Assembly (NCBI RefSeq): GCF_000019965.1
Contig: NC_010571.1
Span: forward strand, 5,279,001-5,343,000
DNA length: 64,000 nucleotides
DNA from: Opitutus terrae PB90-1
Lineage (GTDB): Bacteria; Verrucomicrobiota; Verrucomicrobiia; Opitutales; Opitutaceae
Reading direction: 5' to 3'
Shown: positions 1 through 64,000 of the stretch, piece after piece
Numbering within the stretch: position 1 is the stretch's first letter
How the letters are laid out: each line of letters begins with the position of its first letter
Translations under genes and position numbers: made by a program
Notes under the pieces: model-generated
What the model saw: only the letters and a program-made list of their open reading frames with translations
What the model was told of the DNA's origin: nothing
Databases searched by the model: none

Positions 1-66
1 CGGAAAATTGCCGGCGAGTCGCCCAGCCGCTACCGCGAGCGCCTGCACGGCGCCGAGCACAACTGA
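1..66 (+). CDS. C-terminal end of AraC-family regulator (partial)
   Basis: An open frame enters from the left edge and stops at 64-66. Its last 21 residues include KIAGESPSRYRERLHG, which resembles the second helix-turn-helix and terminal arm of AraC/XylS regulators, where G-x-(S/T)-P-x-x-Y-R is the family signature. Everything upstream lies outside the window, so the effector domain and target cannot be judged. Partial by position, not by mutation. Confidence 0.6.
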   Translation, partial: RKIAGESPSRYRERLHGAEHN

Positions 67-432
67 GCGGCGCGGCCAGCCAGGGGATGAGGCGTAACCG
101 TGCTGCGGCGACGTCGCACCGGACCGATCAATCGTTCGCGTCCGGGCTAGGCCCAGATATTTCACCCGCAGTTTTCTGACTGCTGAAGGAGCACCTTTAT
201 GCCGCGATGGATCTCGCGCGGTCGGGATCGCGGCATGGAGCCGCTCCTACCGTGGAATCCACACTACCGGCACCGTGCGGACAATATCCCGACTAGCCCG
301 GAAATTTCATGAACAGGACTGAAGCTGGTCCGAAATTTCCGTCCGCCTGCGGCGGAGCAACCTTGTCGCGGCTAGCCCCGACAGAGTCGGCCCGGAGGGC
401 GGATATTTCACGAACTTCGTGAAATATCCGGG
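67..432. repeat. Gene-free stretch rich in palindromic intergenic repeats
   Basis: No convincing gene lies here. Two repeat types are visible. At about 186-251 a hairpin-forming element pairs a GGAGC...ATGCCGCGAT arm with an ATCGCGGCAT...GAGC arm. Around 141-165, 290-313 and 401-434 the motif CTAGCCCGGAWATTTCA recurs in both orientations. Positions 401-413 and 417-429 form a perfect 13-bp palindrome with a 3-nt loop, lying four bases past the stop of the next minus-strand gene. It could act as a terminator-like structure for that gene, but it lacks a T-tract. Confidence 0.6.
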
Positions 433-951
433 CTAGGTCGCGGGCGTCGCTGCGGTGTGCGCCACTTCCGCGGTCGGCACCGCCACCGCGGACGCCTGCT
501 TGGCGGGATGAGCCACCTGCGCCAACCGATGCTGGCAAACCGAGCAGAACGCATCCACTTCACGGCGGGCGATCGCACGGATCACGTAGTAAAGCTGATT
601 CAACGCGGTGTCGCGCTGCGCCGGATCGATCGGCAGGTGGGCCGCCTGCTCCAGCACCAGCGCCTCCAGCAGCGCCTGCTCGCCCGCGAGGAAAAATGCG
701 AGGAGCGGGTTGCGACCGCAGGGGCATTCGGGACGCGCCGCCGAACGGCCGCCGGCGTGCTCCGCCTTCTTGCGCGTCGCCGGATCCCGCAGTCCCGCAA
801 AAATCTGATCCAGCGCCCATTCTATGAGATGCACCAATGCATCTGGATAAGCCAGCGGGCTGGTCACCCGCTCAGTGCGCAGCAGAACGTCCCAACGCGC
901 ATGGATTGCTGAACGCTGGGCACAGAGGCTGTTCAGTAGGCTCTCCTGCAT
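433..951 (-). CDS. Hypothetical protein with two CxxC-type motifs
   Basis: About 172 residues if it starts at the ATG at 949-951; in-frame ATGs at 991-993 and 1063-1065 would lengthen it, and none has a clear ribosome binding site. The sequence is mostly helical with a central CPCGRNP and a later FCSVCQH, which could bind a metal, and ends in an Ala/Thr/Val-rich tail. I do not recognise the family. It stands alone, divergent from the oxidase cluster, with a long palindrome right after its stop codon. Confidence 0.5.
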   Translation of the reverse strand: MQESLLNSLCAQRSAIHARWDVLLRTERVTSPLAYPDALVHLIEWALDQIFAGLRDPATRKKAEHAGGRSAARPECPCGRNPLLAFFLAGEQALLEALVLEQAAHLPIDPAQRDTALNQLYYVIRAIARREVDAFCSVCQHRLAQVAHPAKQASAVAVPTAEVAHTAATPAT

Positions 952-1299
952 CGTGGTAGAAGGTAGCCATGCCCGCGATGTGCTGCTTCGCATCACTTGG
1001 CGAACGATGCGCGTCTTTTGCGAGCGGATGAACCTCCACGCCAAGAAATGCTTAGCCATCGGCAACGACTGCGCAGCGATTCATTTCCGGCTGACCTAGA
1101 CTGCGCGCCTCAGCGAGGTCCCAACCTCATGACACACACTTCGGTCCCCTCAGCCACCGTCCTCCTTGCGCCGGTCGTCCGCGTCGCGCTGTCGCGCCCC
1201 GACCACGCGGCCTCCTCACCGCGGGTCGTCGTTCCGCGGCGGCGCTGGCCGTGCTCGCTCAGCCCTGAGCCGTAAGTCCACCCGCCTTTCCATCCTTTT

Positions 1300-1491
1300 A
1301 TGTCCGTCATTCCACTGACCCTCACCATCAGCCTGTGCCTGGTCTTCACGTTCATCGTTTTCTTCATTCGGGAAAACGGGCGGCGGTTCAGCAGCCCCGA
1401 GCGTGATTCGCTGCTGCCTCTGGCCGACGAGAAACCCCGGCTCGCCGCGGCCCGCCCCGCCGAGTCTCCAGACGCGCCTTACGGCCGCTGA
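1300..1491 (+). CDS. ccoS: cbb3 oxidase maturation protein CcoS-like
   Basis: 63 residues: one N-terminal membrane helix (about residues 3-23) followed by a short charged cytoplasmic tail (FIRENGRRFSSPERD). This is the size and layout of CcoS/FixS, a small membrane protein needed to insert cofactors into cbb3-type oxidase. It lies 15 bp upstream of the fused oxidase gene on the same strand. That position supports the call, since sequence conservation in CcoS is low. ccoS normally follows ccoI; here it heads the cluster. Confidence 0.6.
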   Translation: MSVIPLTLTISLCLVFTFIVFFIRENGRRFSSPERDSLLPLADEKPRLAAARPAESPDAPYGR

Positions 1492-1506
1492 GCTTCTTCT
1501 TCTCCC

Positions 1507-3825
1507 ATGACCGACCAGAAAATCACGATCGAGTACAACGACAAGGTCGTCCGCCAGTTCCTCTGGGCCACGCTCATCTGGGGCGCCGTGGGCATGCTCG
1601 TCGGCGTGCTCGTCGCCTCCCAGCTCAACTTCTGGCAGCTCAACTTCAACCTGCCGTGGCTGACCTTCGGCCGTCTCCGGCCGCTGCATACAAACGCGGT
1701 GATCTTCGCGTTCGTCGGCAACATGATGTTCGCCGGCATCTACTATTCGACGCAGCGGCTGGTGAAGGCGCGGCTCGCGAGCAATTTTCTCTCGGCGCTG
1801 CATTTCTGGGGCTGGCAGGCGATCATCGTCGGCGCGGCGATCACGCTGCCGCTCGGTTTCAGCCGCGGCAAGGAGTACGCCGAACTCGTCTGGCCGCTGA
1901 ACATCGCGGTCGCGTTCATCTGGGTCGTCTTCGCGGTGAATTTCTTCTGGACGCTCGCGCGCCGGCACGAGCGCGCGCTCTACGTGGCGATTTGGTTCTA
2001 CATCGCGACGATCATCACCGTGGCGATGCTTTACATCGTCAACCACCTCTCGATTCCCACCAGCCTGCTGCACAGCTATCCGGTGTTCGGCGGCGTGCAG
2101 GATGCGCTGGTGCAATGGTGGTACGGCCACAACGCCGTGGCGTTCTTCCTCACCACGCCGATCCTCGGCATCATGTACTACTATCTGCCGAAGGCGGCGG
2201 AGCGACCGGTGTACAGCTACCGGCTGTCGGTGGTGCATTTCTGGTCGTTGGTCTTCATCTACATCTGGGCCGGTCCCCACCACCTGCTCCACACCGCGCT
2301 GCCCGGCTGGCTGCAGAACCTCGGCATGACGTTCTCGCTCATGCTCTGGGCGCCATCGTGGGGCGGCATGCTCAACGGCCTGCTCACGCTGCGCGGCGCG
2401 TGGCACAAGCTCCGCACCGATCCGGTGCTCAAGTTCTTCGCCGCCGGCGTGACGTTCTACGGCATGGCGACGTTCGAGGGGCCTCTCCTGTCGATCAAGG
2501 CCGTAAACGCGCTCGGCCATTACACCGACTGGATCATCGGCCACGTCCACGGCGGCACGCTCGGGTGGAACGGCTTCATGGCCGCCGGCATGGTTTACTG
2601 GCTGCTGCCCCGGCTCTGGAACAAGCCGCTCTATTCGACCGCGCTCGCCAACTTGCACTTCTGGTTGGGGCTCGTCGGCATCCTCCTCTACATCGGCGCG
2701 ATGTGGACGAGCGGCATCACGCAGGGGCTGATGCTCAACGCCACGACCGAAGGCGGCACCGTGCTCGCCTATCCCTACTTTATCGACACGATCAACACCA
2801 TCCGGCTGATGATGCTGATGCGCGTGATCGGCGGCGTGCTTTACCTCTCCAGCTGGGGCATCCTCGCCTACGTCTTCATACGCACCGTGCGCGGCGCCCA
2901 ACCCGTCAACGGCACCATCGAGGTCTTTGCCGAACCGAGCACCGCCGACGAGCGGCTCGGGGTCCGTGGCACGTTCTTCAGCGCGCCAACCCTCTTCACG
3001 GTCCTCGGCGTGGGCTTCGCCACGATGTGGATGCTCGGCACCGATTTCGTCAGCGTTCTCGGGCTGATCGGCGCGCTGGTCTGCTTCGTCGCGGGCTACG
3101 CGCTCTTCACCGCGCGCGGCAAGTCCTGGGCCGCCTGGTACGAACGGCTGCTGCTAAATGCCCTGCCGTTCACCGTGCTCACCTTCCTCGCGGTCGCCGC
3201 CGGCGGCGCGATCCAGATCGTGCCGACCGTTCTGGTCGAGAAGGCCCAGAACGTCGAAGATCGCATTCAGGTCGTCTACACGCCGCTCGAGCTCGCCGGC
3301 CGCGACATCTACGTACGCGAGGGCTGCTACACCTGCCACTCGCAGATGGTCCGGACGCTGGTGCCCGACGTGCTTCGCTACGGCGACTACTCGCGGTTGG
3401 GTGAATCGATTTACGATCATCCCTACCAGTGGGGCTCGAAGCGCACCGGTCCCGATCTGGCGCGCGAAGGCGGCAAGTATCCGAATATCTGGCATATACG
3501 CCACATGGCGGATCCGCGCTCGATCTCGGCCGGTTCCATCATGCCCAACTATCCGTGGCTGCTGGAGAACAACACGGACGTCGCCGTGCTGCCTGCGAAG
3601 ATTCGCGTGCAGCAGCTGCTCGGCGTGCCGTTCCCCGAACGCAGCGCGCAGCAGATCTTCGATGCGGTGAAGGAACAGTCCACCGCGATGTCGCAAGAGC
3701 TGCGCGCGGCCGGCGCCTACGTTGCGCCCGAGAAGGAGATCATCGCGCTCACGGCCTATCTCCAGACGCTCGGCCGCTCGCAGAAGGTTGAGAAGCTTTC
3801 CGCCGCGGCCTCCGGCACGCACTGA
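1507..3825 (+). CDS. ccoNO: Fused cbb3 cytochrome c oxidase subunits I and II (CcoN-CcoO)
   Basis: 772 residues. The first roughly 480 residues are CcoN, the haem-copper catalytic subunit, with about a dozen membrane helices. Histidine ligands are visible in LHTNAV (H61), WWYGHNAV, the GPHHLLH pair and HVHGGTLGWNG. The C-terminal part is CcoO: after further membrane segments comes a single haem c site CYTCH at residues 607-611 and conserved GPDLAREGGKYP and IMPNYPWL motifs. Separate genes encode these subunits in proteobacteria; the fusion is known in Bacteroidota and Verrucomicrobiota. The enzyme reduces O2 at the cytoplasmic membrane with high affinity and pumps protons. First large gene of a collinear cco run. 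Confidence 0.95.
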   Translation: MTDQKITIEYNDKVVRQFLWATLIWGAVGMLVGVLVASQLNFWQLNFNLPWLTFGRLRPLHTNAVIFAFVGNMMFAGIYYSTQRLVKARLASNFLSALHFWGWQAIIVGAAITLPLGFSRGKEYAELVWPLNIAVAFIWVVFAVNFFWTLARRHERALYVAIWFYIATIITVAMLYIVNHLSIPTSLLHSYPVFGGVQDALVQWWYGHNAVAFFLTTPILGIMYYYLPKAAERPVYSYRLSVVHFWSLVFIYIWAGPHHLLHTALPGWLQNLGMTFSLMLWAPSWGGMLNGLLTLRGAWHKLRTDPVLKFFAAGVTFYGMATFEGPLLSIKAVNALGHYTDWIIGHVHGGTLGWNGFMAAGMVYWLLPRLWNKPLYSTALANLHFWLGLVGILLYIGAMWTSGITQGLMLNATTEGGTVLAYPYFIDTINTIRLMMLMRVIGGVLYLSSWGILAYVFIRTVRGAQPVNGTIEVFAEPSTADERLGVRGTFFSAPTLFTVLGVGFATMWMLGTDFVSVLGLIGALVCFVAGYALFTARGKSWAAWYERLLLNALPFTVLTFLAVAAGGAIQIVPTVLVEKAQNVEDRIQVVYTPLELAGRDIYVREGCYTCHSQMVRTLVPDVLRYGDYSRLGESIYDHPYQWGSKRTGPDLAREGGKYPNIWHIRHMADPRSISAGSIMPNYPWLLENNTDVAVLPAKIRVQQLLGVPFPERSAQQIFDAVKEQSTAMSQELRAAGAYVAPEKEIIALTAYLQTLGRSQKVEKLSAAASGTH

Positions 3826-3866
3826 CCCCGCTCTCAGCTCTGGACGCTCAGCTCTGGACTTCCTCC

Positions 3867-4082
3867 ATGTTCAAACGCCTCCCGCTCGAAGAACACACCA
3901 CCGCCTGCCTGACGATCGCGTTCGTGACCGCGGTGACGATCTTCTTCGGCTTCGCGTGGCGCGCACTCCGCATGAGCCGCGCGCAGGTCGACCGGTTCGC
4001 CCAGCTGCCGTTCGCTCCGGAAACCAGCGACCAACCGGCCGCACCGGATCCCGCCGCCAACCCAACCACGCCTCGCACCTAA
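3867..4082 (+). CDS. ccoQ: cbb3 oxidase small subunit CcoQ-like
   Basis: 71 residues with one membrane helix (about residues 11-31) and a proline/alanine-rich hydrophilic tail. Sequence alone is weak evidence. Its size, topology and position between ccoNO and ccoP match CcoQ/FixQ, which stabilises the oxidase complex. The start codon ATG at 3867 is the only reasonable one. Confidence 0.6.
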   Translation: MFKRLPLEEHTTACLTIAFVTAVTIFFGFAWRALRMSRAQVDRFAQLPFAPETSDQPAAPDPAANPTTPRT

Positions 4083-4092
4083 TTTCTTCCCC

Positions 4093-4683
4093 ATGTCCCA
4101 GACTCAACCACCGCCCTCTTCCCCTCCCCACGAGGATCAGGTCCGCGACCACACGTTCGACGGCATCCAGGAATACGACAAGCGCCTGCCCAATTGGTGG
4201 CTCGCGACCTTCTACGGTGCGATGGTGTTTTGGGTCGGCTTCTGGTTCTACTACGAACGCGCTCATCTCGGCCCCAGCAATGCGGAGCGACTCGAACAGC
4301 AGATGGCCGTGATCGAAGCCGCAAGACTCGCCGCCGCACCCGCACTCGATGATGCGAGCCTCTGGAAAATGAGTCGTAACGCCGTCTTCATCGACGCCGG
4401 TCGCGCGACCTTCGCGTCCACCTGCGCCAGCTGTCACTCCGCCAAGCTGACCGGCGGCATCGGGCCCAACCTCGTCGACCAGCTTTGGATTCACGGCGGC
4501 AAGCCCAGCGAGGTTTATCAAACCATCACCGACGGCGTGCTCGTGAAAGGCATGCCCGCCTGGGGTCCGGTGCTCGGCACGAAGAAAGTCTCCGAGCTCG
4601 CCGCGTTCATCCTGAGCCATCACCAGGAAAACGAGCCGATCGAGAAACAGGAGGCGTGGATTCCCATCGCTCCCGCGTCGTGA
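4093..4683 (+). CDS. ccoP: cbb3 oxidase cytochrome c subunit CcoP, single haem
   Basis: 196 residues. The N-terminal half carries the typical CcoP segment HTFDGIQEYDKRLPNWW followed by one membrane helix (about 37-54). The periplasmic domain has one haem c site, CASCH at residues 111-115, then GGIGPNLVDQLW and GMPAWGPVL, the latter carrying the axial methionine. Classical CcoP is about 300 residues with two CXXCH motifs; the first cytochrome domain is missing here, with no trace of a frameshift. It feeds electrons to the CcoNO core. ATG lies 10 bp after the ccoQ stop. Confidence 0.9.
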   Translation: MSQTQPPPSSPPHEDQVRDHTFDGIQEYDKRLPNWWLATFYGAMVFWVGFWFYYERAHLGPSNAERLEQQMAVIEAARLAAAPALDDASLWKMSRNAVFIDAGRATFASTCASCHSAKLTGGIGPNLVDQLWIHGGKPSEVYQTITDGVLVKGMPAWGPVLGTKKVSELAAFILSHHQENEPIEKQEAWIPIAPAS

Positions 4684-4715
4684 GATGATTGCCCCGCAAT
4701 TGCGCCCGCCGTCAG

Positions 4716-4779
4716 GTGGCGCCCGGCGTCCCTGCCGGGCGGTTCGTGATCGGGGTGGCCCCGGGCGTCCCTGCCGGGC
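4716..4779 (+). repeat. Tandem pair of GGCGTCCCTGCCGGGC repeats
   Basis: Two 25-bp copies (4716-4740 and 4755-4779) of a GTGGCNCCGGGCGTCCCTGCC-type repeat lie in the ccoP-ccoG gap. A diverged copy with the core GGCGTCCCCGCCGG lies after ccoG near 6396-6412. Each copy has short dyad symmetry (GCCCGGC / GCCGGGC). They belong to the dispersed intergenic repeats of this genome. Confidence 0.6.
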
Positions 4780-4853
4780 TGCGCGATGCGCCAACGCACT
4801 CGTGCCTGCCGGGCACGGCCAGCTCCACCTCGGCGACTGATCGCCGCGTCGTC

Positions 4854-6380
4854 ATGTCCGCCACCCTTCCCCCGCATCCGCCAAGCGCGCGCTCTCCGGT
4901 TCCGTCGCTGGACTCCGTCACCACGATCCGCGCCGACGGCTCGCGTCCGTTTCTGTATCCGAGCGACAGCCACGGCCGCTTCACCACGGCCCGGCGCTGG
5001 TCGGCCTATCTGCTGATCGCGGTCTACCTCGCGCTGCCATGGATTCCAGTCAACGGTTACCCGGCCGTTTTCCTGGATATCGCCGAGCGTCGCTTCCATC
5101 TGTTCGGCGTCACGCTCGCGGCGCAGGACCTGTGGCTGCTGTTCTTCCTGATCACGGGCGTGGGGTTCGCGTTGATCTTCGTCACGGCGCTGCTGGGCCG
5201 AGTCTGGTGCGGTTGGGCGTGCCCGCACACCGTCTTCCTCGATCACGTGTACCGATGGATCGAACGCTGGATCGACGGCGACGCGCCGCAACGTCGTGCG
5301 CTCGCCGCGGCCCCGGTAGGTTTCAAGAAACTCGTCAAGCGCATCACCAAACACGCGCTCTACTTCCTCGTCTCCGCGGTCATCGCCCACCTGTTTCTCG
5401 CCTACTTCGTTTCGATTCCGGAAGTATGGTCGATGGTCCGCGCGGATCCGTTGCAGCATTGGGGTGCGTTCGTCTTCATGATGGTCGCGACGGGCACGCT
5501 GCACTTCAACTTCGCCTGGTTCCGCGAACAGCTCTGCATCGTGCTCTGTCCGTATGGCCGCATGCAGTCGGCCATGATCGACGACCACACCCTCGTGATC
5601 GGCTACGACTGGATGCGGGGCGAGCCGCGTGGCAAACGCCACGCGCCCACGCACGCAGTCGCCGCGCAATTCCGCGCGCCCGCGCTCACGGAGGGCTTGC
5701 CGCCTGGTCCGTCCACCACCCCGGGCGATTGTGTGGACTGCTTCCGCTGCGTGCACGTCTGCCCGACCGGCATCGACATCCGCCAAGGGCTGCAGCTCGA
5801 GTGCATCGGCTGCACCGCCTGCATTGACGCGTGCGACGACGTCATGACCCGGCTGCACCGGCCCAAGGGGCTCATCCGCTACGCCTCACAAAACGCGTTT
5901 TCCGGCAAACCGACCCGCTGGTTCCGCCCGCGCACGATCCTCTACGCCGTCCTGCTGGCCATCGGCGCTGGCGTCGCCGGCACCGCCCTCTCCACGGTTC
6001 GGCCCGCGAATCTCAGCGTCACGCGCATCACGGGCGCGCCCTACATCGTGGACGTCGCCAGCGTCCGCAATCAGTTCTTCGTCCGGCTGGTCAACAAGCG
6101 CAACGAGCCCGTCGCACTGCAGCTCCAAATCACCGACGTCCCTGCCGGCGTGCGGCAGAATGGTTTCACGGCACCGATCGAGATCCAGCCGCTCGGGGAA
6201 ATCGTCCAGCCGCTCGTGCTCCAGCAGCCACGGCATGACTACACCGGACCGTTCCATTTCGCGATTCAGGTCCGTGACGCGCGCAACACGTTCACGCTTT
6301 CCCGGGCTCTGGAGTTCCTCGGCCCCGAGGCCCGGCTTCTGCGTGAAGAAGAAGCGGAGGCCGCCCGTGGGACCAAGTAG
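4854..6380 (+). CDS. ccoG: cbb3 oxidase accessory ferredoxin CcoG (RdxA/FixG family)
   Basis: 508 residues from the ATG at 4854. A longer frame back to 4689 runs through the repeat pair and is unlikely. Membrane helices flank NapH-like CGWACPHTVFLDH and CIVLCPYGRMQS motifs. Two [4Fe-4S] sites follow: CVDCFRCVHVCPTGID and CIGCTACIDACD. A C-terminal FixG immunoglobulin-like domain covers roughly the last 120 residues. CcoG reduces Cu(II) to Cu(I) for the copper path into cbb3 oxidase. It follows ccoP, as is usual. Confidence 0.93.
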   Translation: MSATLPPHPPSARSPVPSLDSVTTIRADGSRPFLYPSDSHGRFTTARRWSAYLLIAVYLALPWIPVNGYPAVFLDIAERRFHLFGVTLAAQDLWLLFFLITGVGFALIFVTALLGRVWCGWACPHTVFLDHVYRWIERWIDGDAPQRRALAAAPVGFKKLVKRITKHALYFLVSAVIAHLFLAYFVSIPEVWSMVRADPLQHWGAFVFMMVATGTLHFNFAWFREQLCIVLCPYGRMQSAMIDDHTLVIGYDWMRGEPRGKRHAPTHAVAAQFRAPALTEGLPPGPSTTPGDCVDCFRCVHVCPTGIDIRQGLQLECIGCTACIDACDDVMTRLHRPKGLIRYASQNAFSGKPTRWFRPRTILYAVLLAIGAGVAGTALSTVRPANLSVTRITGAPYIVDVASVRNQFFVRLVNKRNEPVALQLQITDVPAGVRQNGFTAPIEIQPLGEIVQPLVLQQPRHDYTGPFHFAIQVRDARNTFTLSRALEFLGPEARLLREEEAEAARGTK

Positions 6381-6447
6381 CCGTGGCCAGTGGAGCCCGG
6401 CGTCCCCGCCGGACTCGAGCGCGCGGCACCTTTCCCGGGACAAACGC

Positions 6448-6600
6448 GTGCGGTCCACACCACCTGCTTCCCGCGTCTGGCTGTGGATCGTCGCGGCCTT
6501 TGCGCTTCAGCTCGCCGCGTGGGCAACCTGGTTCGTCATCGCTTCACAACACCGCGTCGCCGAAGTGCCGCTGGAAACAGCCGGAGGCAATAAGCGCTAG
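6448..6600 (+). CDS. Small membrane protein in the cco cluster
   Basis: About 50 residues from the GTG at 6448: one strongly hydrophobic helix (WLWIVAAFALQLAAWATWFVI) and a short hydrophilic tail ending four bases before the next gene. The slot between ccoG and the TauE/SafE-like gene is where ccoH often sits, but it is far shorter than CcoH (about 150 residues) and shows no FixH motif. It may be a reduced CcoH substitute. The start codon is uncertain. Confidence 0.45.
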   Translation: MRSTPPASRVWLWIVAAFALQLAAWATWFVIASQHRVAEVPLETAGGNKR

Positions 6601-6642
6601 GCGGTGAGCCACGACCCTCTCCCGCAGCTGCCCGCCGCCTTC

Positions 6643-7350
6643 ATGGATCTCGCCGCGATCAACTCTCCCGCCACCGCCCTCGTCGCCGGACTCGTCACGA
6701 GCCTGCATTGCGCCGGCATGTGCGGCCCGCTGGCGTGCGCGCTGATGCCGGTCCGCAGCTCGACGGGTCAGCCCGGAGCGGATCCATCGACCGTCAGCAC
6801 CACGTATCATCTCGCGCGACTGACCAGCTACACGCTGCTGGGGGCGGTTGCCGGCGGACTCGGCGGACTGCCGCTCAGCTTCGTCTCGAGTTCGGCGCTG
6901 CGGTGGGCGCCCTGGGTGCTGGTCGCATTCTTCCTCGCGATGGCTTTTCGGCTCGATCGGCTGCTGCCGAAGCCGGCGTTTCTCGGCCGGTTCTCGCTGC
7001 ACCTCGGCCGCTGGACTCAGGGGCGCTCGCGGGTGCAGGCCGCCGCTGCCGTGGGCTTCGCCACGCCGCTGCTGCCTTGTGGCCCGCTCTATTTCGTCAT
7101 CGCGCTCGCGTTGATGACCGGCTCGGCATTGCGCGGCATCGAGTTCATGCTCGCGTTCGGACTCGGCACCGTGCCGCTGCTCTGGCTCGCGCAGTCACAA
7201 TTCCAATGGGTGCGCCAAAAACTTTCGCCGCTGTGGCTCAACCGCGTCCGGATCTCGCTCGCGCTGATCACCGCCGTCACCCTCAGCTGGCGCTTGCGCG
7301 GTACGCTCGGGTTCGCCGGGCCCGATCCGGCGAACTTCATCTGCCATTGA
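6643..7350 (+). CDS. TauE/SafE-like membrane protein of cbb3 clusters
   Basis: 235 residues from ATG 6643; a GTG at 6604 would add 13. Six or so membrane helices, with the family signature LHCAGMCGPLACALM near the N-terminus and CGPLYFVIALAL in the middle. This COG2836-type family (sulfite exporter TauE/SafE-like) is regularly found next to ccoI and is thought to take part in copper delivery to the oxidase. The Cys/Met-rich first helix suits copper handling. It ends one base before the ccoI start. Confidence 0.8.
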   Translation: MDLAAINSPATALVAGLVTSLHCAGMCGPLACALMPVRSSTGQPGADPSTVSTTYHLARLTSYTLLGAVAGGLGGLPLSFVSSSALRWAPWVLVAFFLAMAFRLDRLLPKPAFLGRFSLHLGRWTQGRSRVQAAAAVGFATPLLPCGPLYFVIALALMTGSALRGIEFMLAFGLGTVPLLWLAQSQFQWVRQKLSPLWLNRVRISLALITAVTLSWRLRGTLGFAGPDPANFICH

Positions 7351-7351
7351 G

Positions 7352-9865
7352 ATGAGCAGCGGAACGATCGATGGCGCCGCGGCGCCACCCCCGCGGCCGA
7401 ACGCGCCGCGCCGCCCTGCCAAACCCACCTGCGCCCACTGCGGCGCCCCGCTGGTGGACGTGCGTATGCAGGAATCCGGTTTCTGCTGCTCGGGTTGCGC
7501 CTACGTTTACCGGCTCGTGCACGAACACGGGCTCGCCGGCTACTACAACATCAAGGACGAGATCACCGCACCGGCGGACGATTCCGTTTTCGAACCGCGC
7601 GACTTCTCGTGGCTCGCGTCCGCGCAGCGCGAAGCCGAGGCAGCCGCTGGAGCCGCGACGCCCTCGTCGCGGCCTACCCCGCTCCCCCCCGAACTCACCC
7701 TCGATGTCCAAGGCATCTCCTGCGCCGGCTGCGTCTGGCTGATCGAAAAGGTTTTCGCGCAGCAGCCCGGCGCGCGCGACATCGAGGCCAACGCCCAACT
7801 CGGCCAGCTCCAGATCCGCTGGATCCCCCCCAAATTCTCGGTGGTGGAGTTTGCGCGCAAGCTGCAGTCGTTCGGCTACCTGCTCGGCCCCGCCGGCGAC
7901 ACGGGCGGCGTGCCGGAAAGCCGCGGGCTGGTGAAACGGATCGGGCTCTGCGCCGCGTTCGCGATGAACGTGATGCTGTTCGCCTTCCCGGCCTACTTCG
8001 GCATGGAACCGTCGTTCGAATACGCGCGGCTGTTCGGACTGCTCACCCTCGCCTTCGGCACGCTGAGCTTTCTCGTCGGTGGCGTGTATTTCGTCGGCCG
8101 CGCCTTCCGTGCGCTGCGCGAGGGCGCGATGCACATCGATCTGCCGATCGCGCTCGGCATTCTCGGCGCCTATGGCGGATCACTCTACGGCTGGTTCGCA
8201 AGGGAGGAACGTTTCGTCTACTTCGACTTCGTCGCGACGTTCATCCTGCTGATGCTCGTTGGCCGCTGGGCGCAAGTCGCCGCCGTGGAACGCAACCAGC
8301 GGCGACTGCTCAGCCAGCAGCCCAAGCCGCAGCGCGTCGCGCTCGTCGTCGGCGGCGAATTGCCGCCGGAGCAACTGCAGGCAGGTCAGGACTACTTCGC
8401 CGCCGCGGGGCAGGTGGTGCCAGTTGAGTCACGGTTGATCTCCGCGGAAGCCGCGTTCTCACTTGCCTCGATCACGGGCGAGCCGGAGCCGCGTAGCTTT
8501 CTCGCCGGACAACGCGTGCCGGCGGGAGCCATCAACGTGAGCCGCACGCGCGCGGAACTCTCCGCGACGCAGCCGTGGGCCGACTCGCTCCTTGCTCAGC
8601 TGTTGCAGCCGCACGTTCGCGCCGGGGCGCGCCACGCGTTGCTCGAGGCGATCGTACGCGGTTACCTCATCGCGATCATCGTGCTCGCCGTCGGCGCGGG
8701 AATCGCGTGGTGGATGATTTCGCACGACGCGCTGCGTACCTGGTCCGTCGTCACCGCCGTGCTGGTCGTTTCCTGTCCCTGCGCGATCGGCCTCGCGTTC
8801 CCGCTGGCCGACGAGATCGCCACCGTGGCCCTGCGTCGCCGCGGCGTGTTTGTGCGCAACGGTGATCTCTGGCCGCGGCTCGGTCGGGTGCGCAAGCTGG
8901 TCTTCGACAAGACCGGCACGCTCACGCTCGAGATGCCCGTGCTCCTCAACCCCGACGCGCTGCGCTCGCTCGACGCCGAGGCCCGCTCCGCGCTCCACGC
9001 GCTCGTGCGCGACAACCCGCACCCGGTCAGCCAGTGCCTTCTCGCCAACCTGCTCTCGCTCCCGTCCTTCGGCTCCGAAAAGAGTAACCCATTAGGTTAC
9101 TCTTCGACGGACGCGTTTCCCGAAATCCGCGAGACCATCAGCCAAGGCGTGGAGTTCGTGCAACGTGGCCACCGCTGGTCGTTGGGCCGGGTTGGCTGGC
9201 GATCGCCCGTCGCCGTGGAAGAACGGGATGAAGAAAAGAGTAACCCATTAGGTTACTCTTCGTCGCGCGGCTACGACACGGAACTGGCGGTCGACGGTCA
9301 TATGCTCGCGCGGTTTCAGTTCGCCGACATGGCGCGACCCGATGCGCGCGCCGAAATTGCGGCGCTGCAGGCTGCCGGCGCCGCCGTGTTCATCCTGAGC
9401 GGCGACCGGCCGGAGAAAGTTTCGGCCCTCGCCAAGGAACTTGGGCTGCCGGCGGCGCACGCCCTCGGCCACCTGACGCCGCAGGAGAAGGCGACGTGGA
9501 TCGAAGCCCATGGTCGCGACGAGACCCTCATGCTCGGCGATGGCGCCAACGACAGCCTCGCGTTCGATCAAGCCCTTTGCCGCGGCACTCCGGTTATTCA
9601 CCGCGGCATCCTCGCGCCGAAATCCGACTTCTACTATCTCGGCCGCGGCATCGCCGGCGTCCGTGCGCTGTTCGCTGTCAACGCACTGCGCCGCCGCACC
9701 CAGATCATCATTCTGCTCTTTTCGGTGCTCTACAATGCCCTCGCCGTCGGACTCGCGCTCGCCGGTCACATGAACCCGCTCGTGGCCGCGATCCTGATGC
9801 CGGCCAACTCGCTGCTGACGCTGGCACTCGTGACCGGCGGAATGCGCCGCGCGTTCGCGCGGTAG
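7352..9865 (+). CDS. ccoI: Copper-transporting P1-type ATPase CcoI
   Basis: 837 residues. The N-terminus has a cysteine-rich metal-binding domain (CAHC at 27-30, then GFCCSGCAYVY) and an HMA domain with CAGC at 124-127. The ATPase core follows: TGEPEP actuator motif, the membrane CPC copper site (about 475), DKTGTLT phosphorylation site (about 519), HP-type motif NPHPVS and GDGANDS (about 728). It exports copper for assembly of cbb3 oxidase. Two identical KSNPLGYSS peptides (about 576-585 and 628-637) come from palindromic DNA repeats inside the nucleotide-binding domain. A third repeat encodes the Ala/Ser/Pro linker near residues 99-112. Confidence 0.93.
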   Translation: MSSGTIDGAAAPPPRPNAPRRPAKPTCAHCGAPLVDVRMQESGFCCSGCAYVYRLVHEHGLAGYYNIKDEITAPADDSVFEPRDFSWLASAQREAEAAAGAATPSSRPTPLPPELTLDVQGISCAGCVWLIEKVFAQQPGARDIEANAQLGQLQIRWIPPKFSVVEFARKLQSFGYLLGPAGDTGGVPESRGLVKRIGLCAAFAMNVMLFAFPAYFGMEPSFEYARLFGLLTLAFGTLSFLVGGVYFVGRAFRALREGAMHIDLPIALGILGAYGGSLYGWFAREERFVYFDFVATFILLMLVGRWAQVAAVERNQRRLLSQQPKPQRVALVVGGELPPEQLQAGQDYFAAAGQVVPVESRLISAEAAFSLASITGEPEPRSFLAGQRVPAGAINVSRTRAELSATQPWADSLLAQLLQPHVRAGARHALLEAIVRGYLIAIIVLAVGAGIAWWMISHDALRTWSVVTAVLVVSCPCAIGLAFPLADEIATVALRRRGVFVRNGDLWPRLGRVRKLVFDKTGTLTLEMPVLLNPDALRSLDAEARSALHALVRDNPHPVSQCLLANLLSLPSFGSEKSNPLGYSSTDAFPEIRETISQGVEFVQRGHRWSLGRVGWRSPVAVEERDEEKSNPLGYSSSRGYDTELAVDGHMLARFQFADMARPDARAEIAALQAAGAAVFILSGDRPEKVSALAKELGLPAAHALGHLTPQEKATWIEAHGRDETLMLGDGANDSLAFDQALCRGTPVIHRGILAPKSDFYYLGRGIAGVRALFAVNALRRRTQIIILLFSVLYNALAVGLALAGHMNPLVAAILMPANSLLTLALVTGGMRRAFAR
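7647..7684 (+). repeat. Dispersed repeat inside ccoI (CGCGACGCCCTCGTCGCG core)
   Basis: This 38-bp stretch matches the intergenic stretch 19924-19960 at nearly every position: both begin CTGGAG, share the palindromic core CGACGCCCTCGTCG and end TACC(C)CGCTC. Here it is translated as the linker between the two N-terminal metal-binding domains of CcoI. Confidence 0.65.
9080..9104. repeat. GAGTAACC/GGTTACTC palindrome in ccoI, copy 1
   Basis: Inverted repeat with 10-bp arms (AAGAGTAACC, 9080-9089; GGTTACTCTT, 9095-9104) around the loop CATTA. It is read through by ccoI as KSNPLGYSS. An identical copy lies at 9236-9260, and related copies lie between genes at 38564-38590 and 38655-38681. Confidence 0.85.
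9236..9260. repeat. GAGTAACC/GGTTACTC palindrome in ccoI, copy 2
   Basis: Same 25-bp palindrome as at 9080-9104, same orientation, 156 bp (52 codons) further on, so the same peptide KSNPLGYSS is produced again. The DNA between the copies encodes ordinary N-domain sequence (EFVQRGHRWSLGRVGW), so only the palindromes are repeated. Confidence 0.85.
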
Positions 9866-9906
9866 CTGGTCGGCTCGCGGTCCGACCCGCTCTCTCGCCG
9901 CCGGGC

Positions 9907-10007
9907 GTGCCCCTCGTTCTCGTAATCGTTCTCTTGCTGGTTCTCCGCGGCGATCGGCCGTTGCGGGAGGAGAGAACGAGAAAGAGAACGATTACGAGAA
10001 CGGGCAC
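9907..10007. repeat. Long inverted repeat of GAGAACG type
   Basis: Left arm 9907-9935 and right arm 9982-10007 match over about 26 bp (core CGTTCTCGTAATCGTTCTCT). The left arm carries a 2-3-bp insertion, and the spacer has further GGTTCTC/GAGAAC pairing. It sits just after the ccoI stop between convergent genes and could end transcription from the left. A second member of the same class lies at 40719-40821. Confidence 0.75.
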
Positions 10008-10085
10008 GATTATGCCGAACCGAGCGTCACGGGCGCGTTGGCGGGCAATCGTGCTCGCGCGCGGCGGCGCTCGCTGTTTTTGGGC

Positions 10086-10118
10086 AAAAAAAAAGAGCGC
10101 CGGCCCCCGCCGGCGCTC
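10086..10118 (-). terminator. Rho-independent terminator of the stress-protein gene
   Basis: On the minus strand a perfect 10-bp stem (GAGCGCCGGC, 10109-10118 pairing with 10095-10104) with a 4-nt G loop is followed by nine T residues (10094-10086). It lies about 35 bp past the stop codon of the universal stress protein gene. Confidence 0.9.
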
Positions 10119-10152
10119 CCACACACATTTCCCTTTCCACTAACCAAAGTCG

Positions 10153-10608
10153 TTATTTCTTCCGTCCCTTCTTTTTCGCGGCCGGGACGATGACCACCGG
10201 ACAAGTCGCGCGGAGCAACACGCCGTGCGTGGTGCTGCCGACCAGCAGATCGTAAAACGCCGTGTGCCCATGCGAGCCCATCACGATGTAGTCTGCCTGC
10301 GTCTTCTCCGCTTGCTTCAGGATGTTCGTCACCGGCGTGCCCGTTAACTGCAGCGTTTCGGTTTCGATTCCTTGGGCTGTCAAAGATTCCTCCAAGCGAG
10401 CCAACTGCTTGGCCGCCGCCTTCTCACCGACCAGAACGATCTCGCCGATGTTTTCCATGAACGGGCCGTATTCGCTGGTGATCACCGGCGGCTGCAACAC
10501 GTTCAGTAACACGATCCGGCCACCAGTCGCCTTAGCGAGGGCGATTGCCTGGGATACTACGGAATTGGTGATTCCGGAGAAGTCCACAGGGGTGAGGACC
10601 GTCGTCAC
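10153..10608 (-). CDS. Universal stress protein (UspA family)
   Basis: About 151 residues from the GTG at 10606-10608; an upstream start at 10671 would add 21 residues that do not look like UspA. The single Usp domain has the N-terminal strand TTVLTPVDFS and the ATP-binding signature GSHGHTAFYDLLVGSTTHGVL (G-2x-G-9x-G-S/T), then CPVVIVP. The C-terminus is lysine-rich (AKKKGRKK). It is a cytoplasmic nucleotide-binding stress protein of unknown partner, monocistronic with its own strong terminator. Confidence 0.9.
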   Translation of the reverse strand: MTTVLTPVDFSGITNSVVSQAIALAKATGGRIVLLNVLQPPVITSEYGPFMENIGEIVLVGEKAAAKQLARLEESLTAQGIETETLQLTGTPVTNILKQAEKTQADYIVMGSHGHTAFYDLLVGSTTHGVLLRATCPVVIVPAAKKKGRKK

Positions 10609-10741
10609 GCCTGCACTGTGCCAGATATGCTCAGCAGTGACTACGCGCAGATTGGCGTAACATGGGCACATTTTGACTGTCGCGGCTCATGACGGAAACC
10701 GAGGCTGGCGAAAGTGCTCCGGCTCCGTTCTGGTGTGACGC

Positions 10742-12031
10742 ATGCAAGCGTGTCTGTCCCAACGCCGCACCCGCCTCGCCGCCGCACTCCCGATAGAAGG
10801 CGCGATTCTACTGGTGGGTGCCGGCCAGCCCGTGCCCCTGCCGGAAGGCAGCGACCAGACCTATCCCTTCCGCTCCCACGCCGAATACTACTATCTCACG
10901 GCCGAGGAATGCGTCGGCGGCGTAGTGGCGTTTGATCCGTGTGAAGCGAACGCCAGTGCCCCGGACGCAGGTTGGATGTTCTTCGTGCCGGAAGTCACCG
11001 AAGGCGAGCGGGTCTGGGAAGGCCGGCAGCAGCGGCCGGGCACTCCGCTCTCACAGTTTCCCGACTGGCTCGCCGCCCGGCGCGGCCGTCCGGTCGCGAT
11101 GCTGGGCGCACCGCTGGAAGGCATCGCCGCCGACGCGCGGCTCACGGCGGCCGTCCGCGAGCAGTTCACGCACGCGCGCCGGCCGAAGGACGCCTGCGAG
11201 CTCGCCGTGCTCCGTCGCGGCGCCCTCGCCACCGCCGCCGGGTACGCGAAGTTGCGCGAACACCTCCGCGCTGGCGTGACGGAGCGCGCGCTGCAGATCG
11301 AACTCGAGGCCGGGTTCTTCCGCCACGGCGGCACACGCACCGGCTATGGGACGATCGTCGGCAGCGGGCCCAATGCCGCGGTGCTGCATTTCGAGCCCAC
11401 GGACCGCGCCGCCCGCGAGGGCGAGTTTGTACTCGTTGACGCCGGCGCCGAGGTGGACCGCTACGTCACGGACGTGACGCGGACCTACGTCGTCGGGCAG
11501 CCGTCCGCGTTTCAACGCGACCTTTACCAAATCGTGCTGGCGGCCGAGCAGCGCGCGGTCAGCCGCTGCCGGCCGGGCGTCGAGTGGCGCGAACTGCACC
11601 TCGAGACCGCCGTCCAACTCACCGCCGGTCTGGTCGAACTCGGGGTCATGCGCGGCGCACCCGAGTCGCTCGTCGAGCAGGAGGCGCACACGCTGTTCTT
11701 TCCCCATGGACTCGGCCACATGGTCGGGCTCGGCGTCCGCGACGGCAGCGGCCTGTTTCCCGGTCGGGCCAAGGATCCGCGCCCCAGCCTGCGCACGTTG
11801 CGGATGGACCTGCCGCTGGCGCGCGGCTACGTCGTGACCGTCGAGCCGGGGCTGTATTTCATTCCCGCGCTACTCAACGATCCGGTGCGGCGCGAACGCT
11901 TCCGCGATTGCGTGAACTGGTCCGTCGCCGAAGAGCATCTCGCCCTCGGCGGCGTGCGGATCGAGGACAACGTGGCCGTGACCGACGGCGAGCCCGAGAT
12001 TCTCACCGCTGCGATTCCGAAGACGTTGTAG
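10742..12031 (+). CDS. pepP: Xaa-Pro aminopeptidase (M24B, PepP-like)
   Basis: 429 residues. The N-terminal third is a creatinase-like domain with the YPFRSHAEYYYLTA motif typical of aminopeptidase P. The C-terminal pita-bread fold has the dinuclear metal ligands: DAGAEVDRYVTDVTRTY (two Asp), HGLGHMVGLGVRD (His), VEPGLYF (Glu) and GGVRIEDNVAVT (Glu). It removes N-terminal residues from peptides with proline at position two, in the cytoplasm. Start ATG 10742. It runs convergent to the beta-mannosidase gene, leaving an 8-bp gap. Confidence 0.92.
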   Translation: MQACLSQRRTRLAAALPIEGAILLVGAGQPVPLPEGSDQTYPFRSHAEYYYLTAEECVGGVVAFDPCEANASAPDAGWMFFVPEVTEGERVWEGRQQRPGTPLSQFPDWLAARRGRPVAMLGAPLEGIAADARLTAAVREQFTHARRPKDACELAVLRRGALATAAGYAKLREHLRAGVTERALQIELEAGFFRHGGTRTGYGTIVGSGPNAAVLHFEPTDRAAREGEFVLVDAGAEVDRYVTDVTRTYVVGQPSAFQRDLYQIVLAAEQRAVSRCRPGVEWRELHLETAVQLTAGLVELGVMRGAPESLVEQEAHTLFFPHGLGHMVGLGVRDGSGLFPGRAKDPRPSLRTLRMDLPLARGYVVTVEPGLYFIPALLNDPVRRERFRDCVNWSVAEEHLALGGVRIEDNVAVTDGEPEILTAAIPKTL

Positions 12032-12039
12032 CTCCACCT

Positions 12040-14331
12040 TCAGAAGTTCGTCGCGCCCTGCGGTACGACGACGTCACGCTTGGTCTCCTCGCCGCGTGCC
12101 TTGATCAACGTGTAGGAGGTGTTCCATCCCGGCTGTGCGGCGACTTCCAGTCGGAGCGTGAATCGCGGCCCGGCCCACTCTGGCAGGGTAAACTCCAGAC
12201 AAGGTCCGCGCTGATTCTGATTCGGCTCAAGCTCAGTGGTGGCCCAGCTGCCGAGCCGCTGGCGCGCCCCATCGCTTTCGAGCCATGCGACGATCTCGAC
12301 GCCGGGCCCAACATCTGGTCCGTCGTGCAGGAGCCACAACTCCGGATCGAAAACCTCGCCCGGCGACCAGGAAAACTTCCGGACCCTCGCGCTCGCCAGC
12401 GTGGGCCGGCACGCTTCACCCACGGCGACCAGCGCCGGCTTCGGCTCGCACGGCCAGGCGACGAGACTGTTGTTCGCCGCGCCCGGCCAGGGCTCGTTGA
12501 AACACCAGTTCAGCGCCATGCTCGCCACCGGCTTCTGCCGCCGTGCTTCTTCGAACATCCCCCGCAGCCCTTCGCTTTGCAGCAACTGCGCCCGCTCGAC
12601 GAGTTGCTCAAGCGAATCGCTCGGGCCGAAGTAGTGTTCGATCTCCTCGAGATAGAGATGGCTCGAGGGCAGCCACGCACCAAACGCGTGATGCGTCTCC
12701 CACGCGGTGCCGGCACGCGGCGGCCAGAGCTCGTCGCCCGGCAGGATCCGCCGAAGCGTGTCCGCCGAGGGCGTCGCCGGACAGCCGAACTCGGTATAGG
12801 CCGTGCAACGCGCAGCCTGAAACATCTCCCAACCTTCACGGCCCGTGATCGGGTCGCGGAAAACATAATGCCCGTGTCCCACGCCTTCCACGGGCGACGA
12901 CGCGAGGAACGGCCGCGCCGGATCGAGCTCGTAGCAATTCCGATTCAGCAACCGCAGCGCCCGCGATTGGTCAGTCATGCCGGACCACGAATTGAAAAGC
13001 TCGTTGCCGCCGCACCAGAGCACGACCGCCGCATGCGGGCGCAAGCGCACGATCAAGCTGCGCGACTCGCGATCCAACTCCACGAGATAGTCGCGCGTGT
13101 CAGGATAGCGATTACACGCCAGCGGGAACTCCTGCCACACCATGATCCCGAGTTCGTCGCAGAGTTCGTAGAACAGATCCTGCGGCGCCGCCGCTCCACC
13201 CCACATCCGCAGCAGGTTGAAGTTCGCTCCGCGCGCGAGCGTCAGCTGCGCCTTCAATCGCTCCGCGGTCACCGCGCCTGGAAAGATGTCCGGGCCAACC
13301 CAGTTCGAACCCTTCGCAAAAGTCGCCCGCCCGTTGATCTCGAGCGTCACCGGCGGATAGCTGCGTGACTTGGGAAAGTCCGTCGGGCCAGGATGTTTCC
13401 ACTGGTCCGGCGCCATCACTAGCCGCACACGCCGAAAACCCACTCTCGCCTCGATGCGATCGACGACCGTGCCGCCCGGGCCGATCAATTCCACGCGACT
13501 GGCATAGAGTATCGGCGTGCCCTGATCGTGCGGCCACCACAGCAAAACCTTCGCCAGCGAAAACGGCAGCGCTGCGCGCGTGACGCCGTTCTCCAACAGA
13601 AGCTCTTGCTGCAGCGCTGCGGATCCGTCCGGCGCCGTGAGCGTCCATCGGATTCTCCAACCCGGCCCGACCGTTGCGCGGTTCAACCTCACCTCGACCG
13701 CGCCGCGGGCGACCGTCAGGTCATCGCTCAGCTCGTAGTTCACGTGCGGCGGCTCCGCGAAGTGCACCGCCGGCCGCACGTCGAGATAGGCCTCGCGCCA
13801 GATCCCGAGCGGGATCAGCCGCGGATGAAAATCCCAGCCATAGCTGACCGCGGGCTTGCACGTCGCGTCCGCCTGCGTCCGATCCCGCGGCTCCGGCCGC
13901 GACTTCGGCGCAGGGGCCAGATGGACGGTCACGACCGAGCCCGCGCGCAGCCGGCCCGTGACGTCGCACGCGATCGGCGTCTGCATCCCGGCGAACGCAC
14001 ACAGCTGCCGGCCGTCGAGTCCGATCTCACCCGCGTAGTCGATGCCTTCGAAAACCAAATACAGCCGCTCGCCCTCGCCCATCAGCGGCACGCCGTCGAT
14101 CGTCGAACGGTAGGTCCAGTACGATTCGTCGAGATCTGCCCACTGCTTCACGTTGTCGCCTACTGTGTAGTCATGCAGGCCCGTCGCTCGCGCCCAGTCG
14201 AGCTGCACGGCTCCAGGCACATGCGCGGGCACCCAGCGCGTCGGCGGCGTGGCGGCATCGACCTGCCGGCCGAGCTGGAAGAGCAACGGATAGCGCCGGC
14301 GGCACGGAACCATGGGAGTGGAGCGGCTCAT
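12040..14331 (-). CDS. Glycoside hydrolase family 2 beta-mannosidase-like protein
   Basis: 763 residues from the ATG at 14329-14331, which overlaps the stop of the upstream kinase gene as ATGA. The GH2 layout is clear: N-terminal sugar-binding jelly roll (WVPAHVPGAVQLDWARA, YLVFEGIDYAGEIGLDG), Ig-like domain, then the TIM barrel with acid/base Glu in LWCGGNELFNSW and nucleophile Glu in YTEFGCPA. The closest known type is beta-mannosidase (SPPxD-less WCGGNE signature). No signal peptide, so probably cytoplasmic cleavage of imported manno-oligosaccharides or glycosides. Coupled with a sugar kinase and aldolase-like gene. Confidence 0.88.
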   Translation of the reverse strand: MSRSTPMVPCRRRYPLLFQLGRQVDAATPPTRWVPAHVPGAVQLDWARATGLHDYTVGDNVKQWADLDESYWTYRSTIDGVPLMGEGERLYLVFEGIDYAGEIGLDGRQLCAFAGMQTPIACDVTGRLRAGSVVTVHLAPAPKSRPEPRDRTQADATCKPAVSYGWDFHPRLIPLGIWREAYLDVRPAVHFAEPPHVNYELSDDLTVARGAVEVRLNRATVGPGWRIRWTLTAPDGSAALQQELLLENGVTRAALPFSLAKVLLWWPHDQGTPILYASRVELIGPGGTVVDRIEARVGFRRVRLVMAPDQWKHPGPTDFPKSRSYPPVTLEINGRATFAKGSNWVGPDIFPGAVTAERLKAQLTLARGANFNLLRMWGGAAAPQDLFYELCDELGIMVWQEFPLACNRYPDTRDYLVELDRESRSLIVRLRPHAAVVLWCGGNELFNSWSGMTDQSRALRLLNRNCYELDPARPFLASSPVEGVGHGHYVFRDPITGREGWEMFQAARCTAYTEFGCPATPSADTLRRILPGDELWPPRAGTAWETHHAFGAWLPSSHLYLEEIEHYFGPSDSLEQLVERAQLLQSEGLRGMFEEARRQKPVASMALNWCFNEPWPGAANNSLVAWPCEPKPALVAVGEACRPTLASARVRKFSWSPGEVFDPELWLLHDGPDVGPGVEIVAWLESDGARQRLGSWATTELEPNQNQRGPCLEFTLPEWAGPRFTLRLEVAAQPGWNTSYTLIKARGEETKRDVVVPQGATNF

Positions 14332-15368
14332 TGTGGCAGAGGCTGAAAGCCAAACCGTTCGGCGAGCTGGAGGCATTCCGACACCGGCCGCACGCCGTTC
14401 GAGCACGTCGCGTCGAACAGCGAGCTCGCCGCGACCGCCACGCCGAGCCGCAGCGCGGCCGCGATGTCTGCGTTCTCATGGAGCCCGTAGAGCACGCCGG
14501 CCGCCAGCGCATCGCCGGCACCTGCGGCTCCCCGAATCGCTTCCGACGGTACGCGCACGCTCGGCTGCCAGCAACACTCGCCCGCGGCGCTCGCCGCAAA
14601 AACCGCCGTCGGAAAATGGAGGATGACCCATTGCCGCACGCCGAATCCAAGTAGCGCCTGCGCCGCCCGCTCGACCGCGGCACGCCGGATCACACCGCCA
14701 TCGTGTAGCGCGATCCCGGTCAGCTTCTCCGCCTCGAAATCGTTCGCGAACAACACATCGACCTCCGGCAGCACCGGTTTCACCACGCTCTCGAATCGTG
14801 CGCTCGCCTCGCTCACGCAGTCCAGCGAGGTCAGGAGCCCCGCACTATGCGCCTGCCGGAACACCTCGGTCGCGTGCGGTCGGCCGTCGACCGGCTCGTC
14901 GAGCGCATCGAGCAACAGCAGATAGCCGAGGTGAAAGATCTTCGCGTTCGTCGTCCGAAAATCGAAATGCTCAGGTGCCAGCCGCGCGTTGGCGCCGCGT
15001 TGGTAGAAAAACGTCCGCCGGCCCGTCGCGCGCTCGGTCATCACGTCGCAATACGCCGTCGGCGTGTCCGCGATCTTCCGCAACTGGCGCGTGTCGATCC
15101 GATGTTGCCGGCAATCCGCCAGGATCCGCTCGCCGTCGGCATCGTCGCCGACCAGCCCGATCCCGCTCAGCGGAAACGTTGCGCCCATCCGCGCCAGATC
15201 CTTCAGTACGTTGTACGGCGCTCCCCCATTGTCCCACGTCTCGGATTCGATCCGCGCCAGCGCATCCTGCGCCGGCCAGCAGTTCAGAATCTTCACGTGA
15301 TCCACCAGCCAGTTGCCGCCGGCCAGCACACCGGACCGGGCGGAATTCGAAGCCGTGGGCAGCGTCAT
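14328..15368 (-). CDS. PfkB-family carbohydrate kinase
   Basis: 346 residues. Ribokinase/PfkB fold: N-terminal substrate region NGGAPYNVLKDLARMGATFPLSGIGLVGDD and C-terminal signature IRGAAGAGDALAAGVLYGL containing the catalytic Asp of the GAGD motif. It phosphorylates a sugar or related alcohol with ATP; the substrate cannot be read from sequence. Its stop overlaps the start of the beta-mannosidase, and the aldolase-like gene ends four bases upstream. The three genes therefore form an operon that probably releases, phosphorylates and splits a sugar. Confidence 0.88.
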   Translation of the reverse strand: MTLPTASNSARSGVLAGGNWLVDHVKILNCWPAQDALARIESETWDNGGAPYNVLKDLARMGATFPLSGIGLVGDDADGERILADCRQHRIDTRQLRKIADTPTAYCDVMTERATGRRTFFYQRGANARLAPEHFDFRTTNAKIFHLGYLLLLDALDEPVDGRPHATEVFRQAHSAGLLTSLDCVSEASARFESVVKPVLPEVDVLFANDFEAEKLTGIALHDGGVIRRAAVERAAQALLGFGVRQWVILHFPTAVFAASAAGECCWQPSVRVPSEAIRGAAGAGDALAAGVLYGLHENADIAAALRLGVAVAASSLFDATCSNGVRPVSECLQLAERFGFQPLPQ

Positions 15369-15371
15369 GGC

Positions 15372-16388
15372 TCAGCGCGGCTTCCGGGCCACGGGCGTCC
15401 GTTGCAGGTCGCGCGCAAGCGGCCGGTGCGGTTTCACCCCGAGCTTCGCGAGCTCGCCATGATACGCCCGCACTGCTTCGGCCGGCTCGATCTCGCCGTC
15501 CACGATTCGTCGCAGGAACGCGACAAACGTCAGCGGATGCTCGGAAAGGTTGATCTTGCGCCCGAACAGCGCCACGCGCGCGCCGTGGTGCTGCGCATCG
15601 TGGATGAGCTGGAACGCATCGCGCGTCGTCCCGGCGCCGCCACCCAGGATCCCGACGATCAGATTCGGATCATACGCCACCAGCTCCTCGAGCGCCGCGG
15701 GACCATTGTAGGGAATCTTCAGGAACAACGGCCGGGCCGCCGTCGGCACGCCGGCGAGCACGCGAATGATGTGGTCGTTCAGAAACTCGCCGATCTGGTC
15801 GACTCGCACCGTCCCCACGTTCGGATTGAACACCTCGAGAAAGTAACGGAAGCGTTTCTGCTCCGCCTCGATCCGAAATTCCCGAAACGCCTCCACGGTC
15901 TCGAGATCGCGTTCCACCTCGTTGGTGAACGTCAGCGAATACAGCCCGAGATCCGCGCCGGTCACCGGTTCGCCGGCCGTGGAGCCAAGCCGCCCGTGCA
16001 GGATGTGCTCGATGGCCGCCGTGCGAAACGGCCGCGACGGCCGCTGCGGATAAACGCCGCCGCGGACCATCCAGATGTCCGTCGTGTCGTTGGCACGCGC
16101 CGCGGGCGTTACGGGCGAGTCCGCGAAAAGCCGTTCCTTGATCGCCAGTTGCTCCAGGTTCGAAACCGACAGCAACATGATGTCCACCAAACGCTCCCGC
16201 ACGATCTCCCGGATCTGCATCCGGTAATCTTCCAGCGACCGCCAGCGGCCCGAGGCGTGCGGGCCTGGCGTCGTCACGCCGAACGCCATGTCGCCGTCCT
16301 TCGCGTCGGCGAGGATGAAATCCCGCCGCGTGGCGGTGCCCGCCCGCAGGCGGCGGAGTTTTTCGTCCAGTGTCTTGCTGACCGGCAT
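15372..16388 (-). CDS. Class I aldolase-like TIM-barrel protein
   Basis: 338 residues from the ATG at 16386-16388. The pattern of strands (DIMLLSVSNLE, YSLTFTNEVE, RPLFLKIPYNG, LIVGILGGGAGTTRDAFQLI, HGARVALFGRKIN) fits a TIM barrel of the DeoC/LacD aldolase superfamily. The Lys in FLKIPYNGP is a candidate Schiff-base residue. First gene of the aldolase-kinase-mannosidase operon, which supports a role in splitting a phosphorylated sugar. The exact substrate is unknown, and the aldolase call rests on fold and context rather than on a tight family match. Confidence 0.6.
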   Translation of the reverse strand: MPVSKTLDEKLRRLRAGTATRRDFILADAKDGDMAFGVTTPGPHASGRWRSLEDYRMQIREIVRERLVDIMLLSVSNLEQLAIKERLFADSPVTPAARANDTTDIWMVRGGVYPQRPSRPFRTAAIEHILHGRLGSTAGEPVTGADLGLYSLTFTNEVERDLETVEAFREFRIEAEQKRFRYFLEVFNPNVGTVRVDQIGEFLNDHIIRVLAGVPTAARPLFLKIPYNGPAALEELVAYDPNLIVGILGGGAGTTRDAFQLIHDAQHHGARVALFGRKINLSEHPLTFVAFLRRIVDGEIEPAEAVRAYHGELAKLGVKPHRPLARDLQRTPVARKPR

Positions 16389-16545
16389 GGTGGGGAGCGG
16401 CGGCGCCGCTGGCCTCCATGGGTGCACCGATCCAGCAGCCTCGTCGAGCCAGCAAACGGCCGGGTTTCCCCGAGCCCGCCGCCGGCGCCTACTGCCGCAA
16501 TTTTCCATGGACAAAACGCCCCCGGGTGAGTCTGTTGTTTCCCCC

Positions 16546-16782
16546 ATGTCTCAGCCCGCCGAGAAGTTCGTCACCCCCGTGAGTCTGATCGTCGATGCCG
16601 TGCTCGTGAGCGCGTTCTTCGTTTTCATGTTCTTCGTGCTGCGTTCGCACGTGCCCTCCGAGGATCCGCGCATGGTGGCGCTCTGGTCGGCGCTCGGTTC
16701 GTCTTGCCTGTCGGGCGTATTCTGGCTCGCCGTGCAGATGTTCCGGGTGGTGCTGCGGTTCCAGCGCGCCAGCCGCCGCTGA
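16546..16782 (+). CDS. Small two-helix membrane protein
   Basis: 78 residues from ATG 16546, or 91 from ATG 16507. Two hydrophobic helices (VSLIVDAVLVSAFFVFMFFV and LGSSCLSGVFWLAVQMFRVV) separated by a short polar loop SHVPSEDPRM, with a basic C-terminus. No recognised family. Divergent from the aldolase-like gene and upstream of ppdK. Confidence 0.55.
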   Translation: MSQPAEKFVTPVSLIVDAVLVSAFFVFMFFVLRSHVPSEDPRMVALWSALGSSCLSGVFWLAVQMFRVVLRFQRASRR

Positions 16783-16894
16783 TTGCCGCGGCCGGCAGGA
16801 CGCCGGCGGTGGGGCGCCGCCCCCACGCCAGCCGCCGAAACCGGTCAGTGACCGGGTTGGCGCGATTTACCTCTAGCGCCGCGCCCTTGAGCGG

Positions 16895-16922
16895 TTGACA
16901 CCCCTAACCGCCCGGCTATCCC
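16895..16922 (+). promoter_or_regulatory. Candidate sigma-70 promoter of ppdK
   Basis: A consensus -35 box TTGACA at 16895-16900 is followed after 16 bp by TATCCC at 16917-16922, a tolerable -10 box. The ppdK ATG lies 60 bp further on. Inferred by eye only. Confidence 0.4.
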
Positions 16923-16981
16923 CTAGCGCTTTGCGCCTCGTGACGCGCGTTGTGTTTCCCAACTCAGATCACCCTCAAAAC

Positions 16982-19780
16982 ATGGCCGTTAAATCCAAAG
17001 CGAAAAAGCCCGCGAAGAAGTCCAAATCTTCCGCCGCGGTAAAGAAAAGCCCCGCCGCCAAGGCGACCAAATACGTCTACCTGTTCGGCAAGAAAACCGA
17101 CGGCAATGGCACGATGAAGCCCCTGCTGGGCGGCAAGGGCGCCAACCTCGCCGAGATGTGCCGGATCGGCCTGCCGGTGCCTCCCGGCTTCACCATCACC
17201 ACCGAAGTCTGCACGTACTACTACGCCAACAAGCGCACCTATCCGGCCGCGCTCCGCAGCCAGATGGAAGCCGGCATCGCCTCGATCGAGGCCCAGACCG
17301 GCATGAAGTTCGGTGATTTGGAAAACCCGCTGCTCGTCTCGGTCCGCTCCGGCGCCCGCGACTCGATGCCGGGCATGATGGACACGATTTTGAACCTCGG
17401 CCTCAACGATCAGACGGTCGAGGCGCTGGCGAAGAAGACCAACAACGCGCGCTTCGCCTGGGACTGCTACCGCCGGTTCGTGCAAATGTACGGTGACGTC
17501 GTGCTCGGCGTGCAGAAGCGCCCCAACGAGGATCACGAGCCGTTCGAGACGGTCATCGGCACGCTCAAGGACGAGCGCTACGGCAATCACGAGATCGAGG
17601 ACACGAAGCTCACGGTCGAGGATCTGAAAGAGCTCGTTCTTCGCTTCAAGAAGCTGGTGCTCGAACGCGCCGGCAAGGATTTCCCTTCGAGCCCGTGGGA
17701 CCAGCTCGTCGGCGCCGCCGGCGCCGTGTTTGGTTCCTGGATGAACGACCGTGCGATCGTCTACCGCCGCAAATACAACATCCCCACCGAATGGGGCACC
17801 GCGGTCAACGTGCAGGCGATGGTGTATGGCAACACCGGTGACAACTCCGGTTCCGGCGTCGCGTTCACGCGCAATCCCGCCAACGGCACGAAGGAATTCT
17901 ACGGCGAGTTCCTGATCAACGCGCAGGGCGAGGACGTCGTCGCCGGCGTCCGCACGCCCGAGCCCGTCGCCCAGCTGAAGAATCACCTGCCGGGCGCCTA
18001 CCACGAACTGGAGCGGATCCGCGCCACGCTGGAGAAGCACTTCAAGGACGTGCAGGACTTCGAGTTCACGATCCAGGAGAAGAAGGTCTACATGCTCCAG
18101 ACGCGGAACGGCAAACGCACCGCGATGGCCGCGCTCAAATTCTCCATCGATATGGTGAAGGAGAAGCTGATCGACTGGCAGACCGCGATCCTGCGCAACC
18201 CCGCCGATCAGCTCGACCAGCTGCTCGCCCCGGTGTTCGACCTCGCCGAGGTCAAGAAGGCGGCCGTCATCGCGACCGGCCTGCCCGCTGGCCCGGGCGC
18301 CGCGTCCGGCAAGGTTTATCTCAACGCCGACCGCGCCGTCGCCGCCGCCGAGAAGGGCGAAAAGGTCCTCCTCGTCCGCATCGAAACGTCCCCCGAAGAT
18401 CTTCGCGGCATGATCGCCGCCGAGGGCATCCTCACCGCGCGCGGTGGCGTTTCCTCGCACGCCGCGTTGGTCGCCCGCCAGATGGGCAAGGTCTGCGTCT
18501 GCGGCGCGTCCGCGCTCGTGATCGACTACGACAAGAAGACGATCACCGTCAGCGGCCAGACGTTCAACGAGGGCGATTACCTCTCGATCGACGGCACCGC
18601 CGGCAACGTCTACGCGGGCCAGATCGCTACCGCGCCGTCTGAGATCATCGCGGGCCTCGTTCACAATGACACCGCCGCGCAAGCGACGGAGAAGTTCAAG
18701 AGCTTCACGCAGCTGATGAAGTGGTGCGCGCAGGCCACCCGGCTGCAGGTCCGCACCAACGCCGACACGCCGGAGCAAACCCGCGTGGCCGTCGCGTTCG
18801 GCGCGACGGGCATCGGCCTCACCCGCACGGAACACATGTTCTTCGAGGGGAACCGCATTGACGCGATGCGCGAAATGATCCTCGCCGACTCGCTCGAGGA
18901 CCGGCAGGCGGCACTCGCCAAGCTGCTGCCGTTCCAGCGCGACGACTTCTACGGAATCTTCAAGGCGCTGAAGGGCTTCCCGGCCACGGTCCGGTTCCTC
19001 GATCCGCCGCTGCACGAATTCCTGCCGAACTCGAAGGAGCAGCAGATGGACCTCGCCCGGAAGATGAACATTCCGGTCGAGAAGATCATGCAGCGCGTGC
19101 ACGAACTCCACGAGTTCAACCCGATGCTCGGCTTCCGTGGCTGCCGCCTCGGCATCAAGTATCCGGAAATCACCGCCATGCAGGCGCGCGCCGTGCTCGA
19201 GGCCGCCGCCCAGGCGCAGAAGGACGGCTTCAAGCCGAAGCCGGAAATCATGATCCCGCTCGTCGGCTTCAAGAAGGAGCTCGATCTGCAGGTCGCGATC
19301 GTGCACGAGGTCGCCGCTGCGGTGCAGGCCGAGAAGAAGGTAAAGATCAACTACACGGTCGGCACAATGATCGAAGTTCCACGCGGTGCGCTCACCGCCG
19401 ACGAGATCGCGCAGACCGCGCAGTTCTTCAGCTTCGGCACCAACGATCTCACGCAGACCTGCCTCGGCATGTCGCGCGACGACTCGGGCTCGTTCCTCGG
19501 CGCCTATCAGGAGTCCGAGATCATGAAGAAGAATCCGTTCGCCTCGATCGACCAGACGGGCGTCGGCCAGCTGATGGGCATCGCCATCCAGAAGGGCCGC
19601 CAGACCCGGCCGGACATCAAGCTCGGCATCTGCGGTGAGCACGGCGGCGATCCGGACTCGGTGAAGTTCTGCCACAAGCTGGGCCTCACCTACGTGTCCT
19701 GCTCGCCTTACCGCGTGCCGGTGGCGCGTCTCGCCGCCGCCCAGGCCGCGGTGACCGAGGCCAAGGCCGCCAAGAAGTAA
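16982..19780 (+). CDS. ppdK: Pyruvate, phosphate dikinase
   Basis: 932 residues from ATG 16982. ATP-grasp domain at the N-terminus ([42 protein letters not shown]), phosphohistidine domain with catalytic His in [16 protein letters not shown] (about residue 490), and C-terminal PEP/pyruvate barrel with SFGTNDLTQ and active-site Cys in [10 protein letters not shown] (about 882). It interconverts pyruvate + ATP + Pi and PEP + AMP + PPi, useful for PPi-linked glycolysis or gluconeogenesis in an anaerobe. The first 28 residues are a Lys/Ala/Ser-rich tail not found in most PPDKs. Monocistronic with its own terminator. Confidence 0.96.
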
Positions 19781-19827
19781 TCGTAGCGGAACGCGTGAGC
19801 GTTTCGCTGCTGAAACGTTCGACTCTC

Positions 19828-19862
19828 AGCCCCGCGCCCTCACCGGCGCGGGGCTTTTGTTT
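19828..19862 (+). terminator. Rho-independent terminator of ppdK
   Basis: Perfect 11-bp GC stem (19828-19838 with 19845-19855), 6-nt loop, then TTTTGTTTG. It lies about 48 bp after the ppdK stop. Confidence 0.9.
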
Positions 19863-20219
19863 GTCGCGGCGGCGGCGTGTGGTCACGAGAGACAACGCCA
19901 GCGGCAGCGATGAAGGGCACGTTCTGGAGACGCGACGCCCTCGTCGCGTCATACCCGCTCCGCACGCATTCACGCAACGACGGCGTCGCCGCTCCATCAG
20001 GTGACCCCATGATCCTGTCCTGATCGCCGCCGAGGCCCGACCTGCATCCTGGCACCATCCTGGCACTTGACCTCCGAGAAGCCTCTCGCGGGCGAATTGC
20101 GCATCTCGCGTGGCACCCGATGGCCGAACGAGAGGCCACCGTCACTCAACGATGCGTTGCGCGTCGACGTTGCGCGCCGGCGCCCGTCCCGATAACCTGC
20201 TCACCACTGATCGCGAACC
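19863..20219. other. Gene-free stretch with one dispersed repeat copy
   Basis: No supported gene between the ppdK terminator and the pectinesterase. Positions 19924-19960 are a copy of the repeat also found inside ccoI at 7647-7684 (palindromic core CGACGCCCTCGTCG). I see no clear promoter or riboswitch. Confidence 0.5.
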
Positions 20220-21629
20220 ATGCGCTCCTCCTCACTCGGCCTCGCCGCCTTCTTTCTCAGCGCGCAGCTCGCGGCCTTCCTCCTCGCCGCCGCGCCAGCG
20301 GGTCCCGCACCGCTCCCAATCGCGCCTGATATCGTCGTCGCCGCCGACGGCTCAGCCGGCTTTCGCTCGATCCAAGCCGCGCTCGAATCGCTTCCGAAAG
20401 ACAATCGCGAGCGTCGCGTGATCCTCGTGCGCAATGGGGTCTACCACGAGAAAGTCCGCATCGATGCGCCCTTCGTCACGTTGCGCGGGGAGAGCCGGCA
20501 GGGCGCGCGGATCGAATACGCGCAAGCCGCCGACGCGTTCCACAAGCAGCACGACAGCGTCGGACTCGCGGTCGTGAACATCACCGCGCCCGCGCACGAT
20601 TTCGTACTCGAGAACCTCACGGTCAAAAACACGCACGGCGTCATCGGCCCGCACGCGTTCGCCGTCTTCGGGCTTGCGGACAAGACGGTGATCGTCGACT
20701 GCGACGTGCTCAGCCAGGGTGCCGACACGCTGGCGCTCTGGCGTGGCCGCAATCAAAACGCCGGCGCCACCGCCGGCACGCCCGGTCTCGAAGCCGGCGG
20801 CCGCAGCTACCAGGCACGGCTGAACATCTGCGGTTCGGTCGATTTCGTCTGCCCGCGCGGCTGGAGCTACCTGGCCGACTCGACGATCACGCAGGTCAAC
20901 CCGAACGCGACGGCCGCGATCTGGCACGATGGTTCCAAGGATCCCGACATGAAATTCGTCCTGCGCGGTTGCCGGTTCGATGGCCCGCCGGAATGGATTC
21001 TTTCCCGTCACCACCGCGATGCGCAGTATTTTCTGGTCGATTGCACGTTCTCTGAACGGATGCGCGATCGGAAACCGTATCGCGTCATCTATCCACTCGA
21101 CGGCGGCACGCCGAGCGAGGCGGATCTTGCGCGCAATCGGGAGCTCGATCCGGTGAACCGCTGGGGTGAGCGGGTCTACTATTTCAACTGCCATCGCGAC
21201 GGCGGCGACTACACGTGGCACGCGGACAATCTCGCCGCCGCGCCGGGCGCGCCCGCGCCGCGCGAGATCACGCCGCGCTGGACGTTCGCCGGCACATGGG
21301 ATCCGGAGCGCACCGACCAGCCCGCCGTGTGCATGATCCAGCCGATCGCCGGCGGATTCCGGCTGCGGTTCACGGAAAGTGTCACGGTGAAAGGCCGGCC
21401 CCGGCTTGAACTGCAGCACGGCGCCAAGGCCGACTACGTGTCCGGTAGCGGTAGCTCGGCGCTCCAATTCGCGATCAACGATTCCTCCGCGCCCGTTCAG
21501 CTCGATTTCACCGAAGGCGTGATTCTTGCGACGGAAGCGACGGCGACGCTGCGCCTCGCTTCGCCGAGCCTCCCGCGCGCCGACGCTTCCTGCGTCGCGA
21601 AAACAGATCGCCGCCGGCGGGAACGCTAG
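20220..21629 (+). CDS. Secreted pectinesterase-family protein (CE8-like)
   Basis: 469 residues. A signal peptide (about 1-27) precedes a right-handed beta-helix. Recognisable pieces are IVVAADGSAGFRSIQAALESLP at the start of the mature protein, VILVRNGVYHEKVRI, then the catalytic region GADTLALW and ICGSVDFVCPRGWSYLADS, matching the two Asp of the pectinesterase QDT and GxVDFIFG motifs. It would de-esterify pectin or a related acylated polysaccharide outside the cytoplasm. About 100 further residues at the C-terminus do not belong to the catalytic fold, and the last 25 are Arg/Ser-rich. No other pectinolytic gene is adjacent. Confidence 0.85.
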   Translation: MRSSSLGLAAFFLSAQLAAFLLAAAPAGPAPLPIAPDIVVAADGSAGFRSIQAALESLPKDNRERRVILVRNGVYHEKVRIDAPFVTLRGESRQGARIEYAQAADAFHKQHDSVGLAVVNITAPAHDFVLENLTVKNTHGVIGPHAFAVFGLADKTVIVDCDVLSQGADTLALWRGRNQNAGATAGTPGLEAGGRSYQARLNICGSVDFVCPRGWSYLADSTITQVNPNATAAIWHDGSKDPDMKFVLRGCRFDGPPEWILSRHHRDAQYFLVDCTFSERMRDRKPYRVIYPLDGGTPSEADLARNRELDPVNRWGERVYYFNCHRDGGDYTWHADNLAAAPGAPAPREITPRWTFAGTWDPERTDQPAVCMIQPIAGGFRLRFTESVTVKGRPRLELQHGAKADYVSGSGSSALQFAINDSSAPVQLDFTEGVILATEATATLRLASPSLPRADASCVAKTDRRRRER

Positions 21630-21663
21630 AGACGGCGACAGACTCCAGTCGAGAACCACCCAA

Positions 21664-21737
21664 GGTAGGGCGCTCACTCCGTGAGCGCCGCGAGCGACCA
21701 GCCACTTTCCGGCGGGCAGCGGAATGCCCGCCCTACC
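21664..21737 (-). repeat. REP-like bipartite repeat, copy 1
   Basis: About 74 bp beginning GGTAGGGCGCTCACTCCG and ending GCCCGCCCTACC. It holds two hairpins: GGCGCTCAC...GTGAGCGCC type and GCGGGCA...TGCCCGC type. Copies 2 (31205-31279) and 3 (43641-43716) have the opposite orientation. It lies in the gap after the pectinesterase gene. Confidence 0.85.
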
Positions 21738-21851
21738 CTTTAGAACGCGGCTCGAGAGGGCGTTATGGCCGCGAGACAGATGCGGACTTCCTTTCCAACC
21801 TGTTACCGTGTTCCACTCGTCGCGCTCCGCGTCCCACCGCATGCTGGCATC

Positions 21852-22928
21852 GTGAATCCCGCTTCACGTCTCGCCGGCGCAGGCCGGCCCGCTCTGCTGC
21901 TCGCGCTCGGCGTTCTGGCGCTGGCGCTCCACCCAGCGGTCGCGCGACCGTTGCGCGTAGCCTACACGCACTCGTTCGTCTGCGTTCCGCTGGGCATCGC
22001 CGAAATGCAGGGCTTCTGGCAGGAGGCCGGACTCCAGGTCGAATTGCGCGGATACCAGACCAGCGTCGAGGTGGTGTCGGCGCTCCGCTCGGCGGAGGTG
22101 GATCTCGCTTTCGACCAGATCGCGACTTGGGTCGACGAAGCGGAGGCCGGAACGCCGCTGGTGATTCTCGGTGAAACCGACTGGTCGCTCGGCGGCGACA
22201 AGCTCCTGCTGCGTGACGGCGCCGATCTGCGCAATCTCCGCGGCCGGCCCATTGCCGTCTGCCTGCGCGGCAGCGGGCAAATGCTGTTCCTGCGCGAGGC
22301 GCTCAACCGCGCGAATCTGAGTCTTTCCGAATTTCCGCTCGCCGAGGTGCCCGAACAGGAGAAAGCGCTGCAGTTGTTCGCAGAGGGAAAGCTCCACGCG
22401 GTCGTCTGCAACGATCCCTGGGCTTCCCGGCTCGAGCGTTCTGGAGCCCACACGCTGGCCACCACCGCGGACATTCCCGGCATCGCCCCGGAAGGCTTCG
22501 CCGCCCGTCGCGGGCAGGTGGACGACGCCACGTTGCAGCGTTTCTTCGCCGTCTGGTTCCGCGCTGTCGCGTTCCTGCACGATCCGGCAAACGCCGGTGT
22601 CGTCGCCGAAACCGCCTCCGTTTATTCGTTCGCGGGCAGCGAGACCATCACCGCGGCCGATGTCGAGCGCTACGCGAGAACAATGCCCGTGCACGACGCC
22701 GCCACCTCGCTGCGCCAGAACGATCTCGAGTCCGGCAACGTCCGCCAGCTGATCCAACGGCTCCGCGTGCTCCTGCGGTTGCAAGGCCGGCAAGTCACCG
22801 AGTCGGACCTCGCCGCTCACTTTCACCTCGAGCCGGTGCGGGCGACCGCGAGGTCGACCGCCGACGCCGGGACCATCGCTGCCGGCGCCGGGACTTCTCG
22901 GAGTTCCCCACTCGTCACCGACCGGTAA
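21852..22928 (+). CDS. ABC transporter substrate-binding protein, NMT1/SsuA type
   Basis: 358 residues from the GTG at 21852, which places a clean signal peptide (PALLLALGVLALALHPAVA) at the N-terminus; ATG 21765 would put 29 extra residues before it. The mature part opens RPLRVAYTHSFVCVPLGIAEMQGFW, typical of NMT1/THI5/SsuA periplasmic binding proteins for aromatic or sulfonated nitrogen compounds. No permease or ATPase gene is nearby, so its transporter partner, or a non-transport sensing role, is unknown. Confidence 0.75.
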   Translation: MNPASRLAGAGRPALLLALGVLALALHPAVARPLRVAYTHSFVCVPLGIAEMQGFWQEAGLQVELRGYQTSVEVVSALRSAEVDLAFDQIATWVDEAEAGTPLVILGETDWSLGGDKLLLRDGADLRNLRGRPIAVCLRGSGQMLFLREALNRANLSLSEFPLAEVPEQEKALQLFAEGKLHAVVCNDPWASRLERSGAHTLATTADIPGIAPEGFAARRGQVDDATLQRFFAVWFRAVAFLHDPANAGVVAETASVYSFAGSETITAADVERYARTMPVHDAATSLRQNDLESGNVRQLIQRLRVLLRLQGRQVTESDLAAHFHLEPVRATARSTADAGTIAAGAGTSRSSPLVTDR

Positions 22929-23042
22929 CGAGGGCACGGACCAACCCTGACGGTTCAGCCACCGTCCTCCTCTTGTTTTTCCTCATTCGGCCGATATCGG
23001 TGTGACTTGGGTACCGCGGCCTGTGTGCGGCGCGGCCCGACG

Positions 23043-23240
23043 ATGTCTTCTGACGATCCCATTCTCGCCCGCCAGTTACCGGTCATCCAAAAGATCATCG
23101 AGGACGAGACTTGGCTGGAAGGTGAACGTCGGCGATGTCCCGTTGATTCACGGGATCCCGTGGTCCGCGACCGCGTCTGCGAAATTATCCTCCGGACGGG
23201 ACGGCAGTTACGGGAGTCGCTCACCCGGCAGGGCGTCTGA
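23043..23240 (+). CDS. Small conserved-looking hypothetical protein
   Basis: 65 residues from ATG 23043: MSSDDPILARQLPVIQKIIEDE, then helices with several charged residues, ending LTRQGV. One predicted helical hairpin, no cysteines beyond two, no membrane segment. Not recognised. Located before cheX on the same strand with a 150-bp gap. Confidence 0.5.
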   Translation: MSSDDPILARQLPVIQKIIEDETWLEGERRRCPVDSRDPVVRDRVCEIILRTGRQLRESLTRQGV

Positions 23241-23389
23241 TTGCCACCGCAGTCTGGAGGCGCGACGTGGTGGCTTCGCCCGGACCGGGCCCGGTTGGAC
23301 GACCGCGGAGGCGATTGCCGTTCCACATCTGCAAAAAGCAGCTTCAGAAAACCCCGTTTCAGCCCGAATTATGAGTGCCTTATTGCGTC

Positions 23390-23905
23390 ATGCCCGCCGC
23401 CAAATCCCAGATCACGGAAGAACTGATCCAAGACTGCATCGTTAAAGCGGTGCAAAGCGTTTTCCGCACGATGTTGCACCGCCAAGCGGCGCTCGTGAAA
23501 CGCTTGGAAACGAGCGCGCATCCTCCCGCCTACCAAGCGCCGCAAATCCTCGCCAGCGTCGGTTTCATCGGCGCCGTCGACGGTTTGATCTACCTCTGCC
23601 TCTCGGATGGTTACGCCAAGACGATCAGCAGTTCGCTGCTCGGCATGAGCCTGGCCGAGGTCGAGGAGGCCGGACACGAGGTGGTGAACGATGCCTTGGG
23701 TGAAATCACCAACATGACGGTGGGCGGGTTCAAAAACACGCTCTGCGACGTCGGCTATCCCTGCAAACTCACGCTGCCGGCCATTGTCCGCGGCGAAAAT
23801 CTCACGATCGCGAACGTCAAGGGGGCCACTCGCCACATTTTCTACTTCGATTGCGAAGGCCACCAGTTCGTGGCGGACATTCAGATCAAGGTGGACGCCG
23901 CCTGA
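23390..23905 (+). CDS. CheX-like chemotaxis phosphatase
   Basis: 171 residues from ATG 23390; a GTG at 23375 is possible. The central segment EAGHEVVNDALGEITNMTVGGFKN carries the E-x-x-N catalytic pattern of CheX/CheC phosphatases, followed by the strand pattern LTLPAIVRGENLTI. CheX dephosphorylates CheY-P or related receiver proteins in the cytoplasm. No che operon is adjacent; the closest signalling genes are the decayed PAS gene next door, a chemoreceptor at 33 kb and a lone receiver protein at 44 kb. Confidence 0.8.
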   Translation: MPAAKSQITEELIQDCIVKAVQSVFRTMLHRQAALVKRLETSAHPPAYQAPQILASVGFIGAVDGLIYLCLSDGYAKTISSSLLGMSLAEVEEAGHEVVNDALGEITNMTVGGFKNTLCDVGYPCKLTLPAIVRGENLTIANVKGATRHIFYFDCEGHQFVADIQIKVDAA

Positions 23906-23945
23906 CCGGCGCCCCGACGCTCGCACCCAAGCGATCGAAATCCGG

Positions 23946-24479
23946 CTAGCCCACCGCGCCGATCTGCCCGCGCAGTTCGTCGGCGCACTCATGGCAGATT
24001 CCGTGCGTGATGCGCGGTAGCCGCTCGCGCTCCAGCAGGCGCATCTCGCGGACGCCTTCCTCGATCTCAGCCCACGGCCGCTGGGCAACACGACGCGTTG
24101 GCACCAACTGCACATGCGCACGAGCCGTTCGTCGCGTGGTGCGCCGTCTTCCAGCAGCTTCACCGCCGGCCGATCCTCCGCACGCAACAACACGGAAGTG
24201 AATTCGACGGCGCCGCCGCCCGCGGACGTGATGGCCATTTCAAATCATCGCCGCTGCCGGGCCGTGTCACACCGGTACGTGAATCCGCACCGCGCCTCGC
24301 GTGCGGGCCTGCTTTACCAGCGTCCGATAGAGCTCGATCATGGTCGGGTCCTGCATGCAGCTCCACAACTCTCGCCCGAGCATTCCATCCCAGCCTCCGC
24401 CCGTCTCATTCCGTTGCCAACCGTCGGTCAAAGCCGCGATCCGATCCTGTGCATCGAACCGATGTCGCACGGAGACCAT
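23946..24479 (-). pseudogene. Decayed PAS-type sensor-like gene with zinc-ribbon tail
   Basis: Reading the minus strand from ATG 24479 gives a PAS-like start (SVRHRFDAQDRIAALTDGW, then MLGRELWSCMQDPTMIELYRTL). This breaks near 24275 by a frameshift. It continues as YRCDTARQRR, then a TGA at 24245-24247 where a tryptophan would fit, then FEMAITSAGGGAVEFTSVLL up to RMCSWCQRVVLPSGR. A second frameshift near 24078 leads to WAEIEEGVREM and LPRITHGICHECADEL with the second cysteine pair. Three lesions in one coherent protein indicate a dead gene. It lies convergent to cheX, which may once have been its partner. Confidence 0.75.
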
Positions 24480-24652
24480 GCGGCGATGCTGGCGGCAACT
24501 CGCTGGCCGGCAAGGTGACAGACGCCCTCCGCCTGCAACTCGGTGGCGGCCGATCCCGCCGAGCGCACCCGCTCGGGCTGCTCGCGCTTCATCGTTCTGG
24601 AGTTGCGGCAAGTCGACACCGACCTTTGCTGTCAACTTTGAGCACTCCCGAC

Positions 24653-27600
24653 ATGCCTGCCACACCGACGCCCTCCCACCAGCAGTTGCTTGCTTATGTG
24701 AATCTGAAGCTGCGCGAGCTTTCCCAACCGGGCGTGCCGGTGGCGGATAACGGCCTCGGCGATTTGGTGGGCAATCTGCTGGCGGTTTCACGGGAACGCA
24801 GTCGCGCGCTGGCCCGGCACCTCGCGCCCGTCGACCAACGCATCCAGAATTTCCTGTTCGATTATCTCGAAAGCCACGTGGAGACGCCGCGGCTGCCGGC
24901 GACCACGTTGATTCTGGACCGGCAGGGGATCGCGCGCACCATCTCACTGCCGGTCTCGCGCGACGATCACCAAAGCCCGATCCTCACCTCGCGCCGCGTA
25001 CGCCAGGGCGTGCTGCACAACCCACGTGCCGACCGCCGTACCACGCAGGGAATTTTTCACGTCGCCGAGGGCGGACTGCCGGTGCCGGCGGACAAAAAAG
25101 CCGTGCCGGTCGCGGTTTTCGGCCGGTTGCTCAAGGTCGCGCTGCATCCGCCCGCCGAGTTCCTGCGGTTGCCATTCACCGCCGGCGAACCGGAACAGGC
25201 CGAATGCTTCGTGTCCCTGCACCTCCGCCCGACCGTCGTGCCCGCCGTCCCGGGATTCACGCCGCAGCGCGCGATGGAGACGCGGTTTTTCGTCCCTGGC
25301 AGCCTCGTAGCCAACCTCGACTTCGTCGAGAGCATCTTCGGCAACGCGGGCGATCCGAATCTCCCCGAGAATGATGCCGCGCTCGATCCGGAACGGTGGA
25401 CCGGCCACACCGGCTGCGTCATTCTCGCGCCGCATCTGAACCAGCTGCGCAAATCGGATCTGGGTTTGCCGCCGTGGGATCAGGCCACCGAACGGCAGCG
25501 CCGCGAGGGCATGTGCTGGAAATCGCCCGACGAGCTCTACAACGACGGCGGTGCTTTCAAGATCACCGCCCGCAACGCCTCCGGCGTGATCGTCACGGTC
25601 ATCTCCGACAACTATTTTGGCTACTGCAAGAAGGAGGTGAAGACCCAGATCAGCTTCGCCGCCAATCTGCTCGGCCGCGCCGAGGAGGAACACGCCGGCG
25701 GCGCGATCGTGTTCCCGAGCTACGACCTCGGCGAAGATTTTCAACTCAGCACGTATGTGCCGGTCGTCGATCACACCTTTGCCGCCGCGCTCGCGCTGCT
25801 GGGCAATCGCGTGGAGTTGCAGCCGGACGGCTGGGCGAAGGACCGCACCAATCCGACGATCTGCTACGTGCCCGAGGACTCGCGCTTTGACCTGCGCACG
25901 CAGCGCATCAGCTGGTCCGATGGGCGCGGCGGTTCGCGCACGCTGAAGCTCCTGCCCGATTTCACCTACGTGCTGCCCTCGGGCTACAAGGTCGAGATGC
26001 TCAAGCCCGACCGCGGCCGCCGCTGGCGGCTGCGCGGCACCACCGCGGAAGGCGTGCTCTGCCACAAGCCGTGCACCGTCTCCGGCGGCGGCAAGTCGGA
26101 GATCTCGAAGTCGATCGCCGACGCGACGTTCAACGGACCGGTTTTCGTCAACGACCTCGCGCACGATCTCGACACCGTGGACTCGATTCTCCGGCGCAAT
26201 TACGGCGATCGCTTCCGTGATCCGTCACGCAAGCGCCCCGATGGCCGGCCGCTGCTGAGCCCCGAGCGCTCGCTCGGCTCGGTCGTGAAACTGCTCAGCC
26301 AGAGCCCCGACTACACCGACGCCTACAACGAGTGGGTCGGCACGATCCCCGGCTACATCCGCGACTTCGTGCTGATCGTGAAGCGCGCGCACAAGCCGGA
26401 ATGGGGCGACGACTGGCGCAGCCATTTCAGCGTAGACACGATCAACGCCCGCCCGGGCAACGAACTGAAGTTCGAGCGGCAGCGATTGCTCACGCACTAC
26501 CTGCGCGTCGGCTTCATGCGCGACGGCGGCTGGCGGACCTTCACACTGCGCAAGGACTTCATCCCCGCGGAAAAGATTCAGGCCGAGGACGACATCACCG
26601 CGTCGATCGTCGCCCCCCGCGACCGCGTGCAGGGAATCCCGGCGACCGCGACCGCGCCGTCGCTGAAGCTCGTCCACAACTGCGAGGAGCGGCTGTTCCA
26701 GCGGCCGGACGACGCGATCATCCGCGGCTACGACAAGCACACCGAGCGAGACTTCAGCCGAACCGGCAACTTTTTCTCGAACTACGAACCACTCGATCGC
26801 GCCTTCGCAAAATCCGTCGTCGAAGACACGCTGGCATTCGAGGACTTCACGGCGCCGATCCGCCGGATCTTTCACGATTTTCTCGAGCAGCCCGGACCGG
26901 ACTACCTCGTTTCGCCCGCGCATCCGCGCCTGGTCGACGGCAAGCCATCCAAGAATCCGCGCTATCTGCAGCGCCGGCCCGATCTCGAGGATCCGCGCGC
27001 GACCTACCTCGCGCAAATGGGTGCGAGGCTCTACCGCCGGATCCCCGCCGATCAGCCCGTGACGTTTCCCGTCGGCGCCGTGTTGATGGGCCGGCGGCTG
27101 AACCCGCCCGAGCCCGGCGTGCTGCCGCTCTGCGTTTACGGCCCGATTCACTATCAGGAGTTGCCGGAAGCGTTCATGGACCTGATTTCGAGCCTCACCG
27201 GCAAGTCACCCTCGACCACGGGCGCGGGCTCCGAGGGCGCGCTCACCAAAGGCCCGTTCAATGCGCTCCCCCCGATCTTTGATCTCAACGCGGCGCTCGT
27301 GTCCTACGCGCTGACCGGTCTGCCGGTGTTCTCCACCGCCGCCGGCTGGGTCGGACCGCATCTGCGCGTCGACCACGACGTCAGCCTGCTCGTCCCGGAG
27401 ATCTGGGCGCGCATGTCGCCAGCGGAACGCGACCCGCAATATCTGATCGAGCACGGTTATCTCGAGCGGTGCACCGATTTTGAACACGCCGGCCAACGGG
27501 TGCTCGCGAGTCGGCTGGGCTGGCGGATCACCGGCCGGTTCGTGCAGGCGTTCTGCGGGCGCGTGCTGGGCAATCCCAGCACGGTCTTCGAGGAGCGCTT

Positions 27601-28090
27601 TCTCCGGCCGGAGCAACAGGACCGCGACATCTTCGTCGCCGGCGTGAGCAACATCGTCGAAGCGATGCGCACGGCCGCGGAGCGTTACTTCACCGACGGC
27701 TCGATCGAGCAGGCTTGTCCGCCGCTGCGCGCGCTGCTGCACCTCATGCGCGACGGCACGTGGGAAGGGCGCGACGTCGAGGATCCGGTGGTGCGCGCGC
27801 TCTTCACGCGTGAATCGGTGCTGGCGAGCGACTGGTATCGCGCGCGGCTCGAGGCGCAGCGCAGCGTCGATGCGAACCTCTGGGAACGCCACGCACGCTA
27901 CCTCGAACGTTTCCTGAAGCGCCGCAACTACGCCGCGGTCGCCGCTGAGCTGGATGTGCGCGGCAAGTTCGAGCGCGTGTCCGCGCTCGCGCGGGCCGCA
28001 CAGGATCCGGCGTATGTGGACGGCCTTGTCGGCACGCTCGGCGTCGATCCCTTCCTCGCCGCCGAGCTAGCGAAGTTCCCGCCGCAGTAG
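24653..28090 (+). CDS. Large conserved-looking protein of unknown function
   Basis: 1145 residues from ATG 24653. No signal peptide or membrane helix, so probably cytoplasmic. I do not recognise a named domain. Striking segments are CTVSGGGKSEISKSIADATF (a glycine-rich GGGKSE loop that resembles, but does not match, a Walker A), NYFGYCKKEVKTQISFAANL, SSLTGKSPSTTGAGSEGAL and GWVGPHLRVDHDVSLLVPEIW. Their low-complexity-free, motif-dense character suggests an enzyme, possibly nucleotide-binding. It is transcribed alone, about 750 bp after cheX. Confidence 0.85.
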   Translation: MPATPTPSHQQLLAYVNLKLRELSQPGVPVADNGLGDLVGNLLAVSRERSRALARHLAPVDQRIQNFLFDYLESHVETPRLPATTLILDRQGIARTISLPVSRDDHQSPILTSRRVRQGVLHNPRADRRTTQGIFHVAEGGLPVPADKKAVPVAVFGRLLKVALHPPAEFLRLPFTAGEPEQAECFVSLHLRPTVVPAVPGFTPQRAMETRFFVPGSLVANLDFVESIFGNAGDPNLPENDAALDPERWTGHTGCVILAPHLNQLRKSDLGLPPWDQATERQRREGMCWKSPDELYNDGGAFKITARNASGVIVTVISDNYFGYCKKEVKTQISFAANLLGRAEEEHAGGAIVFPSYDLGEDFQLSTYVPVVDHTFAAALALLGNRVELQPDGWAKDRTNPTICYVPEDSRFDLRTQRISWSDGRGGSRTLKLLPDFTYVLPSGYKVEMLKPDRGRRWRLRGTTAEGVLCHKPCTVSGGGKSEISKSIADATFNGPVFVNDLAHDLDTVDSILRRNYGDRFRDPSRKRPDGRPLLSPERSLGSVVKLLSQSPDYTDAYNEWVGTIPGYIRDFVLIVKRAHKPEWGDDWRSHFSVDTINARPGNELKFERQRLLTHYLRVGFMRDGGWRTFTLRKDFIPAEKIQAEDDITASIVAPRDRVQGIPATATAPSLKLVHNCEERLFQRPDDAIIRGYDKHTERDFSRTGNFFSNYEPLDRAFAKSVVEDTLAFEDFTAPIRRIFHDFLEQPGPDYLVSPAHPRLVDGKPSKNPRYLQRRPDLEDPRATYLAQMGARLYRRIPADQPVTFPVGAVLMGRRLNPPEPGVLPLCVYGPIHYQELPEAFMDLISSLTGKSPSTTGAGSEGALTKGPFNALPPIFDLNAALVSYALTGLPVFSTAAGWVGPHLRVDHDVSLLVPEIWARMSPAERDPQYLIEHGYLERCTDFEHAGQRVLASRLGWRITGRFVQAFCGRVLGNPSTVFEERFLRPEQQDRDIFVAGVSNIVEAMRTAAERYFTDGSIEQACPPLRALLHLMRDGTWEGRDVEDPVVRALFTRESVLASDWYRARLEAQRSVDANLWERHARYLERFLKRRNYAAVAAELDVRGKFERVSALARAAQDPAYVDGLVGTLGVDPFLAAELAKFPPQ

Positions 28091-28103
28091 CGCGCGGCTG
28101 CTG

Positions 28104-28159
28104 TGTGGGAGCGCGGCCGTCCAAGCCGCACTGAGCGGGCAGAATGACCGCGCTCCCAC
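28104..28159. repeat. Intergenic palindrome GTGGGAGCGCGG/CCGCGCTCCCAC
   Basis: Perfect 12-bp arms at 28104-28115 and 28148-28159 around a spacer that itself has GGCCGTCC...GCGGG symmetry. It lies between the ends of two convergent genes and may serve as a terminator, though no T-tract follows. Confidence 0.75.
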
Positions 28160-28229
28160 GCAAGCGGCATTCGCGGCGTCGGTGGGCGCGCGGGTCTTGC
28201 CCACTTACTCGGCAAGCGTGCTTTCCTAG

Positions 28230-29384
28230 TCATTCCGCCAGCGGGCCCGTGGCGACCTCCTCGCGTGGTACCCGGAACACTCGATACGGTTCCTCCACCC
28301 GCGAGGCTCCCCGGTTGAACTTCGGCGTGAGATGAATCTGCGACGTCGTCACGTAGAGCGCTCCGTCCGGACCAAACGCCACGCTGTCCGGCCACTTCAG
28401 CCGCTCATCCCGCACCAGCACCTCCGACTGCTGTGTCGCCGGATCGTAGCGCATCACCGCGTCGCGTTCGATCGCGGTGACATAGATTCGGCCATCGTGA
28501 AACGCCAGCCCGTCCGAAGCACCCACTTGTCCGACCCGCTCGACGCGGTTCGAAAGATCGACGTCGCTCCGCAAACTGGCTTCAAAATCGTCCAGCGGCA
28601 CGCGGTAGAGCATCCGGCCGGTCAGCGCCTTGTAGTAGAGCCAGCGGCCCTCCGGATCGAGCGCGATGCCGTCCGAGGCGATCGCGAGCGGTTGCTGTTT
28701 TTCCGGATCAATAAGCGCCGTGCCGTCCACGGTGAGCTGCAGATTCGGCTCCGGCTTCACCGACGGATCGTTTTCCAGCACGCGCTTCGCCTGTTCGTTC
28801 GCAAGATCGACCATCAGGATCGCACCGAGATTCGAGTCGGTCAGAAACGCGAAGTTGTTCTGCAAATCGATCCGCACGTCGTTCAGGTAGCTTTGCGCCG
28901 GCGCAAGACTGCGATCGAAATGGATCACCTGCGCCACCTGATTGCTCGCGAGGTTGACCTTCACGAGCTTCGCGCCGCCTTCCACCACACCGGTCTGCTT
29001 TGGCGAACCGGCGTCCACGATCCAGAGAGTGTCGGTCTCGTCGACGAACACGCTCTGCACGCACACGAACCGCTCCGCCTCCGGCCCGGTTTTCCGATTC
29101 CAATCGGTGTTGGGATATGGCTGCTGCACGCCGTCCGGTCGAACCTCCACCACGGAGACGGTATGCCCGTCGGACCAATACGGGAAATTGGCAAACACCC
29201 GGCCGGCGCGCGACACCGCCACGCCGGTCACCTGCTGGTGCGGAAACTCTGCCACCACGTCCAGTGGCGACGAGGCGGTCACCGTTAGCGGAGCCACTGC
29301 GCCGTCCCGCTGCGCCGAGGCGCAACCGCCCAGAATCAGTGCCCCGACTCCGAGCGCCACGCCACCGACGAACCAACGATTCAT
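28230..29384 (-). CDS. Lipoprotein of the Yellow / major royal jelly protein family
   Basis: 384 residues from the ATG at 29382-29384; ATGs up to 29420 are possible. Lipoprotein signal with lipobox LILGGC near residue 22. The rest is a six-bladed propeller like SMP-30/gluconolactonase and insect Yellow/MRJP proteins: VFANFPYWSDGHTVSVVEV, LWIVDAGSPKQTG, YLNDVRIDLQNNFAFLTDSNLGAILMVDL, ASDGIALDPEGRWLYYKALTG, SDGLAFHDGRIYVT and WPDSVAFGPDGALYVTTSQIH. Function in bacteria is not established; lactone or ligand binding in the cell envelope is the usual guess. Confidence 0.82.
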   Translation of the reverse strand: MNRWFVGGVALGVGALILGGCASAQRDGAVAPLTVTASSPLDVVAEFPHQQVTGVAVSRAGRVFANFPYWSDGHTVSVVEVRPDGVQQPYPNTDWNRKTGPEAERFVCVQSVFVDETDTLWIVDAGSPKQTGVVEGGAKLVKVNLASNQVAQVIHFDRSLAPAQSYLNDVRIDLQNNFAFLTDSNLGAILMVDLANEQAKRVLENDPSVKPEPNLQLTVDGTALIDPEKQQPLAIASDGIALDPEGRWLYYKALTGRMLYRVPLDDFEASLRSDVDLSNRVERVGQVGASDGLAFHDGRIYVTAIERDAVMRYDPATQQSEVLVRDERLKWPDSVAFGPDGALYVTTSQIHLTPKFNRGASRVEEPYRVFRVPREEVATGPLAE

Positions 29385-29562
29385 CACGCACGCGTTCATC
29401 GCGCGGAATCTATTCATCAACCCGCGCGGCCACTATCCTCCAGATCCCGGCGCCCCGCATCCGGATGCGTCGGGTGGCCGGCTTTCGGGCGTCCGAGCCT
29501 GCCGCCCCGTCGTACGTTCGGCGACGTCGGTGCCCCGCCTGGAGAAGGGGTACTCGCGGGCC

Positions 29563-30027
29563 CTAGTCGAATGACCGCTCGACCTCGCGGGTCTGCTTCG
29601 CGACCTGCATCCGGCCTTCGATCATCAAGACCCACGTGACTTGATAGGTCGTGATTCGCTCCTGGCGCGTAACCGGGTCGATGGCCACACCCTCCCCACT
29701 CGGTCCGGGCCCCTGAAATGCCGGGCGCTCCACCACGTGCGTCGCCGTTTCACGCGACGTGCGCGCCAGCACGCGCCGATAAATCCACGCTTCCGCCTTT
29801 GCGTTGGGATTCTTGATCGGCCGGATCTCGTCCGGCTTGCCGGCGATCTTCAGCACCTGTTCCGCGGTCATCCCCTTGGCGAGTGCCGGCTTGTCGGACT
29901 TTGCCTTCGCCTGTCCGGCTGGCGGCTGGGCGTCCTTCGGCGCCGGCTGTGCTGCCCATCCGGCGGCCACGCCACAAGCCGAGAGCAGCCCACAGGTGAG
30001 GAGTGCGGAAAGCGAGCGTAGGAGCAT
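29563..30027 (-). CDS. SmpA/OmlA (BamE-like) domain lipoprotein
   Basis: 154 residues from the ATG at 30025-30027. Lipoprotein signal (LLTCGLLSAC), a Lys/Pro/Ala linker, then the SmpA/OmlA signature ALAKGMTAEQVLKIAGKPDEIRPI and an antiparallel sheet (AEAWIYRRV, ITTYQVTWVLMIEGRMQVAKQ). Domains of this kind include BamE, but many are general envelope lipoproteins, so a role in outer-membrane assembly is not proven. Divergent from the SBF transporter gene. Confidence 0.75.
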   Translation of the reverse strand: MLLRSLSALLTCGLLSACGVAAGWAAQPAPKDAQPPAGQAKAKSDKPALAKGMTAEQVLKIAGKPDEIRPIKNPNAKAEAWIYRRVLARTSRETATHVVERPAFQGPGPSGEGVAIDPVTRQERITTYQVTWVLMIEGRMQVAKQTREVERSFD

Positions 30028-30223
30028 ACCGTTGGTTAACACCCCGAATGGCGGCGTCACGCCGGAAAATCTCCCCGGAGCGAGTCTGTTTCTCGCATCG
30101 ACGCGCAGTGGCCCGCCCTCGACCGCATCCATCACTCGGACCACAGGCGGTTGGCTCACGAGCCCGTGACGCATTCCGCCCTCGCGTTTGCGTTGCGCTT
30201 CCGGCTGGCTGACAGGCATCTCG

Positions 30224-31171
30224 ATGACGCGTCTCCTCGGCTCGCTCACCAACGCCTTTCCCGTCTGGGTCGTCGCACTGTCGGTCGTCGCGTTGTTCGA
30301 GCCCGGCTGGTTCACCTGGTTTAGCGGTCCGTGGATCGTGTGGGGGCTCGCCGTGATCATGCTCGGTATGGGCCTGACGCTGAAGCTCGACGATTTCCGG
30401 GCGATCGGCCGGATGCCCAAGGCCGTGGCGCTCGGATTCATCGCGCAATACACGATCATGCCGCTGCTGGGGTGGGCGTTTGCGCATCTTTACGGACTCG
30501 AGCGGCCGTTCGCGGTGGGGCTGATCCTCGTGGCCTGCTGTCCGGGAGGCACCGCTTCGAATGTCGTGACCTATCTCGCCCGCGCCAACGTCTGCCTCTC
30601 GGTCGTGATGACGATGTGCTCGACGTTCGCCGCGGTGGTGATGACCCCGCTGCTGACCTCCGTGCTGGCGGGCACGTTCGTGCATGTGGACGCGTGGGGT
30701 TTGTTTCGCAGCACGTTCCAGGTGGTCGTCCTGCCGCTGGTGATCGGCGTCGTCGCCAATCGCATGGCGCCACAACTGATGCGGCGCGCGCAACTCGGGC
30801 TGCCGCTGCTCTCCGTTCTCACGATTGCGTTGATCTGCGCCAGCATCATCGGAGGCAGCGCCGAGGCGATCCGCGGTTCCGCGCTCCGGCTGCTGGCGGC
30901 CGTGTTCAGCCTGCACGCCGGCGGATTCGCGATCGGCTACGTGGCGGCCCGGCTCGCGCGCTGGGACAAGATCGTCGCCCGCACCGTTTCGATCGAGGTG
31001 GGCATGCAGAACTCAGGCCTCGGCGTCGTGCTCGCGCGCAGCCATTTCGCCGACCCGCTCACGGCCGTGCCGTGCGCCATCTCGAGCGTGTTTCACTCGG
31101 TGATCGGAAGCCTGCTCGCCGGCTGGTGGCGCTGGCGCGACCGGCCGAGAAATGGCGGCGCGCGAGCGTAG
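30224..31171 (+). CDS. SBF-family transporter (bile acid:sodium symporter-like)
   Basis: 315 residues from ATG 30224 with about ten membrane helices. Family motifs are present: GMGLTLKLDDFRAIGRMPKAVALGF, the crossover helix LILVACCPGGTASNVVTYLARANVCLSV, and EVGMQNSGLGVVLARSHFADP. These proteins couple sodium entry to uptake of organic anions, or export in some; the substrate is unknown. Stand-alone gene followed by a REP-like element. Confidence 0.88.
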   Translation: MTRLLGSLTNAFPVWVVALSVVALFEPGWFTWFSGPWIVWGLAVIMLGMGLTLKLDDFRAIGRMPKAVALGFIAQYTIMPLLGWAFAHLYGLERPFAVGLILVACCPGGTASNVVTYLARANVCLSVVMTMCSTFAAVVMTPLLTSVLAGTFVHVDAWGLFRSTFQVVVLPLVIGVVANRMAPQLMRRAQLGLPLLSVLTIALICASIIGGSAEAIRGSALRLLAAVFSLHAGGFAIGYVAARLARWDKIVARTVSIEVGMQNSGLGVVLARSHFADPLTAVPCAISSVFHSVIGSLLAGWWRWRDRPRNGGARA

Positions 31172-31204
31172 AGGCTGCCAGATTCTTTCGAACCACCGTC
31201 TCAG

Positions 31205-31279
31205 AGGTAGGCGGGCATTCCGCTGCCCGCCGGGAGCTCGCCTGACCTTCGCGGCGCTCAGGGTGTGAGCGCCCTACCT
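31205..31279 (+). repeat. REP-like bipartite repeat, copy 2
   Basis: Starts AGGTAGGCGGGCATTCCGC and ends GAGCGCCCTACC, with two hairpins (GCGGGCA/TGCCCGC and GGCGCTCA/TGTGAGCGCC-type). Same family as 21664-21737 (reverse orientation) and 43641-43716. Located between two convergent transporter genes. Confidence 0.85.
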
Positions 31280-31330
31280 TGATTTACCTGTGATCGAAGA
31301 GCGTGACCGCCGCGAGGTGCAGCGGCGCAC

Positions 31331-32791
31331 TCAGCTGTCGCGCCGCAGTATCGCCATGATGTCCCGACGCCGCTCCGCCGAACCGAGTTCGAATTCGGCG
31401 CGCCGTCCGAACACCGCACGGTTCACCAGCAGGGCAAAGCCCACGCACGCCCAGACCGTGATAAACATCAGGTGCAGGAAATGCATCGGCGTCCAAACGA
31501 AGGTGAACACGCCATACAGCGTCGCCCCGAACACCAGCGTCGCGATCACCGCGCGGCCATCGACGTTGCGGAAAAGCAGGCCGGTAATAAACGCCGACAA
31601 GATCGGCATGCTGAGCAAGCCCAGCAGTTGCTGGATCAGCTGGATGATGCTTTCCGCGCCGACGTAGAGCGGCACCAGCACGATGGAAAGCACGGTGAAG
31701 CCCGCCTGCAGCCACGCGCTCATCCGCGGCACATTGGGCTTGGGGTTCACGTATTGCTGATGCAGGTCGCAGACGTAGAGCGCGGCGGACGAGTTGAGCA
31801 CCGCGTTGTAGCTGGTGACCACCGCGGCGACCATGCCCGCGGCAAACGCACCCTGCAGATACTGCGGCAACACCTCCGCGACGATCCGGCCGTAAGTCGC
31901 GTCGCCCAGCTTGCCGAACAGCTTGAACGCGCAGATCCCCGGCACCACGACCATCGGCGGCACGATCAGCAGCCGGATCACCGCGGCGGCATAGATGCCT
32001 TTCTGCGCCTCGCGAATGGAGGGCGCCGCGAGCGCACGCTGCGTGATTGTCTGGTTCGTGCTCCAATAGAACAGCTGCGTGTAGATCATGCCGGTGAGCA
32101 GCGTGGACCACGGCAGCACCGAGTCCGGTCCCCCAAACAGCGCCAACCGCTCAGGGGGTACGCCCGACCAGTTCCAGCCGACGCGGTTGAGCGCAAACAC
32201 CGCCACCAGCACGGCCATGCCGAGCACGATGAAGCCGCTGTAGGTGTCGGACACCGCCACCGCGCGCAGCCCTCCGAGCACGGCATACGCCGCACCGAGC
32301 ACGGCGATCCCGGTGGCGAGCACCATCAGCGGCACGTCCAGCCCAAACATCGATTTGATCACGAGCGAGCTGGTGTAGAGCATCACCGGCAGAAACAGCA
32401 GCAGGTTCCCCAGCAGGAAGAGCGTCGCGACCGTCGCGCGGATGTGCTTGTCCTGATAACGCCGCTCCAGCAACTCCGTGACCGTCGTGCAGCCGTAGCG
32501 GTAGTAGATCGGAACAAAGATCTTCGCCAGCAAGACGAGCCCCGCGACGCCGGCGAGCTCCCACCAGACGATCAACAGCATCTGGTTGCCGTTCCAGCCG
32601 ACCAGCGTGTCGGTGCTGATATTCGTCAACGTGATGGAGCCCGCGATGTAGATCCAGCTCAGCGCCCCGCCGGCCAGGAAATATTCGCGCGATTCCTTGA
32701 TCCGCTTCTCCTTGCGGCACGTGAGGTAAGTGAGCACGGCGACGAGCGCCGTGAGCGCGGCGAAAACAGCGATTTGAGCAACAGCATTCAT
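31331..32791 (-). CDS. Sodium:solute symporter (SSS family)
   Basis: 486 residues from the ATG at 32789-32791, with 13 or so membrane helices. SSS features: [33 protein letters not shown] in the first helices, [14 protein letters not shown], and [33 protein letters not shown] in the middle, which resembles the sugar-transporting SGLT branch. It imports a small solute with Na+. The neighbouring genes do not reveal the substrate. Confidence 0.9.
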
Positions 32792-32974
32792 GGGGCGGGG
32801 AACGAAAAGCGCGAAAGCCCGGGAGCCTGCGAAGCACCGCCAGCCCCGCAAGGGCCCGTCGATCGGACTGTCCCCGCGTCGTGCCAGGGAGGGACGGCCG
32901 CGCGCCGTTGGGTAGAGTTCCCCACAACTTGGCGCTTAGCTCGCGTTGGATTCGGGCGATATGGGAACAGCCTC

Positions 32975-34543
32975 ATGAAGCACGCCACGATCGGCCAACG
33001 TATTGCCCTGGGTTTCGCCGCATTGATCGCCATCGTCGCGATCATCGGCGCCATCGCGCTCACCCGCATCAGCCGGATCCAAGCGGCGACGCAGGAGGTC
33101 GTCGACCAATCGCTGCCCGCCATCGTGCTGCTCGAGCAGATCGAGGCGCTCGTGAAGGAAAACTTCATCAACGCCACGCAGCACGTGATCTCCGGCGACA
33201 CGGACCGCATGCGCGCCATCGAGGCGGAAATGGACGCAAAGTCCACGAAGCTCACCGACCTCTACGGCGAGTTGGAAAAGCTGCTGGTCGGCGCCGAGGA
33301 GCAGAAGCTTTACAGCACCGTAAAATCCAACCGCCCGCCCTACCGCGATGCGCGCGTGCGCTTGCTCGAACTCAGTCGCGCGAAGCAGAAAACGGAAGCC
33401 CAGCAGGCGCTCGAACAACAGCTCTACCAAGTCTACGGCACCTATATCACGTCGTTGCAGGCGATGGTCGAACACAACCGCGTCGCCAGCGTCGAGGCGG
33501 GGGCCAGCGCGCAGGCGGCGATCCGCGTGGCGCGGCTGGCCCTGATCTTCGGCGTCATCACCGCGCTGCTGATGGCAGCCGTCACCGCCTGGTGGATCAC
33601 CCGCGGAGCGAATCGCGCGCTGCACTCGATCTCCGGTGAACTCGCCGAGGGCTCACATCAGCTCTCGAGCGCCGCGACGTCGATCAGTTCGTCCAGCCAA
33701 TCGCTGGCGCAGGGCGCCAACGAGCAGGCGGCCTCGATCGAGGAAGCCAGCGCCGCCCTGGCCGAGGTGGCCAGCATGACGAAACGCAACGCCGAACACG
33801 CCAGCCGCGGCAAGGAACTCGCCAATCACACCCGCAGCGCCGCCGAGACTGGCACGGCCGACATGCAGAAGATGACGGGCGCGATGGACGCCATCAAGGG
33901 CTCCAGTGACAACATCGCGAAAATCATCAAGACGATCGACGAGATTGCCTTTCAGACGAACATCCTCGCGCTCAACGCCGCGGTCGAAGCCGCGCGCGCG
34001 GGCGAAGCGGGCATGGGCTTCGCCGTCGTCGCCGAGGAGGTGCGCTCGCTCGCGCAACGCAGCGCCGCCGCCGCGCACGAAACCGCGGAGAGCATCCGCG
34101 ACTCGATTCAAAAGAGCGAAAACGGCGTCGCCCTCAGCCGGCGCGTCGCCGCGGGGCTCGACGAGATCGCCGGCCGCGTCCGCGAGGTGGATCAGTTGAT
34201 CACCGAGATCGCGAACGCCTCGCACGAACAGAATCAGGGCATTTCCCAGGTACTCGAAACCGTCAGCCAGATGGACCAGGTCACGCAAACCACGGCCGCG
34301 AACGCGCAGCAGTGTGCGGCCGCATCCGAAGAGCTGAGCGCCCAGGCGGTTTTCGTCGATTCCGTCGTGGACAAATTGCAGCAGCTCGTCACCCGCGCGC
34401 GTTCCGCGGGTTCGTCCGCGGCGCTCGCGAGCGCGCCCTCGGCGGCGGAGCTCGAGACGGAGATCGCCGAAGAGGAGCCGACGCGAAACGCGCCCGCAGT
34501 CCGGCCGCCGCGACCGCGGCGCAACGCCCTCGCCCGCCGCTGA
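32975..34543 (+). CDS. Methyl-accepting chemotaxis protein
   Basis: 522 residues from ATG 32975. Two membrane helices (about 9-31 and 189-211) flank a four-helix-bundle periplasmic domain. No clear HAMP domain separates the second helix from the long coiled signalling domain. The conserved hairpin tip [47 protein letters not shown] is present. The C-terminal 60 residues are Ala/Pro/Arg-rich and lack an NWETF-type CheR tether. It senses a ligand or membrane state and controls a CheA kinase encoded elsewhere. Confidence 0.93.
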
Positions 34544-34582
34544 GCGGCCCGATCCCGGCGGGGCGCAGCTCGGCGGTCGCAC

Positions 34583-34613
34583 AAAAAAACCGAGGACCGC
34601 TTCCGGTCCCCGG
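34583..34613 (-). terminator. Rho-independent terminator of the TonB-like gene
   Basis: On the minus strand a 10-bp stem with one mismatch (CCGGGGACCG / CGGTCCTCGG) and a GAAG loop is followed by seven T residues. It lies 26 bp past the stop of the TonB-like gene and near the end of the convergent chemoreceptor gene. Confidence 0.85.
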
Positions 34614-34638
34614 TCCGACTACAAACAGACACCAGATG

Positions 34639-35343
34639 TTATTTCCCGAAATTGAACTCCTGCCGTGCAGCCACCAGCACCGGCTGACCGCGGGAGGTCG
34701 GCGGCTCGAACTTCCACTCGCGCACCGCGGCGATCGCCATCTCTGAGAGATACGGATCCGGACTCTCCTCGATCGACGGCATCCGGACCGCGCCGGTCTC
34801 GTCGATGTAGAAGTGCACCTGGACCTTGCCGCGCACGCCTTTTTGCTCGGCGTCCTTGGCATACCGCGGGGCCACCGTCGTCACCCGCGTGGGCGCCGCA
34901 TCCAGCTTGTTGGTCAACCGGCCGGGCTGGTCCATCCGCAGCCCAAAGAGCCGCTGCATGTGCTGGTCCACGTCCATCATCAACGTGCGGCTGATCACCA
35001 CGCCTTCCGCGGTGAAGTCGATCGTGATCTCCGTTTGCACGGGCACGGGCTGTCCGTCCCGCGTCGCGGGCGTGATCTTCCAGGACTTCAACGCCTCGAT
35101 GCAGGGTGACACGAGCGCGCGATGCGAGGAGGCCAGCACCATCCAGTCGGTGATCTGGCCCTGCTCGCTGATGTCGAGCGCAAAGACCACGCGGCCGTGC
35201 GTGACGCCTTCCATCAACATCACCGGGCTGAGCTGCGGCTTGGTGGTGGCTTCAATCTTGAGGGGCTGAATTTCTCCCGCCGTGGCGACGCTGCCGAGCG
35301 CGCCGATCAGAAACACACATGCGAGCTTGAGAGAGGTTTTCAT
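34639..35343 (-). CDS. TonB C-terminal domain protein, two copies of the domain
   Basis: 234 residues. A cleavable signal peptide (about 1-22) is followed by two TonB_C-like domains. The first contains VTHGRVVFALDISEQGQITDWMVLASSHRALVSPCIEALKSWKITPATRDGQPVPV. The second contains GVRGKVQVHFYIDETGAVRMPSIEESPDPYLSEMAIAAVREWKFEPPTSRGQPV. There is no proline-rich periplasm-spanning segment and no uncleaved anchor helix, so it is unlikely to be an energy transducer; it is more likely a periplasmic protein built from TonB folds. Own terminator downstream. Confidence 0.82.
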   Translation of the reverse strand: MKTSLKLACVFLIGALGSVATAGEIQPLKIEATTKPQLSPVMLMEGVTHGRVVFALDISEQGQITDWMVLASSHRALVSPCIEALKSWKITPATRDGQPVPVQTEITIDFTAEGVVISRTLMMDVDQHMQRLFGLRMDQPGRLTNKLDAAPTRVTTVAPRYAKDAEQKGVRGKVQVHFYIDETGAVRMPSIEESPDPYLSEMAIAAVREWKFEPPTSRGQPVLVAARQEFNFGK

Positions 35344-35474
35344 GATTCAAATGGGGCTGCAGCGCAAAACACCCCACCGCGTCCCACCCCTTCAACTCTT
35401 CCACCCCGTGTGCATCCGGCGCGGCGCTACGCCGCGCGGAGAGGCTGGCAGGGCACCTGCGATCGTCCGCGCCG

Positions 35475-35906
35475 TCAGATTCTCGCCCCGAGCTTCCGGT
35501 CCACCGCATACGCCCCCGGGCCGGCCAGGAACACCGTGACAAAACCAGCGAGATACAAATACGCCATCTCGCCGCTGCCCGGGCCGGAAAGCGCACGCCC
35601 ATGCACGACAAGGAAGGCGACCCCCATCATGATGATCAGCACCAACGCCGCGAACCGCGTCAGCAAGCCGAGCGCGAGCAGCGCCGCGCACACCACCTCT
35701 GCGAACACGGCGAGTCCGAGACTGACCGTGGGCCCCATGCCGATCGGATCAGGAAATTTCCCTGCCATGCTGCCAAACCCGGTCAGCTTCGCCCAGCCGT
35801 GCAGGGTCAGCAGCGAGAGTCCGAGCCAGAGCCGCAGAACCAGCAGTCCGAGATCCGTGCTGCGCGGGATGAAATTGAGCTGAAGAAAGCGAAGAAGTTT
35901 GTTCAT
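35475..35906 (-). CDS. DoxX-family membrane protein
   Basis: 143 residues from the ATG at 35904-35906. Four membrane helices with family segments DLGLLVLRLWLGLSLLTLHGWAKL near the start, AVFAEVVCAALLALGLLTRFAALVLIIMMGVAF in the middle and MAYLYLAGFVTVFLAGPGAYAVD at the end. DoxX-like proteins include thiosulfate:quinone oxidoreductase subunits and oxidative-stress membrane proteins; the precise role is unknown. Confidence 0.88.
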   Translation of the reverse strand: MNKLLRFLQLNFIPRSTDLGLLVLRLWLGLSLLTLHGWAKLTGFGSMAGKFPDPIGMGPTVSLGLAVFAEVVCAALLALGLLTRFAALVLIIMMGVAFLVVHGRALSGPGSGEMAYLYLAGFVTVFLAGPGAYAVDRKLGARI

Positions 35907-35992
35907 TGGGAAATCCGGGCTCGGCCCAACGTGTTGGCCCAACGAGCGCCGTCAAATCGCGCCGCACCCCGCATGCTTTCGCCGTGCTTTGC

Positions 35993-36030
35993 AGGTAGGG
36001 CGCGGATTCTGCCCCGCGCCGCGAGTACCT
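35993..36030 (+). repeat. Half-site intergenic hairpin, GTAGGGCGCGG type
   Basis: GTAGGGCGCGGATTCTGCCCC continues into GCGCCGCGAGTACC, giving a GGCGCGG / CCGCGCC hairpin. It looks like a single arm of the longer REP-like elements and lies upstream of the DoxX gene. Confidence 0.45.
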
Positions 36031-36127
36031 CTTGTCGTCGCAGCGGTCCTACGGCAGCGGGACGCCCGACGCCAGTGGCCGATCAGGCTCGGTTTCGCTC
36101 GCGCCATCCACACGGCGCGCGACGCGT

Positions 36128-36952
36128 TCACGAAGCGGCGGGCAAAAACGCCGGGGAATTCACCGCGATCGGAATCCGATGCGCGATCGCAATCAACACG
36201 CCGTTGGGATCGCGCACCAGGAGTTGCCGATTGCCCCACGGCTTGTCCTCCGCGGGTTCGAAGATTTCCACGCCTTCACGAGCGAGCCGCAGCTGTTCCG
36301 CGTCGGCATCGGCGACTTCGACATTGAGCCAGAACCCGTGTCCATTCGTCGCGCCGATCAACTCCGCCGGCATGCCTTCCAACTCCTCCCGCAACAGGCC
36401 GAGTTGCGCGCCGCCCGGATGCACGAGGTGCACGTACACATCGTTCTCACACACCGTGCGGAACCCGAGGTGCGTCGTGTAGAAATCCCACGTCTCGTAA
36501 AAACGTGCCGTGACCACGCTCGGGTAAAACCCGTTCGGCCCCGGCTGCGGCGCGGCCACCTCGCCGCCGCCGAACCGGGCCCCGAGTCCACGCAGCCCGG
36601 CCACGAGCGCGTTGTGATAGCGTTCGCCCACCTCCTCGGACCAACCCGCCGGCAGAAAGTACGAACAGATCACCGCCGCGCCTCCGCCCTGCCGGATCAC
36701 GCGCAGCGGCACTGGCGCCATCTCGTCAGGTCGTTGTCCGACGAACAGGTCCAGCACGCCGGTGCGCGCATCCGGCACCACGGCCACATAGTCTTCGCCG
36801 CCCGGCGTGAGCGCGCGCCAGTGGTGCCCTTCCTGCCGCAGCCGGCGCACCAGCGCCGGCGCCCAACGTGGCAGGTTTCTGATCTCAGCCAGGAACGAAT
36901 AAACCGCGTCCCGATCCGCGGTGAGGGTCACAGTGGTGGTGCAAGTCTTCAT
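36128..36952 (-). CDS. Fusion of SRPBCC-like and VOC domains
   Basis: 274 residues from the ATG at 36950-36952. Residues 1 to about 140 resemble a polyketide-cyclase/START-type (SRPBCC) domain (TTTVTLTADRDAVYSFLAEIRNLPRWAP). The rest is a vicinal oxygen chelate (glyoxalase-like) domain (VTARFYETWDFYTTHLGFRTVCENDVYVHLVHPGG; NRQLLVRDPNGVLIAIAHRIP). Metal-ligand positions of VOC enzymes cannot be assigned firmly. Next to another VOC gene and a WYL regulator, an arrangement suggesting a small-molecule stress response. Confidence 0.8.
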   Translation of the reverse strand: MKTCTTTVTLTADRDAVYSFLAEIRNLPRWAPALVRRLRQEGHHWRALTPGGEDYVAVVPDARTGVLDLFVGQRPDEMAPVPLRVIRQGGGAAVICSYFLPAGWSEEVGERYHNALVAGLRGLGARFGGGEVAAPQPGPNGFYPSVVTARFYETWDFYTTHLGFRTVCENDVYVHLVHPGGAQLGLLREELEGMPAELIGATNGHGFWLNVEVADADAEQLRLAREGVEIFEPAEDKPWGNRQLLVRDPNGVLIAIAHRIPIAVNSPAFLPAAS

Positions 36953-37065
36953 GCAGGAAAGGTGGTTTTCGCGGAGCAGAACACGCGCGTTCGCCGGTCG
37001 CCAACGCCCGCGGGCGTCATACTTCGGCGGCAGCGCCCACCGTTTTTGAACCGCACAGCCGGCGC

Positions 37066-37458
37066 TCAGTGCGGATTGCGCTTGTGCACCGCGAGGCTGT
37101 TGCCGTCCGGGTCCAGGCAGACTGCGAGCCGGCACACCGGGCTCGCCGTCGGCGGCACCGTGAACGTCACCCCGGCCTGACGCAGCGCCTCGATTGCCGC
37201 ATCGAAGTCTTCGACCTCCAATGCGATCGAAGGCCCCTGCGCCGCGGGCTGCCACTCTGCCGCCATGTTCGTGATGGCGAGCGTCCCCGCGCCGATGTCG
37301 TATTCGACCCATTGCTTGTCGCCTTCGCCGAAGGTCGCGCCGGGCTTCAGCCCCAGCACGTTTTCATAAAAGACCCGCGCCCGGGCCATGTTCGTCACCG
37401 GATAACCGGTGAACGCGATCTCTGTCACTCGAACCGCAGCAGGGGTGGTCGCATTCAT
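37066..37458 (-). CDS. VOC-family (glyoxalase/bleomycin resistance-like) protein
   Basis: 130 residues from the ATG at 37456-37458. Paired beta-alpha-beta motifs: TEIAFTGYPVTNMARARVFYENVLGLKPG and PSIALEVEDFDAAIEALRQAGVTF, ending VCLDPDGNSLAVHKRNP. Substrate unknown. Upstream of the SRPBCC-VOC gene on the same strand with a 113-bp gap, and downstream of the WYL regulator. Confidence 0.88.
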   Translation of the reverse strand: MNATTPAAVRVTEIAFTGYPVTNMARARVFYENVLGLKPGATFGEGDKQWVEYDIGAGTLAITNMAAEWQPAAQGPSIALEVEDFDAAIEALRQAGVTFTVPPTASPVCRLAVCLDPDGNSLAVHKRNPH

Positions 37459-37544
37459 CCCGGTGACGTTATCACCTGCTGCTGACAACCCTATGTCAGC
37501 AGGGAAACGCCGATGCGCTCAACCTGCCCGCCGCCCCGGCTCGC

Positions 37545-38495
37545 TCACGCGTCGCCGTACCGCTGCGCCACGGCTTCGGCCTCCTGGCGCACGAGCGCGC
37601 GCAGCTTCGCCGGCGAACGCGCCTCGGCTTCGGCGCCGAACGACAAGATCCAGCGCGCGAGCCATTCCAGTGAAAACGTTTTCAACTCCACCTCGGCGCC
37701 GGCGCCCTCCGGCCGCAATGCCACGACGCCGTTGTAACTCTCGCGCCGCACGCGATCGAGCGCGTCCTCGGCAAACCAGATCTTCGCCGCGACCCGCTCC
37801 CGGTCGTCCATGTTTTGCTCGAGAAACCGCCGCAGCGAAAAATCCGGCCGCGGCGCGAACCGCTCACCCAGCACCTCCAGCGCCCTCACGCGATCGAGCC
37901 GGAAATACCTGAGATCTTTCCGCAGCCGGCACCACGCGACGAGATACCAGACGCCGTCGTGATAAGTCACGCCCAGCGGCTCCACGTCGCGTCGCGTTTC
38001 CTCGGCCCGCGCCCGACCGCGATAGGTCATCCGCAGCACGCGGGACGACACGATCGCCTGCTCGATGGGGAGCAGCGTTCGTTGATCGATTCCGGTGGAC
38101 AGCCGCGGCGAACCAAAAATGGCCGTGGCGCGCGTGAGTCGTTCGAGATCGTCCTGCCGCTCGCGCGGGAGTACGGAGCGGATTTTCAACACCGCGGAAT
38201 CCATCGGCCCGGTCAGCGACGCATCGGCGAACTGTTTCACCATCTCGCCGCCGATGAACAGCGCGATCGCCTCTTCCGCCGTAAACATGACCGGCGGCAG
38301 ATGGTAGCCCCGCACGAGGCTGTAGCCGACGCCCGCTTCGCCGGCGACCGGCACGCCCGCCTCGCCGAGGGCGGCGACGTCGCGGTAGATTGTGCGGATA
38401 TTGACCTCGAAGTGCCGCGCCAGCTCCTCGGCTTTCACGACGCGCCGCCCTTGCAGGTACATCACCATCGCAACGAGCCGGTCGGTCCGATTCAT
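37545..38495 (-). CDS. WYL-domain transcriptional regulator (YafY-like)
   Basis: 316 residues. N-terminal DeoR-type winged helix (NRTDRLVAMVMYLQGRRVVKAEELARHFEVNIRTIYRDVAALGEAGVPVAGEAGVGYSL), then a linker, then a WYL domain (ALRMTYRGRARAEETRRDVEPLGVTYHDGVWYLVAWCRLRKDLRYFRLDRV) and a WCX C-terminal extension. A likely repressor or activator of the adjacent VOC genes. Its promoter region contains two copies of the GAGTAACC palindrome. Confidence 0.9.
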   Translation of the reverse strand: MNRTDRLVAMVMYLQGRRVVKAEELARHFEVNIRTIYRDVAALGEAGVPVAGEAGVGYSLVRGYHLPPVMFTAEEAIALFIGGEMVKQFADASLTGPMDSAVLKIRSVLPRERQDDLERLTRATAIFGSPRLSTGIDQRTLLPIEQAIVSSRVLRMTYRGRARAEETRRDVEPLGVTYHDGVWYLVAWCRLRKDLRYFRLDRVRALEVLGERFAPRPDFSLRRFLEQNMDDRERVAAKIWFAEDALDRVRRESYNGVVALRPEGAGAEVELKTFSLEWLARWILSFGAEAEARSPAKLRALVRQEAEAVAQRYGDA

Positions 38496-38563
38496 GGAAC
38501 GGCCAGCATGAGTCCCCTCCTGCGCCGCGCCAAATCGTTTTTCCGTCCTGCCCTCCTTCCTGC

Positions 38564-38590
38564 AAAGAGTAACCTAATAGGTTACTCTTT
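38564..38590. repeat. GAGTAACC/GGTTACTC palindrome, intergenic copy 1
   Basis: Perfect 12-bp arms (AAAGAGTAACCT and AGGTTACTCTTT) around AAT. Same family as the two copies inside ccoI. Located about 70 bp upstream of the WYL regulator start. Confidence 0.85.
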
Positions 38591-38654
38591 CTTTTCCTCA
38601 TCCGTCGCCGTTTCCGCTGTTCCTCCCTCGATGGCAGCCCACCGCCCCGAAGAT

Positions 38655-38681
38655 AGAAAGTAACCTATTAGGTTATTCTTT
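38655..38681. repeat. GAGTAACC/GGTTACTC palindrome, intergenic copy 2
   Basis: AGAAAGTAACCTATTAGGTT with the right arm ATTCTTT; slightly imperfect (TTATTC in place of TTACTC). It lies in inverted orientation to the 38564 copy, 91 bp away. The pair sits between the divergent WYL regulator and tag genes. Confidence 0.8.
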
Positions 38682-38856
38682 GGCGCGCGGGAGAAGCGCG
38701 ACGGAGGATCGAGGGGACGAGCAGCGACCTCGCGAGCGCGGGCGCGGGCGAGAATACCACCGGGCGCCGGGCAGCGAGAACGCTCCTGACACAGGGTTGT
38801 CACAACCGTCGGTATGCTGTTCACCATTCCCGCACGGAAACTCATGCTCGTTTGCC

Positions 38857-39435
38857 ATGCCCGCCCCCCGTCCCTGCCCCTGGCCCAAGACTCCGCTCGA
38901 CCTCAAATATCACGACACCGAGTGGGGCGTGCCGCTGCACGATGATCGCAGACTGTTCGAGTTCCTGATCCTCGAAGGCGCGCAGGCCGGGCTCAGCTGG
39001 TCCACGATCCTGGCCAAGCGCGAAAACTATCGGCGCGCGTTCGATGGCTTCGACGCACGGAAGATCGCGCGCTACGATCAACGCAAGATCGACGCGCTGC
39101 TCGCCGATGCGGGCATCGTGCGCAACCGGCTGAAGATCGCCGCCACGATCCAAAACGCGAAGGCGTTTCTCGCGGTGCAGCGCGAGTTCGGCAGCTTCGA
39201 CCGCTACGTGTGGGCCTTCGTGCTCGGGAAACCGATCGTGAATCACCACCGTACCGTGCAAACCGTCCCAGCGCACACGCACGAGAGCGACGCGCTCAGC
39301 CGCGATCTGCTCGCGCGTGGATTCAAGTTCGTGGGCACCACGATCTGCTATGCGTTCATGCAGGCCTGCGGGCTGGTCAACGACCATCTCGTCACGTGTC
39401 CGCGTCACGCCGCCTGTCAGGCGACGGCACGGTAG
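38857..39435 (+). CDS. tag: DNA-3-methyladenine glycosylase I
   Basis: 192 residues from ATG 38857. Tag signature: CPWPKTPLDLKYHDTEWGVPLHDDRRLFEFLILEGAQAGLSW with Zn-binding Cys and His, IVRNRLKIAATIQNAKAF, and C-terminal HLVTCPRHAAC supplying the other zinc ligands. It removes 3-methyladenine from DNA in base excision repair. Monocistronic. Confidence 0.95.
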   Translation: MPAPRPCPWPKTPLDLKYHDTEWGVPLHDDRRLFEFLILEGAQAGLSWSTILAKRENYRRAFDGFDARKIARYDQRKIDALLADAGIVRNRLKIAATIQNAKAFLAVQREFGSFDRYVWAFVLGKPIVNHHRTVQTVPAHTHESDALSRDLLARGFKFVGTTICYAFMQACGLVNDHLVTCPRHAACQATAR

Positions 39436-39555
39436 CGGCCGAGCCGAACGCCCCGGGCTCCGATTGCCACTCGCATCGACGGGCACACGCCGGTTCCAAG
39501 ACCGGCGCCAGCCGCGATGGGTTCCTCGGGTGAAGCTGGCAGTTGAGTCCGTCGC

Positions 39556-40284
39556 TCACAGCTGTGCCACCTCGAGCGTCGCGACGGTCTTCCGGCCGCC
39601 GCTCTCACCGCCGCCCGAGCCTTCACTCGACTTTTCATGGCGCAGCGTCACCAGCCGGCCCGCCACACGCCCGAATTCGAAGCGCTCCGATTCCTTTTGC
39701 TCGAAACTGATCACGAGCATCGCGCGGCCTTTGATGTGCAGCCGCCGCTCGGCTGCGAGCGGCCAGCCCTCTTCGTCCAGCCACACCGTCGCGTCCGCCG
39801 ACATCTCCTTGATGTACTTGCGGTCCTTTTCGCTCAGCGGCAGCGTCAGCTTCAGCGCCAGACGGCGCGCCGGCCGCCCCTGCCACGTGTCGCTTTTCTC
39901 CTCGGTGACCTCCGCGTTGTTCAACACCTCCATGATCGAGCTGGCGATGTTCAGATAGTCGTAGATTTCCGTCGGCTTCAACCCGTCCATGGCCGCACGC
40001 GCACCGCGGCGTCGCTCGTCTTCTTTTTGCCCCGCTTGCATCGCGGGTCGGATCACGTCCCGCGCCCAGCACATCTGAAATCCGTCCGGCCCGTCGGTGG
40101 CCACAACGGTCGCCGGTCGCGGCGGCGCCTCGGCGCTCTTCTGTCCGAGCCGGGATGACACATAGGAAACCGTGGCGGTCACTGCAGTGGTATCCGCCGA
40201 AGACGACAAGCGTGCTTTCAGATCCGACAACGTGTCAGCGCGCGCGATCGCGCCGGCCAGCAGGAAGGCGAGGGCAAAACGCAT
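39556..40284 (-). CDS. Secreted hypothetical protein
   Basis: 242 residues. Signal peptide (about 1-16, ending IARA), then DTLSDLKARLSSSADTTAVTATVSY. The body is mostly beta strands with alternating polar residues (ATVWLDEEGWPLAAERRLHIKGRAMLVISFEQKESERFEFGRVAGRLVTLRHE). This resembles lipoprotein-sorting/LolA-like sheets, but I cannot assign a family. Gly/Ser-rich stretch near the C-terminus. Confidence 0.65.
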   Translation of the reverse strand: MRFALAFLLAGAIARADTLSDLKARLSSSADTTAVTATVSYVSSRLGQKSAEAPPRPATVVATDGPDGFQMCWARDVIRPAMQAGQKEDERRRGARAAMDGLKPTEIYDYLNIASSIMEVLNNAEVTEEKSDTWQGRPARRLALKLTLPLSEKDRKYIKEMSADATVWLDEEGWPLAAERRLHIKGRAMLVISFEQKESERFEFGRVAGRLVTLRHEKSSEGSGGGESGGRKTVATLEVAQL

Positions 40285-40370
40285 AGGTTCACGTGCGACC
40301 CGGCGTCGCGGCGCAGGATCCGTCGAAATTTACGGCACCTGCGTGACGCGCTCTCCCGGGCCGCCGCGCG

Positions 40371-40592
40371 TCAGCCCGCGGAGCCGGCCGGCTTCTCGTC
40401 TGGCAATCCCCACTTCTGCGCGTTCTCCCGGCGCCGGCGATTTTCCTCAGCCTCGCGGATCCGTTGCTCAACGGGCACGGCGAAGACCGCCTTGCTCCCC
40501 AGCACGCAGCCGGGCCGGCCGGGCACGCAGTCGGTCTTCAACCGCAGGCAGTAGTCGTCGTTGATGCGAAAATGAGGACAGGAAAAACTCAC
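40371..40592 (-). CDS. Small cysteine-containing hypothetical protein
   Basis: 73 residues: MSFSCPHFRINDDYCLRLKTDCVPGRPGCVLG holds four cysteines and a histidine in 30 residues, enough for a zinc or Fe-S site. A charged helix (VEQRIREAEENRRRRENAQKWGLP) follows. Not recognised by name. Confidence 0.55.
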   Translation of the reverse strand: MSFSCPHFRINDDYCLRLKTDCVPGRPGCVLGSKAVFAVPVEQRIREAEENRRRRENAQKWGLPDEKPAGSAG

Positions 40593-40718
40593 GTGGTGTC
40601 AGGATACGCCACCACGTTACTCCGCCGAGCGGATTCCCGCCTTGAGGCGGATCAAGGCTGACGCGCAGAGCTGAATATTCGGAGGCACTCCCGTCCCTAC
40701 GGCCTGCCTTCTCCTATT

Positions 40719-40821
40719 CGTTCTCGTTCTCTTTCTCTTTCTCTCAATCGTGCTCTTTCTCGTTCCCTCATCGTTCTCTCCGACGGAAAATCAGGAGAGA
40801 ACGAGAAAGAGAACGAGAACG
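40719..40821. repeat. Long inverted repeat of GAGAACG type, second copy
   Basis: Arms CGTTCTCGTTCTCTTTCTC at 40719-40737 and its complement at 40803-40821, with more TTCTC / GAGAA pairing in the 65-bp spacer. It lies directly after the CoA-transferase stop, the same kind of position as the 9907-10007 element. Confidence 0.75.
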
Positions 40822-40853
40822 ATGAGGAATATCCGAACGAGATCGGGACAGGC

Positions 40854-42347
40854 TTACGCCACCCACTTCGCCTGGCGCATGTCACCCTGCTGAAGGAACG
40901 CGAGATGCATGCTGAACGCGTTCTGCAGCGTCTGCGGCACGTGGCCCTTGCTCGAGATGTCGAGGTAAGCGCTGAGCAGCGTCCGATAGTCGGGATGCGC
41001 GCACTTTTCGATCATCAACCGCGCCCGATCCGCCGGCGCCTTGCCGCGCAGGTCGGCGACGCCGTACTCCGTCACGACGATCTGCACCGAATGTTCGCTG
41101 TGATCGAGGTGCGTGACGAGCGGGACGATCGTGCTGATCTTGCCGCCCTTCGCGACCGACGGGCAGGTGTAGATCGACACATGCGCGTTGCGCGTGAAAT
41201 CGCCGGAGCCGCCGATGCCGTTCATCAGGTCCTTGCCCATCACGTGCGTGCTGTTCACGTTGCCGAACAGGTCGACTTCGATCGCGGTGTTCACCGTGAT
41301 CAGCCCCAGTCGGCGCACGAGTTCCGGCGCGTTGCTGATTTCCTGCGGACGCAACACCATGCGCGGACGGAAGAATTCCAAGTCGCGGTAAATGTCGGTG
41401 AGCTTTTGCGGGCTGACCGTCAGCGAGCAGCCGCTGGCGAAGGTGCACTTGCCCGATTTGATGAGATCGATCACCGAGTCCTGGATCACCTCGGTGTACA
41501 TCATGAACGGCGGGATGCCCTTGTTCGAACCGAGCGCGCCGATGACCGCGTTGGCGATGTTGCCCACGCCGGACTGCAACGGCAGAAAACTCGAGGGCAG
41601 CCGGCCGATCTTGAGTTCGCTCGCGAGGAACGCGGCGACGTTCTCACCGATGCGGTTGGTCACTTCGTCGGGTTGATCGAACGCGCCGGTCTCGTCGGGA
41701 TTGTTGGTCTTCACCACGCCGGCGATCTTCTTCGGGTCGATCTTGACCACGGGCGAACCGATGCGATCGGTGGGCGCATAGAGCGGAATCTCACGGCGGT
41801 GCGGCGGATCGGCCGGCTCGTAGAGATCGTGGAAACCGGTGAGCGCCGCCGGATGATGCGCGTTGAGCTCGATCAACACGCGATCCGCGAGCCGGATGAA
41901 CGTGTTGGCTGCGCCGACGGAGGTCGAGAGCGTCACCGTGCCGTCCGCCTTCACGTCGCTGGCCTCGACGATCGCCCAGTGCACCTTGCCCAGCACGCCG
42001 CTGCGCACGGTCGGCTGCACCGCCGAAAGGTGCAGATCGAAGAAGCGGGTTTTCCCTTCGTTGATCGATTTGCGCAGCGTCGGATCCGACTGATAAGGCG
42101 TGCGCCAGTCGATCGCCTCGGCGGCGGCGAGCGCGCCGTCGAGCGACTTGCCGGTCGAGGCGCCGGTGATCACGCCCAGCTTGAACGGTCGACCTGCGGC
42201 GTGTTCGGCTTTGGCGCGCGCCGCGATGGCGAGCGGGATCACTTTGCAGGCGCCGGCGGCGGTAAAACCACCGAAACCGATCGTCTGACGATCGTGCACC
42301 ATGGCAGCGGCTTCTTCCGCAGTGAGAACGGGAAAGGGCAGACTCAT
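40854..42347 (-). CDS. Acetyl-CoA hydrolase/transferase (succinate or propionate CoA-transferase type)
   Basis: 497 residues. Class I CoA-transferase: N-terminal FGGFTAAGACKVIP, oxyanion loop region GVITGASTGKSLDGAL, catalytic Glu in MMYTEVIQDSVIDLI, GCSLTVSPQKL, and C-terminal TEYGVADLRGKAPADRARLMIEKCAHPDYR. It matches the Cat1/SucCoA:acetate transferase branch, which moves CoA between acetate, propionate and succinate. This fits propionate-forming fermentation through succinate. Cytoplasmic and monocistronic, followed by a long inverted repeat. Confidence 0.92.
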   Translation of the reverse strand: MSLPFPVLTAEEAAAMVHDRQTIGFGGFTAAGACKVIPLAIAARAKAEHAAGRPFKLGVITGASTGKSLDGALAAAEAIDWRTPYQSDPTLRKSINEGKTRFFDLHLSAVQPTVRSGVLGKVHWAIVEASDVKADGTVTLSTSVGAANTFIRLADRVLIELNAHHPAALTGFHDLYEPADPPHRREIPLYAPTDRIGSPVVKIDPKKIAGVVKTNNPDETGAFDQPDEVTNRIGENVAAFLASELKIGRLPSSFLPLQSGVGNIANAVIGALGSNKGIPPFMMYTEVIQDSVIDLIKSGKCTFASGCSLTVSPQKLTDIYRDLEFFRPRMVLRPQEISNAPELVRRLGLITVNTAIEVDLFGNVNSTHVMGKDLMNGIGGSGDFTRNAHVSIYTCPSVAKGGKISTIVPLVTHLDHSEHSVQIVVTEYGVADLRGKAPADRARLMIEKCAHPDYRTLLSAYLDISSKGHVPQTLQNAFSMHLAFLQQGDMRQAKWVA

Positions 42348-42575
42348 AATGAAAAATTAAACAGTTACGGAAATATTCTCACAGGCCAGACCTATCGACT
42401 GCGCACGGGTTGGCGCATACCTCGCGAATCTTGCTGATCCGCGAATGGCCGCGCAAGAAATGCGGAGAGATTGGACGCTTCCGCACGCCGCGCGGCGCGG
42501 CTTGCGTTGCACCACTTCGCGCGCTCACTCGTAGCGGCGCCACCGCTTTACTCGCTGCCCCCGCAGCGCTTCCCC

Positions 42576-43631
42576 ATGTCCACTCATCATCTTTTCATCG
42601 GTCCCTACACCCGCGACGGCAGCAAGGGCATCTACGCGCTGCAACTCGACGCCGCGACCGGCCGGCTGTCCGATGCCGTGCTCGCCGCCGAAACGCGCAA
42701 CCCTTCCTACCTCACCCTCGCGGTGGATCGCCGAACACTTTACGCCGTGAGCGAGTCCGACGCCATGGCCGCCGCCTTCGCCGTCGGCGATGACCGGGTT
42801 CATCTCACCGCGCTGGCTGCCACGCAGGCGGCAGGCGGCAAGGCGCCCTGTCACCTCGCGGTCGATCGCACCGGCCGCGCGCTGCTGGTCGCCAATTATC
42901 ACACCGGCGTCGTCGCTTCGCTGCCGATCAACCCCGACGGATCGTTGCGCCCGCCAGCGAGCATAATCCATCACACCGGCTCCAGCGTGCATCTCGAGCG
43001 TCAGGCGACGGCTCACGCACACTGCGTCACGCTCTCGCCGGACAATCGCTTCGTCTTCGTGTGCGATCTCGGGCTGGACAAGATCTTCATCTACCGACTC
43101 GACCCGGGTTCCGCCCAGCTCTCGCCCGCCGAGCCGCCATTTCTGCCCACTCCCGCCGGCTCCGGTCCGCGCCATCTCACGTTCGCGCCGGATGGACGAC
43201 ACGCCTTCCTCGTGACCGAGTTGGGCGGCACGCTCATCGCGTACCGTTACGATGCGGCGCATGGCACACTCACGGCGACCGACCAAAAATCCACGCTCGC
43301 GCCTGACTATCGCGGCGAAAACACCTCCGCGGCGGTGCGCGTGCACCCGCTCGGCCGCTTTGTCTACGCGTCGAACCGCGGTCCCGACAATATCGCGGTA
43401 TTCGCCTTCGACGAGGCCAGCGAACGGCTCGCGCTGGTCGAACTCGTGCCGAGCGGCGGGCAGGGTCCGCGCGATTTCGCGCTCTCGCCCGACGGCCAGT
43501 GGCTCGTCGCCGCCCACCAGTTTTCGGATGTGATCACCGTGTTCCGCGTGGACCGCTCGACGGGACGGCTCACGCCTACGCCGCACCGCGCTCGCGTCTC
43601 CACGCCGGTGTGCGTGCTGTTCCTCGACTGA
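42576..43631 (+). CDS. Lactonase, seven-bladed propeller (6-phosphogluconolactonase YbhE type)
   Basis: 351 residues from ATG 42576. Seven WD-like blades with the family pieces LFIGPYTRDGSKGIYALQLDAATGRL, NPSYLTLAVDRRTLYAVSE, GKAPCHLAVDRTGRALLVANYHTG, AHAHCVTLSPDNRFVFVCDLGLDKIFIYRL, GPRHLTFAPDGRHAFLVTELGGTLIAY and GPRDFALSPDGQWLVAAHQFSD. This fold includes the E. coli Pgl enzyme of the pentose phosphate pathway, but other lactonases share it. Confidence 0.88.
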   Translation: MSTHHLFIGPYTRDGSKGIYALQLDAATGRLSDAVLAAETRNPSYLTLAVDRRTLYAVSESDAMAAAFAVGDDRVHLTALAATQAAGGKAPCHLAVDRTGRALLVANYHTGVVASLPINPDGSLRPPASIIHHTGSSVHLERQATAHAHCVTLSPDNRFVFVCDLGLDKIFIYRLDPGSAQLSPAEPPFLPTPAGSGPRHLTFAPDGRHAFLVTELGGTLIAYRYDAAHGTLTATDQKSTLAPDYRGENTSAAVRVHPLGRFVYASNRGPDNIAVFAFDEASERLALVELVPSGGQGPRDFALSPDGQWLVAAHQFSDVITVFRVDRSTGRLTPTPHRARVSTPVCVLFLD

Positions 43632-43640
43632 GTGTTGGGG

Positions 43641-43716
43641 AGGTAGGGCGGGCCTTCCGCTGCCCGCCGGGAAAGGGATTGGCGCTCGCGGCGCTTCACG
43701 GAGTGAGCGCCCTACC
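43641..43716 (+). repeat. REP-like bipartite repeat, copy 3
   Basis: Starts AGGTAGGGCGGGCCTTCCGC and ends GAGTGAGCGCCCTACC. Same two-hairpin layout as 31205-31279 and, reversed, 21664-21737. Placed between convergent lactonase and receiver genes. Confidence 0.85.
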
Positions 43717-43753
43717 CAAGAAGGCCCACCGTTGAGGTGAACGGCTGATCGTT

Positions 43754-44134
43754 TCAGGCCTCGCGTGGCAGCGTTTGCTCCACGGCGTCGATCAAGGTCT
43801 GATTCGCGAACGGCTTTTCCAGCACGGCATGGGCGCCGAGCCCGCGCGCGATCCGCAAATACTGCTCGCGCGGCACGTGCCCGCCGCCCGACATCGCCAC
43901 CACCGGAATCTTCGGATACTTCCGGCGAATCTCGTTCATCAGCTGAATGCCATCCTTCTCCGGCATGATGAGGTCAGTGATCACCAGATCGAAGCCCGCT
44001 TCCGCGATCGCTTTGCTCGCCTGCACGCCGTCGGCGGCACACGTCACGCGATCCCCGTGATCCTCGAGCACCTGCTTCATCACCTCGCACAGTTCAGCGT
44101 CATCATCGACGATCAGGATGGAGCGCGGTTTCAT
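43754..44134 (-). CDS. Single-domain response regulator
   Basis: 126 residues from the ATG at 44132-44134. A receiver domain alone: acidic pocket DDD at residues 10-12, phospho-acceptor Asp54 in VITDLIMPEKDG, Ser in VVAMSGGG, and Lys in VLEKPFANQTL. No output domain. A CheY- or Spo0F-like relay protein, whose kinase is not in the window. CheX at 23.4 kb could act on such a protein, but that is speculation. Confidence 0.92.
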   Translation of the reverse strand: MKPRSILIVDDDAELCEVMKQVLEDHGDRVTCAADGVQASKAIAEAGFDLVITDLIMPEKDGIQLMNEIRRKYPKIPVVAMSGGGHVPREQYLRIARGLGAHAVLEKPFANQTLIDAVEQTLPREA

Positions 44135-44260
44135 GCGGGGAAACTGCCGCACACCAACGACCCACGCAAGCCTGCGCCGCACGGGCCGCGAGAACCGTTT
44201 CCTCGTTGGCAGCCTGATTGACGCCGCTGCTTTGTCCGCTTTGGGTGTCGGCTTCACTGC

Positions 44261-45538
44261 ATGGCCGTATTTCCCACCGAAAAGCCCTCCAAGCTCGAAC
44301 GCGCTTTCCTCATCGGCGTCCAGACGTCCGACATGCCCGCCGGCGAAGGCACCGAGTTGCTCGCCGAACTCAAGGAGCTGGTGGAGAACCTGCGGCTCAC
44401 GGTCGTCTCCTCCACGCTGGTGAAGCTGCGCTCGCCTACCCCGGCCTTGCTGCTCGGCAGCGGCAAGGCGCAGGAGCTCGCCGCACTCGCGAAAGCCGAC
44501 GGCGCCGATGTGATCGTGTTCGACGAGCAGCTCTCGCCGGCGCAGCAGCGCAACTGGGAGGAACTCACCGGCCTGGCCGTGATCGATCGGGAGGAAGTGA
44601 TTCTCGAGGTGTTCGCCGATCGCGCGCATACGCGCGAGGCGGTGTTGCAGGTCGGGCTCGCCCGGATGGAATACTCACTGCCGCGGCTGACGCGGGCGTG
44701 GACGCATTTGTCGCGCCAGCGCGGCAAAGGCGCGCTCGGTGGCGAGGGCGAAACGCAGCTCGAACAGGACCGCCGGATCGTGCGCGATCGGATTGCGCAC
44801 CTGAAGGCCGAGCTCGCCGAGGTGGTGCAGCAGCGTGGCGTGCAGCGCCGGCGGCGCCTGCGCGTGCCCGTGCCCACCGCCTCGATCGTCGGTTACACCA
44901 ACGCCGGCAAATCCTCCCTGCTCAACGCGCTCACCGGTGCGACCGTGCTCGCCGAGGACAAGCTCTTCGCCACGCTCGATCCGACCACACGTCAGCTGCA
45001 GCTGCGCGGCAACCAAAAGCTGCTCGTCACCGACACGGTCGGCTTCATCCGCCGGCTGCCGCACCGGCTGGTCGAGGCGTTCAAGGCGACGCTCGAGGAG
45101 GTCGTCGTCGCCGATTTTCTGATTCACGTCCTCGACGTCGCGAACCCCGACTTCGAAAAGCATCACGCCACCACGCTCGGCGTGCTGCAGGAACTCGGCG
45201 CCGCGGACAAAACGATTCTCACCGTCTTCAACAAGGTCGACATCGCCGCGCCGGAGATGCTCGCGCGGGCCCGGCACCTCGTGCCCGACGGGCTTTTCGT
45301 CAGCGCGCGCACCCGCGCAGGGTTCGATGTGCTGGAGACGCGGTGTGTCGAGCTGATCGCGGACTCGTTCGGCTCCACCGAACTGCTCGTGCCCCATGAC
45401 CGCTTCGACGTCGTTGCCCGGTTGCACGAGCTCGGCGACATTCAGGAGCAGGAACACGTCGACGGAGCCGTGCGCATCAAGGGCCGGTTCCCTGCCGCGC
45501 AGTCCGCCTATTTCGCGCCGTTCGTGGTGGCAAAATAG
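44261..45538 (+). CDS. hflX: Ribosome-associated GTPase HflX
   Basis: 425 residues. N-terminal HflX domain (AFLIGVQTS, STLVKLRSPTPALLLGSGKAQELAALAKADGADVIVFDEQLSPAQQRN), the glycine-rich linker LSRQRGKGALGGEGETQLEQDRR, then a G domain: GYTNAGKSSLLNAL (P-loop, about 210), DTVGFIRRLPHRLVEAFKATLEE (G3) and NKVD (G4). It splits stalled ribosomes and acts in stress recovery. Monocistronic. Confidence 0.96.
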   Translation: MAVFPTEKPSKLERAFLIGVQTSDMPAGEGTELLAELKELVENLRLTVVSSTLVKLRSPTPALLLGSGKAQELAALAKADGADVIVFDEQLSPAQQRNWEELTGLAVIDREEVILEVFADRAHTREAVLQVGLARMEYSLPRLTRAWTHLSRQRGKGALGGEGETQLEQDRRIVRDRIAHLKAELAEVVQQRGVQRRRRLRVPVPTASIVGYTNAGKSSLLNALTGATVLAEDKLFATLDPTTRQLQLRGNQKLLVTDTVGFIRRLPHRLVEAFKATLEEVVVADFLIHVLDVANPDFEKHHATTLGVLQELGAADKTILTVFNKVDIAAPEMLARARHLVPDGLFVSARTRAGFDVLETRCVELIADSFGSTELLVPHDRFDVVARLHELGDIQEQEHVDGAVRIKGRFPAAQSAYFAPFVVAK

Positions 45539-45542
45539 TCCG

Positions 45543-45717
45543 GTGTAGGGCCGCCGCTTGTCGGCGGCCGAAAATGATCGCGGGCGGCTGCACCCCTTCG
45601 CGACCGGCGACCAGCGCCGGCCCTACCCGCGAGCTTGCGCGCACCGTTCGTGGCACGGGCGTCCCGCCCGTGATGGCGGCGTCTCTGCTCGATCCACGGG
45701 CGAGATGCCCATGCCAC
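45543..45717. repeat. Two adjacent intergenic palindromic elements
   Basis: Element one (45543-45629) starts GTGTAGGGCCGCCGCTTGTC and ends CGCCGGCCCTACC, with the hairpin GCCGCCG/CGGCGGC inside. Element two (45650-45717) starts GTGGCACGGGCGTCCCGCC and ends GCCCATGCCAC. Both fill the gap between hflX and the convergent Dabb gene. Confidence 0.7.
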
Positions 45718-45745
45718 CGCGCCGACCCACGCGCGCCTTCCCGAC

Positions 45746-46045
45746 CTACTCCGCGTCGTAAATCTGCACGCGGCTCCAAAAACTTTTGAACCGCTCGACA
45801 AACTTCAGGTGCACGGGGTCGACCTGATACGCATCATGCGCCGCGACGTCCTTGCAGACCACCGTCAGCGCCACGGAATACGTATCCTCGATGACCGGCC
45901 GCTTCGCGGTCTTCGCGGGCGTACCGACGTAAGCCTTCTCGATCGCTTTGATCGCCACCAGCGATTCAACGCCGCGACGAAATTCCGCGCGCTGCTCCGC
46001 CGTAAGGTCGGGCTTCAACCAGAAAAATACACTGTGAACCAACAT
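45746..46045 (-). CDS. Dabb (stress-responsive alpha/beta barrel) protein
   Basis: 99 residues, the full length of a Dabb domain: MLVHSVFFWLKPDLTAEQRAEF at the start, a central helix, VALTVVCKDVAAHDAYQVDPVHLKFVE and a final strand. These small dimeric ferredoxin-like proteins bind hydrophobic ligands or act as simple enzymes. Function here unknown. Downstream of mtnA on the same strand, separated by 112 bp. Confidence 0.88.
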   Translation of the reverse strand: MLVHSVFFWLKPDLTAEQRAEFRRGVESLVAIKAIEKAYVGTPAKTAKRPVIEDTYSVALTVVCKDVAAHDAYQVDPVHLKFVERFKSFWSRVQIYDAE

Positions 46046-46157
46046 GGTGGCGAAAGCGTCGCCACCAATGCGCGCGGCGCAAGCGCGAACCCCGTGGCCC
46101 CCGCCTGCCGCCCAATGGCCCGCGATGCCTCGTCGCGTCCGCGCGGAATTCGAGGCA

Positions 46158-47261
46158 TCACGGTTTGCTCGCGTGACCGGGAAACAGCGTCCGCAGCCCT
46201 TCGGCGGTCGCAGAACACACGCCGCGTTCCGTAATCAAGCCGGTGACGAGTCTCGCCGGCGTCACGTCGAAGGCCGGATTCGCGGCGGCGCTGCCTGCCG
46301 GCAGCACCGACACCGAAGCCACCGTGCCATCGGCCAGGCGGCCCGTGATCTGCGCGAGTTCCTCGGCGCCACGTTCCTCGATCGGAATCTCCCGCCGCCC
46401 ATCGTGCAGCGTCCAATCGATGCTCGGCGACGGCGCGGCCACGTAAAACGGCACGCCATTGTCGTGCGCGGCGAGCGCCTTCAAGTAGGTGCCGATCTTG
46501 TTCGCCACGTCGCCGGTCGCGGTGGTGCGGTCGGTGCCCACGATCACCAAGTCCACGTGTCCGTGCTGCATCAGGTGACCGCCAGCGTTGTCGGCGATCA
46601 CGGTGTGCGGCACGCCGTGATTCAGGAGTTCCCACGCCGTCAAGCTGGCGCCCTGGTTGCGCGGCCGCGTCTCGTCGACCCAGACGTGCACGGCAAGGCC
46701 GGCATCATGCGCCGCGTAGATCGGCGCGGTCGCCGTGCCGACGTCGACGGCGGCGAGCCAGCCCGCGTTGCAGTGCGTGAGGATGTTCACCCGCTCGTCG
46801 GGCCGCTTGCGCGCCGCGATCGCGCGGATCAGCGGCAGTCCGGCCGAGGCGATGCCGCGATTCAGCGCCACATCCTCGTCGCACATCGCGATCGCGAGTC
46901 CACGCGCTGCGGCCGCGCGCTCGGTTGCCGGCAACGGCGCCACGCGCGCCCGCACGCGATCGAGCGCCCAGCGGAGGTTCACGGCGGTGGGTCGCGTCGC
47001 CAGCAAGGTCGCATGCGCCTGCGCCAGCGCCGCATCGGTGGCGTCGCGGCACAGCGCCAGCCACAGCCCCCACGCCGCCGTCGCGCCGATCAGCGGCGCG
47101 CCGCGCACGAGCATCGCGCGGATCGCGTGCGCGGCGTCCGCCAGCGTCTCGAGTCGCGCGATCGCGAACCCATGCGGCAGCCGGGTCTGGTCGATGATTT
47201 CCACCGCGCTCCCATCGGCAGCGAGCCAGATCGTGCGCATCGGACGGCCGTGAACGTTCAT
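46158..47261 (-). CDS. mtnA: S-methyl-5-thioribose-1-phosphate isomerase
   Basis: 367 residues from the ATG at 47259-47261 (ATG 47240 also possible). eIF2B-like fold with LVRGAPLIGATAAWGLWLAL, catalytic Cys in NILTHCNAGWLAAVDVGTATAPIYAAH and catalytic Asp in VIVGTDRTTATGDVANKIGTYLKALAAHDNGVPFYVAAP. It converts methylthioribose-1-phosphate to methylthioribulose-1-phosphate in methionine salvage. No other mtn gene lies in the window. Confidence 0.92.
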   Translation of the reverse strand: MNVHGRPMRTIWLAADGSAVEIIDQTRLPHGFAIARLETLADAAHAIRAMLVRGAPLIGATAAWGLWLALCRDATDAALAQAHATLLATRPTAVNLRWALDRVRARVAPLPATERAAAARGLAIAMCDEDVALNRGIASAGLPLIRAIAARKRPDERVNILTHCNAGWLAAVDVGTATAPIYAAHDAGLAVHVWVDETRPRNQGASLTAWELLNHGVPHTVIADNAGGHLMQHGHVDLVIVGTDRTTATGDVANKIGTYLKALAAHDNGVPFYVAAPSPSIDWTLHDGRREIPIEERGAEELAQITGRLADGTVASVSVLPAGSAAANPAFDVTPARLVTGLITERGVCSATAEGLRTLFPGHASKP

Positions 47262-47487
47262 GTGCCGGCGATCTTCGCGCGCGACCGCCGGCCATCCTCG
47301 CTGTTTCTTGGCGGTTGTTGCGCATCCGTTGGCCGCACGCGTTGATTCCATTGAATGCGGCGGCCGTAAGTTGTAATCGGACCGGCAGTTCCGAGGTTCT
47401 TTGCCGCCCCGATGGCTCACCCGAGCGCCCGCTGTCAGGCTCCCCCCTGACGACGTACGCGCGACCTGACGGACGGCATCGCCCGCC

Positions 47488-49431
47488 GTGAATCTGCTCT
47501 CTGCCCTGATCCTTGGTCCCGTCGTCGTCGGTCTGTTGCTGGCCGGCGTCCGGTCTGATCGTGTGCGCGGCCTGATCGTGGTCGCCGCCGCCGCCCTCGC
47601 AACCGCCGGCACCCTCCTCGTGGTCGTCAGCGGTCCGCGCGGCCCGGTCGGCAGCGCGGTGTTCGCCGGCCCTGGCGCACACGGTCTGATGCTCGGGCTC
47701 GAGATCGCGATGGGGCTTTACATTCTCGCCGTCGGCGTGCGGGGCCGGCAGCCGTGGGTCGTCGGACTGATGCTCGCGCAGGCGGTGGTGATGGGTTGGA
47801 GCGAATGGACCATGCCGTCCGGGCCCGTGGGATCCGCGCCGCTGTTCGTCGATGAATTCGCGCTGATCCTTGCGCTGATCAACGCGGTCGTCGGCGGGGG
47901 CATCTGCCTCTATGCGCTCGGTTACATGCGCGGCTATCACGGTTCGTCGCACGCCGACGTGCCCGATCGCCGGCCACGTTTCTTCGCGCTGCTGCTGGTG
48001 TTCATGGGCGCGATGTTCGGGATCGTGTTCGCGAACAGCCTGCCGTGGCTCTTCTTCTTCTGGGAAATCACCACGCTGTGCTCGTACCTGCTGATTGGTT
48101 ACACCGGCACCGCGGAGGCGCGGCGCAATGCGTTCCGCGCGCTGGCGATGAACCTGGCGGGCGGCGTGGCTTTCGCGCTGGCGATTGCGTTCGCCGCGCA
48201 CCAAGCCGGCACCGTCGAGTTGCAGGCGCTGCTGCGCCAGAGCCCCGCCGTGGCGCTGCTGCCGGCCGCGCTGCTGTGCTTCGCCGGGATCACGAAATCC
48301 GCCCAGCTGCCGTTCTCGTCGTGGCTGCTCGGCGCGATGGTCGCGCCGACGCCGGTGTCCGCCCTGCTGCACTCCAGTACGATGGTGAAGGCCGGCGTGT
48401 ACTTGATCCTGCGGATGGCGCCGGTCGTCGCCGGCACGACCGCGGGGCTGATGGTGGCGCTCGTGGGGGCGTTCACGTTCCTCGTCGGCTCGCTTGCCGC
48501 GATCACGACCAGCGACGCCAAGAAGGTGCTCGCCTACTCCACGGTCGCCAACCTCGGGTTGATCGTCCTGTGCGGCGGCATCGGCACCTACGCCGCGGTC
48601 TGGGCCGGCGTGCTGCTGATCATCTTCCACGCCATCGCGAAATGCCTGCTGTTCCTCTGCGTCGGCCTCGTCGAGCACCGCATGCACAGCCGCGACATCG
48701 AGGCGATGTCCGGATTGATCCTCAATATGCCGCGCGTCGCGATCATGATGCTGATCGGCATGGCGGGCATGTTTCTCGCGCCGTTCGGCATGCTGATCAG
48801 CAAGTGGGCCGTGCTGAAGGCCGTGGTCGACGCTTATCCGCCGCTCTCGGTCTTCATCTGCTTCGGCAGCGCCGCGACGCTGTTCTTCTGGGTGAAATGG
48901 ATGGGCAAGCTGATCGAGGTCGTCACGCCGCGGGAAACCGTCGGACATGAATTCGCGCCGGGCGAAGCGATCGCGTTGTACGGTTTGTCCGCGGCCACGT
49001 TCCTCACCTGCCTGTTCTTCCCGCTCATCTCGTCGGCCGCGATCGAACCCTACGTGCGCAGCGTCTTCGGCCAGAGCGCGTCGATGGCTCCGGGCAACGT
49101 CGTGATCATGATGATCATGATGGTGATGATCATGCTGTTTCCGCTGAGCTTCATCAACTATGGCCGCGGCGTGAAGGTCATGGACGCGTATCTTGGCGGC
49201 GCGAACGTCCAGAGCAGTGTCCGTTTCATGGGCGCGGGCCGCGAAGTGCAGGCGGTGACGATGCACAACTACTACCTGCGCGAGTTCTTCAGCGAAAAGG
49301 GACTCACGCGCGCCGGCGTTCTCGCCAGCGCCCTGGTGCTCGCGGTCCTGCTGCTCGCACCCGCGTTCACGCGGTCCGCCCCTGCCTCCGCCGCCGTGCC
49401 CGCGCCGCTCACTTCGCTGCCGTCCCGTTGA
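47488..49431 (+). CDS. echA: Ech-type hydrogenase proton-pumping subunit EchA (NuoL/MrpA-like)
   Basis: 647 residues from a GTG at 47488. About 16 membrane helices of the proton-translocating antiporter family. Conserved residues are visible: Glu in FFFWEITTLCSYLLIGYTG, Lys in AGITKSAQLPFSSWLLGAMVAPTPVSALLHSS and Lys in TMVKAGVYLILR. It forms the ion-translocating arm of a group 4 hydrogenase. First gene of a six-gene run with gaps of 2-17 bp, so one operon. A mtnA gene lies divergent upstream; no promoter could be picked out in the 226-bp gap. Confidence 0.92.
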   Translation: MNLLSALILGPVVVGLLLAGVRSDRVRGLIVVAAAALATAGTLLVVVSGPRGPVGSAVFAGPGAHGLMLGLEIAMGLYILAVGVRGRQPWVVGLMLAQAVVMGWSEWTMPSGPVGSAPLFVDEFALILALINAVVGGGICLYALGYMRGYHGSSHADVPDRRPRFFALLLVFMGAMFGIVFANSLPWLFFFWEITTLCSYLLIGYTGTAEARRNAFRALAMNLAGGVAFALAIAFAAHQAGTVELQALLRQSPAVALLPAALLCFAGITKSAQLPFSSWLLGAMVAPTPVSALLHSSTMVKAGVYLILRMAPVVAGTTAGLMVALVGAFTFLVGSLAAITTSDAKKVLAYSTVANLGLIVLCGGIGTYAAVWAGVLLIIFHAIAKCLLFLCVGLVEHRMHSRDIEAMSGLILNMPRVAIMMLIGMAGMFLAPFGMLISKWAVLKAVVDAYPPLSVFICFGSAATLFFWVKWMGKLIEVVTPRETVGHEFAPGEAIALYGLSAATFLTCLFFPLISSAAIEPYVRSVFGQSASMAPGNVVIMMIMMVMIMLFPLSFINYGRGVKVMDAYLGGANVQSSVRFMGAGREVQAVTMHNYYLREFFSEKGLTRAGVLASALVLAVLLLAPAFTRSAPASAAVPAPLTSLPSR

Positions 49432-49434
49432 GTC

Positions 49435-50358
49435 ATGGAACCTTGGATTCGCCTCGTCCTCTACCTCGTCGCCGCTCCGGTGGTGGGTGGATTGCTGACC
49501 GGGCTCGACCGGCGGATCTCGGCGCGCATGCAATCACGGCAAGGGCCGCCGCTCGCGCAGCCGTTCTACGACGTGATGAAACTCTGGCGGAAGGAGCGCA
49601 TCGTCGTCCGCAAGTCCCAGAATTTCTTCATCCTGTTTTTCCTGCTCCTGGTCATCTTCACGGGCGCGCTGTTCTTCGCCGGCTCGGATTTGTTGCTGAC
49701 GATTTTCGCGCTGACGCTGGCCGCGATCTTCTTCGTGCTCGGCGCCTACAAGGTGAGTTCGCCGTACAGCTTCGTCGGCGCGCAGCGCGAGCTGATCCAG
49801 ATGATGGCCTACGAGCCGATGGTGCTGCTGACCGCGATCGGCATGTATATGGTCGCGGGCAGCTTTTACGTTCACGAGATCGCCCGGCATCCGACGTTGC
49901 TCGTCACGACGCTGCCGGGCGTGTTCGCCGGCTTCCTCTTCGCGCTCGAGATCAAGTTCCGGAAATCGCCATTCGATCTGTCCTCCTCGCACCACGCGCA
50001 CCAGGAGCTCGTGCGCGGGATCACCACTGAGTTTTCCGGCCGCGCGCTCGCGCTGATCGAGATCGCGCACTGGTATGAGAACGTCTTTCTGCTCGGTTGG
50101 GTGTATCTGTTCTTCGCCGCGATTCCGGCAGTCGGCGTCGCCGTCGCGTTCGCCGTTTTCGGCTTCGTGATCCTGGTCGACAACGTCTTTGCCCGGCTGA
50201 AGTGGCAGACCGCCCTGCGCAGCGCGTGGATCGCAGCGTTCGTGCTCGGGTTTGGCAACATTCTCGTTCTCTCGCTGCTTCCGCCCAAGCCCGCCGAGCA
50301 CCCCAGCCCCGCGCCCGCGGCCCTCGTCACGACCGCACCGGTCCCCGCCTCCCGCTAA
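49435..50358 (+). CDS. echB: Ech-type hydrogenase membrane anchor EchB (NuoH/HyfC-like)
   Basis: 307 residues, eight or so membrane helices. Family motifs RMQSRQGPPLAQPFYDVMKLWRKERIV (the NuoH-like amphipathic loop), KVSSPYSFVGAQRELIQMMAYEP and LEIKFRKSPFDLSSSHHAHQELVRGITTEFSG. This subunit docks the soluble hydrogenase arm to the membrane and links it to proton translocation. It starts three bases after echA; its C-terminus is Pro/Ala-rich. Confidence 0.93.
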   Translation: MEPWIRLVLYLVAAPVVGGLLTGLDRRISARMQSRQGPPLAQPFYDVMKLWRKERIVVRKSQNFFILFFLLLVIFTGALFFAGSDLLLTIFALTLAAIFFVLGAYKVSSPYSFVGAQRELIQMMAYEPMVLLTAIGMYMVAGSFYVHEIARHPTLLVTTLPGVFAGFLFALEIKFRKSPFDLSSSHHAHQELVRGITTEFSGRALALIEIAHWYENVFLLGWVYLFFAAIPAVGVAVAFAVFGFVILVDNVFARLKWQTALRSAWIAAFVLGFGNILVLSLLPPKPAEHPSPAPAALVTTAPVPASR

Positions 50359-50363
50359 ACGCC

Positions 50364-51380
50364 ATGCTCGGCCTGCGAAAATCTCCGTGGATCATCCACT
50401 ATGACGCCTCGAGTTGCAATGGCTGCGACATCGAGACGCTCGCCTGCCTGACGCCGCTCTACGACGTGGAGCGACTCGGCGTGATCAACACCGGCAATCC
50501 GAAGCACGCCGACATCTTCCTGGTGACCGGCGCCGTCAACGAGCAGAGCAAGGAAGTCATCCGTAACATCTACCACCAGCTGCCCGAGCCGAAGGTCGTG
50601 GTCGCGATCGGCGTCTGCGCGTCGAGCGGCGGGATTTTCCGCGATTGCTACAACATCGCCGGCGGCGTCGATCGCGTCATACCGGTCGATGTTTACGTGC
50701 CCGGCTGCGCCGCGCGGCCCGAGGCGATCATCGACGGCGTGGTGCAGGCGCTCGGCGTGTTGGAGCGCAAGCAGAGCGAGATGAGCGCGCTCGCGAACTG
50801 CATCGATCGGATTCTCTACCTGCGGGCGACGAAGGCGGACGCCGCCGAAATCCTCGTGCTGCAAAAGATCGCCTATCAAACGGAGATCGAGCTCTACGGC
50901 GACGACAGCCTGCCGCCGATGCAGCAAACCCTCGAGGAGCTGGAGCACGATTTCGAGCACGTGCCGGTGAACGCGCCGTCGCTGCTGCCGGCCGACCGCG
51001 ACCTCGCCGCGGCGCCCGCCGCACCCGCTCGGATCGTTTTCCTGAAGGCGGTAATCAACGGGAAAATCATCGGCTCGATCCGCGGTTATCAGCTCGGCGA
51101 CACCGCTTATCTCAGCCGGATGATCGTGCATCCGTACTTCCGTCGCCGCGGTGTCGGCCGGCGGTTGCTGCCGGAGATCGAGAAGGCGTTCCCCACGGCG
51201 CGCCGGTTCGAGGCGAACACCGGCCATCAGAGCAAGCGCAACCACTACCAGCTCACGCAACTGGGCTACCGGCAGTTCAAGACCGAGCCGCTCACGCCCA
51301 CGATCACGCTCGTGTACTTCGAAAAACTGCGGCCGGCCGGGACCAGCGGCTCTCGTCCGCCCATCCTCGTCTCCAGCTAG
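50364..51380 (+). CDS. echC: Ech small subunit EchC (NuoB-like) fused to a GNAT acetyltransferase domain
   Basis: 338 residues. Residues 1-140 are a complete hydrogenase small subunit/NuoB domain with the proximal [4Fe-4S] ligands: SSCNGCD (C18, C21), GVCASSGG (C85) and PGCAARPEAI (C115). Residues about 146-325 are a second, complete domain of the GNAT acetyltransferase fold: LRATKADAAEILVLQKIAY, VFLKAVINGKIIGSIRGY and the acetyl-CoA loop IVHPYFRRRGVGRRLL, ending LGYRQFKTE. EchC homologues stop after the first domain. The GNAT part may modify the complex, another protein or a small molecule; there is no direct evidence. In frame throughout with no internal stop. Confidence 0.93.
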   Translation: MLGLRKSPWIIHYDASSCNGCDIETLACLTPLYDVERLGVINTGNPKHADIFLVTGAVNEQSKEVIRNIYHQLPEPKVVVAIGVCASSGGIFRDCYNIAGGVDRVIPVDVYVPGCAARPEAIIDGVVQALGVLERKQSEMSALANCIDRILYLRATKADAAEILVLQKIAYQTEIELYGDDSLPPMQQTLEELEHDFEHVPVNAPSLLPADRDLAAAPAAPARIVFLKAVINGKIIGSIRGYQLGDTAYLSRMIVHPYFRRRGVGRRLLPEIEKAFPTARRFEANTGHQSKRNHYQLTQLGYRQFKTEPLTPTITLVYFEKLRPAGTSGSRPPILVSS

Positions 51381-51388
51381 CCCGCGCC

Positions 51389-51844
51389 ATGGCGAACCAA
51401 TCCTACCAAGCGATCGAAATTGGCGAGTTGCTCGTCGCCGTGACGAAGTTCAAGGACGACGGCTGGCGGCTCGTGCAGATCGGCGCAACGCGGCTCGCGG
51501 AACACGTCGAGCTGACCTACAGCTTCGATCGCGCGCTGGAGCTGAAGAATCTGCGGCTGCTCGTACCGGCGCCGGGCGCGCGCGTGCCGAGCGTGAGCGC
51601 CGTGTTCTGGTGCGCGTTTCTCTACGAAAACGAGCTGCACGATTTGTTTGGCGTCGAGGTGGACGGCATGGCCGTCGATTTCCACGGCGCGTTCTACAAG
51701 ACCGCGGTGCCCTTCCCGTTCGGCGCCGCGCCGAAGGTGAAGCCGCCGAGCGCGGCGAGACCCGCCGCACCTTCTGCCGCTGCACCCGCGGCACCCGCCG
51801 CCAAACCGGAGCCGCCCGGCCCGCATCCGAGCGCGTCCACCTGA
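51389..51844 (+). CDS. echD: Ech-type hydrogenase subunit EchD (NuoC-like)
   Basis: 151 residues from ATG 51389. The first 105 residues resemble the NuoC/EchD fold: DDGWRLVQIGATRLAEHVELTYSFD, then VSAVFWCAFLYENELHDLFGVEVDGMAVDF, including the ExELHDLFG motif typical of the family. The C-terminal 40 residues are a Pro/Ala/Lys-rich tail. It supports the small/large subunit interface. Eight-base gap from echC and 17 bases to echE. Confidence 0.9.
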   Translation: MANQSYQAIEIGELLVAVTKFKDDGWRLVQIGATRLAEHVELTYSFDRALELKNLRLLVPAPGARVPSVSAVFWCAFLYENELHDLFGVEVDGMAVDFHGAFYKTAVPFPFGAAPKVKPPSAARPAAPSAAAPAAPAAKPEPPGPHPSAST

Positions 51845-51861
51845 GCCTTCCGCCGCCCATC

Positions 51862-52938
51862 ATGGCCCGCACGATCATTCCTTTCGGTCCGCAACATCCC
51901 GTGCTCCCCGAGCCGGTGCACCTGGATCTCGTGGTGGAAGACGAGCGGGTCGTGGAAGCGCGGCCGTCGATCGGATTCATCCATCGCGGGCTCGAACGCC
52001 TCGTCGAAAAAAAGGACTTCGTCGAGTTTGTGTACGTCGCCGAGCGGATCTGCGGAATCTGCAGCTTCATCCACGGCCAGACCTACTGCCAGGGCATCGA
52101 GGAGATCATGCGTATCGCCGTGCCGCCGCGCGCCCGTTACCTACGCACGATCTGGGGCGAGTTCTCGCGGCTGCACAGCCATCTGCTCTGGCTCGGGCTC
52201 ATGGCGGATGCGATCGGGTTCGAGAACCTGTTCATGCATTCGTGGCGCGTGCGCGAGCAGGTGCTGAAGATCATCGAAGCCACGACCGGCGGCCGCGTGA
52301 TCTTCGGCGTGTGCAAGATCGGCGGCGTCCGTCGCGACATCCCCGCCGACGCCATTCCCGGCATCCTCGACGAACTCACCGCGATCGAGGCGGGCATGCG
52401 CCGGCTCGCGGACACGTTTCTCCGCGACCGCTCGGTACAGGATCGGTTGCGCGGCGTCGGCGTGCTCTCGCGCGATGACGCGCACGCGCTCGGCTGCGTC
52501 GGACCGACCCTGCGCGCGAGCGGCGTCGCGCAGGATATGCGCCATCTCGGCTATGCCGCGTTCGGCGAACTGCCCGTCGAGCCGGTCACGCGGCTCGACG
52601 GGGACTCCTACGCGCGCTGTGCCGTGCGTTGCGAGGAGTTGTTCCAGTCGGTCGACCTGATCCGGCGCGCCTTCGCCGCGCTCCCCGCCGGCGAGATCGC
52701 GGTCAAGGTCACGGGCAATCCCAGCGGCGAATTCATCGCTCGCACCGAACAACCGCGCGGCGAAGTCGTCTATCACCTCAAGGCGGATGGCAGCCGAAAC
52801 CTGCAGCGGTTCCGCGTGCGCACGCCCACCTTCGCGAACTTGCCCGCGATGGTGAAACTCCTCCCAGGCTGCGAACTCGCCGATGTGCCGGTCCTCGTGC
52901 TGACCATCGACCCCTGCATCAGCTGCACGGAGCGTTGA
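51862..52938 (+). CDS. echE: Ech-type [NiFe] hydrogenase large subunit EchE
   Basis: 358 residues. Both nickel-binding motifs of a true hydrogenase are present: RICGICSFIH (C64, C67) and DPCISCTER (C352, C355), so this is not merely a complex I NuoD. The protein ends three residues after the last cysteine. There is no C-terminal peptide to be cut by a maturation protease, a state known for some Ech/CooH-type enzymes. It would make H2 from reduced ferredoxin or oxidise H2 at the cytoplasmic face. Hyp maturation genes are not in the window. Confidence 0.95.
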   Translation: MARTIIPFGPQHPVLPEPVHLDLVVEDERVVEARPSIGFIHRGLERLVEKKDFVEFVYVAERICGICSFIHGQTYCQGIEEIMRIAVPPRARYLRTIWGEFSRLHSHLLWLGLMADAIGFENLFMHSWRVREQVLKIIEATTGGRVIFGVCKIGGVRRDIPADAIPGILDELTAIEAGMRRLADTFLRDRSVQDRLRGVGVLSRDDAHALGCVGPTLRASGVAQDMRHLGYAAFGELPVEPVTRLDGDSYARCAVRCEELFQSVDLIRRAFAALPAGEIAVKVTGNPSGEFIARTEQPRGEVVYHLKADGSRNLQRFRVRTPTFANLPAMVKLLPGCELADVPVLVLTIDPCISCTER

Positions 52939-52939
52939 T

Positions 52940-53278
52940 ATGAGCTACTTTCGCTTTACTCGTATGGCATTGCAGTGGGCCGTCTCGAAGCCGGTCACCT
53001 GCCGGTATCCGTTCGAACCGCGCGTGCCGGTGCCCGGCTCCCGCGGCCAGCTCGAGTTCGATCCGACGGCCTGTACCTACTGCACGGTCTGCGCAAAAAA
53101 GTGCCCCACGCGCGCGATTGTGGTGAAACGCGCGGCGAAGCACTGGACGATCGACCGGCTGCTTTGCATCAGCTGTGGCTACTGCGTGGAATCCTGCCCG
53201 AAGCACTGCCTCGAGCTCACGACCGACCACGGCACGCCCGCGCTGACGAAAGACCGCGAATATCACGCCGCCCCGTAG
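52940..53278 (+). CDS. echF: Ech-type hydrogenase ferredoxin subunit EchF
   Basis: 112 residues starting one base after the echE stop. Two [4Fe-4S] motifs: C45, C48, C51, C55 in CTYCTVCAKKCP and C76, C79, C82, C86 in CISCGYCVESCP. It is NuoI-like and passes electrons between ferredoxin and the EchC cluster. Last gene of the operon. Confidence 0.93.
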   Translation: MSYFRFTRMALQWAVSKPVTCRYPFEPRVPVPGSRGQLEFDPTACTYCTVCAKKCPTRAIVVKRAAKHWTIDRLLCISCGYCVESCPKHCLELTTDHGTPALTKDREYHAAP

Positions 53279-53319
53279 GCCCGTCCCGCCCCAGCGGCCC
53301 GAGTTCAACGCGCCGGCAT

Positions 53320-53347
53320 TGAAACCTGCGGCTAGGTTCGTATGTTC
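53320..53347 (+). promoter_or_regulatory. Candidate promoter for the transglutaminase/TPR gene
   Basis: TTGAAA at 53320-53325 and TATGTT at 53342-53347 with a 16-bp spacer, 50 bp before the GTG start at 53398. By eye only. Confidence 0.35.
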
Positions 53348-53397
53348 CGGGGTGACGCCGGACTCCTTCCAGGCGGATTCTGCCCGGCGCCGCGCCC

Positions 53398-54540
53398 GTG
53401 AGCAAAAATCCGACCGTTTCCCGCTGGTGGCGCGGCGGCCTCGCCGCGGTGGGTTTGATTGTTGTTCTCCCATCAGGCCGGGGCGCGGATTACCCCCTCG
53501 CGCCCGCCCCGAGCGCTCCCGCCGCCGAGCCCGCGGTCGCATATGTGCCGCCCGAAAATCCCTCGGAACTGCTGCGGCTGGACGAACCGATGCGCCGCTA
53601 TTTCCGCGCCCGGCTCTCGCGCCACGCCTCGGGTTACGACCGGTTGTGCGCGCTCGTGGATTCGATCATCCAGCCCGATGGGCTGGCCTTTGCCTACGAC
53701 GGGAACGGGACGTATGACGCGCGGGAGACGTTCCGCCGGCGCCGCGGCAATTGCGCCAGCTTCGCCTTCCTCGTTGTGGCCGTCGCGCGCGAGTTCGACA
53801 TCGACGCGTCGTTTCAAAACGTCGAGCGCGCGACGCGTTGGAACCGTGTCGGCGACATGGTCGTCGCCGTACTGCACCTCGACGTGAAGGTGAGCAGCCA
53901 GGGCCGCAACTACATCATCGACCTCGAGCCAGGGCTGATTCCGCCGCGCGACTCCTCCGATGTGCGCTTGATCCGCGATGAGCGCGCGTTCGCCCAATTC
54001 TACTGCAACATCGGCTTCGACGAGTTGGTGCGCGGCGATGCGGACCGCGCGCTGCATTACATGGCGCGGGCGACCGAGATTGATCCGAGCTGCGCCACGG
54101 CGTGGGCCAACCGGGCGACGCTGCTAAGCCGGCTGGGCGATCTCGCGACCGCCAGAAAGTGCTTCGAACGCTCGCTGCGGGCCGATTCGCGGGGGGAAGC
54201 CGCGCTGGACGGGTTCGTCAGCCTGTTGCGCCAGCTCGGCACACCCGCAGATCTGCAGCAGGCCGACAAGCTGGAGCGCCGGGCGCGCGCCATCCGTGAA
54301 CGCAACCCCTATTACCAGCAGCAGCTCGCAGCGCAGGCGCAAGAGCAGGGCGACCTCGCCCGCGCCGAAAAGCACCTGCGGCGTGCGATTTCGCTCAAGG
54401 ATGACGAGCCTGAATTTTATGCGCAGCGGCTCGCGGTGCTGGAGCAGCTCGGGCGCAGCGACGACGCCCGCCGCGTCGCCCGTCAGCTCGAAAATGTGCG
54501 CACCCGTCTCATGAACATGCCCGAGCAAATCGTTCCCTGA
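53398..54540 (+). CDS. Transglutaminase-like protein with TPR repeats
   Basis: 380 residues from GTG 53398. N-terminal signal/anchor (LAAVGLIVVLPSGRGA). Residues about 75-190 resemble a transglutaminase-like core: RRRRGNCASFAFLVVAVAREFDIDASF holds the Cys of the usual catalytic position. The C-terminal half has tetratricopeptide repeats (YCNIGFDELVRGDADRALHYMARATEIDPSCATAWANRATLLSRLGDLATARKCFERSL and more). Such proteins act in the envelope, possibly as proteases or scaffolds. About 120 bp after the Ech operon, but with its own candidate promoter. Confidence 0.8.
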   Translation: MSKNPTVSRWWRGGLAAVGLIVVLPSGRGADYPLAPAPSAPAAEPAVAYVPPENPSELLRLDEPMRRYFRARLSRHASGYDRLCALVDSIIQPDGLAFAYDGNGTYDARETFRRRRGNCASFAFLVVAVAREFDIDASFQNVERATRWNRVGDMVVAVLHLDVKVSSQGRNYIIDLEPGLIPPRDSSDVRLIRDERAFAQFYCNIGFDELVRGDADRALHYMARATEIDPSCATAWANRATLLSRLGDLATARKCFERSLRADSRGEAALDGFVSLLRQLGTPADLQQADKLERRARAIRERNPYYQQQLAAQAQEQGDLARAEKHLRRAISLKDDEPEFYAQRLAVLEQLGRSDDARRVARQLENVRTRLMNMPEQIVP

Positions 54541-54635
54541 TCGGCTCCCGCCGCCCCGAGCCGGCACCTGCAAGAACCAAAGTCTTCCTTGACCGGCGAG
54601 GACCGGACCGCAGCGTAGGCGGTTCTCCACTCCAC

Positions 54636-54709
54636 TGCCCGATGGTGTAATGGCAGCACAGGCGACTTTGACTCGCCTAGTCATGGTTCGAATCCATGTC
54701 GGGCAGCCA
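54636..54709 (+). tRNA. tRNA-Gln (anticodon UUG)
   Basis: 74 nt that fold as a cloverleaf: acceptor TGCCCGA/TCGGGCA, anticodon stem GGCGA/TCGCC with loop CTTTGAC (anticodon TTG), T arm ATGG-TTCGAAT-CCAT, discriminator G and encoded CCA. Its last 26 bases are duplicated at 61693-61718, marking it as the integration site of the element that follows. Confidence 0.97.
54684..54709 (+). other. Left attachment site core (within tRNA-Gln)
   Basis: 26-bp direct repeat beginning TGGTTCGAATCC and ending GTCGGGCAGCCA, identical to 61693-61718. It covers the T arm, acceptor 3' strand and CCA of tRNA-Gln, so insertion leaves the tRNA intact, as is usual for tyrosine recombinases. Confidence 0.93.
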
Positions 54710-54781
54710 GTGGGCCGACCGGCTTCCCTCTGGGAGCCGAGTTAAGCTGAGCTAAGGAAAGTTAGGGAAAGCCTGCAAATC

Positions 54782-54799
54782 TTTCCATTTTCTTTCCAT
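54782..54799 (+). promoter_or_regulatory. Left arm-type recombinase site candidate
   Basis: TTTCCATTTTCTTTCCAT: two TTTCCAT units 11 bp apart, 73 bp inside the left core. The same pattern occurs near the right end at 61647-61664. Confidence 0.6.
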
Positions 54800-54940
54800 G
54801 CTTTTCCCCTCTGAAACCGTGGTTTTTCAGGGCCTATTTCCCACGAATCTTTTCCACCGCGATCCGAAGGGGCGTCATGACCGCGGCAACGGTTGCTTAC
54901 GTGCGTCATGGGGGCGCCTCGGATGGGCTAGCTTAGGGGG

Positions 54941-55156
54941 ATGGAAGACTCAGCGCAGCCATTCTACCGGTGGAAGGAACTCCAGAAACGCTACGGCTCC
55001 TCGCTGCTCGGACGCATGATCCGCGCGCGGTGGTTGACGCCGTGCGTCCGATCTCACCGCTTCTCGTTGTTTACCGCCAAGTCTGTCGCTTCGGCAGATG
55101 AGCGGCTCGCGTCGGGCCAACTGCCGCCGCGCCATATGAAAGAGGTGTCGCCGTGA
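54941..55156 (+). CDS. Small protein, possible excisionase/DNA-binding
   Basis: 71 residues from ATG 54941, preceded by TTAGGGGG as ribosome binding site. FYRWKELQKRYGSSLLGRMIRARWLTPCVRSHRFSLFTAKSVASADERLASGQLPP has the layout of MerR/AlpA-type small excisionases (short helix-turn-helix plus wing and a loading residue run). The match is weak. First gene inside the element, and it overlaps the next gene by GTGA, so the two are likely co-translated. Confidence 0.5.
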   Translation: MEDSAQPFYRWKELQKRYGSSLLGRMIRARWLTPCVRSHRFSLFTAKSVASADERLASGQLPPRHMKEVSP

Positions 55157-56085
55157 GCCTACACCGTCCCCGCACAAAGCAGGCGATCCGCCATACGGAC
55201 CAAACGACGATCGAGCACGGAAAGGACAAGGAACAGGGCGAGGCGCGTCAGACAAAAGCTTATCTACGCTACGATGTCGCACCAAGTCCGTCTCCGGTGC
55301 GCGACTTGTCGGCGCTCGCGCCCTGGGCTCTCCGCCGGGAGCCCGATGGCCGATTTGTGCAATGCACGCTCGAGGGAGAATACGGCGATTTTGCGGAGAG
55401 CCAAGCGAAGGCGCGCAACTGGTACTATGGCCCTGTTCGCAGAAAGGCCGGCGATGGACGCGTTCGCCGCAAATGCGACAGCCCACTAGAGTATCTGGTG
55501 ATCACCGCCGCGCCGTGGCTGTCGCAGCGTGTTCACGACATGCTCCGAGTCGGAGACGACCCGCGGCCCCATCTCCGTCGAATCTTCGCGCGATGGATGA
55601 CGACTGTAGGAGGCATGGTTTCGCATCAACGTCATTGGATTGGCGCGTCGTGCCACACGGACACCAGCGATCTCCATGTTGACCTCCTGTTTTCCCGCTA
55701 TGATGGAAAAGGCGGCAAGATCGGGAAACCTGGCCTGCAGTTGGCCGGCCCGTGGATGGTGGGGGTAGACCGTCAGCTCCAGGCAGGAGCATCGATTGCC
55801 TCGTATAAGCGCCGCCAGTTTCGCTCAAATCTCAGCAGGCACCAGCAGCGATACGGTGACGACGCCGTTCCGCTCGACTTAGCCCTCTCACGCGGGCTCG
55901 ACGAATGCGCCCAGTTGGAAATGCCCGAACTGGCGAAATATCGGGCCGACTACGCGCGCCGAGTTCCGGAGCTTGAGCATGCACACCTGAAGCAAAGGGC
56001 GGAAAACGCGAGGCGTACAGCGGAGCGACTGGAGTCTCTGGCCAGTGCCGCGGAGCCGGATGCGGAAATATCGTGGGATGGCTAG
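55153..56085 (+). CDS. Putative relaxase- or replication-like protein of the element
   Basis: 310 residues from the GTG at 55153. The most telling stretch is HWIGASCHTDTSDLHVDLLFSRYDGKGGKIG. H168, D170 and H175 have the H-x-D-x(4)-H spacing of the metal-binding motif of small MOB relaxases (HUH endonucleases), and a conserved LVITAAPW strand precedes it. A C-terminal coiled-coil (LKQRAENARRTAERLESLAS) follows. A catalytic Tyr is not assigned with confidence. If right, this would nick the element's transfer or replication origin. Otherwise unrecognised. Confidence 0.5.
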   Translation: MSLHRPRTKQAIRHTDQTTIEHGKDKEQGEARQTKAYLRYDVAPSPSPVRDLSALAPWALRREPDGRFVQCTLEGEYGDFAESQAKARNWYYGPVRRKAGDGRVRRKCDSPLEYLVITAAPWLSQRVHDMLRVGDDPRPHLRRIFARWMTTVGGMVSHQRHWIGASCHTDTSDLHVDLLFSRYDGKGGKIGKPGLQLAGPWMVGVDRQLQAGASIASYKRRQFRSNLSRHQQRYGDDAVPLDLALSRGLDECAQLEMPELAKYRADYARRVPELEHAHLKQRAENARRTAERLESLASAAEPDAEISWDG

Positions 56086-56095
56086 CTTGAGGGGG

Positions 56096-56563
56096 ATGAA
56101 TACCAATACTGACACGATTGATGATTTCGCACTCGCACATATTTGCGGGCTCCCGCGCCATGCACCGCTGCCGCGCATCGATAACCGATTCTCGTTTTTC
56201 CTGCATCTGGCGGGCTGGCGGGCAGAGTTCACCGTCGAGTTTTCGTGCAGCACCGACGTGGATGCGCAGCACCTGATTGCGGACATAAATTGCCGTTGCA
56301 TCGAGGCTGCCTACGTGGAGTTGCGCGAAGGCGGTAGGGGAGAAATCGTCTATCTCGTCCGCGAAGTCGATGGCGGAAGCTCCCTGAAGAAGGCGAACGC
56401 AGAGTTCGGAGAATTGAACCTTTTCAGTGAGCTTTCTCCAGCGAAGAAACAGGATGCGGCAGAGCCCAGTAGCGCAAAACTGGTCCCTGACCAAACCAAC
56501 TTCGCCGACCGTCTGAACGAAATATTGAAACGAGGCGAGGAAGAGCGCCAGCGCGGCGAGTGA
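56096..56563 (+). CDS. Hypothetical protein of the element
   Basis: 155 residues from ATG 56096, with a GAGGGGG ribosome binding site. Mixed alpha/beta (DNRFSFFLHLAGWRAEFTVEFSCSTDVDAQHLIADINCRCIEAAYVELREGGRGEIVYLV), then a hydrophilic C-terminal half ending in a charged helix. No membrane segment, no recognised domain. Ten bases after the relaxase-like gene, with nearly the same leader (GGATGG-CTAGCTT-GAGGGGG) as the first gene of the element. Confidence 0.6.
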   Translation: MNTNTDTIDDFALAHICGLPRHAPLPRIDNRFSFFLHLAGWRAEFTVEFSCSTDVDAQHLIADINCRCIEAAYVELREGGRGEIVYLVREVDGGSSLKKANAEFGELNLFSELSPAKKQDAAEPSSAKLVPDQTNFADRLNEILKRGEEERQRGE

Positions 56564-56579
56564 CGCGAACGAGGTATTA

Positions 56580-56714
56580 CCAAAGGGAGCAACGCTCCCT
56601 TTGGCGAGTGCAACTCTGCATCAGCGACGCTGATGCAGAGTTGCATCTCGCATTCGGCGCACGCCGACGATGGATGCATGCCTGCATTCACCCGCAGCAC
56701 CGGCTTGCCGGTGC
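56580..56714. repeat. Run of four hairpins in the element
   Basis: Consecutive stems: 56580-56590/56594-56604 (11 bp, 3-nt loop, CCAAAGGGAGC), 56610-56625/56629-56644 (16 bp perfect, 3-nt loop, GCAACTCTGCATCAGC), a CGGCG-CA-CGCCG stem near 56655, and 56697-56704/56707-56714 (8 bp, GCACCGGC). They lie between convergent genes; no T-tract follows any of them. Possible terminators, or a structured origin (oriT/sso-like). Confidence 0.7.
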
Positions 56715-57290
56715 GTCGCCCGCTTTGGACACCCCGCCGCTCAGCAGCTCTTTCCCCCCGCCCTCCGCCGCCCTTTCCGCGCTCCCTCCGCGTCGATACA
56801 CGGGCAAGAGATACTTCATGTCTCGCCGCGCTCGGGCTGCGTGGCGAATCAATCGATACGACCGCGAAGCGCCGCGCAACCACGCGAGACCGACGGCGGG
56901 AAGCATTGTCATCACCGGCCACGTTACCGCAATCACGTATAGCACGTTCAACGAGGTGCCGAAAAAATTCTCCGCAATGAGTTCAACTGCGACGAACACC
57001 GCAGCGGCGGGGAAGAATCCGACGGTGAAAAAGCTGATGAGATAGGAGCTGATCAGCAATCGGGCGACGTGCCGTTTAGCGAACGCGACCAATTCGAAAT
57101 CAACATCGTGAACCCCATGGCCTGTTTGATCGACCACCGGCGCGACGGCGCGCACCCGTTCCGTGAATAGCTCGCGCAACTCCGCTCGTTGCTCGTAAGG
57201 GGCAAAGCGCCACGAGTCCGTGTGCGTGATCATCTGCCACCGCAGGGCGACAGCATGCTGGTAGTCCTTGCGCGGAAGGAGAAGTTTCAT
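56688..57290 (-). CDS. Membrane protein of the element, two helices
   Basis: 200 residues from the ATG at 57288-57290, which overlaps the upstream stop as ATGA. Hydrophilic first half (DWHAV-like charged helices, FELVAFAKRHVARLL), then two helices (SSYLISFFTVGFFPAAAVFVAVELIA and LNVLYVIAVTWPVMTMLPAVGLAWL) and a basic tail (YRLIRHAARARRDMKYLLPVYRRGG). The last codons overlap a hairpin. Family unknown. Co-translated with the next gene upstream. Confidence 0.6.
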   Translation of the reverse strand: MKLLLPRKDYQHAVALRWQMITHTDSWRFAPYEQRAELRELFTERVRAVAPVVDQTGHGVHDVDFELVAFAKRHVARLLISSYLISFFTVGFFPAAAVFVAVELIAENFFGTSLNVLYVIAVTWPVMTMLPAVGLAWLRGASRSYRLIRHAARARRDMKYLLPVYRRGGSAERAAEGGGKELLSGGVSKAGDAPASRCCG

Positions 57291-57580
57291 CGCCCACTCA
57301 TCGCCCACATCAACAGGTAGAGCATGCCGGCGAAAAATGCCGGAAAGAGGACCTTGGGCTGGACGATTTTCGAAGCCCACCACCACGGATCGCGCAGTCT
57401 CTCGACAACCATCAGACGCGCTAGCTTCCGGTTCCTCGCAGCCACGTCGTTGCGCATGCGGATAGTTTCCTCGTCGCGGTGAATGGAGTTACGACGGTCC
57501 CGGATGGCCTCGTATTCCGCCATTTCCCATCGTGTGGTGATAGCGCTGTCGTCTGGCTTTTCGAAGTGAGGGTCTTTCAT
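57287..57580 (-). CDS. Small membrane-anchored protein of the element
   Basis: 97 residues. A long charged N-terminal region (EMAEYEAIRDRRNSIHRDEETIRMRNDVAARNRKLARLMV) is followed by one helix (VLFPAFFAGMLYLLMWAMS). The stop overlaps the start of the next gene. Together the pair looks like a membrane module of two partners. Not recognised. Confidence 0.6.
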   Translation of the reverse strand: MKDPHFEKPDDSAITTRWEMAEYEAIRDRRNSIHRDEETIRMRNDVAARNRKLARLMVVERLRDPWWWASKIVQPKVLFPAFFAGMLYLLMWAMSGR

Positions 57581-57591
57581 CCGGGGAAAGG

Positions 57592-59484
57592 CTAAGGGTT
57601 GACGACGATCTGACCGGTGACATTCGCGGTGCCATTCATGAGCACGGCGTTGTTAGCCTTGGCCGGAATGAGGTTGCCGCCCGAATCGCTGCCGTCGGAG
57701 AACTTGAGCTGGCTGATGCCACTGACCTGAACAGGTTGCGCATTCGGTTGCGCCAGATCCCCGCCAGTTATCCGCGTATCCGCGGCGGAGCCCAAGATGA
57801 TGACGGGGTTGGCTGCGTCGAAGGCCGTTATGTTTCCGATGAAAATGGGTCCGGTGAATTCGACTCCGGGCGCGTAGACTCCAGTCATGCCTTTCGATGC
57901 GAAGTAATTCGCGTTGGCGGTGCGGATGCCGCCGAATTTTCCGTTGCTGCTGGCGATGGCGATGAACGCGAGGTCGGCTACGCCGTCGTATTTGGTGGCG
58001 CTGTGACCTTTGAAAAGCGAACTGCCGTTGTTCGCCGGGTTGTTCGTCGGGCTCGGTGCGATAAGGATGTTGTAGGCTCCGGTCGGATCGAACGCCGTCG
58101 CCCGACCGACGGTGAACACGGAAACGTTGGTGTTTTCATCGGCCCCGGTGACTACGATGCCCGCGTGTCCTTTCACGTAGAGAGTGTCCTGCTGATAGTT
58201 CGTCGGCAGCGCCGGAGGGGTGTAGCCGTCGAAAACGAGCGTAAGCGTTCCCGGCCCGCTGAACTCGACTTGGACAATGTCGTTGTCGAGATCGATGAAC
58301 GAGGTGCGGGTGATCTTCTTCGGGGCGTAACCCGCCGTCACGGCTTCGGCTGGTCCCGTCACCAAAACCTGATCGAAGACGTTCCCGTTGGGATGGGTGA
58401 TGTCGGTCCCGACGATCTTGCCGTCGCCAACCATTCTTGCGGCGGTTGTGATGCCGACGATAGCTGCATTCGTGCTCGCTTCGGCGCCATTCACGGTAGC
58501 GGTGTAAATGCCTGCGTGTGTCGGCTGCAAGGGCGCCAACATCGGCGATGCACCAGAAAGGGCATTGGCGGGATCGCCGTTCTTCGACCATTGGACATTC
58601 TGAACGGAGCCGGTCGATCCGACGACAAAAAGGTTCACGGAGCTGCCGAAGGCGGCGGATTGCACATCAGGGCGAATGCGGGGGCCCGTCGGCGTGGCCG
58701 TGCCTATCTCGAACGTGACATCGAAGAGTCCGAACGAATTCTCAACGTGCATCCGGTAGGTGCCCGCGTCTGTGCTGCCGTAGCTGGGGATGTCGAACCA
58801 GTCCGGTGACTCTCCCGCAAACCTGTCGTGACGGATGATCCTTTGGCCGCCTTTGAACCATGTCACACGGGCATACTCGCTGAGGCCACCGCCCACGCCG
58901 AACCGGTGACCATGATAGGCTCCTGCTGAAAGCACCTGCTTTCCGTCCGCGCTGATGCGCTGCACGACGCCATCGAGTTTGACGTTGTCGTCCGGCCAGT
59001 AAAACCGAAGGCGAGTATTCGGGCGCTCGTCCACGCCATCGGTGCGAGACATCCCGGCGGCGAAGGTATAATCAAAAGCGAGTCCCGGCGTAGCGGAATT
59101 ATTGGCGAATGCCACGATTCCGGAGTTTCCACGCGAATCAGACCAAACAGGGACACCACTTCCGGACGGAAAGGTGAACGCGTTTGTGCCGTAGTCCGCC
59201 GTGGTTGCGCCACGCTCGCTGCCCTCAAACGGTCCCACCGTCAGGGTGTAGCTCTCACCGTCGATTTTGACGTCGAAGACACACGGATAGATGTAGTCCG
59301 GGACGCCCGTAACGGTCCAGTCGCGAGACTCAGCCCATACGGCCCACATGACAATCCGCTCGCCTGTCGCAGGCGTGTATGCCACCGGCCCGGGCCTGAG
59401 CAAAATGGGCGCGAGGGGCGCGTCATCGGCGAACGACGCGGAGATCACCGCGACGAGGAAAACGACCAAGGTCTTTTTGAGCAT
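57592..59484 (-). CDS. Secreted protein with immunoglobulin-like domains
   Basis: 630 residues from the ATG at 59482-59484; ATG 59514 and GTG/ATG up to 59559 possible. Signal peptide KKTLVVFLVAVISASFADD. Ig-like domains are visible at about 205-270 (VTWFKGGQRI up to DAGTYRMHVENSFGLFDVTFEIG) and 275-345 (QSAAFGSSVNLFVVGSTGSVQNVQWSKNG up to THAGIYTATVNG). The remainder is beta-rich with Gly/Asn/Thr repeats, as in adhesion or matrix proteins. Unusual cargo for a 7-kb element. Divergent from the XRE regulator with operators between them. Confidence 0.75.
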   Translation of the reverse strand: MLKKTLVVFLVAVISASFADDAPLAPILLRPGPVAYTPATGERIVMWAVWAESRDWTVTGVPDYIYPCVFDVKIDGESYTLTVGPFEGSERGATTADYGTNAFTFPSGSGVPVWSDSRGNSGIVAFANNSATPGLAFDYTFAAGMSRTDGVDERPNTRLRFYWPDDNVKLDGVVQRISADGKQVLSAGAYHGHRFGVGGGLSEYARVTWFKGGQRIIRHDRFAGESPDWFDIPSYGSTDAGTYRMHVENSFGLFDVTFEIGTATPTGPRIRPDVQSAAFGSSVNLFVVGSTGSVQNVQWSKNGDPANALSGASPMLAPLQPTHAGIYTATVNGAEASTNAAIVGITTAARMVGDGKIVGTDITHPNGNVFDQVLVTGPAEAVTAGYAPKKITRTSFIDLDNDIVQVEFSGPGTLTLVFDGYTPPALPTNYQQDTLYVKGHAGIVVTGADENTNVSVFTVGRATAFDPTGAYNILIAPSPTNNPANNGSSLFKGHSATKYDGVADLAFIAIASSNGKFGGIRTANANYFASKGMTGVYAPGVEFTGPIFIGNITAFDAANPVIILGSAADTRITGGDLAQPNAQPVQVSGISQLKFSDGSDSGGNLIPAKANNAVLMNGTANVTGQIVVNP

Positions 59485-59560
59485 GGCAAAGCACGAAAGA
59501 TAGCGAAACGGCATGAAATCACGCCGGCTGCTCCGTGGCTCGGGGGTGCTCACATGCAAA

Positions 59561-59580
59561 CCGTGTGGAATCCCACACGG
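59561..59580. promoter_or_regulatory. Palindromic operator candidate 1
   Basis: CCGTGTGGAATCCCACACGG: 20-bp near-perfect dyad (one central mismatch) in the divergent gap between the Ig-domain gene and the XRE gene. Shares GTGTGGAAT with operator 2. Confidence 0.65.
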
Positions 59581-59608
59581 TTACTCGGCACAATTCCACT
59601 AGGGTCAA

Positions 59609-59624
59609 GTGCGGAATTCCACAC
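59609..59624. promoter_or_regulatory. Palindromic operator candidate 2
   Basis: GTGCGGAATTCCACAC: 16-bp dyad with one mismatch, same consensus as operator 1 (GTGTGGAATYCCACAC). It abuts the likely GTG start of the XRE gene. A single half-site CACAATTCCAC lies between the two at 59589-59599. Confidence 0.6.
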
Positions 59625-59909
59625 GTGGCCCAGCACGCACCAACTCCTCGCAATGTCGTCGGTCCACAGCTCCGGGCGCATCGCACGCGCCTTGGTTGGT
59701 CACAGCCGATGCTTGCGACGAAGTGTCAATTGGCCGGCTGGGACATCTCACGCGACATTATCGCGCGAATTGAGTTACGCATCCGTTGGGTCGCTGATTT
59801 CGAGCTAGTGCTTTTGGCGCAGGTGCTCGATGTGCCAGTCGTGAGTTTGTTGCCCAGGCGGATCGTCTGGAACGAGGTTCTCCGTCCTCCGCTAGATTCT
59901 GGAAGCTGA
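59625..59909 (+). CDS. XRE-family helix-turn-helix regulator
   Basis: 94 residues from GTG 59625; upstream GTGs at 59535 and 59565 would run through the operators. One HTH_3 domain: GPQLRAHRTRLGWSQPMLATKCQLAGWDISRDIIARIELRIRWVADFELVLLAQVLDVPVVSLLP, a version with a long insert (CQLAGWDIS) found in several bacterial phyla. Probably represses its own promoter and the divergent Ig-domain gene through the palindromes between them. Confidence 0.82.
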   Translation: MAQHAPTPRNVVGPQLRAHRTRLGWSQPMLATKCQLAGWDISRDIIARIELRIRWVADFELVLLAQVLDVPVVSLLPRRIVWNEVLRPPLDSGS

Positions 59910-60005
59910 AAAGGCTGCACGCAGCCCCCAACGGGAGCGCCATTAAGCCACGCGGGGTGGCCACAATCTTGATTTTGCTGAAAAGGCTGGAAGGCCTTCA
60001 AGCGG

Positions 60006-60419
60006 ATGGGCCATATTATTGCACTACCAATGAAGTCCATCTTTCTCTTTCAGGATGCCCCAAACAACGATCCGTTGAGCGCTACTTTCCGGAACTATAT
60101 TAACTTGGCCTATTCAGTGGCGGTGGCTGACGATGTTCCGTCGTCTTCGCTCGATGACACCGAGGTATTGCCCGGCTATCGGGCCTCATTGGCAGAGGCG
60201 TGCCATCTGGCGAAAAGAGAGGTGGATGCGGACCCGTTGAACAAGGGCAAGATGTTCTACCACGTTTTTCTTGTCGAGTCCGAGCTGATCGACGTATTCG
60301 GGGCGGCACCAGCCGCTTGCCAATTGGTGAGTCTGGCGGTCCGAGGCTACATGTTCGATTTCGCGGTCGGTTTCCGGACCTTCTACGGAATGCCTATCGA
60401 GCATGATACGAGGAATTGA
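60006..60419 (+). CDS. Hypothetical protein of the element
   Basis: 137 residues from ATG 60006, or 129 from ATG 60030 (MKSIFLFQDAPNNDPLSATFRNYINLAYSVAVADD). Mixed alpha/beta, no membrane helix or signal, ending GMPIEHDTRN. Not recognised. The gap before it (59910-60005) holds two copies of GCTGAAAAGGCTG, 77 bp apart, and no gene. Confidence 0.5.
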   Translation: MGHIIALPMKSIFLFQDAPNNDPLSATFRNYINLAYSVAVADDVPSSSLDDTEVLPGYRASLAEACHLAKREVDADPLNKGKMFYHVFLVESELIDVFGAAPAACQLVSLAVRGYMFDFAVGFRTFYGMPIEHDTRN

Positions 60420-60442
60420 ACGGTGCGGCGATATACCAATCC

Positions 60443-61645
60443 TTACGCGACGGCGGTCATTTCTGTTGGGCGCATAGCATCTGCGCCTAGCCGCGCTTCG
60501 GGGCTTAAGCTGAAAAATTCCGAAGCTGCGTCAGGAGCAACGGCGTCGACGTAATGCCTTTTCAGGGTCCTTAGGTTGTCGTGGCCGAGGTCTGCTGCCA
60601 CGGCGGCAGCGTCGCGCAGAACGGCAAACCGGTAGCTCGCGAAACTATGGCGCATCCCGTTCTTTGGATACTTCACCTCGGCGGCGGCACAAAGCGCAGC
60701 GAAACGTCCCTCGTAGTTCGCGGGATTAACTTTGCCTTCCCGGTTCAGCACCAGATTCAACCACTCAACTGCGGCTGGGCATAACTCGACTGTTCGGCGG
60801 GCAGAGGTTTTGGCCCACTCCGCTTTGATTTCTACAAATGGCCGCGCGCCAGTGAGGCGGAGGGCTGCCCAATCGATCCGCGCCCGCTCCGCGGTGCGCA
60901 GCCCGGCGAATAGGCCGAGCACCAAGCTGCCGAGCAACGGAGTTTTTGGCTGCGCCGCAGCTGCGGTGAGTAGCTTGCCGGCGTCTGTCGGTGTGAGGAT
61001 CCCGATTTTGACCGGCGATTTCTTGGGAAGCGTCACGTGAAGCCATGGGTTATCATGTAACCACTGGCGACCGGGTTTGGTTGCCCACTCGAAAACCGTC
61101 GAGATGTCGCGCGCGTAGTGGACCTTCGAATTTGCTGAAACGCCGGATTCGTCAATGAACCGCTGACAATCTCTCACCATGATTTCGTTGATGGGCCGGT
61201 CGCCGAATTTGCCGGAAAAGCGGTTCAGCACGGCTTGGACACCGTGGCGGGTGTCTGTATTTTGGGCCTTCTCGAGAAGCCACGTGTTAATCGCTTCTCG
61301 CACGGTTTTCCGACCGCCTTGCGGAGCGCCGTGGCGGAGGAAAAACGTGACTGCTGCCGAAAGGCTCAACTTCTGCCCGGTTCGTTTCGTCGCATCGGCC
61401 AACCGTGTGAATGCGTCTTGGGCTTCGGCAACCTGAGCATCTGACATCAGAAACGCGCCCCGGCCATGCTCGGTGCGGGCCTTTTCTTGGTCGCGGAGCC
61501 AATCCGATGCATCGCGATAGCTTCGAAACGACTTTTTCACCGGCGCACCGCCGGTGAAGGACTTGCCGAGCCGAACACGCCAGCAGGCGGACGCGCCGTT
61601 GTTGTCTTTGTAGATCGAGGCCCCGGGGAGCTTTAGTTTCCTCAT
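60443..61645 (-). CDS. int: Tyrosine recombinase (integrase)
   Basis: 400 residues. N-terminal arm-binding region with an AP2-like strand pattern (SACWRVRLGKSFTGGAPVKKSFRSYRDASDWL), core-binding SAM-like domain (KTVREAINTWLLEKAQ up to VFEWATKP) and catalytic domain. Catalytic residues: R250 (FAGLRTAERA), K279 (EWAKTSARR), N329-R332 in NGMRHS where HxxR is usual, H355 (LGHDN) and Y365 (RHYVD). The His-to-Asn change in HxxR is tolerated in some family members. Its start lies 48 bp from the right core, and the right arm-type repeats overlap its ribosome binding region, suggesting autoregulation. Confidence 0.93.
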   Translation of the reverse strand: MRKLKLPGASIYKDNNGASACWRVRLGKSFTGGAPVKKSFRSYRDASDWLRDQEKARTEHGRGAFLMSDAQVAEAQDAFTRLADATKRTGQKLSLSAAVTFFLRHGAPQGGRKTVREAINTWLLEKAQNTDTRHGVQAVLNRFSGKFGDRPINEIMVRDCQRFIDESGVSANSKVHYARDISTVFEWATKPGRQWLHDNPWLHVTLPKKSPVKIGILTPTDAGKLLTAAAAQPKTPLLGSLVLGLFAGLRTAERARIDWAALRLTGARPFVEIKAEWAKTSARRTVELCPAAVEWLNLVLNREGKVNPANYEGRFAALCAAAEVKYPKNGMRHSFASYRFAVLRDAAAVAADLGHDNLRTLKRHYVDAVAPDAASEFFSLSPEARLGADAMRPTEMTAVA

Positions 61646-61646
61646 T

Positions 61647-61664
61647 TTTCCATTCCGTTTCCAT
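61647..61664 (+). promoter_or_regulatory. Right arm-type recombinase site candidate
   Basis: TTTCCATTCCGTTTCCAT: two TTTCCAT units 11 bp apart, on the same strand as the left pair at 54782-54799, 29 bp inside the right core and just upstream of the int start codon. Confidence 0.6.
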
Positions 61665-61692
61665 TAAGCTAGCCCTCAGAGGAGAAACGGAC

Positions 61693-61718
61693 TGGTTCGA
61701 ATCCATGTCGGGCAGCCA
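61693..61718 (+). other. Right attachment site core
   Basis: 26 bp identical to the end of tRNA-Gln (54684-54709). Marks the right edge of the element. The start codon assigned to the GIY-YIG frame lies inside this copy (ATGTCGGGC). Confidence 0.93.
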
Positions 61719-62088
61719 CTCGACGCGCCGTGCAAGCACGGCTTGCTCATGGCCTGCGGCCGGCATACACGAAGCTCGTGAATGCGCTCATCACCGAAGC
61801 GCGTCGAAGGGCACCAGCATCGTTTATTTTCTGCGCCTCCGCTCCGGATGCATTTACGTCGGTGTGACGGAGGATCTTGAGCAACGCCTGCGCAATCACG
61901 TGTCAGGTCAGGCTTGTCGCACCACCTGGTTCGATCCGCCCGCTTCCATTCTACGCCTCGAGTGTTGCACCTCGTTGTCCGCAGCCCGCTTCCGGGAAGC
62001 ACAACTGAAACGATGGTCTCGCGAGAAGAAAGAGGCGTTGATTGAAGGTGACTTGGACACCCTTCGCGCGCTCAGCCAATCGCGTTAA
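61705..62088 (+). CDS. GIY-YIG nuclease-fold protein
   Basis: 127 residues if started at the ATG inside the att core. The domain proper begins near residue 38: IVYFLRLRSGCIYVGVTEDLEQRLRNHVSG, then the catalytic-type Arg and Glu region (TTWFDPP, SAARFREAQLKRWSREKKEALIEGD). No ATG, GTG or TTG occurs in frame between the att core and the domain, so the first 37 residues are tRNA-derived or the true start is unusual. Small stand-alone GIY-YIG proteins of this UvrC/URI type have unknown roles, often guessed to be DNA repair or RNA processing. Confidence 0.75.
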   Translation: MSGSHSTRRASTACSWPAAGIHEARECAHHRSASKGTSIVYFLRLRSGCIYVGVTEDLEQRLRNHVSGQACRTTWFDPPASILRLECCTSLSAARFREAQLKRWSREKKEALIEGDLDTLRALSQSR

Positions 62089-62217
62089 CCGCGGCAGCTA
62101 CCGAAAGACCGGAAGTCGTCAGTAGGCGCCCCCATCTCTGACATCAACCGCCATAATGGCCCTGAAATAGGCTGAAAACCCCTAATTCCGGTCTGGAAGC
62201 GCACGATAGTACAAGCC

Positions 62218-63768
62218 ATGATTCTCGCGTTGGGCGCGCGTGGCTCCATGGTTGCGTCTAGAGCACTCGCTGGCTTTGCCGTGCTCTCGCTTTGCGCTGC
62301 AATTTCCCCGCAACTGGGGGCTGCACCCGAGCAGCAACCCGGGGCGGATCGGTCGTTCACGCTGGAGGAGTGCATTGCCGCCACGCTGGCAAACAATCAT
62401 CTCCGGCCGGCATCGCGGTTCGCCGTAGCCATCGCCGAGGCCCAGCATCAGCAGGCGCTCGCCGGCTATTGGCCGCAGCTCGCCTTGCGCGGCGCGTATC
62501 AGCGGATCGACGAGGCGCCGAATTTCATCTTCCCCTCCGCGGTCTACAGCATCGCTCCGCAAACGATCCACCTGCCGGCGGGAACCGCCCTCGTCACCGT
62601 GCCCGCCGGCGTGCTTGGCCCGACGGAGATCCAGTTGCCGGTGACCACGCCGGCGCAGGCCATCCCCGTGCCCGGCCAGTCCTACACCGTGCCCGAACAG
62701 GATGTGCGGTTGATGGACCCGCATTCCGTCCTGGCCGGAGTCGAGGCCCGTTGGCTGCTCTATGATGGCGGCATGCGGCGCGGCTACCGCGAACAAGCCG
62801 GCGGGCTCGTCGACATGATGAAAGCCGACGCGCGCCGGACCGATCTCGAGCTGATCGATACCGTCAAGCGCTACTATCACGGCGCGGTACTCGCCGCGCA
62901 GCTGCGGCAACTCGGCACCGACACGCTGGCGCGCATGGAGGCGACGCTCAGCCTGACGGAGACCATGTATCAACAGGGCGGTGGCACGGTGCAGAAAACC
63001 GATTTCCTGGACAACAAAGTCATCGTCGAAACGCTGCGCGCGATCGTGGCGCAGCTCGAAAAGAACGAGGCGATGGCGCGCGCCGCGCTCGCCAACACGA
63101 TGGGGCTGCCGTGGAACGCCAGCATCACACCCGCTGATCGCACGCTCGCGTTCGCGCCGCTCACCCTCGAGCTCGAGGCACTGGTGCAGCAGGCCTACGA
63201 ATTCAGTCCGGACTGGGAAAAAATCGAAGCGGGCCTGCGCTCCCTCGAAGGCGCCGTCGTCACCGCGCGAAGCGGTCACGCACCCAAGCTGGCGCTCACC
63301 GGCGAGCTCCACCGGTGGTGGAACGACGACCGCGCCGGCATCGCCACCCACATCAACAAACGCGGCTGGAGCGTCGCGCTCGGGATCGAGCTCCCGCTGT
63401 TCGACGGGTTCCTCACGCGGCACCAAGTCGCCGAAGCCCGCGCCCGCGTCGCCAAGCTCAAGGAAGAACAGCTCCTGCTGAAAGACGGCCTCGGGTTGCG
63501 GATCAAGGACGTGTTTCTCGGACTCGACGCCGCACAGAAATCCCATCAGGCCACCAGCGCCGCGATGACGGCGGCGCAGGAGAACCGCGATTTGAATACG
63601 CGCGCCTACCAGAGCGCGCTGGTGGACACCGAAAAGGTGATTCGCGCGCAGCTGATGGAGGCGCTCATGTCCGCGCAGCACTACAAGACCAGCTACGACG
63701 TGCTGGTGCTGCAGTCCCAGTTGAACCTGCTGGTCGGCACCGAAGTGCTGGAAAGGCTCCGCCGGTGA
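62218..63768 (+). CDS. TolC-family outer-membrane efflux protein
   Basis: 516 residues. Signal peptide (about 1-36, ending GAAPEQ). Outer membrane factor motifs: FTLEECIAATLANNHLRPASRFAVAIAEAQHQQALAGYWPQLALRGAYQR in the first repeat and RLKEEQLLLKDGLGLRIKDVFLGLDAAQKSH with TRAYQSALVDTEKVIRAQL in the second. It forms the outer-membrane channel of an efflux or secretion system. It overlaps the next gene by ATGA, so partner genes probably continue beyond the window. Confidence 0.9.
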   Translation: MILALGARGSMVASRALAGFAVLSLCAAISPQLGAAPEQQPGADRSFTLEECIAATLANNHLRPASRFAVAIAEAQHQQALAGYWPQLALRGAYQRIDEAPNFIFPSAVYSIAPQTIHLPAGTALVTVPAGVLGPTEIQLPVTTPAQAIPVPGQSYTVPEQDVRLMDPHSVLAGVEARWLLYDGGMRRGYREQAGGLVDMMKADARRTDLELIDTVKRYYHGAVLAAQLRQLGTDTLARMEATLSLTETMYQQGGGTVQKTDFLDNKVIVETLRAIVAQLEKNEAMARAALANTMGLPWNASITPADRTLAFAPLTLELEALVQQAYEFSPDWEKIEAGLRSLEGAVVTARSGHAPKLALTGELHRWWNDDRAGIATHINKRGWSVALGIELPLFDGFLTRHQVAEARARVAKLKEEQLLLKDGLGLRIKDVFLGLDAAQKSHQATSAAMTAAQENRDLNTRAYQSALVDTEKVIRAQLMEALMSAQHYKTSYDVLVLQSQLNLLVGTEVLERLRR

Positions 63769-64000
63769 TGAACCCGCGTTCCGGCTTTTTGCGGCCGCTC
63801 AGCCCAGGCGGAGCTGCGCTCCTACCGACACTGCTGCTGCTGGTGGGCGTGGGCGTTTTGTTCGCTGCGTTGCCTCGCGCCGCGCGCGCCGCCCCTTCCG
63901 CGACCTCGACTGCGGAGGAACCCCCGCCGCTGCGCGTGGCGCTCTTGCAGCGGATGTTTGTCGAGGTGAATGAAAACGATGCCCGCGCCGCCATGCTCGC
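63768..64000 (+). CDS. Start of periplasmic binding protein-like gene (partial)
   Basis: 77 residues before the window ends. The ATG at 63768-63770 overlaps the tolC-like stop. Signal peptide (LLLLVGVGVLFAALPRAARA), then LRVALLQRMFVEVNENDARAAM, which looks like the first strand of a PhnD/phosphonate-type substrate-binding protein. The coupling with an outer-membrane factor is odd for an ABC importer. Sequence beyond the edge is needed to be sure. Confidence 0.5.
   Translation, partial: MNPRSGFLRPLSPGGAALLPTLLLLVGVGVLFAALPRAARAAPSATSTAEEPPPLRVALLQRMFVEVNENDARAAML

Follow-up and report, generated by a model that had tools for sequence, protein, structure and literature searches.

The analysed DNA stretch (the window) comprises 64,000 nucleotides of the Opitutus terrae PB90-1 genome, which is assembled as a single contig of 5,957,605 bases. 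The window contains a complete echABCDEF operon on the forward strand, and the third gene of the operon (positions 50364–51380) encodes a fusion of an Ech hydrogenase small subunit and a GNAT domain (echC-GNAT). Upstream of the fusion gene, echA (47488–49431, putative start; PF00361) and echB (49435–50358; PF00146) encode an antiporter-like and a NuoH-like membrane subunit, respectively. The downstream genes encode a NuoC-like subunit with an Ala/Pro-rich tail (echD, 51389–51844; PF00329), a NuoD-like large subunit with CGIC and DPCISC motifs (echE, 51862–52938; PF00346 and PF00374) and a ferredoxin-like subunit with two [4Fe-4S] motifs (echF, 52940–53278; PF00037), all on the forward strand. 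The gene that follows echF (53398–54540) encodes a transglutaminase-like and TPR protein according to Pfam.

Translation of positions 50364–51380 yields an open frame of 338 codons that is terminated by a TAG stop codon, bearing out the single unbroken frame that an earlier note on this DNA had described. The frame, the Pfam matches and the alignment together define a 338-residue protein with two domains. PF01058 (Oxidored_q6) matches residues 18–128 (E 2e-30) and PF00583 (Acetyltransf_1) matches residues 219–284 (E 8.5e-10), both above the Pfam cut-offs, and these matches confirm the identity proposed in the earlier note, an Ech small subunit joined to a GNAT. The EchC/NuoB-like [4Fe-4S] domain spans residues 1–139 (50364–50780), as assigned from PF01058 and a match to MbhJ (6cfw_J). 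The four cluster cysteines that had been placed in this domain are located at C18, C21, C85 and C115 and are invariant in a 31-row alignment of the fused proteins. In the AlphaFold2 model (mean pLDDT 83.7, pTM 0.77), the EchC and GNAT domains are joined via one helix, predicted for residues 119–144 (50718–50795), which leads from EchC into the junction.

The GNAT-fold domain extends over about residues 149–323 (50808–51332), as judged from Pfam and a structure match to 3f0a (Z 19.7, rmsd 2.6, 153 residues aligned), and the predicted GNAT fold of the window protein is complete. The alignment reveals an Ala/Pro-rich insert within the domain (about residues 200–222; 50961–51029), and an insert is found at this position in 6 of the 31 fused proteins. 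The CoA pyrophosphate loop is recognized by alignment and motif as RRRGVG at residues 260–265 (51141–51158), the acetyl-CoA loop named in the earlier note. In the alignment, Leu297 (51252–51254) stands where the general-acid tyrosine is usually found. Translation from Met140, within the frame, was weighed as an alternative and rejected: inspection by eye finds no good ribosome site ahead of Met140, and the methionine is absent from several fused proteins (L052, L059 and L066).

The window operon specifies a [NiFe] hydrogenase, not complex I, because EchE contains a nickel-binding CxxC motif at both ends (CGIC and DPCISC) and the genome encodes HypD (G000:C1:5798824-5799864, E 8.7e-150). The best solved relative of the EchC domain is MbhJ (6cfw_J, E 1e-45); the match to formate hydrogenlyase subunit 7 gives 2.6e-38 and those to complex I homologues 2.1e-29 or weaker. 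Taken together, the operon, the CxxC motifs, the four cysteines and HypD identify the enzyme, at the sequence level, as an Ech-type group 4 [NiFe] hydrogenase. The window protein and its operon resemble EchC of group 4 Ech and MbhJ (6cfw) in the four cluster cysteines, the operon order and a large subunit with both CxxC motifs. The six Ech genes lie on one strand in one order at 26 of the 31 fused loci, and the remaining five loci stop at a contig edge. CGIC is present at all 29 fused loci where EchE was found and DPCISC at 27 of them; in the remaining two, the gene is truncated close to the end of its contig. Seven genes adjoining fused operons were scanned and encode HypA, two CobW/HypB/UreG family proteins, two Fer4_20/Pyr_redox_2 flavin oxidoreductases and two HypC-radical SAM fusions. 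These assignments are in keeping with a hydrogenase function, and none in this small sample of seven points to acetyl-CoA.

Contigs from a collection of 84,980 species were scanned and the best 80 loci were taken, so the totals are lower bounds. The match extends into the GNAT domain at 31 loci and stops at query residue 137–162 at 49. The at least 31 fused loci, nearly all from metagenome bins, include Verrucomicrobiota (16), Omnitrophota (4), Phycisphaerales (2), Spirochaetes (2), Fibrobacterota (2) and Lentisphaerae (1). A stop codon is reached within the contig after 299–334 residues at 30 of the 31, and L078 runs off its contig; the 31 fused proteins referred to throughout are therefore the window protein and those of the 30 complete loci, with L078 excluded from the GNAT counts. 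Oxidored_q6 and three GNAT Pfam models match every one of the 31 fused proteins at E<=0.001. A search for both domains in one gene, which the earlier note had proposed, thus finds them in at least 31 further loci, and the EchC-GNAT fusion is confirmed as real. The possibility that an assembly or sequencing error joined two genes, for instance by removing a stop/start pair near 50790–50810, is negligible and was discarded, because the genome is in one contig and the same fusion occurs in at least 31 other loci, and nothing was found in its favour.

The fusion occurs beyond the window genome in scattered bacteria of several phyla and is a minority form among the sampled Ech-like operons. Within the order, 372 genomes include four with a match to the EchC half (E<=1e-35), and examination of the frames assigns the window genome and G326 as fused and G009 and G220 as unfused. 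The G326 fusion protein is identical to that of L054, a Lacunisphaera bin. At the phylum level, the fusion profile finds 42 of 387 genomes at E<=1e-60, and the match covers the GNAT domain in six of them, the window genome included. Among 117 genomes from the phylum of an Omnitrophota bin (G725), 39 match at E<=1e-40 and two are fused, G725 included. None of the 48 unfused loci that could be read (of 49; L117 was not parsed) encodes a GNAT domain, which upholds the earlier statement that EchC/NuoB proteins normally end after the first domain. The window protein differs from these unfused small subunits in the added GNAT domain; the unfused proteins end at 142–170 residues, except in three Clostridia. 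The three clostridial proteins (L097, L101 and L125) carry long acidic C-terminal tails (204–243 residues in total) with no GNAT match.

Eighteen separate GNAT proteins related to the fused domain were collected, 14 with a profile of the fused sequences, two with a fused GNAT query and two with the whole window protein; seven of the 18 come from one genus. These N-acetyltransferases (from Priestia, Aneurinibacillus and others) belong to the same subfamily as the fused GNAT, and the products of two plasmid genes share 46.6% and 41.1% identity with the L053 domain. They differ from the fused domains in that the general-acid tyrosine is kept in all 18 and in that no Ech gene was found in the stretches examined around them. 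Annotation or tblastn of 2–10 kb around the separate GNAT genes of G450, G735, G733, G808, G807, G809 and the two plasmids detects no other Ech subunit, and the one tblastn hit around that of G407 is weak and of ferredoxin type. The probable ancestral arrangement, in which a free-standing GNAT gene neighbours Ech, was thus not found near the relatives examined. The fusion is the only family match at E<=1e-15 in 20 of 21 fused genomes, and G733 has a second copy. Two of the separate relatives show additional features. The 316-residue protein of L191 (1462–2412; G807) combines a relative of the fused GNAT in its first half with a second half that looks GNAT-like by eye. The relative in L161 (G450, about 3400–5319) adjoins what by eye resembles a long CRISPR-type repeat array.

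The ancestry of the fused operons was traced with two EchB + EchE trees, which leave out the fused gene and in which the unfused rows were hand-thinned to 27 and 24 of 51. L065 and L078 are absent from both trees as they have no EchE, and the 24-unfused tree also omits L044, L084 and L081 (long or uncertain rows). The fusion state requires two changes in the first tree (30 fused versus 27 unfused), compared with a mean of 19.2 for shuffled labels, and two versus 18.0 in the second, which was built by a more careful method and in which well-supported branches force two changes. The fused rows form one side in none of 200 bootstrap replicates of the second tree because the unfused G009 operon falls among them. 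A tree that keeps the fused operons together is nevertheless not rejected (AU p 0.32). In a tree of the GNAT domains, the fused proteins and the 18 separate relatives are also separated by two changes; the fused domains form one side in 42% of bootstraps, and a single clade of fused domains is not rejected (p 0.46). The simplest history consistent with these trees would be a single fusion that then spread by vertical descent and by transfer and was lost in G009. The EchC tail of G009 equals that of the window protein in length up to a common Asp-Arg-Ile and then ends, which is only suggestive as a trace of GNAT loss. The two Phycisphaerales fused rows fall in the verrucomicrobial group of the EchB + EchE tree and may be misbinned or transferred.

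The sequence of the GNAT half bears the marks of purifying selection. The 40 listed pairs are the ones in which GNAT dS is smallest. In every one, dN/dS of the GNAT half is below 1 (0.036–0.073 in three close pairs and 0.395 for the window versus L048), and that of EchC is lower than that of GNAT. The loop glycines (GxG/A) are retained in 30 of the 31 fused proteins, L056 being without its glycine; the conservation of acetyl-CoA-binding residues in homologues that the earlier note had suggested examining is thus borne out for these positions. The full [QR]xxGx[GA] loop is present in 25 of 31 fused proteins versus 18 of 18 separate relatives and is altered in L051, L056, L067, L071, L074 and L077. 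Residues of the α1-α2 helices are also highly conserved in the fused set (L053 numbering: Q188 in 31/31, Y178 in 30/31 and E174 in 28/31).

The alignment column that we take to be that of the catalytic tyrosine was assigned from the general GNAT motif, not from a ligand-bound structure. A tyrosine occupies this column in 13 of 31 fused proteins (L069, with a gap here, was scored as lacking it) versus 18 of 18 separate relatives, and its state changes five times on the GNAT tree. The motif asparagine does not separate the two groups, its frequency being 22 of 31 in the fused set and 11 of 18 among the separate relatives. Both residues are kept in 11 of the 31 fused proteins; in the window protein the asparagine (Asn293) is present and the tyrosine column holds Leu297. 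A tyrosine on the helix after the loop is reported often to be the general acid in GNATs, and 62% of characterized GNATs are reported to use it (PMC4964394). Loss of the tyrosine is no proof of inactivity because not all GNATs use a tyrosine acid (PMC4964394). Nonetheless, catalysis by the GNAT domain of the window protein is doubtful given the leucine at the usual general-acid position, and some fused GNATs that have the tyrosine, or both residues, may be enzymes.

Pyruvate:ferredoxin oxidoreductase yields reduced ferredoxin and acetyl-CoA together, and acetyl-CoA would thus be a sensible read-out of the fuel of Ech. A CoA site that is mostly kept, acceptor helices that are kept and a catalytic acid that is repeatedly lost point to a ligand-binding regulator more than to an enzyme, at any rate in the branch of the window protein. 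We propose, with a probability of roughly 0.4, that the GNAT domain is an acyl-CoA-binding regulatory module analogous to PanZ. The echC-GNAT product would then serve for electron transfer, as the small subunit of an Ech hydrogenase that is driven by ferredoxin and pumps ions, and would bear the GNAT domain on its own C-terminal helix. The domain would mainly bind acetyl-CoA or CoA and regulate the hydrogenase as PanZ does PanD. Ligand binding would reshape the phosphate loop and alter the contacts with the hydrogenase, and the altered contacts would match the oxidation of ferredoxin and the release of H2 to the acetyl-CoA status; we infer the binding, the allostery and its direction. The coupling of acetyl-CoA to hydrogenase activity raised in the earlier note is plausible and is retained as the best model. 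The more specific picture, an Ech lineage with a metabolite sensor in a core subunit, in which bound acetyl-CoA or CoA gates ferredoxin-driven H2 formation and proton pumping such that H2 output tracks the acetyl-CoA that is formed in the very step that reduces ferredoxin, is a tentative one that may well prove wrong.

PanZ (PanM) offers a precedent for the regulatory use of a GNAT fold proposed here. PanZ is reported to bind CoA and acetyl-CoA equally well and thereby to control PanD, which is not its acetylation substrate, although the authors do not exclude that PanZ acetylates something else (PMC4410942). Unlike the fused domain, PanZ is a separate protein with another partner. The PanZ model PF12568 scores 26.7 bits against the window protein (cut-off 22) and matches 9 of the 31 fused proteins at E<=0.001; Acetyltransf_1 scores higher on the window protein, and the NCBIfam model matur_PanM reaches 27, below its cut-off of 68.

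A PanZ-like domain is favoured over an acetyltransferase that acts on its own complex in the manner of RibT, which we regard as unlikely while still the strongest of the alternatives. Such an enzyme would place acetyl groups on lysines of Ech subunits, or of a protein that docks to them (ferredoxin, for example), and change assembly or activity. RibT (5xxr) ranks among the top matches of known structure for the GNAT profile (E 2e-9). It is likewise an operon-encoded GNAT dedicated to a single enzyme complex and, within that complex, is reported to acetylate K29 of RibH (PMC9048828). The 11 fused proteins with both Asn and Tyr would suit catalysis. RibT differs from the fused domain in being a separate protein, reported as catalytic (PMC9048828), that serves a soluble capsid. 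Against a RibT-like role, the window protein has leucine for the tyrosine and 18 of 31 fused proteins lack it. The lysines of the EchD tail, moreover, are not enriched: the median is 2 in 29 fused operons, the window not being among them, and 3 in 50 unfused operons. The tails were delimited with an approximate motif, which runs too far in several rows, and they are not conserved. Acetylation of a Lys/Pro-rich EchD tail, which the earlier note had suggested, is thus unsupported and was dropped.

Slightly less probable is a small-molecule acetyltransferase that merely shares the gene; here the fusion would ensure that a fermentative enzyme is co-expressed or held at the membrane. The occurrence of the relatives as GNAT genes in unrelated contexts, the conserved acceptor-side helices and the near absence of other family members from the fused genomes are all compatible with this explanation. 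The erosion of the tyrosine in the fused set argues against it, as does the lack of an evident reason why every fused lineage should have such an enzyme as part of a core subunit for electron transfer. An old fusion kept as a structural or near-neutral passenger, because the C-terminal part stabilizes the complex or is harmless, is improbable. The faster evolution of GNAT than EchC in all 40 pairs listed, the decay of loop and tyrosine in some members and the G009 operon, which is nested among fused operons and has no GNAT domain, would agree with a passenger, but dN/dS below 1 throughout, the persistence of the loop glycines and the retention of the domain over several phyla do not.

The PanZ-like reading would matter in two respects, provided that turnover is under the control of the bound ligand. 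A range of anaerobes, most of them uncultured, would have their fermentative H2 release coupled directly to acetyl-CoA, and the fusion would provide a single-gene handle on the regulation of an energy-converting hydrogenase. The fusion also marks a recognizable lineage of Ech operons across several phyla. We know of no acyl-CoA-binding domain in a core subunit of complex I-like enzymes. Among the matches listed from the open-licence literature, no description of an EchC-GNAT fusion was found; a table of genes near [NiFe]-hydrogenase and succinate dehydrogenase includes a GNAT family (PMC12727194), and the passages retrieved from a study that describes Ech in Margulisbacteria do not name GNAT (PMC6349859). 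Both domains are known, and their union and its implication appear undescribed as far as the open-licence literature shows.

A second fusion gene lies downstream of 8 of the 31 fused operons. The gene, of about 430 codons, joins HypC, a [NiFe] maturation domain, to a HydE-like radical SAM domain of the [FeFe] maturation type. No such gene was detected at the unfused loci by tblastn at E<=1e-20, where the flanks are short. The carriers are L062 (9342–10655), L057, L058, L060, L064, L070, L075 and L076, and in the three proteins scanned, the best model is HydE, with 217–242 bits versus a cut-off of 254.6.
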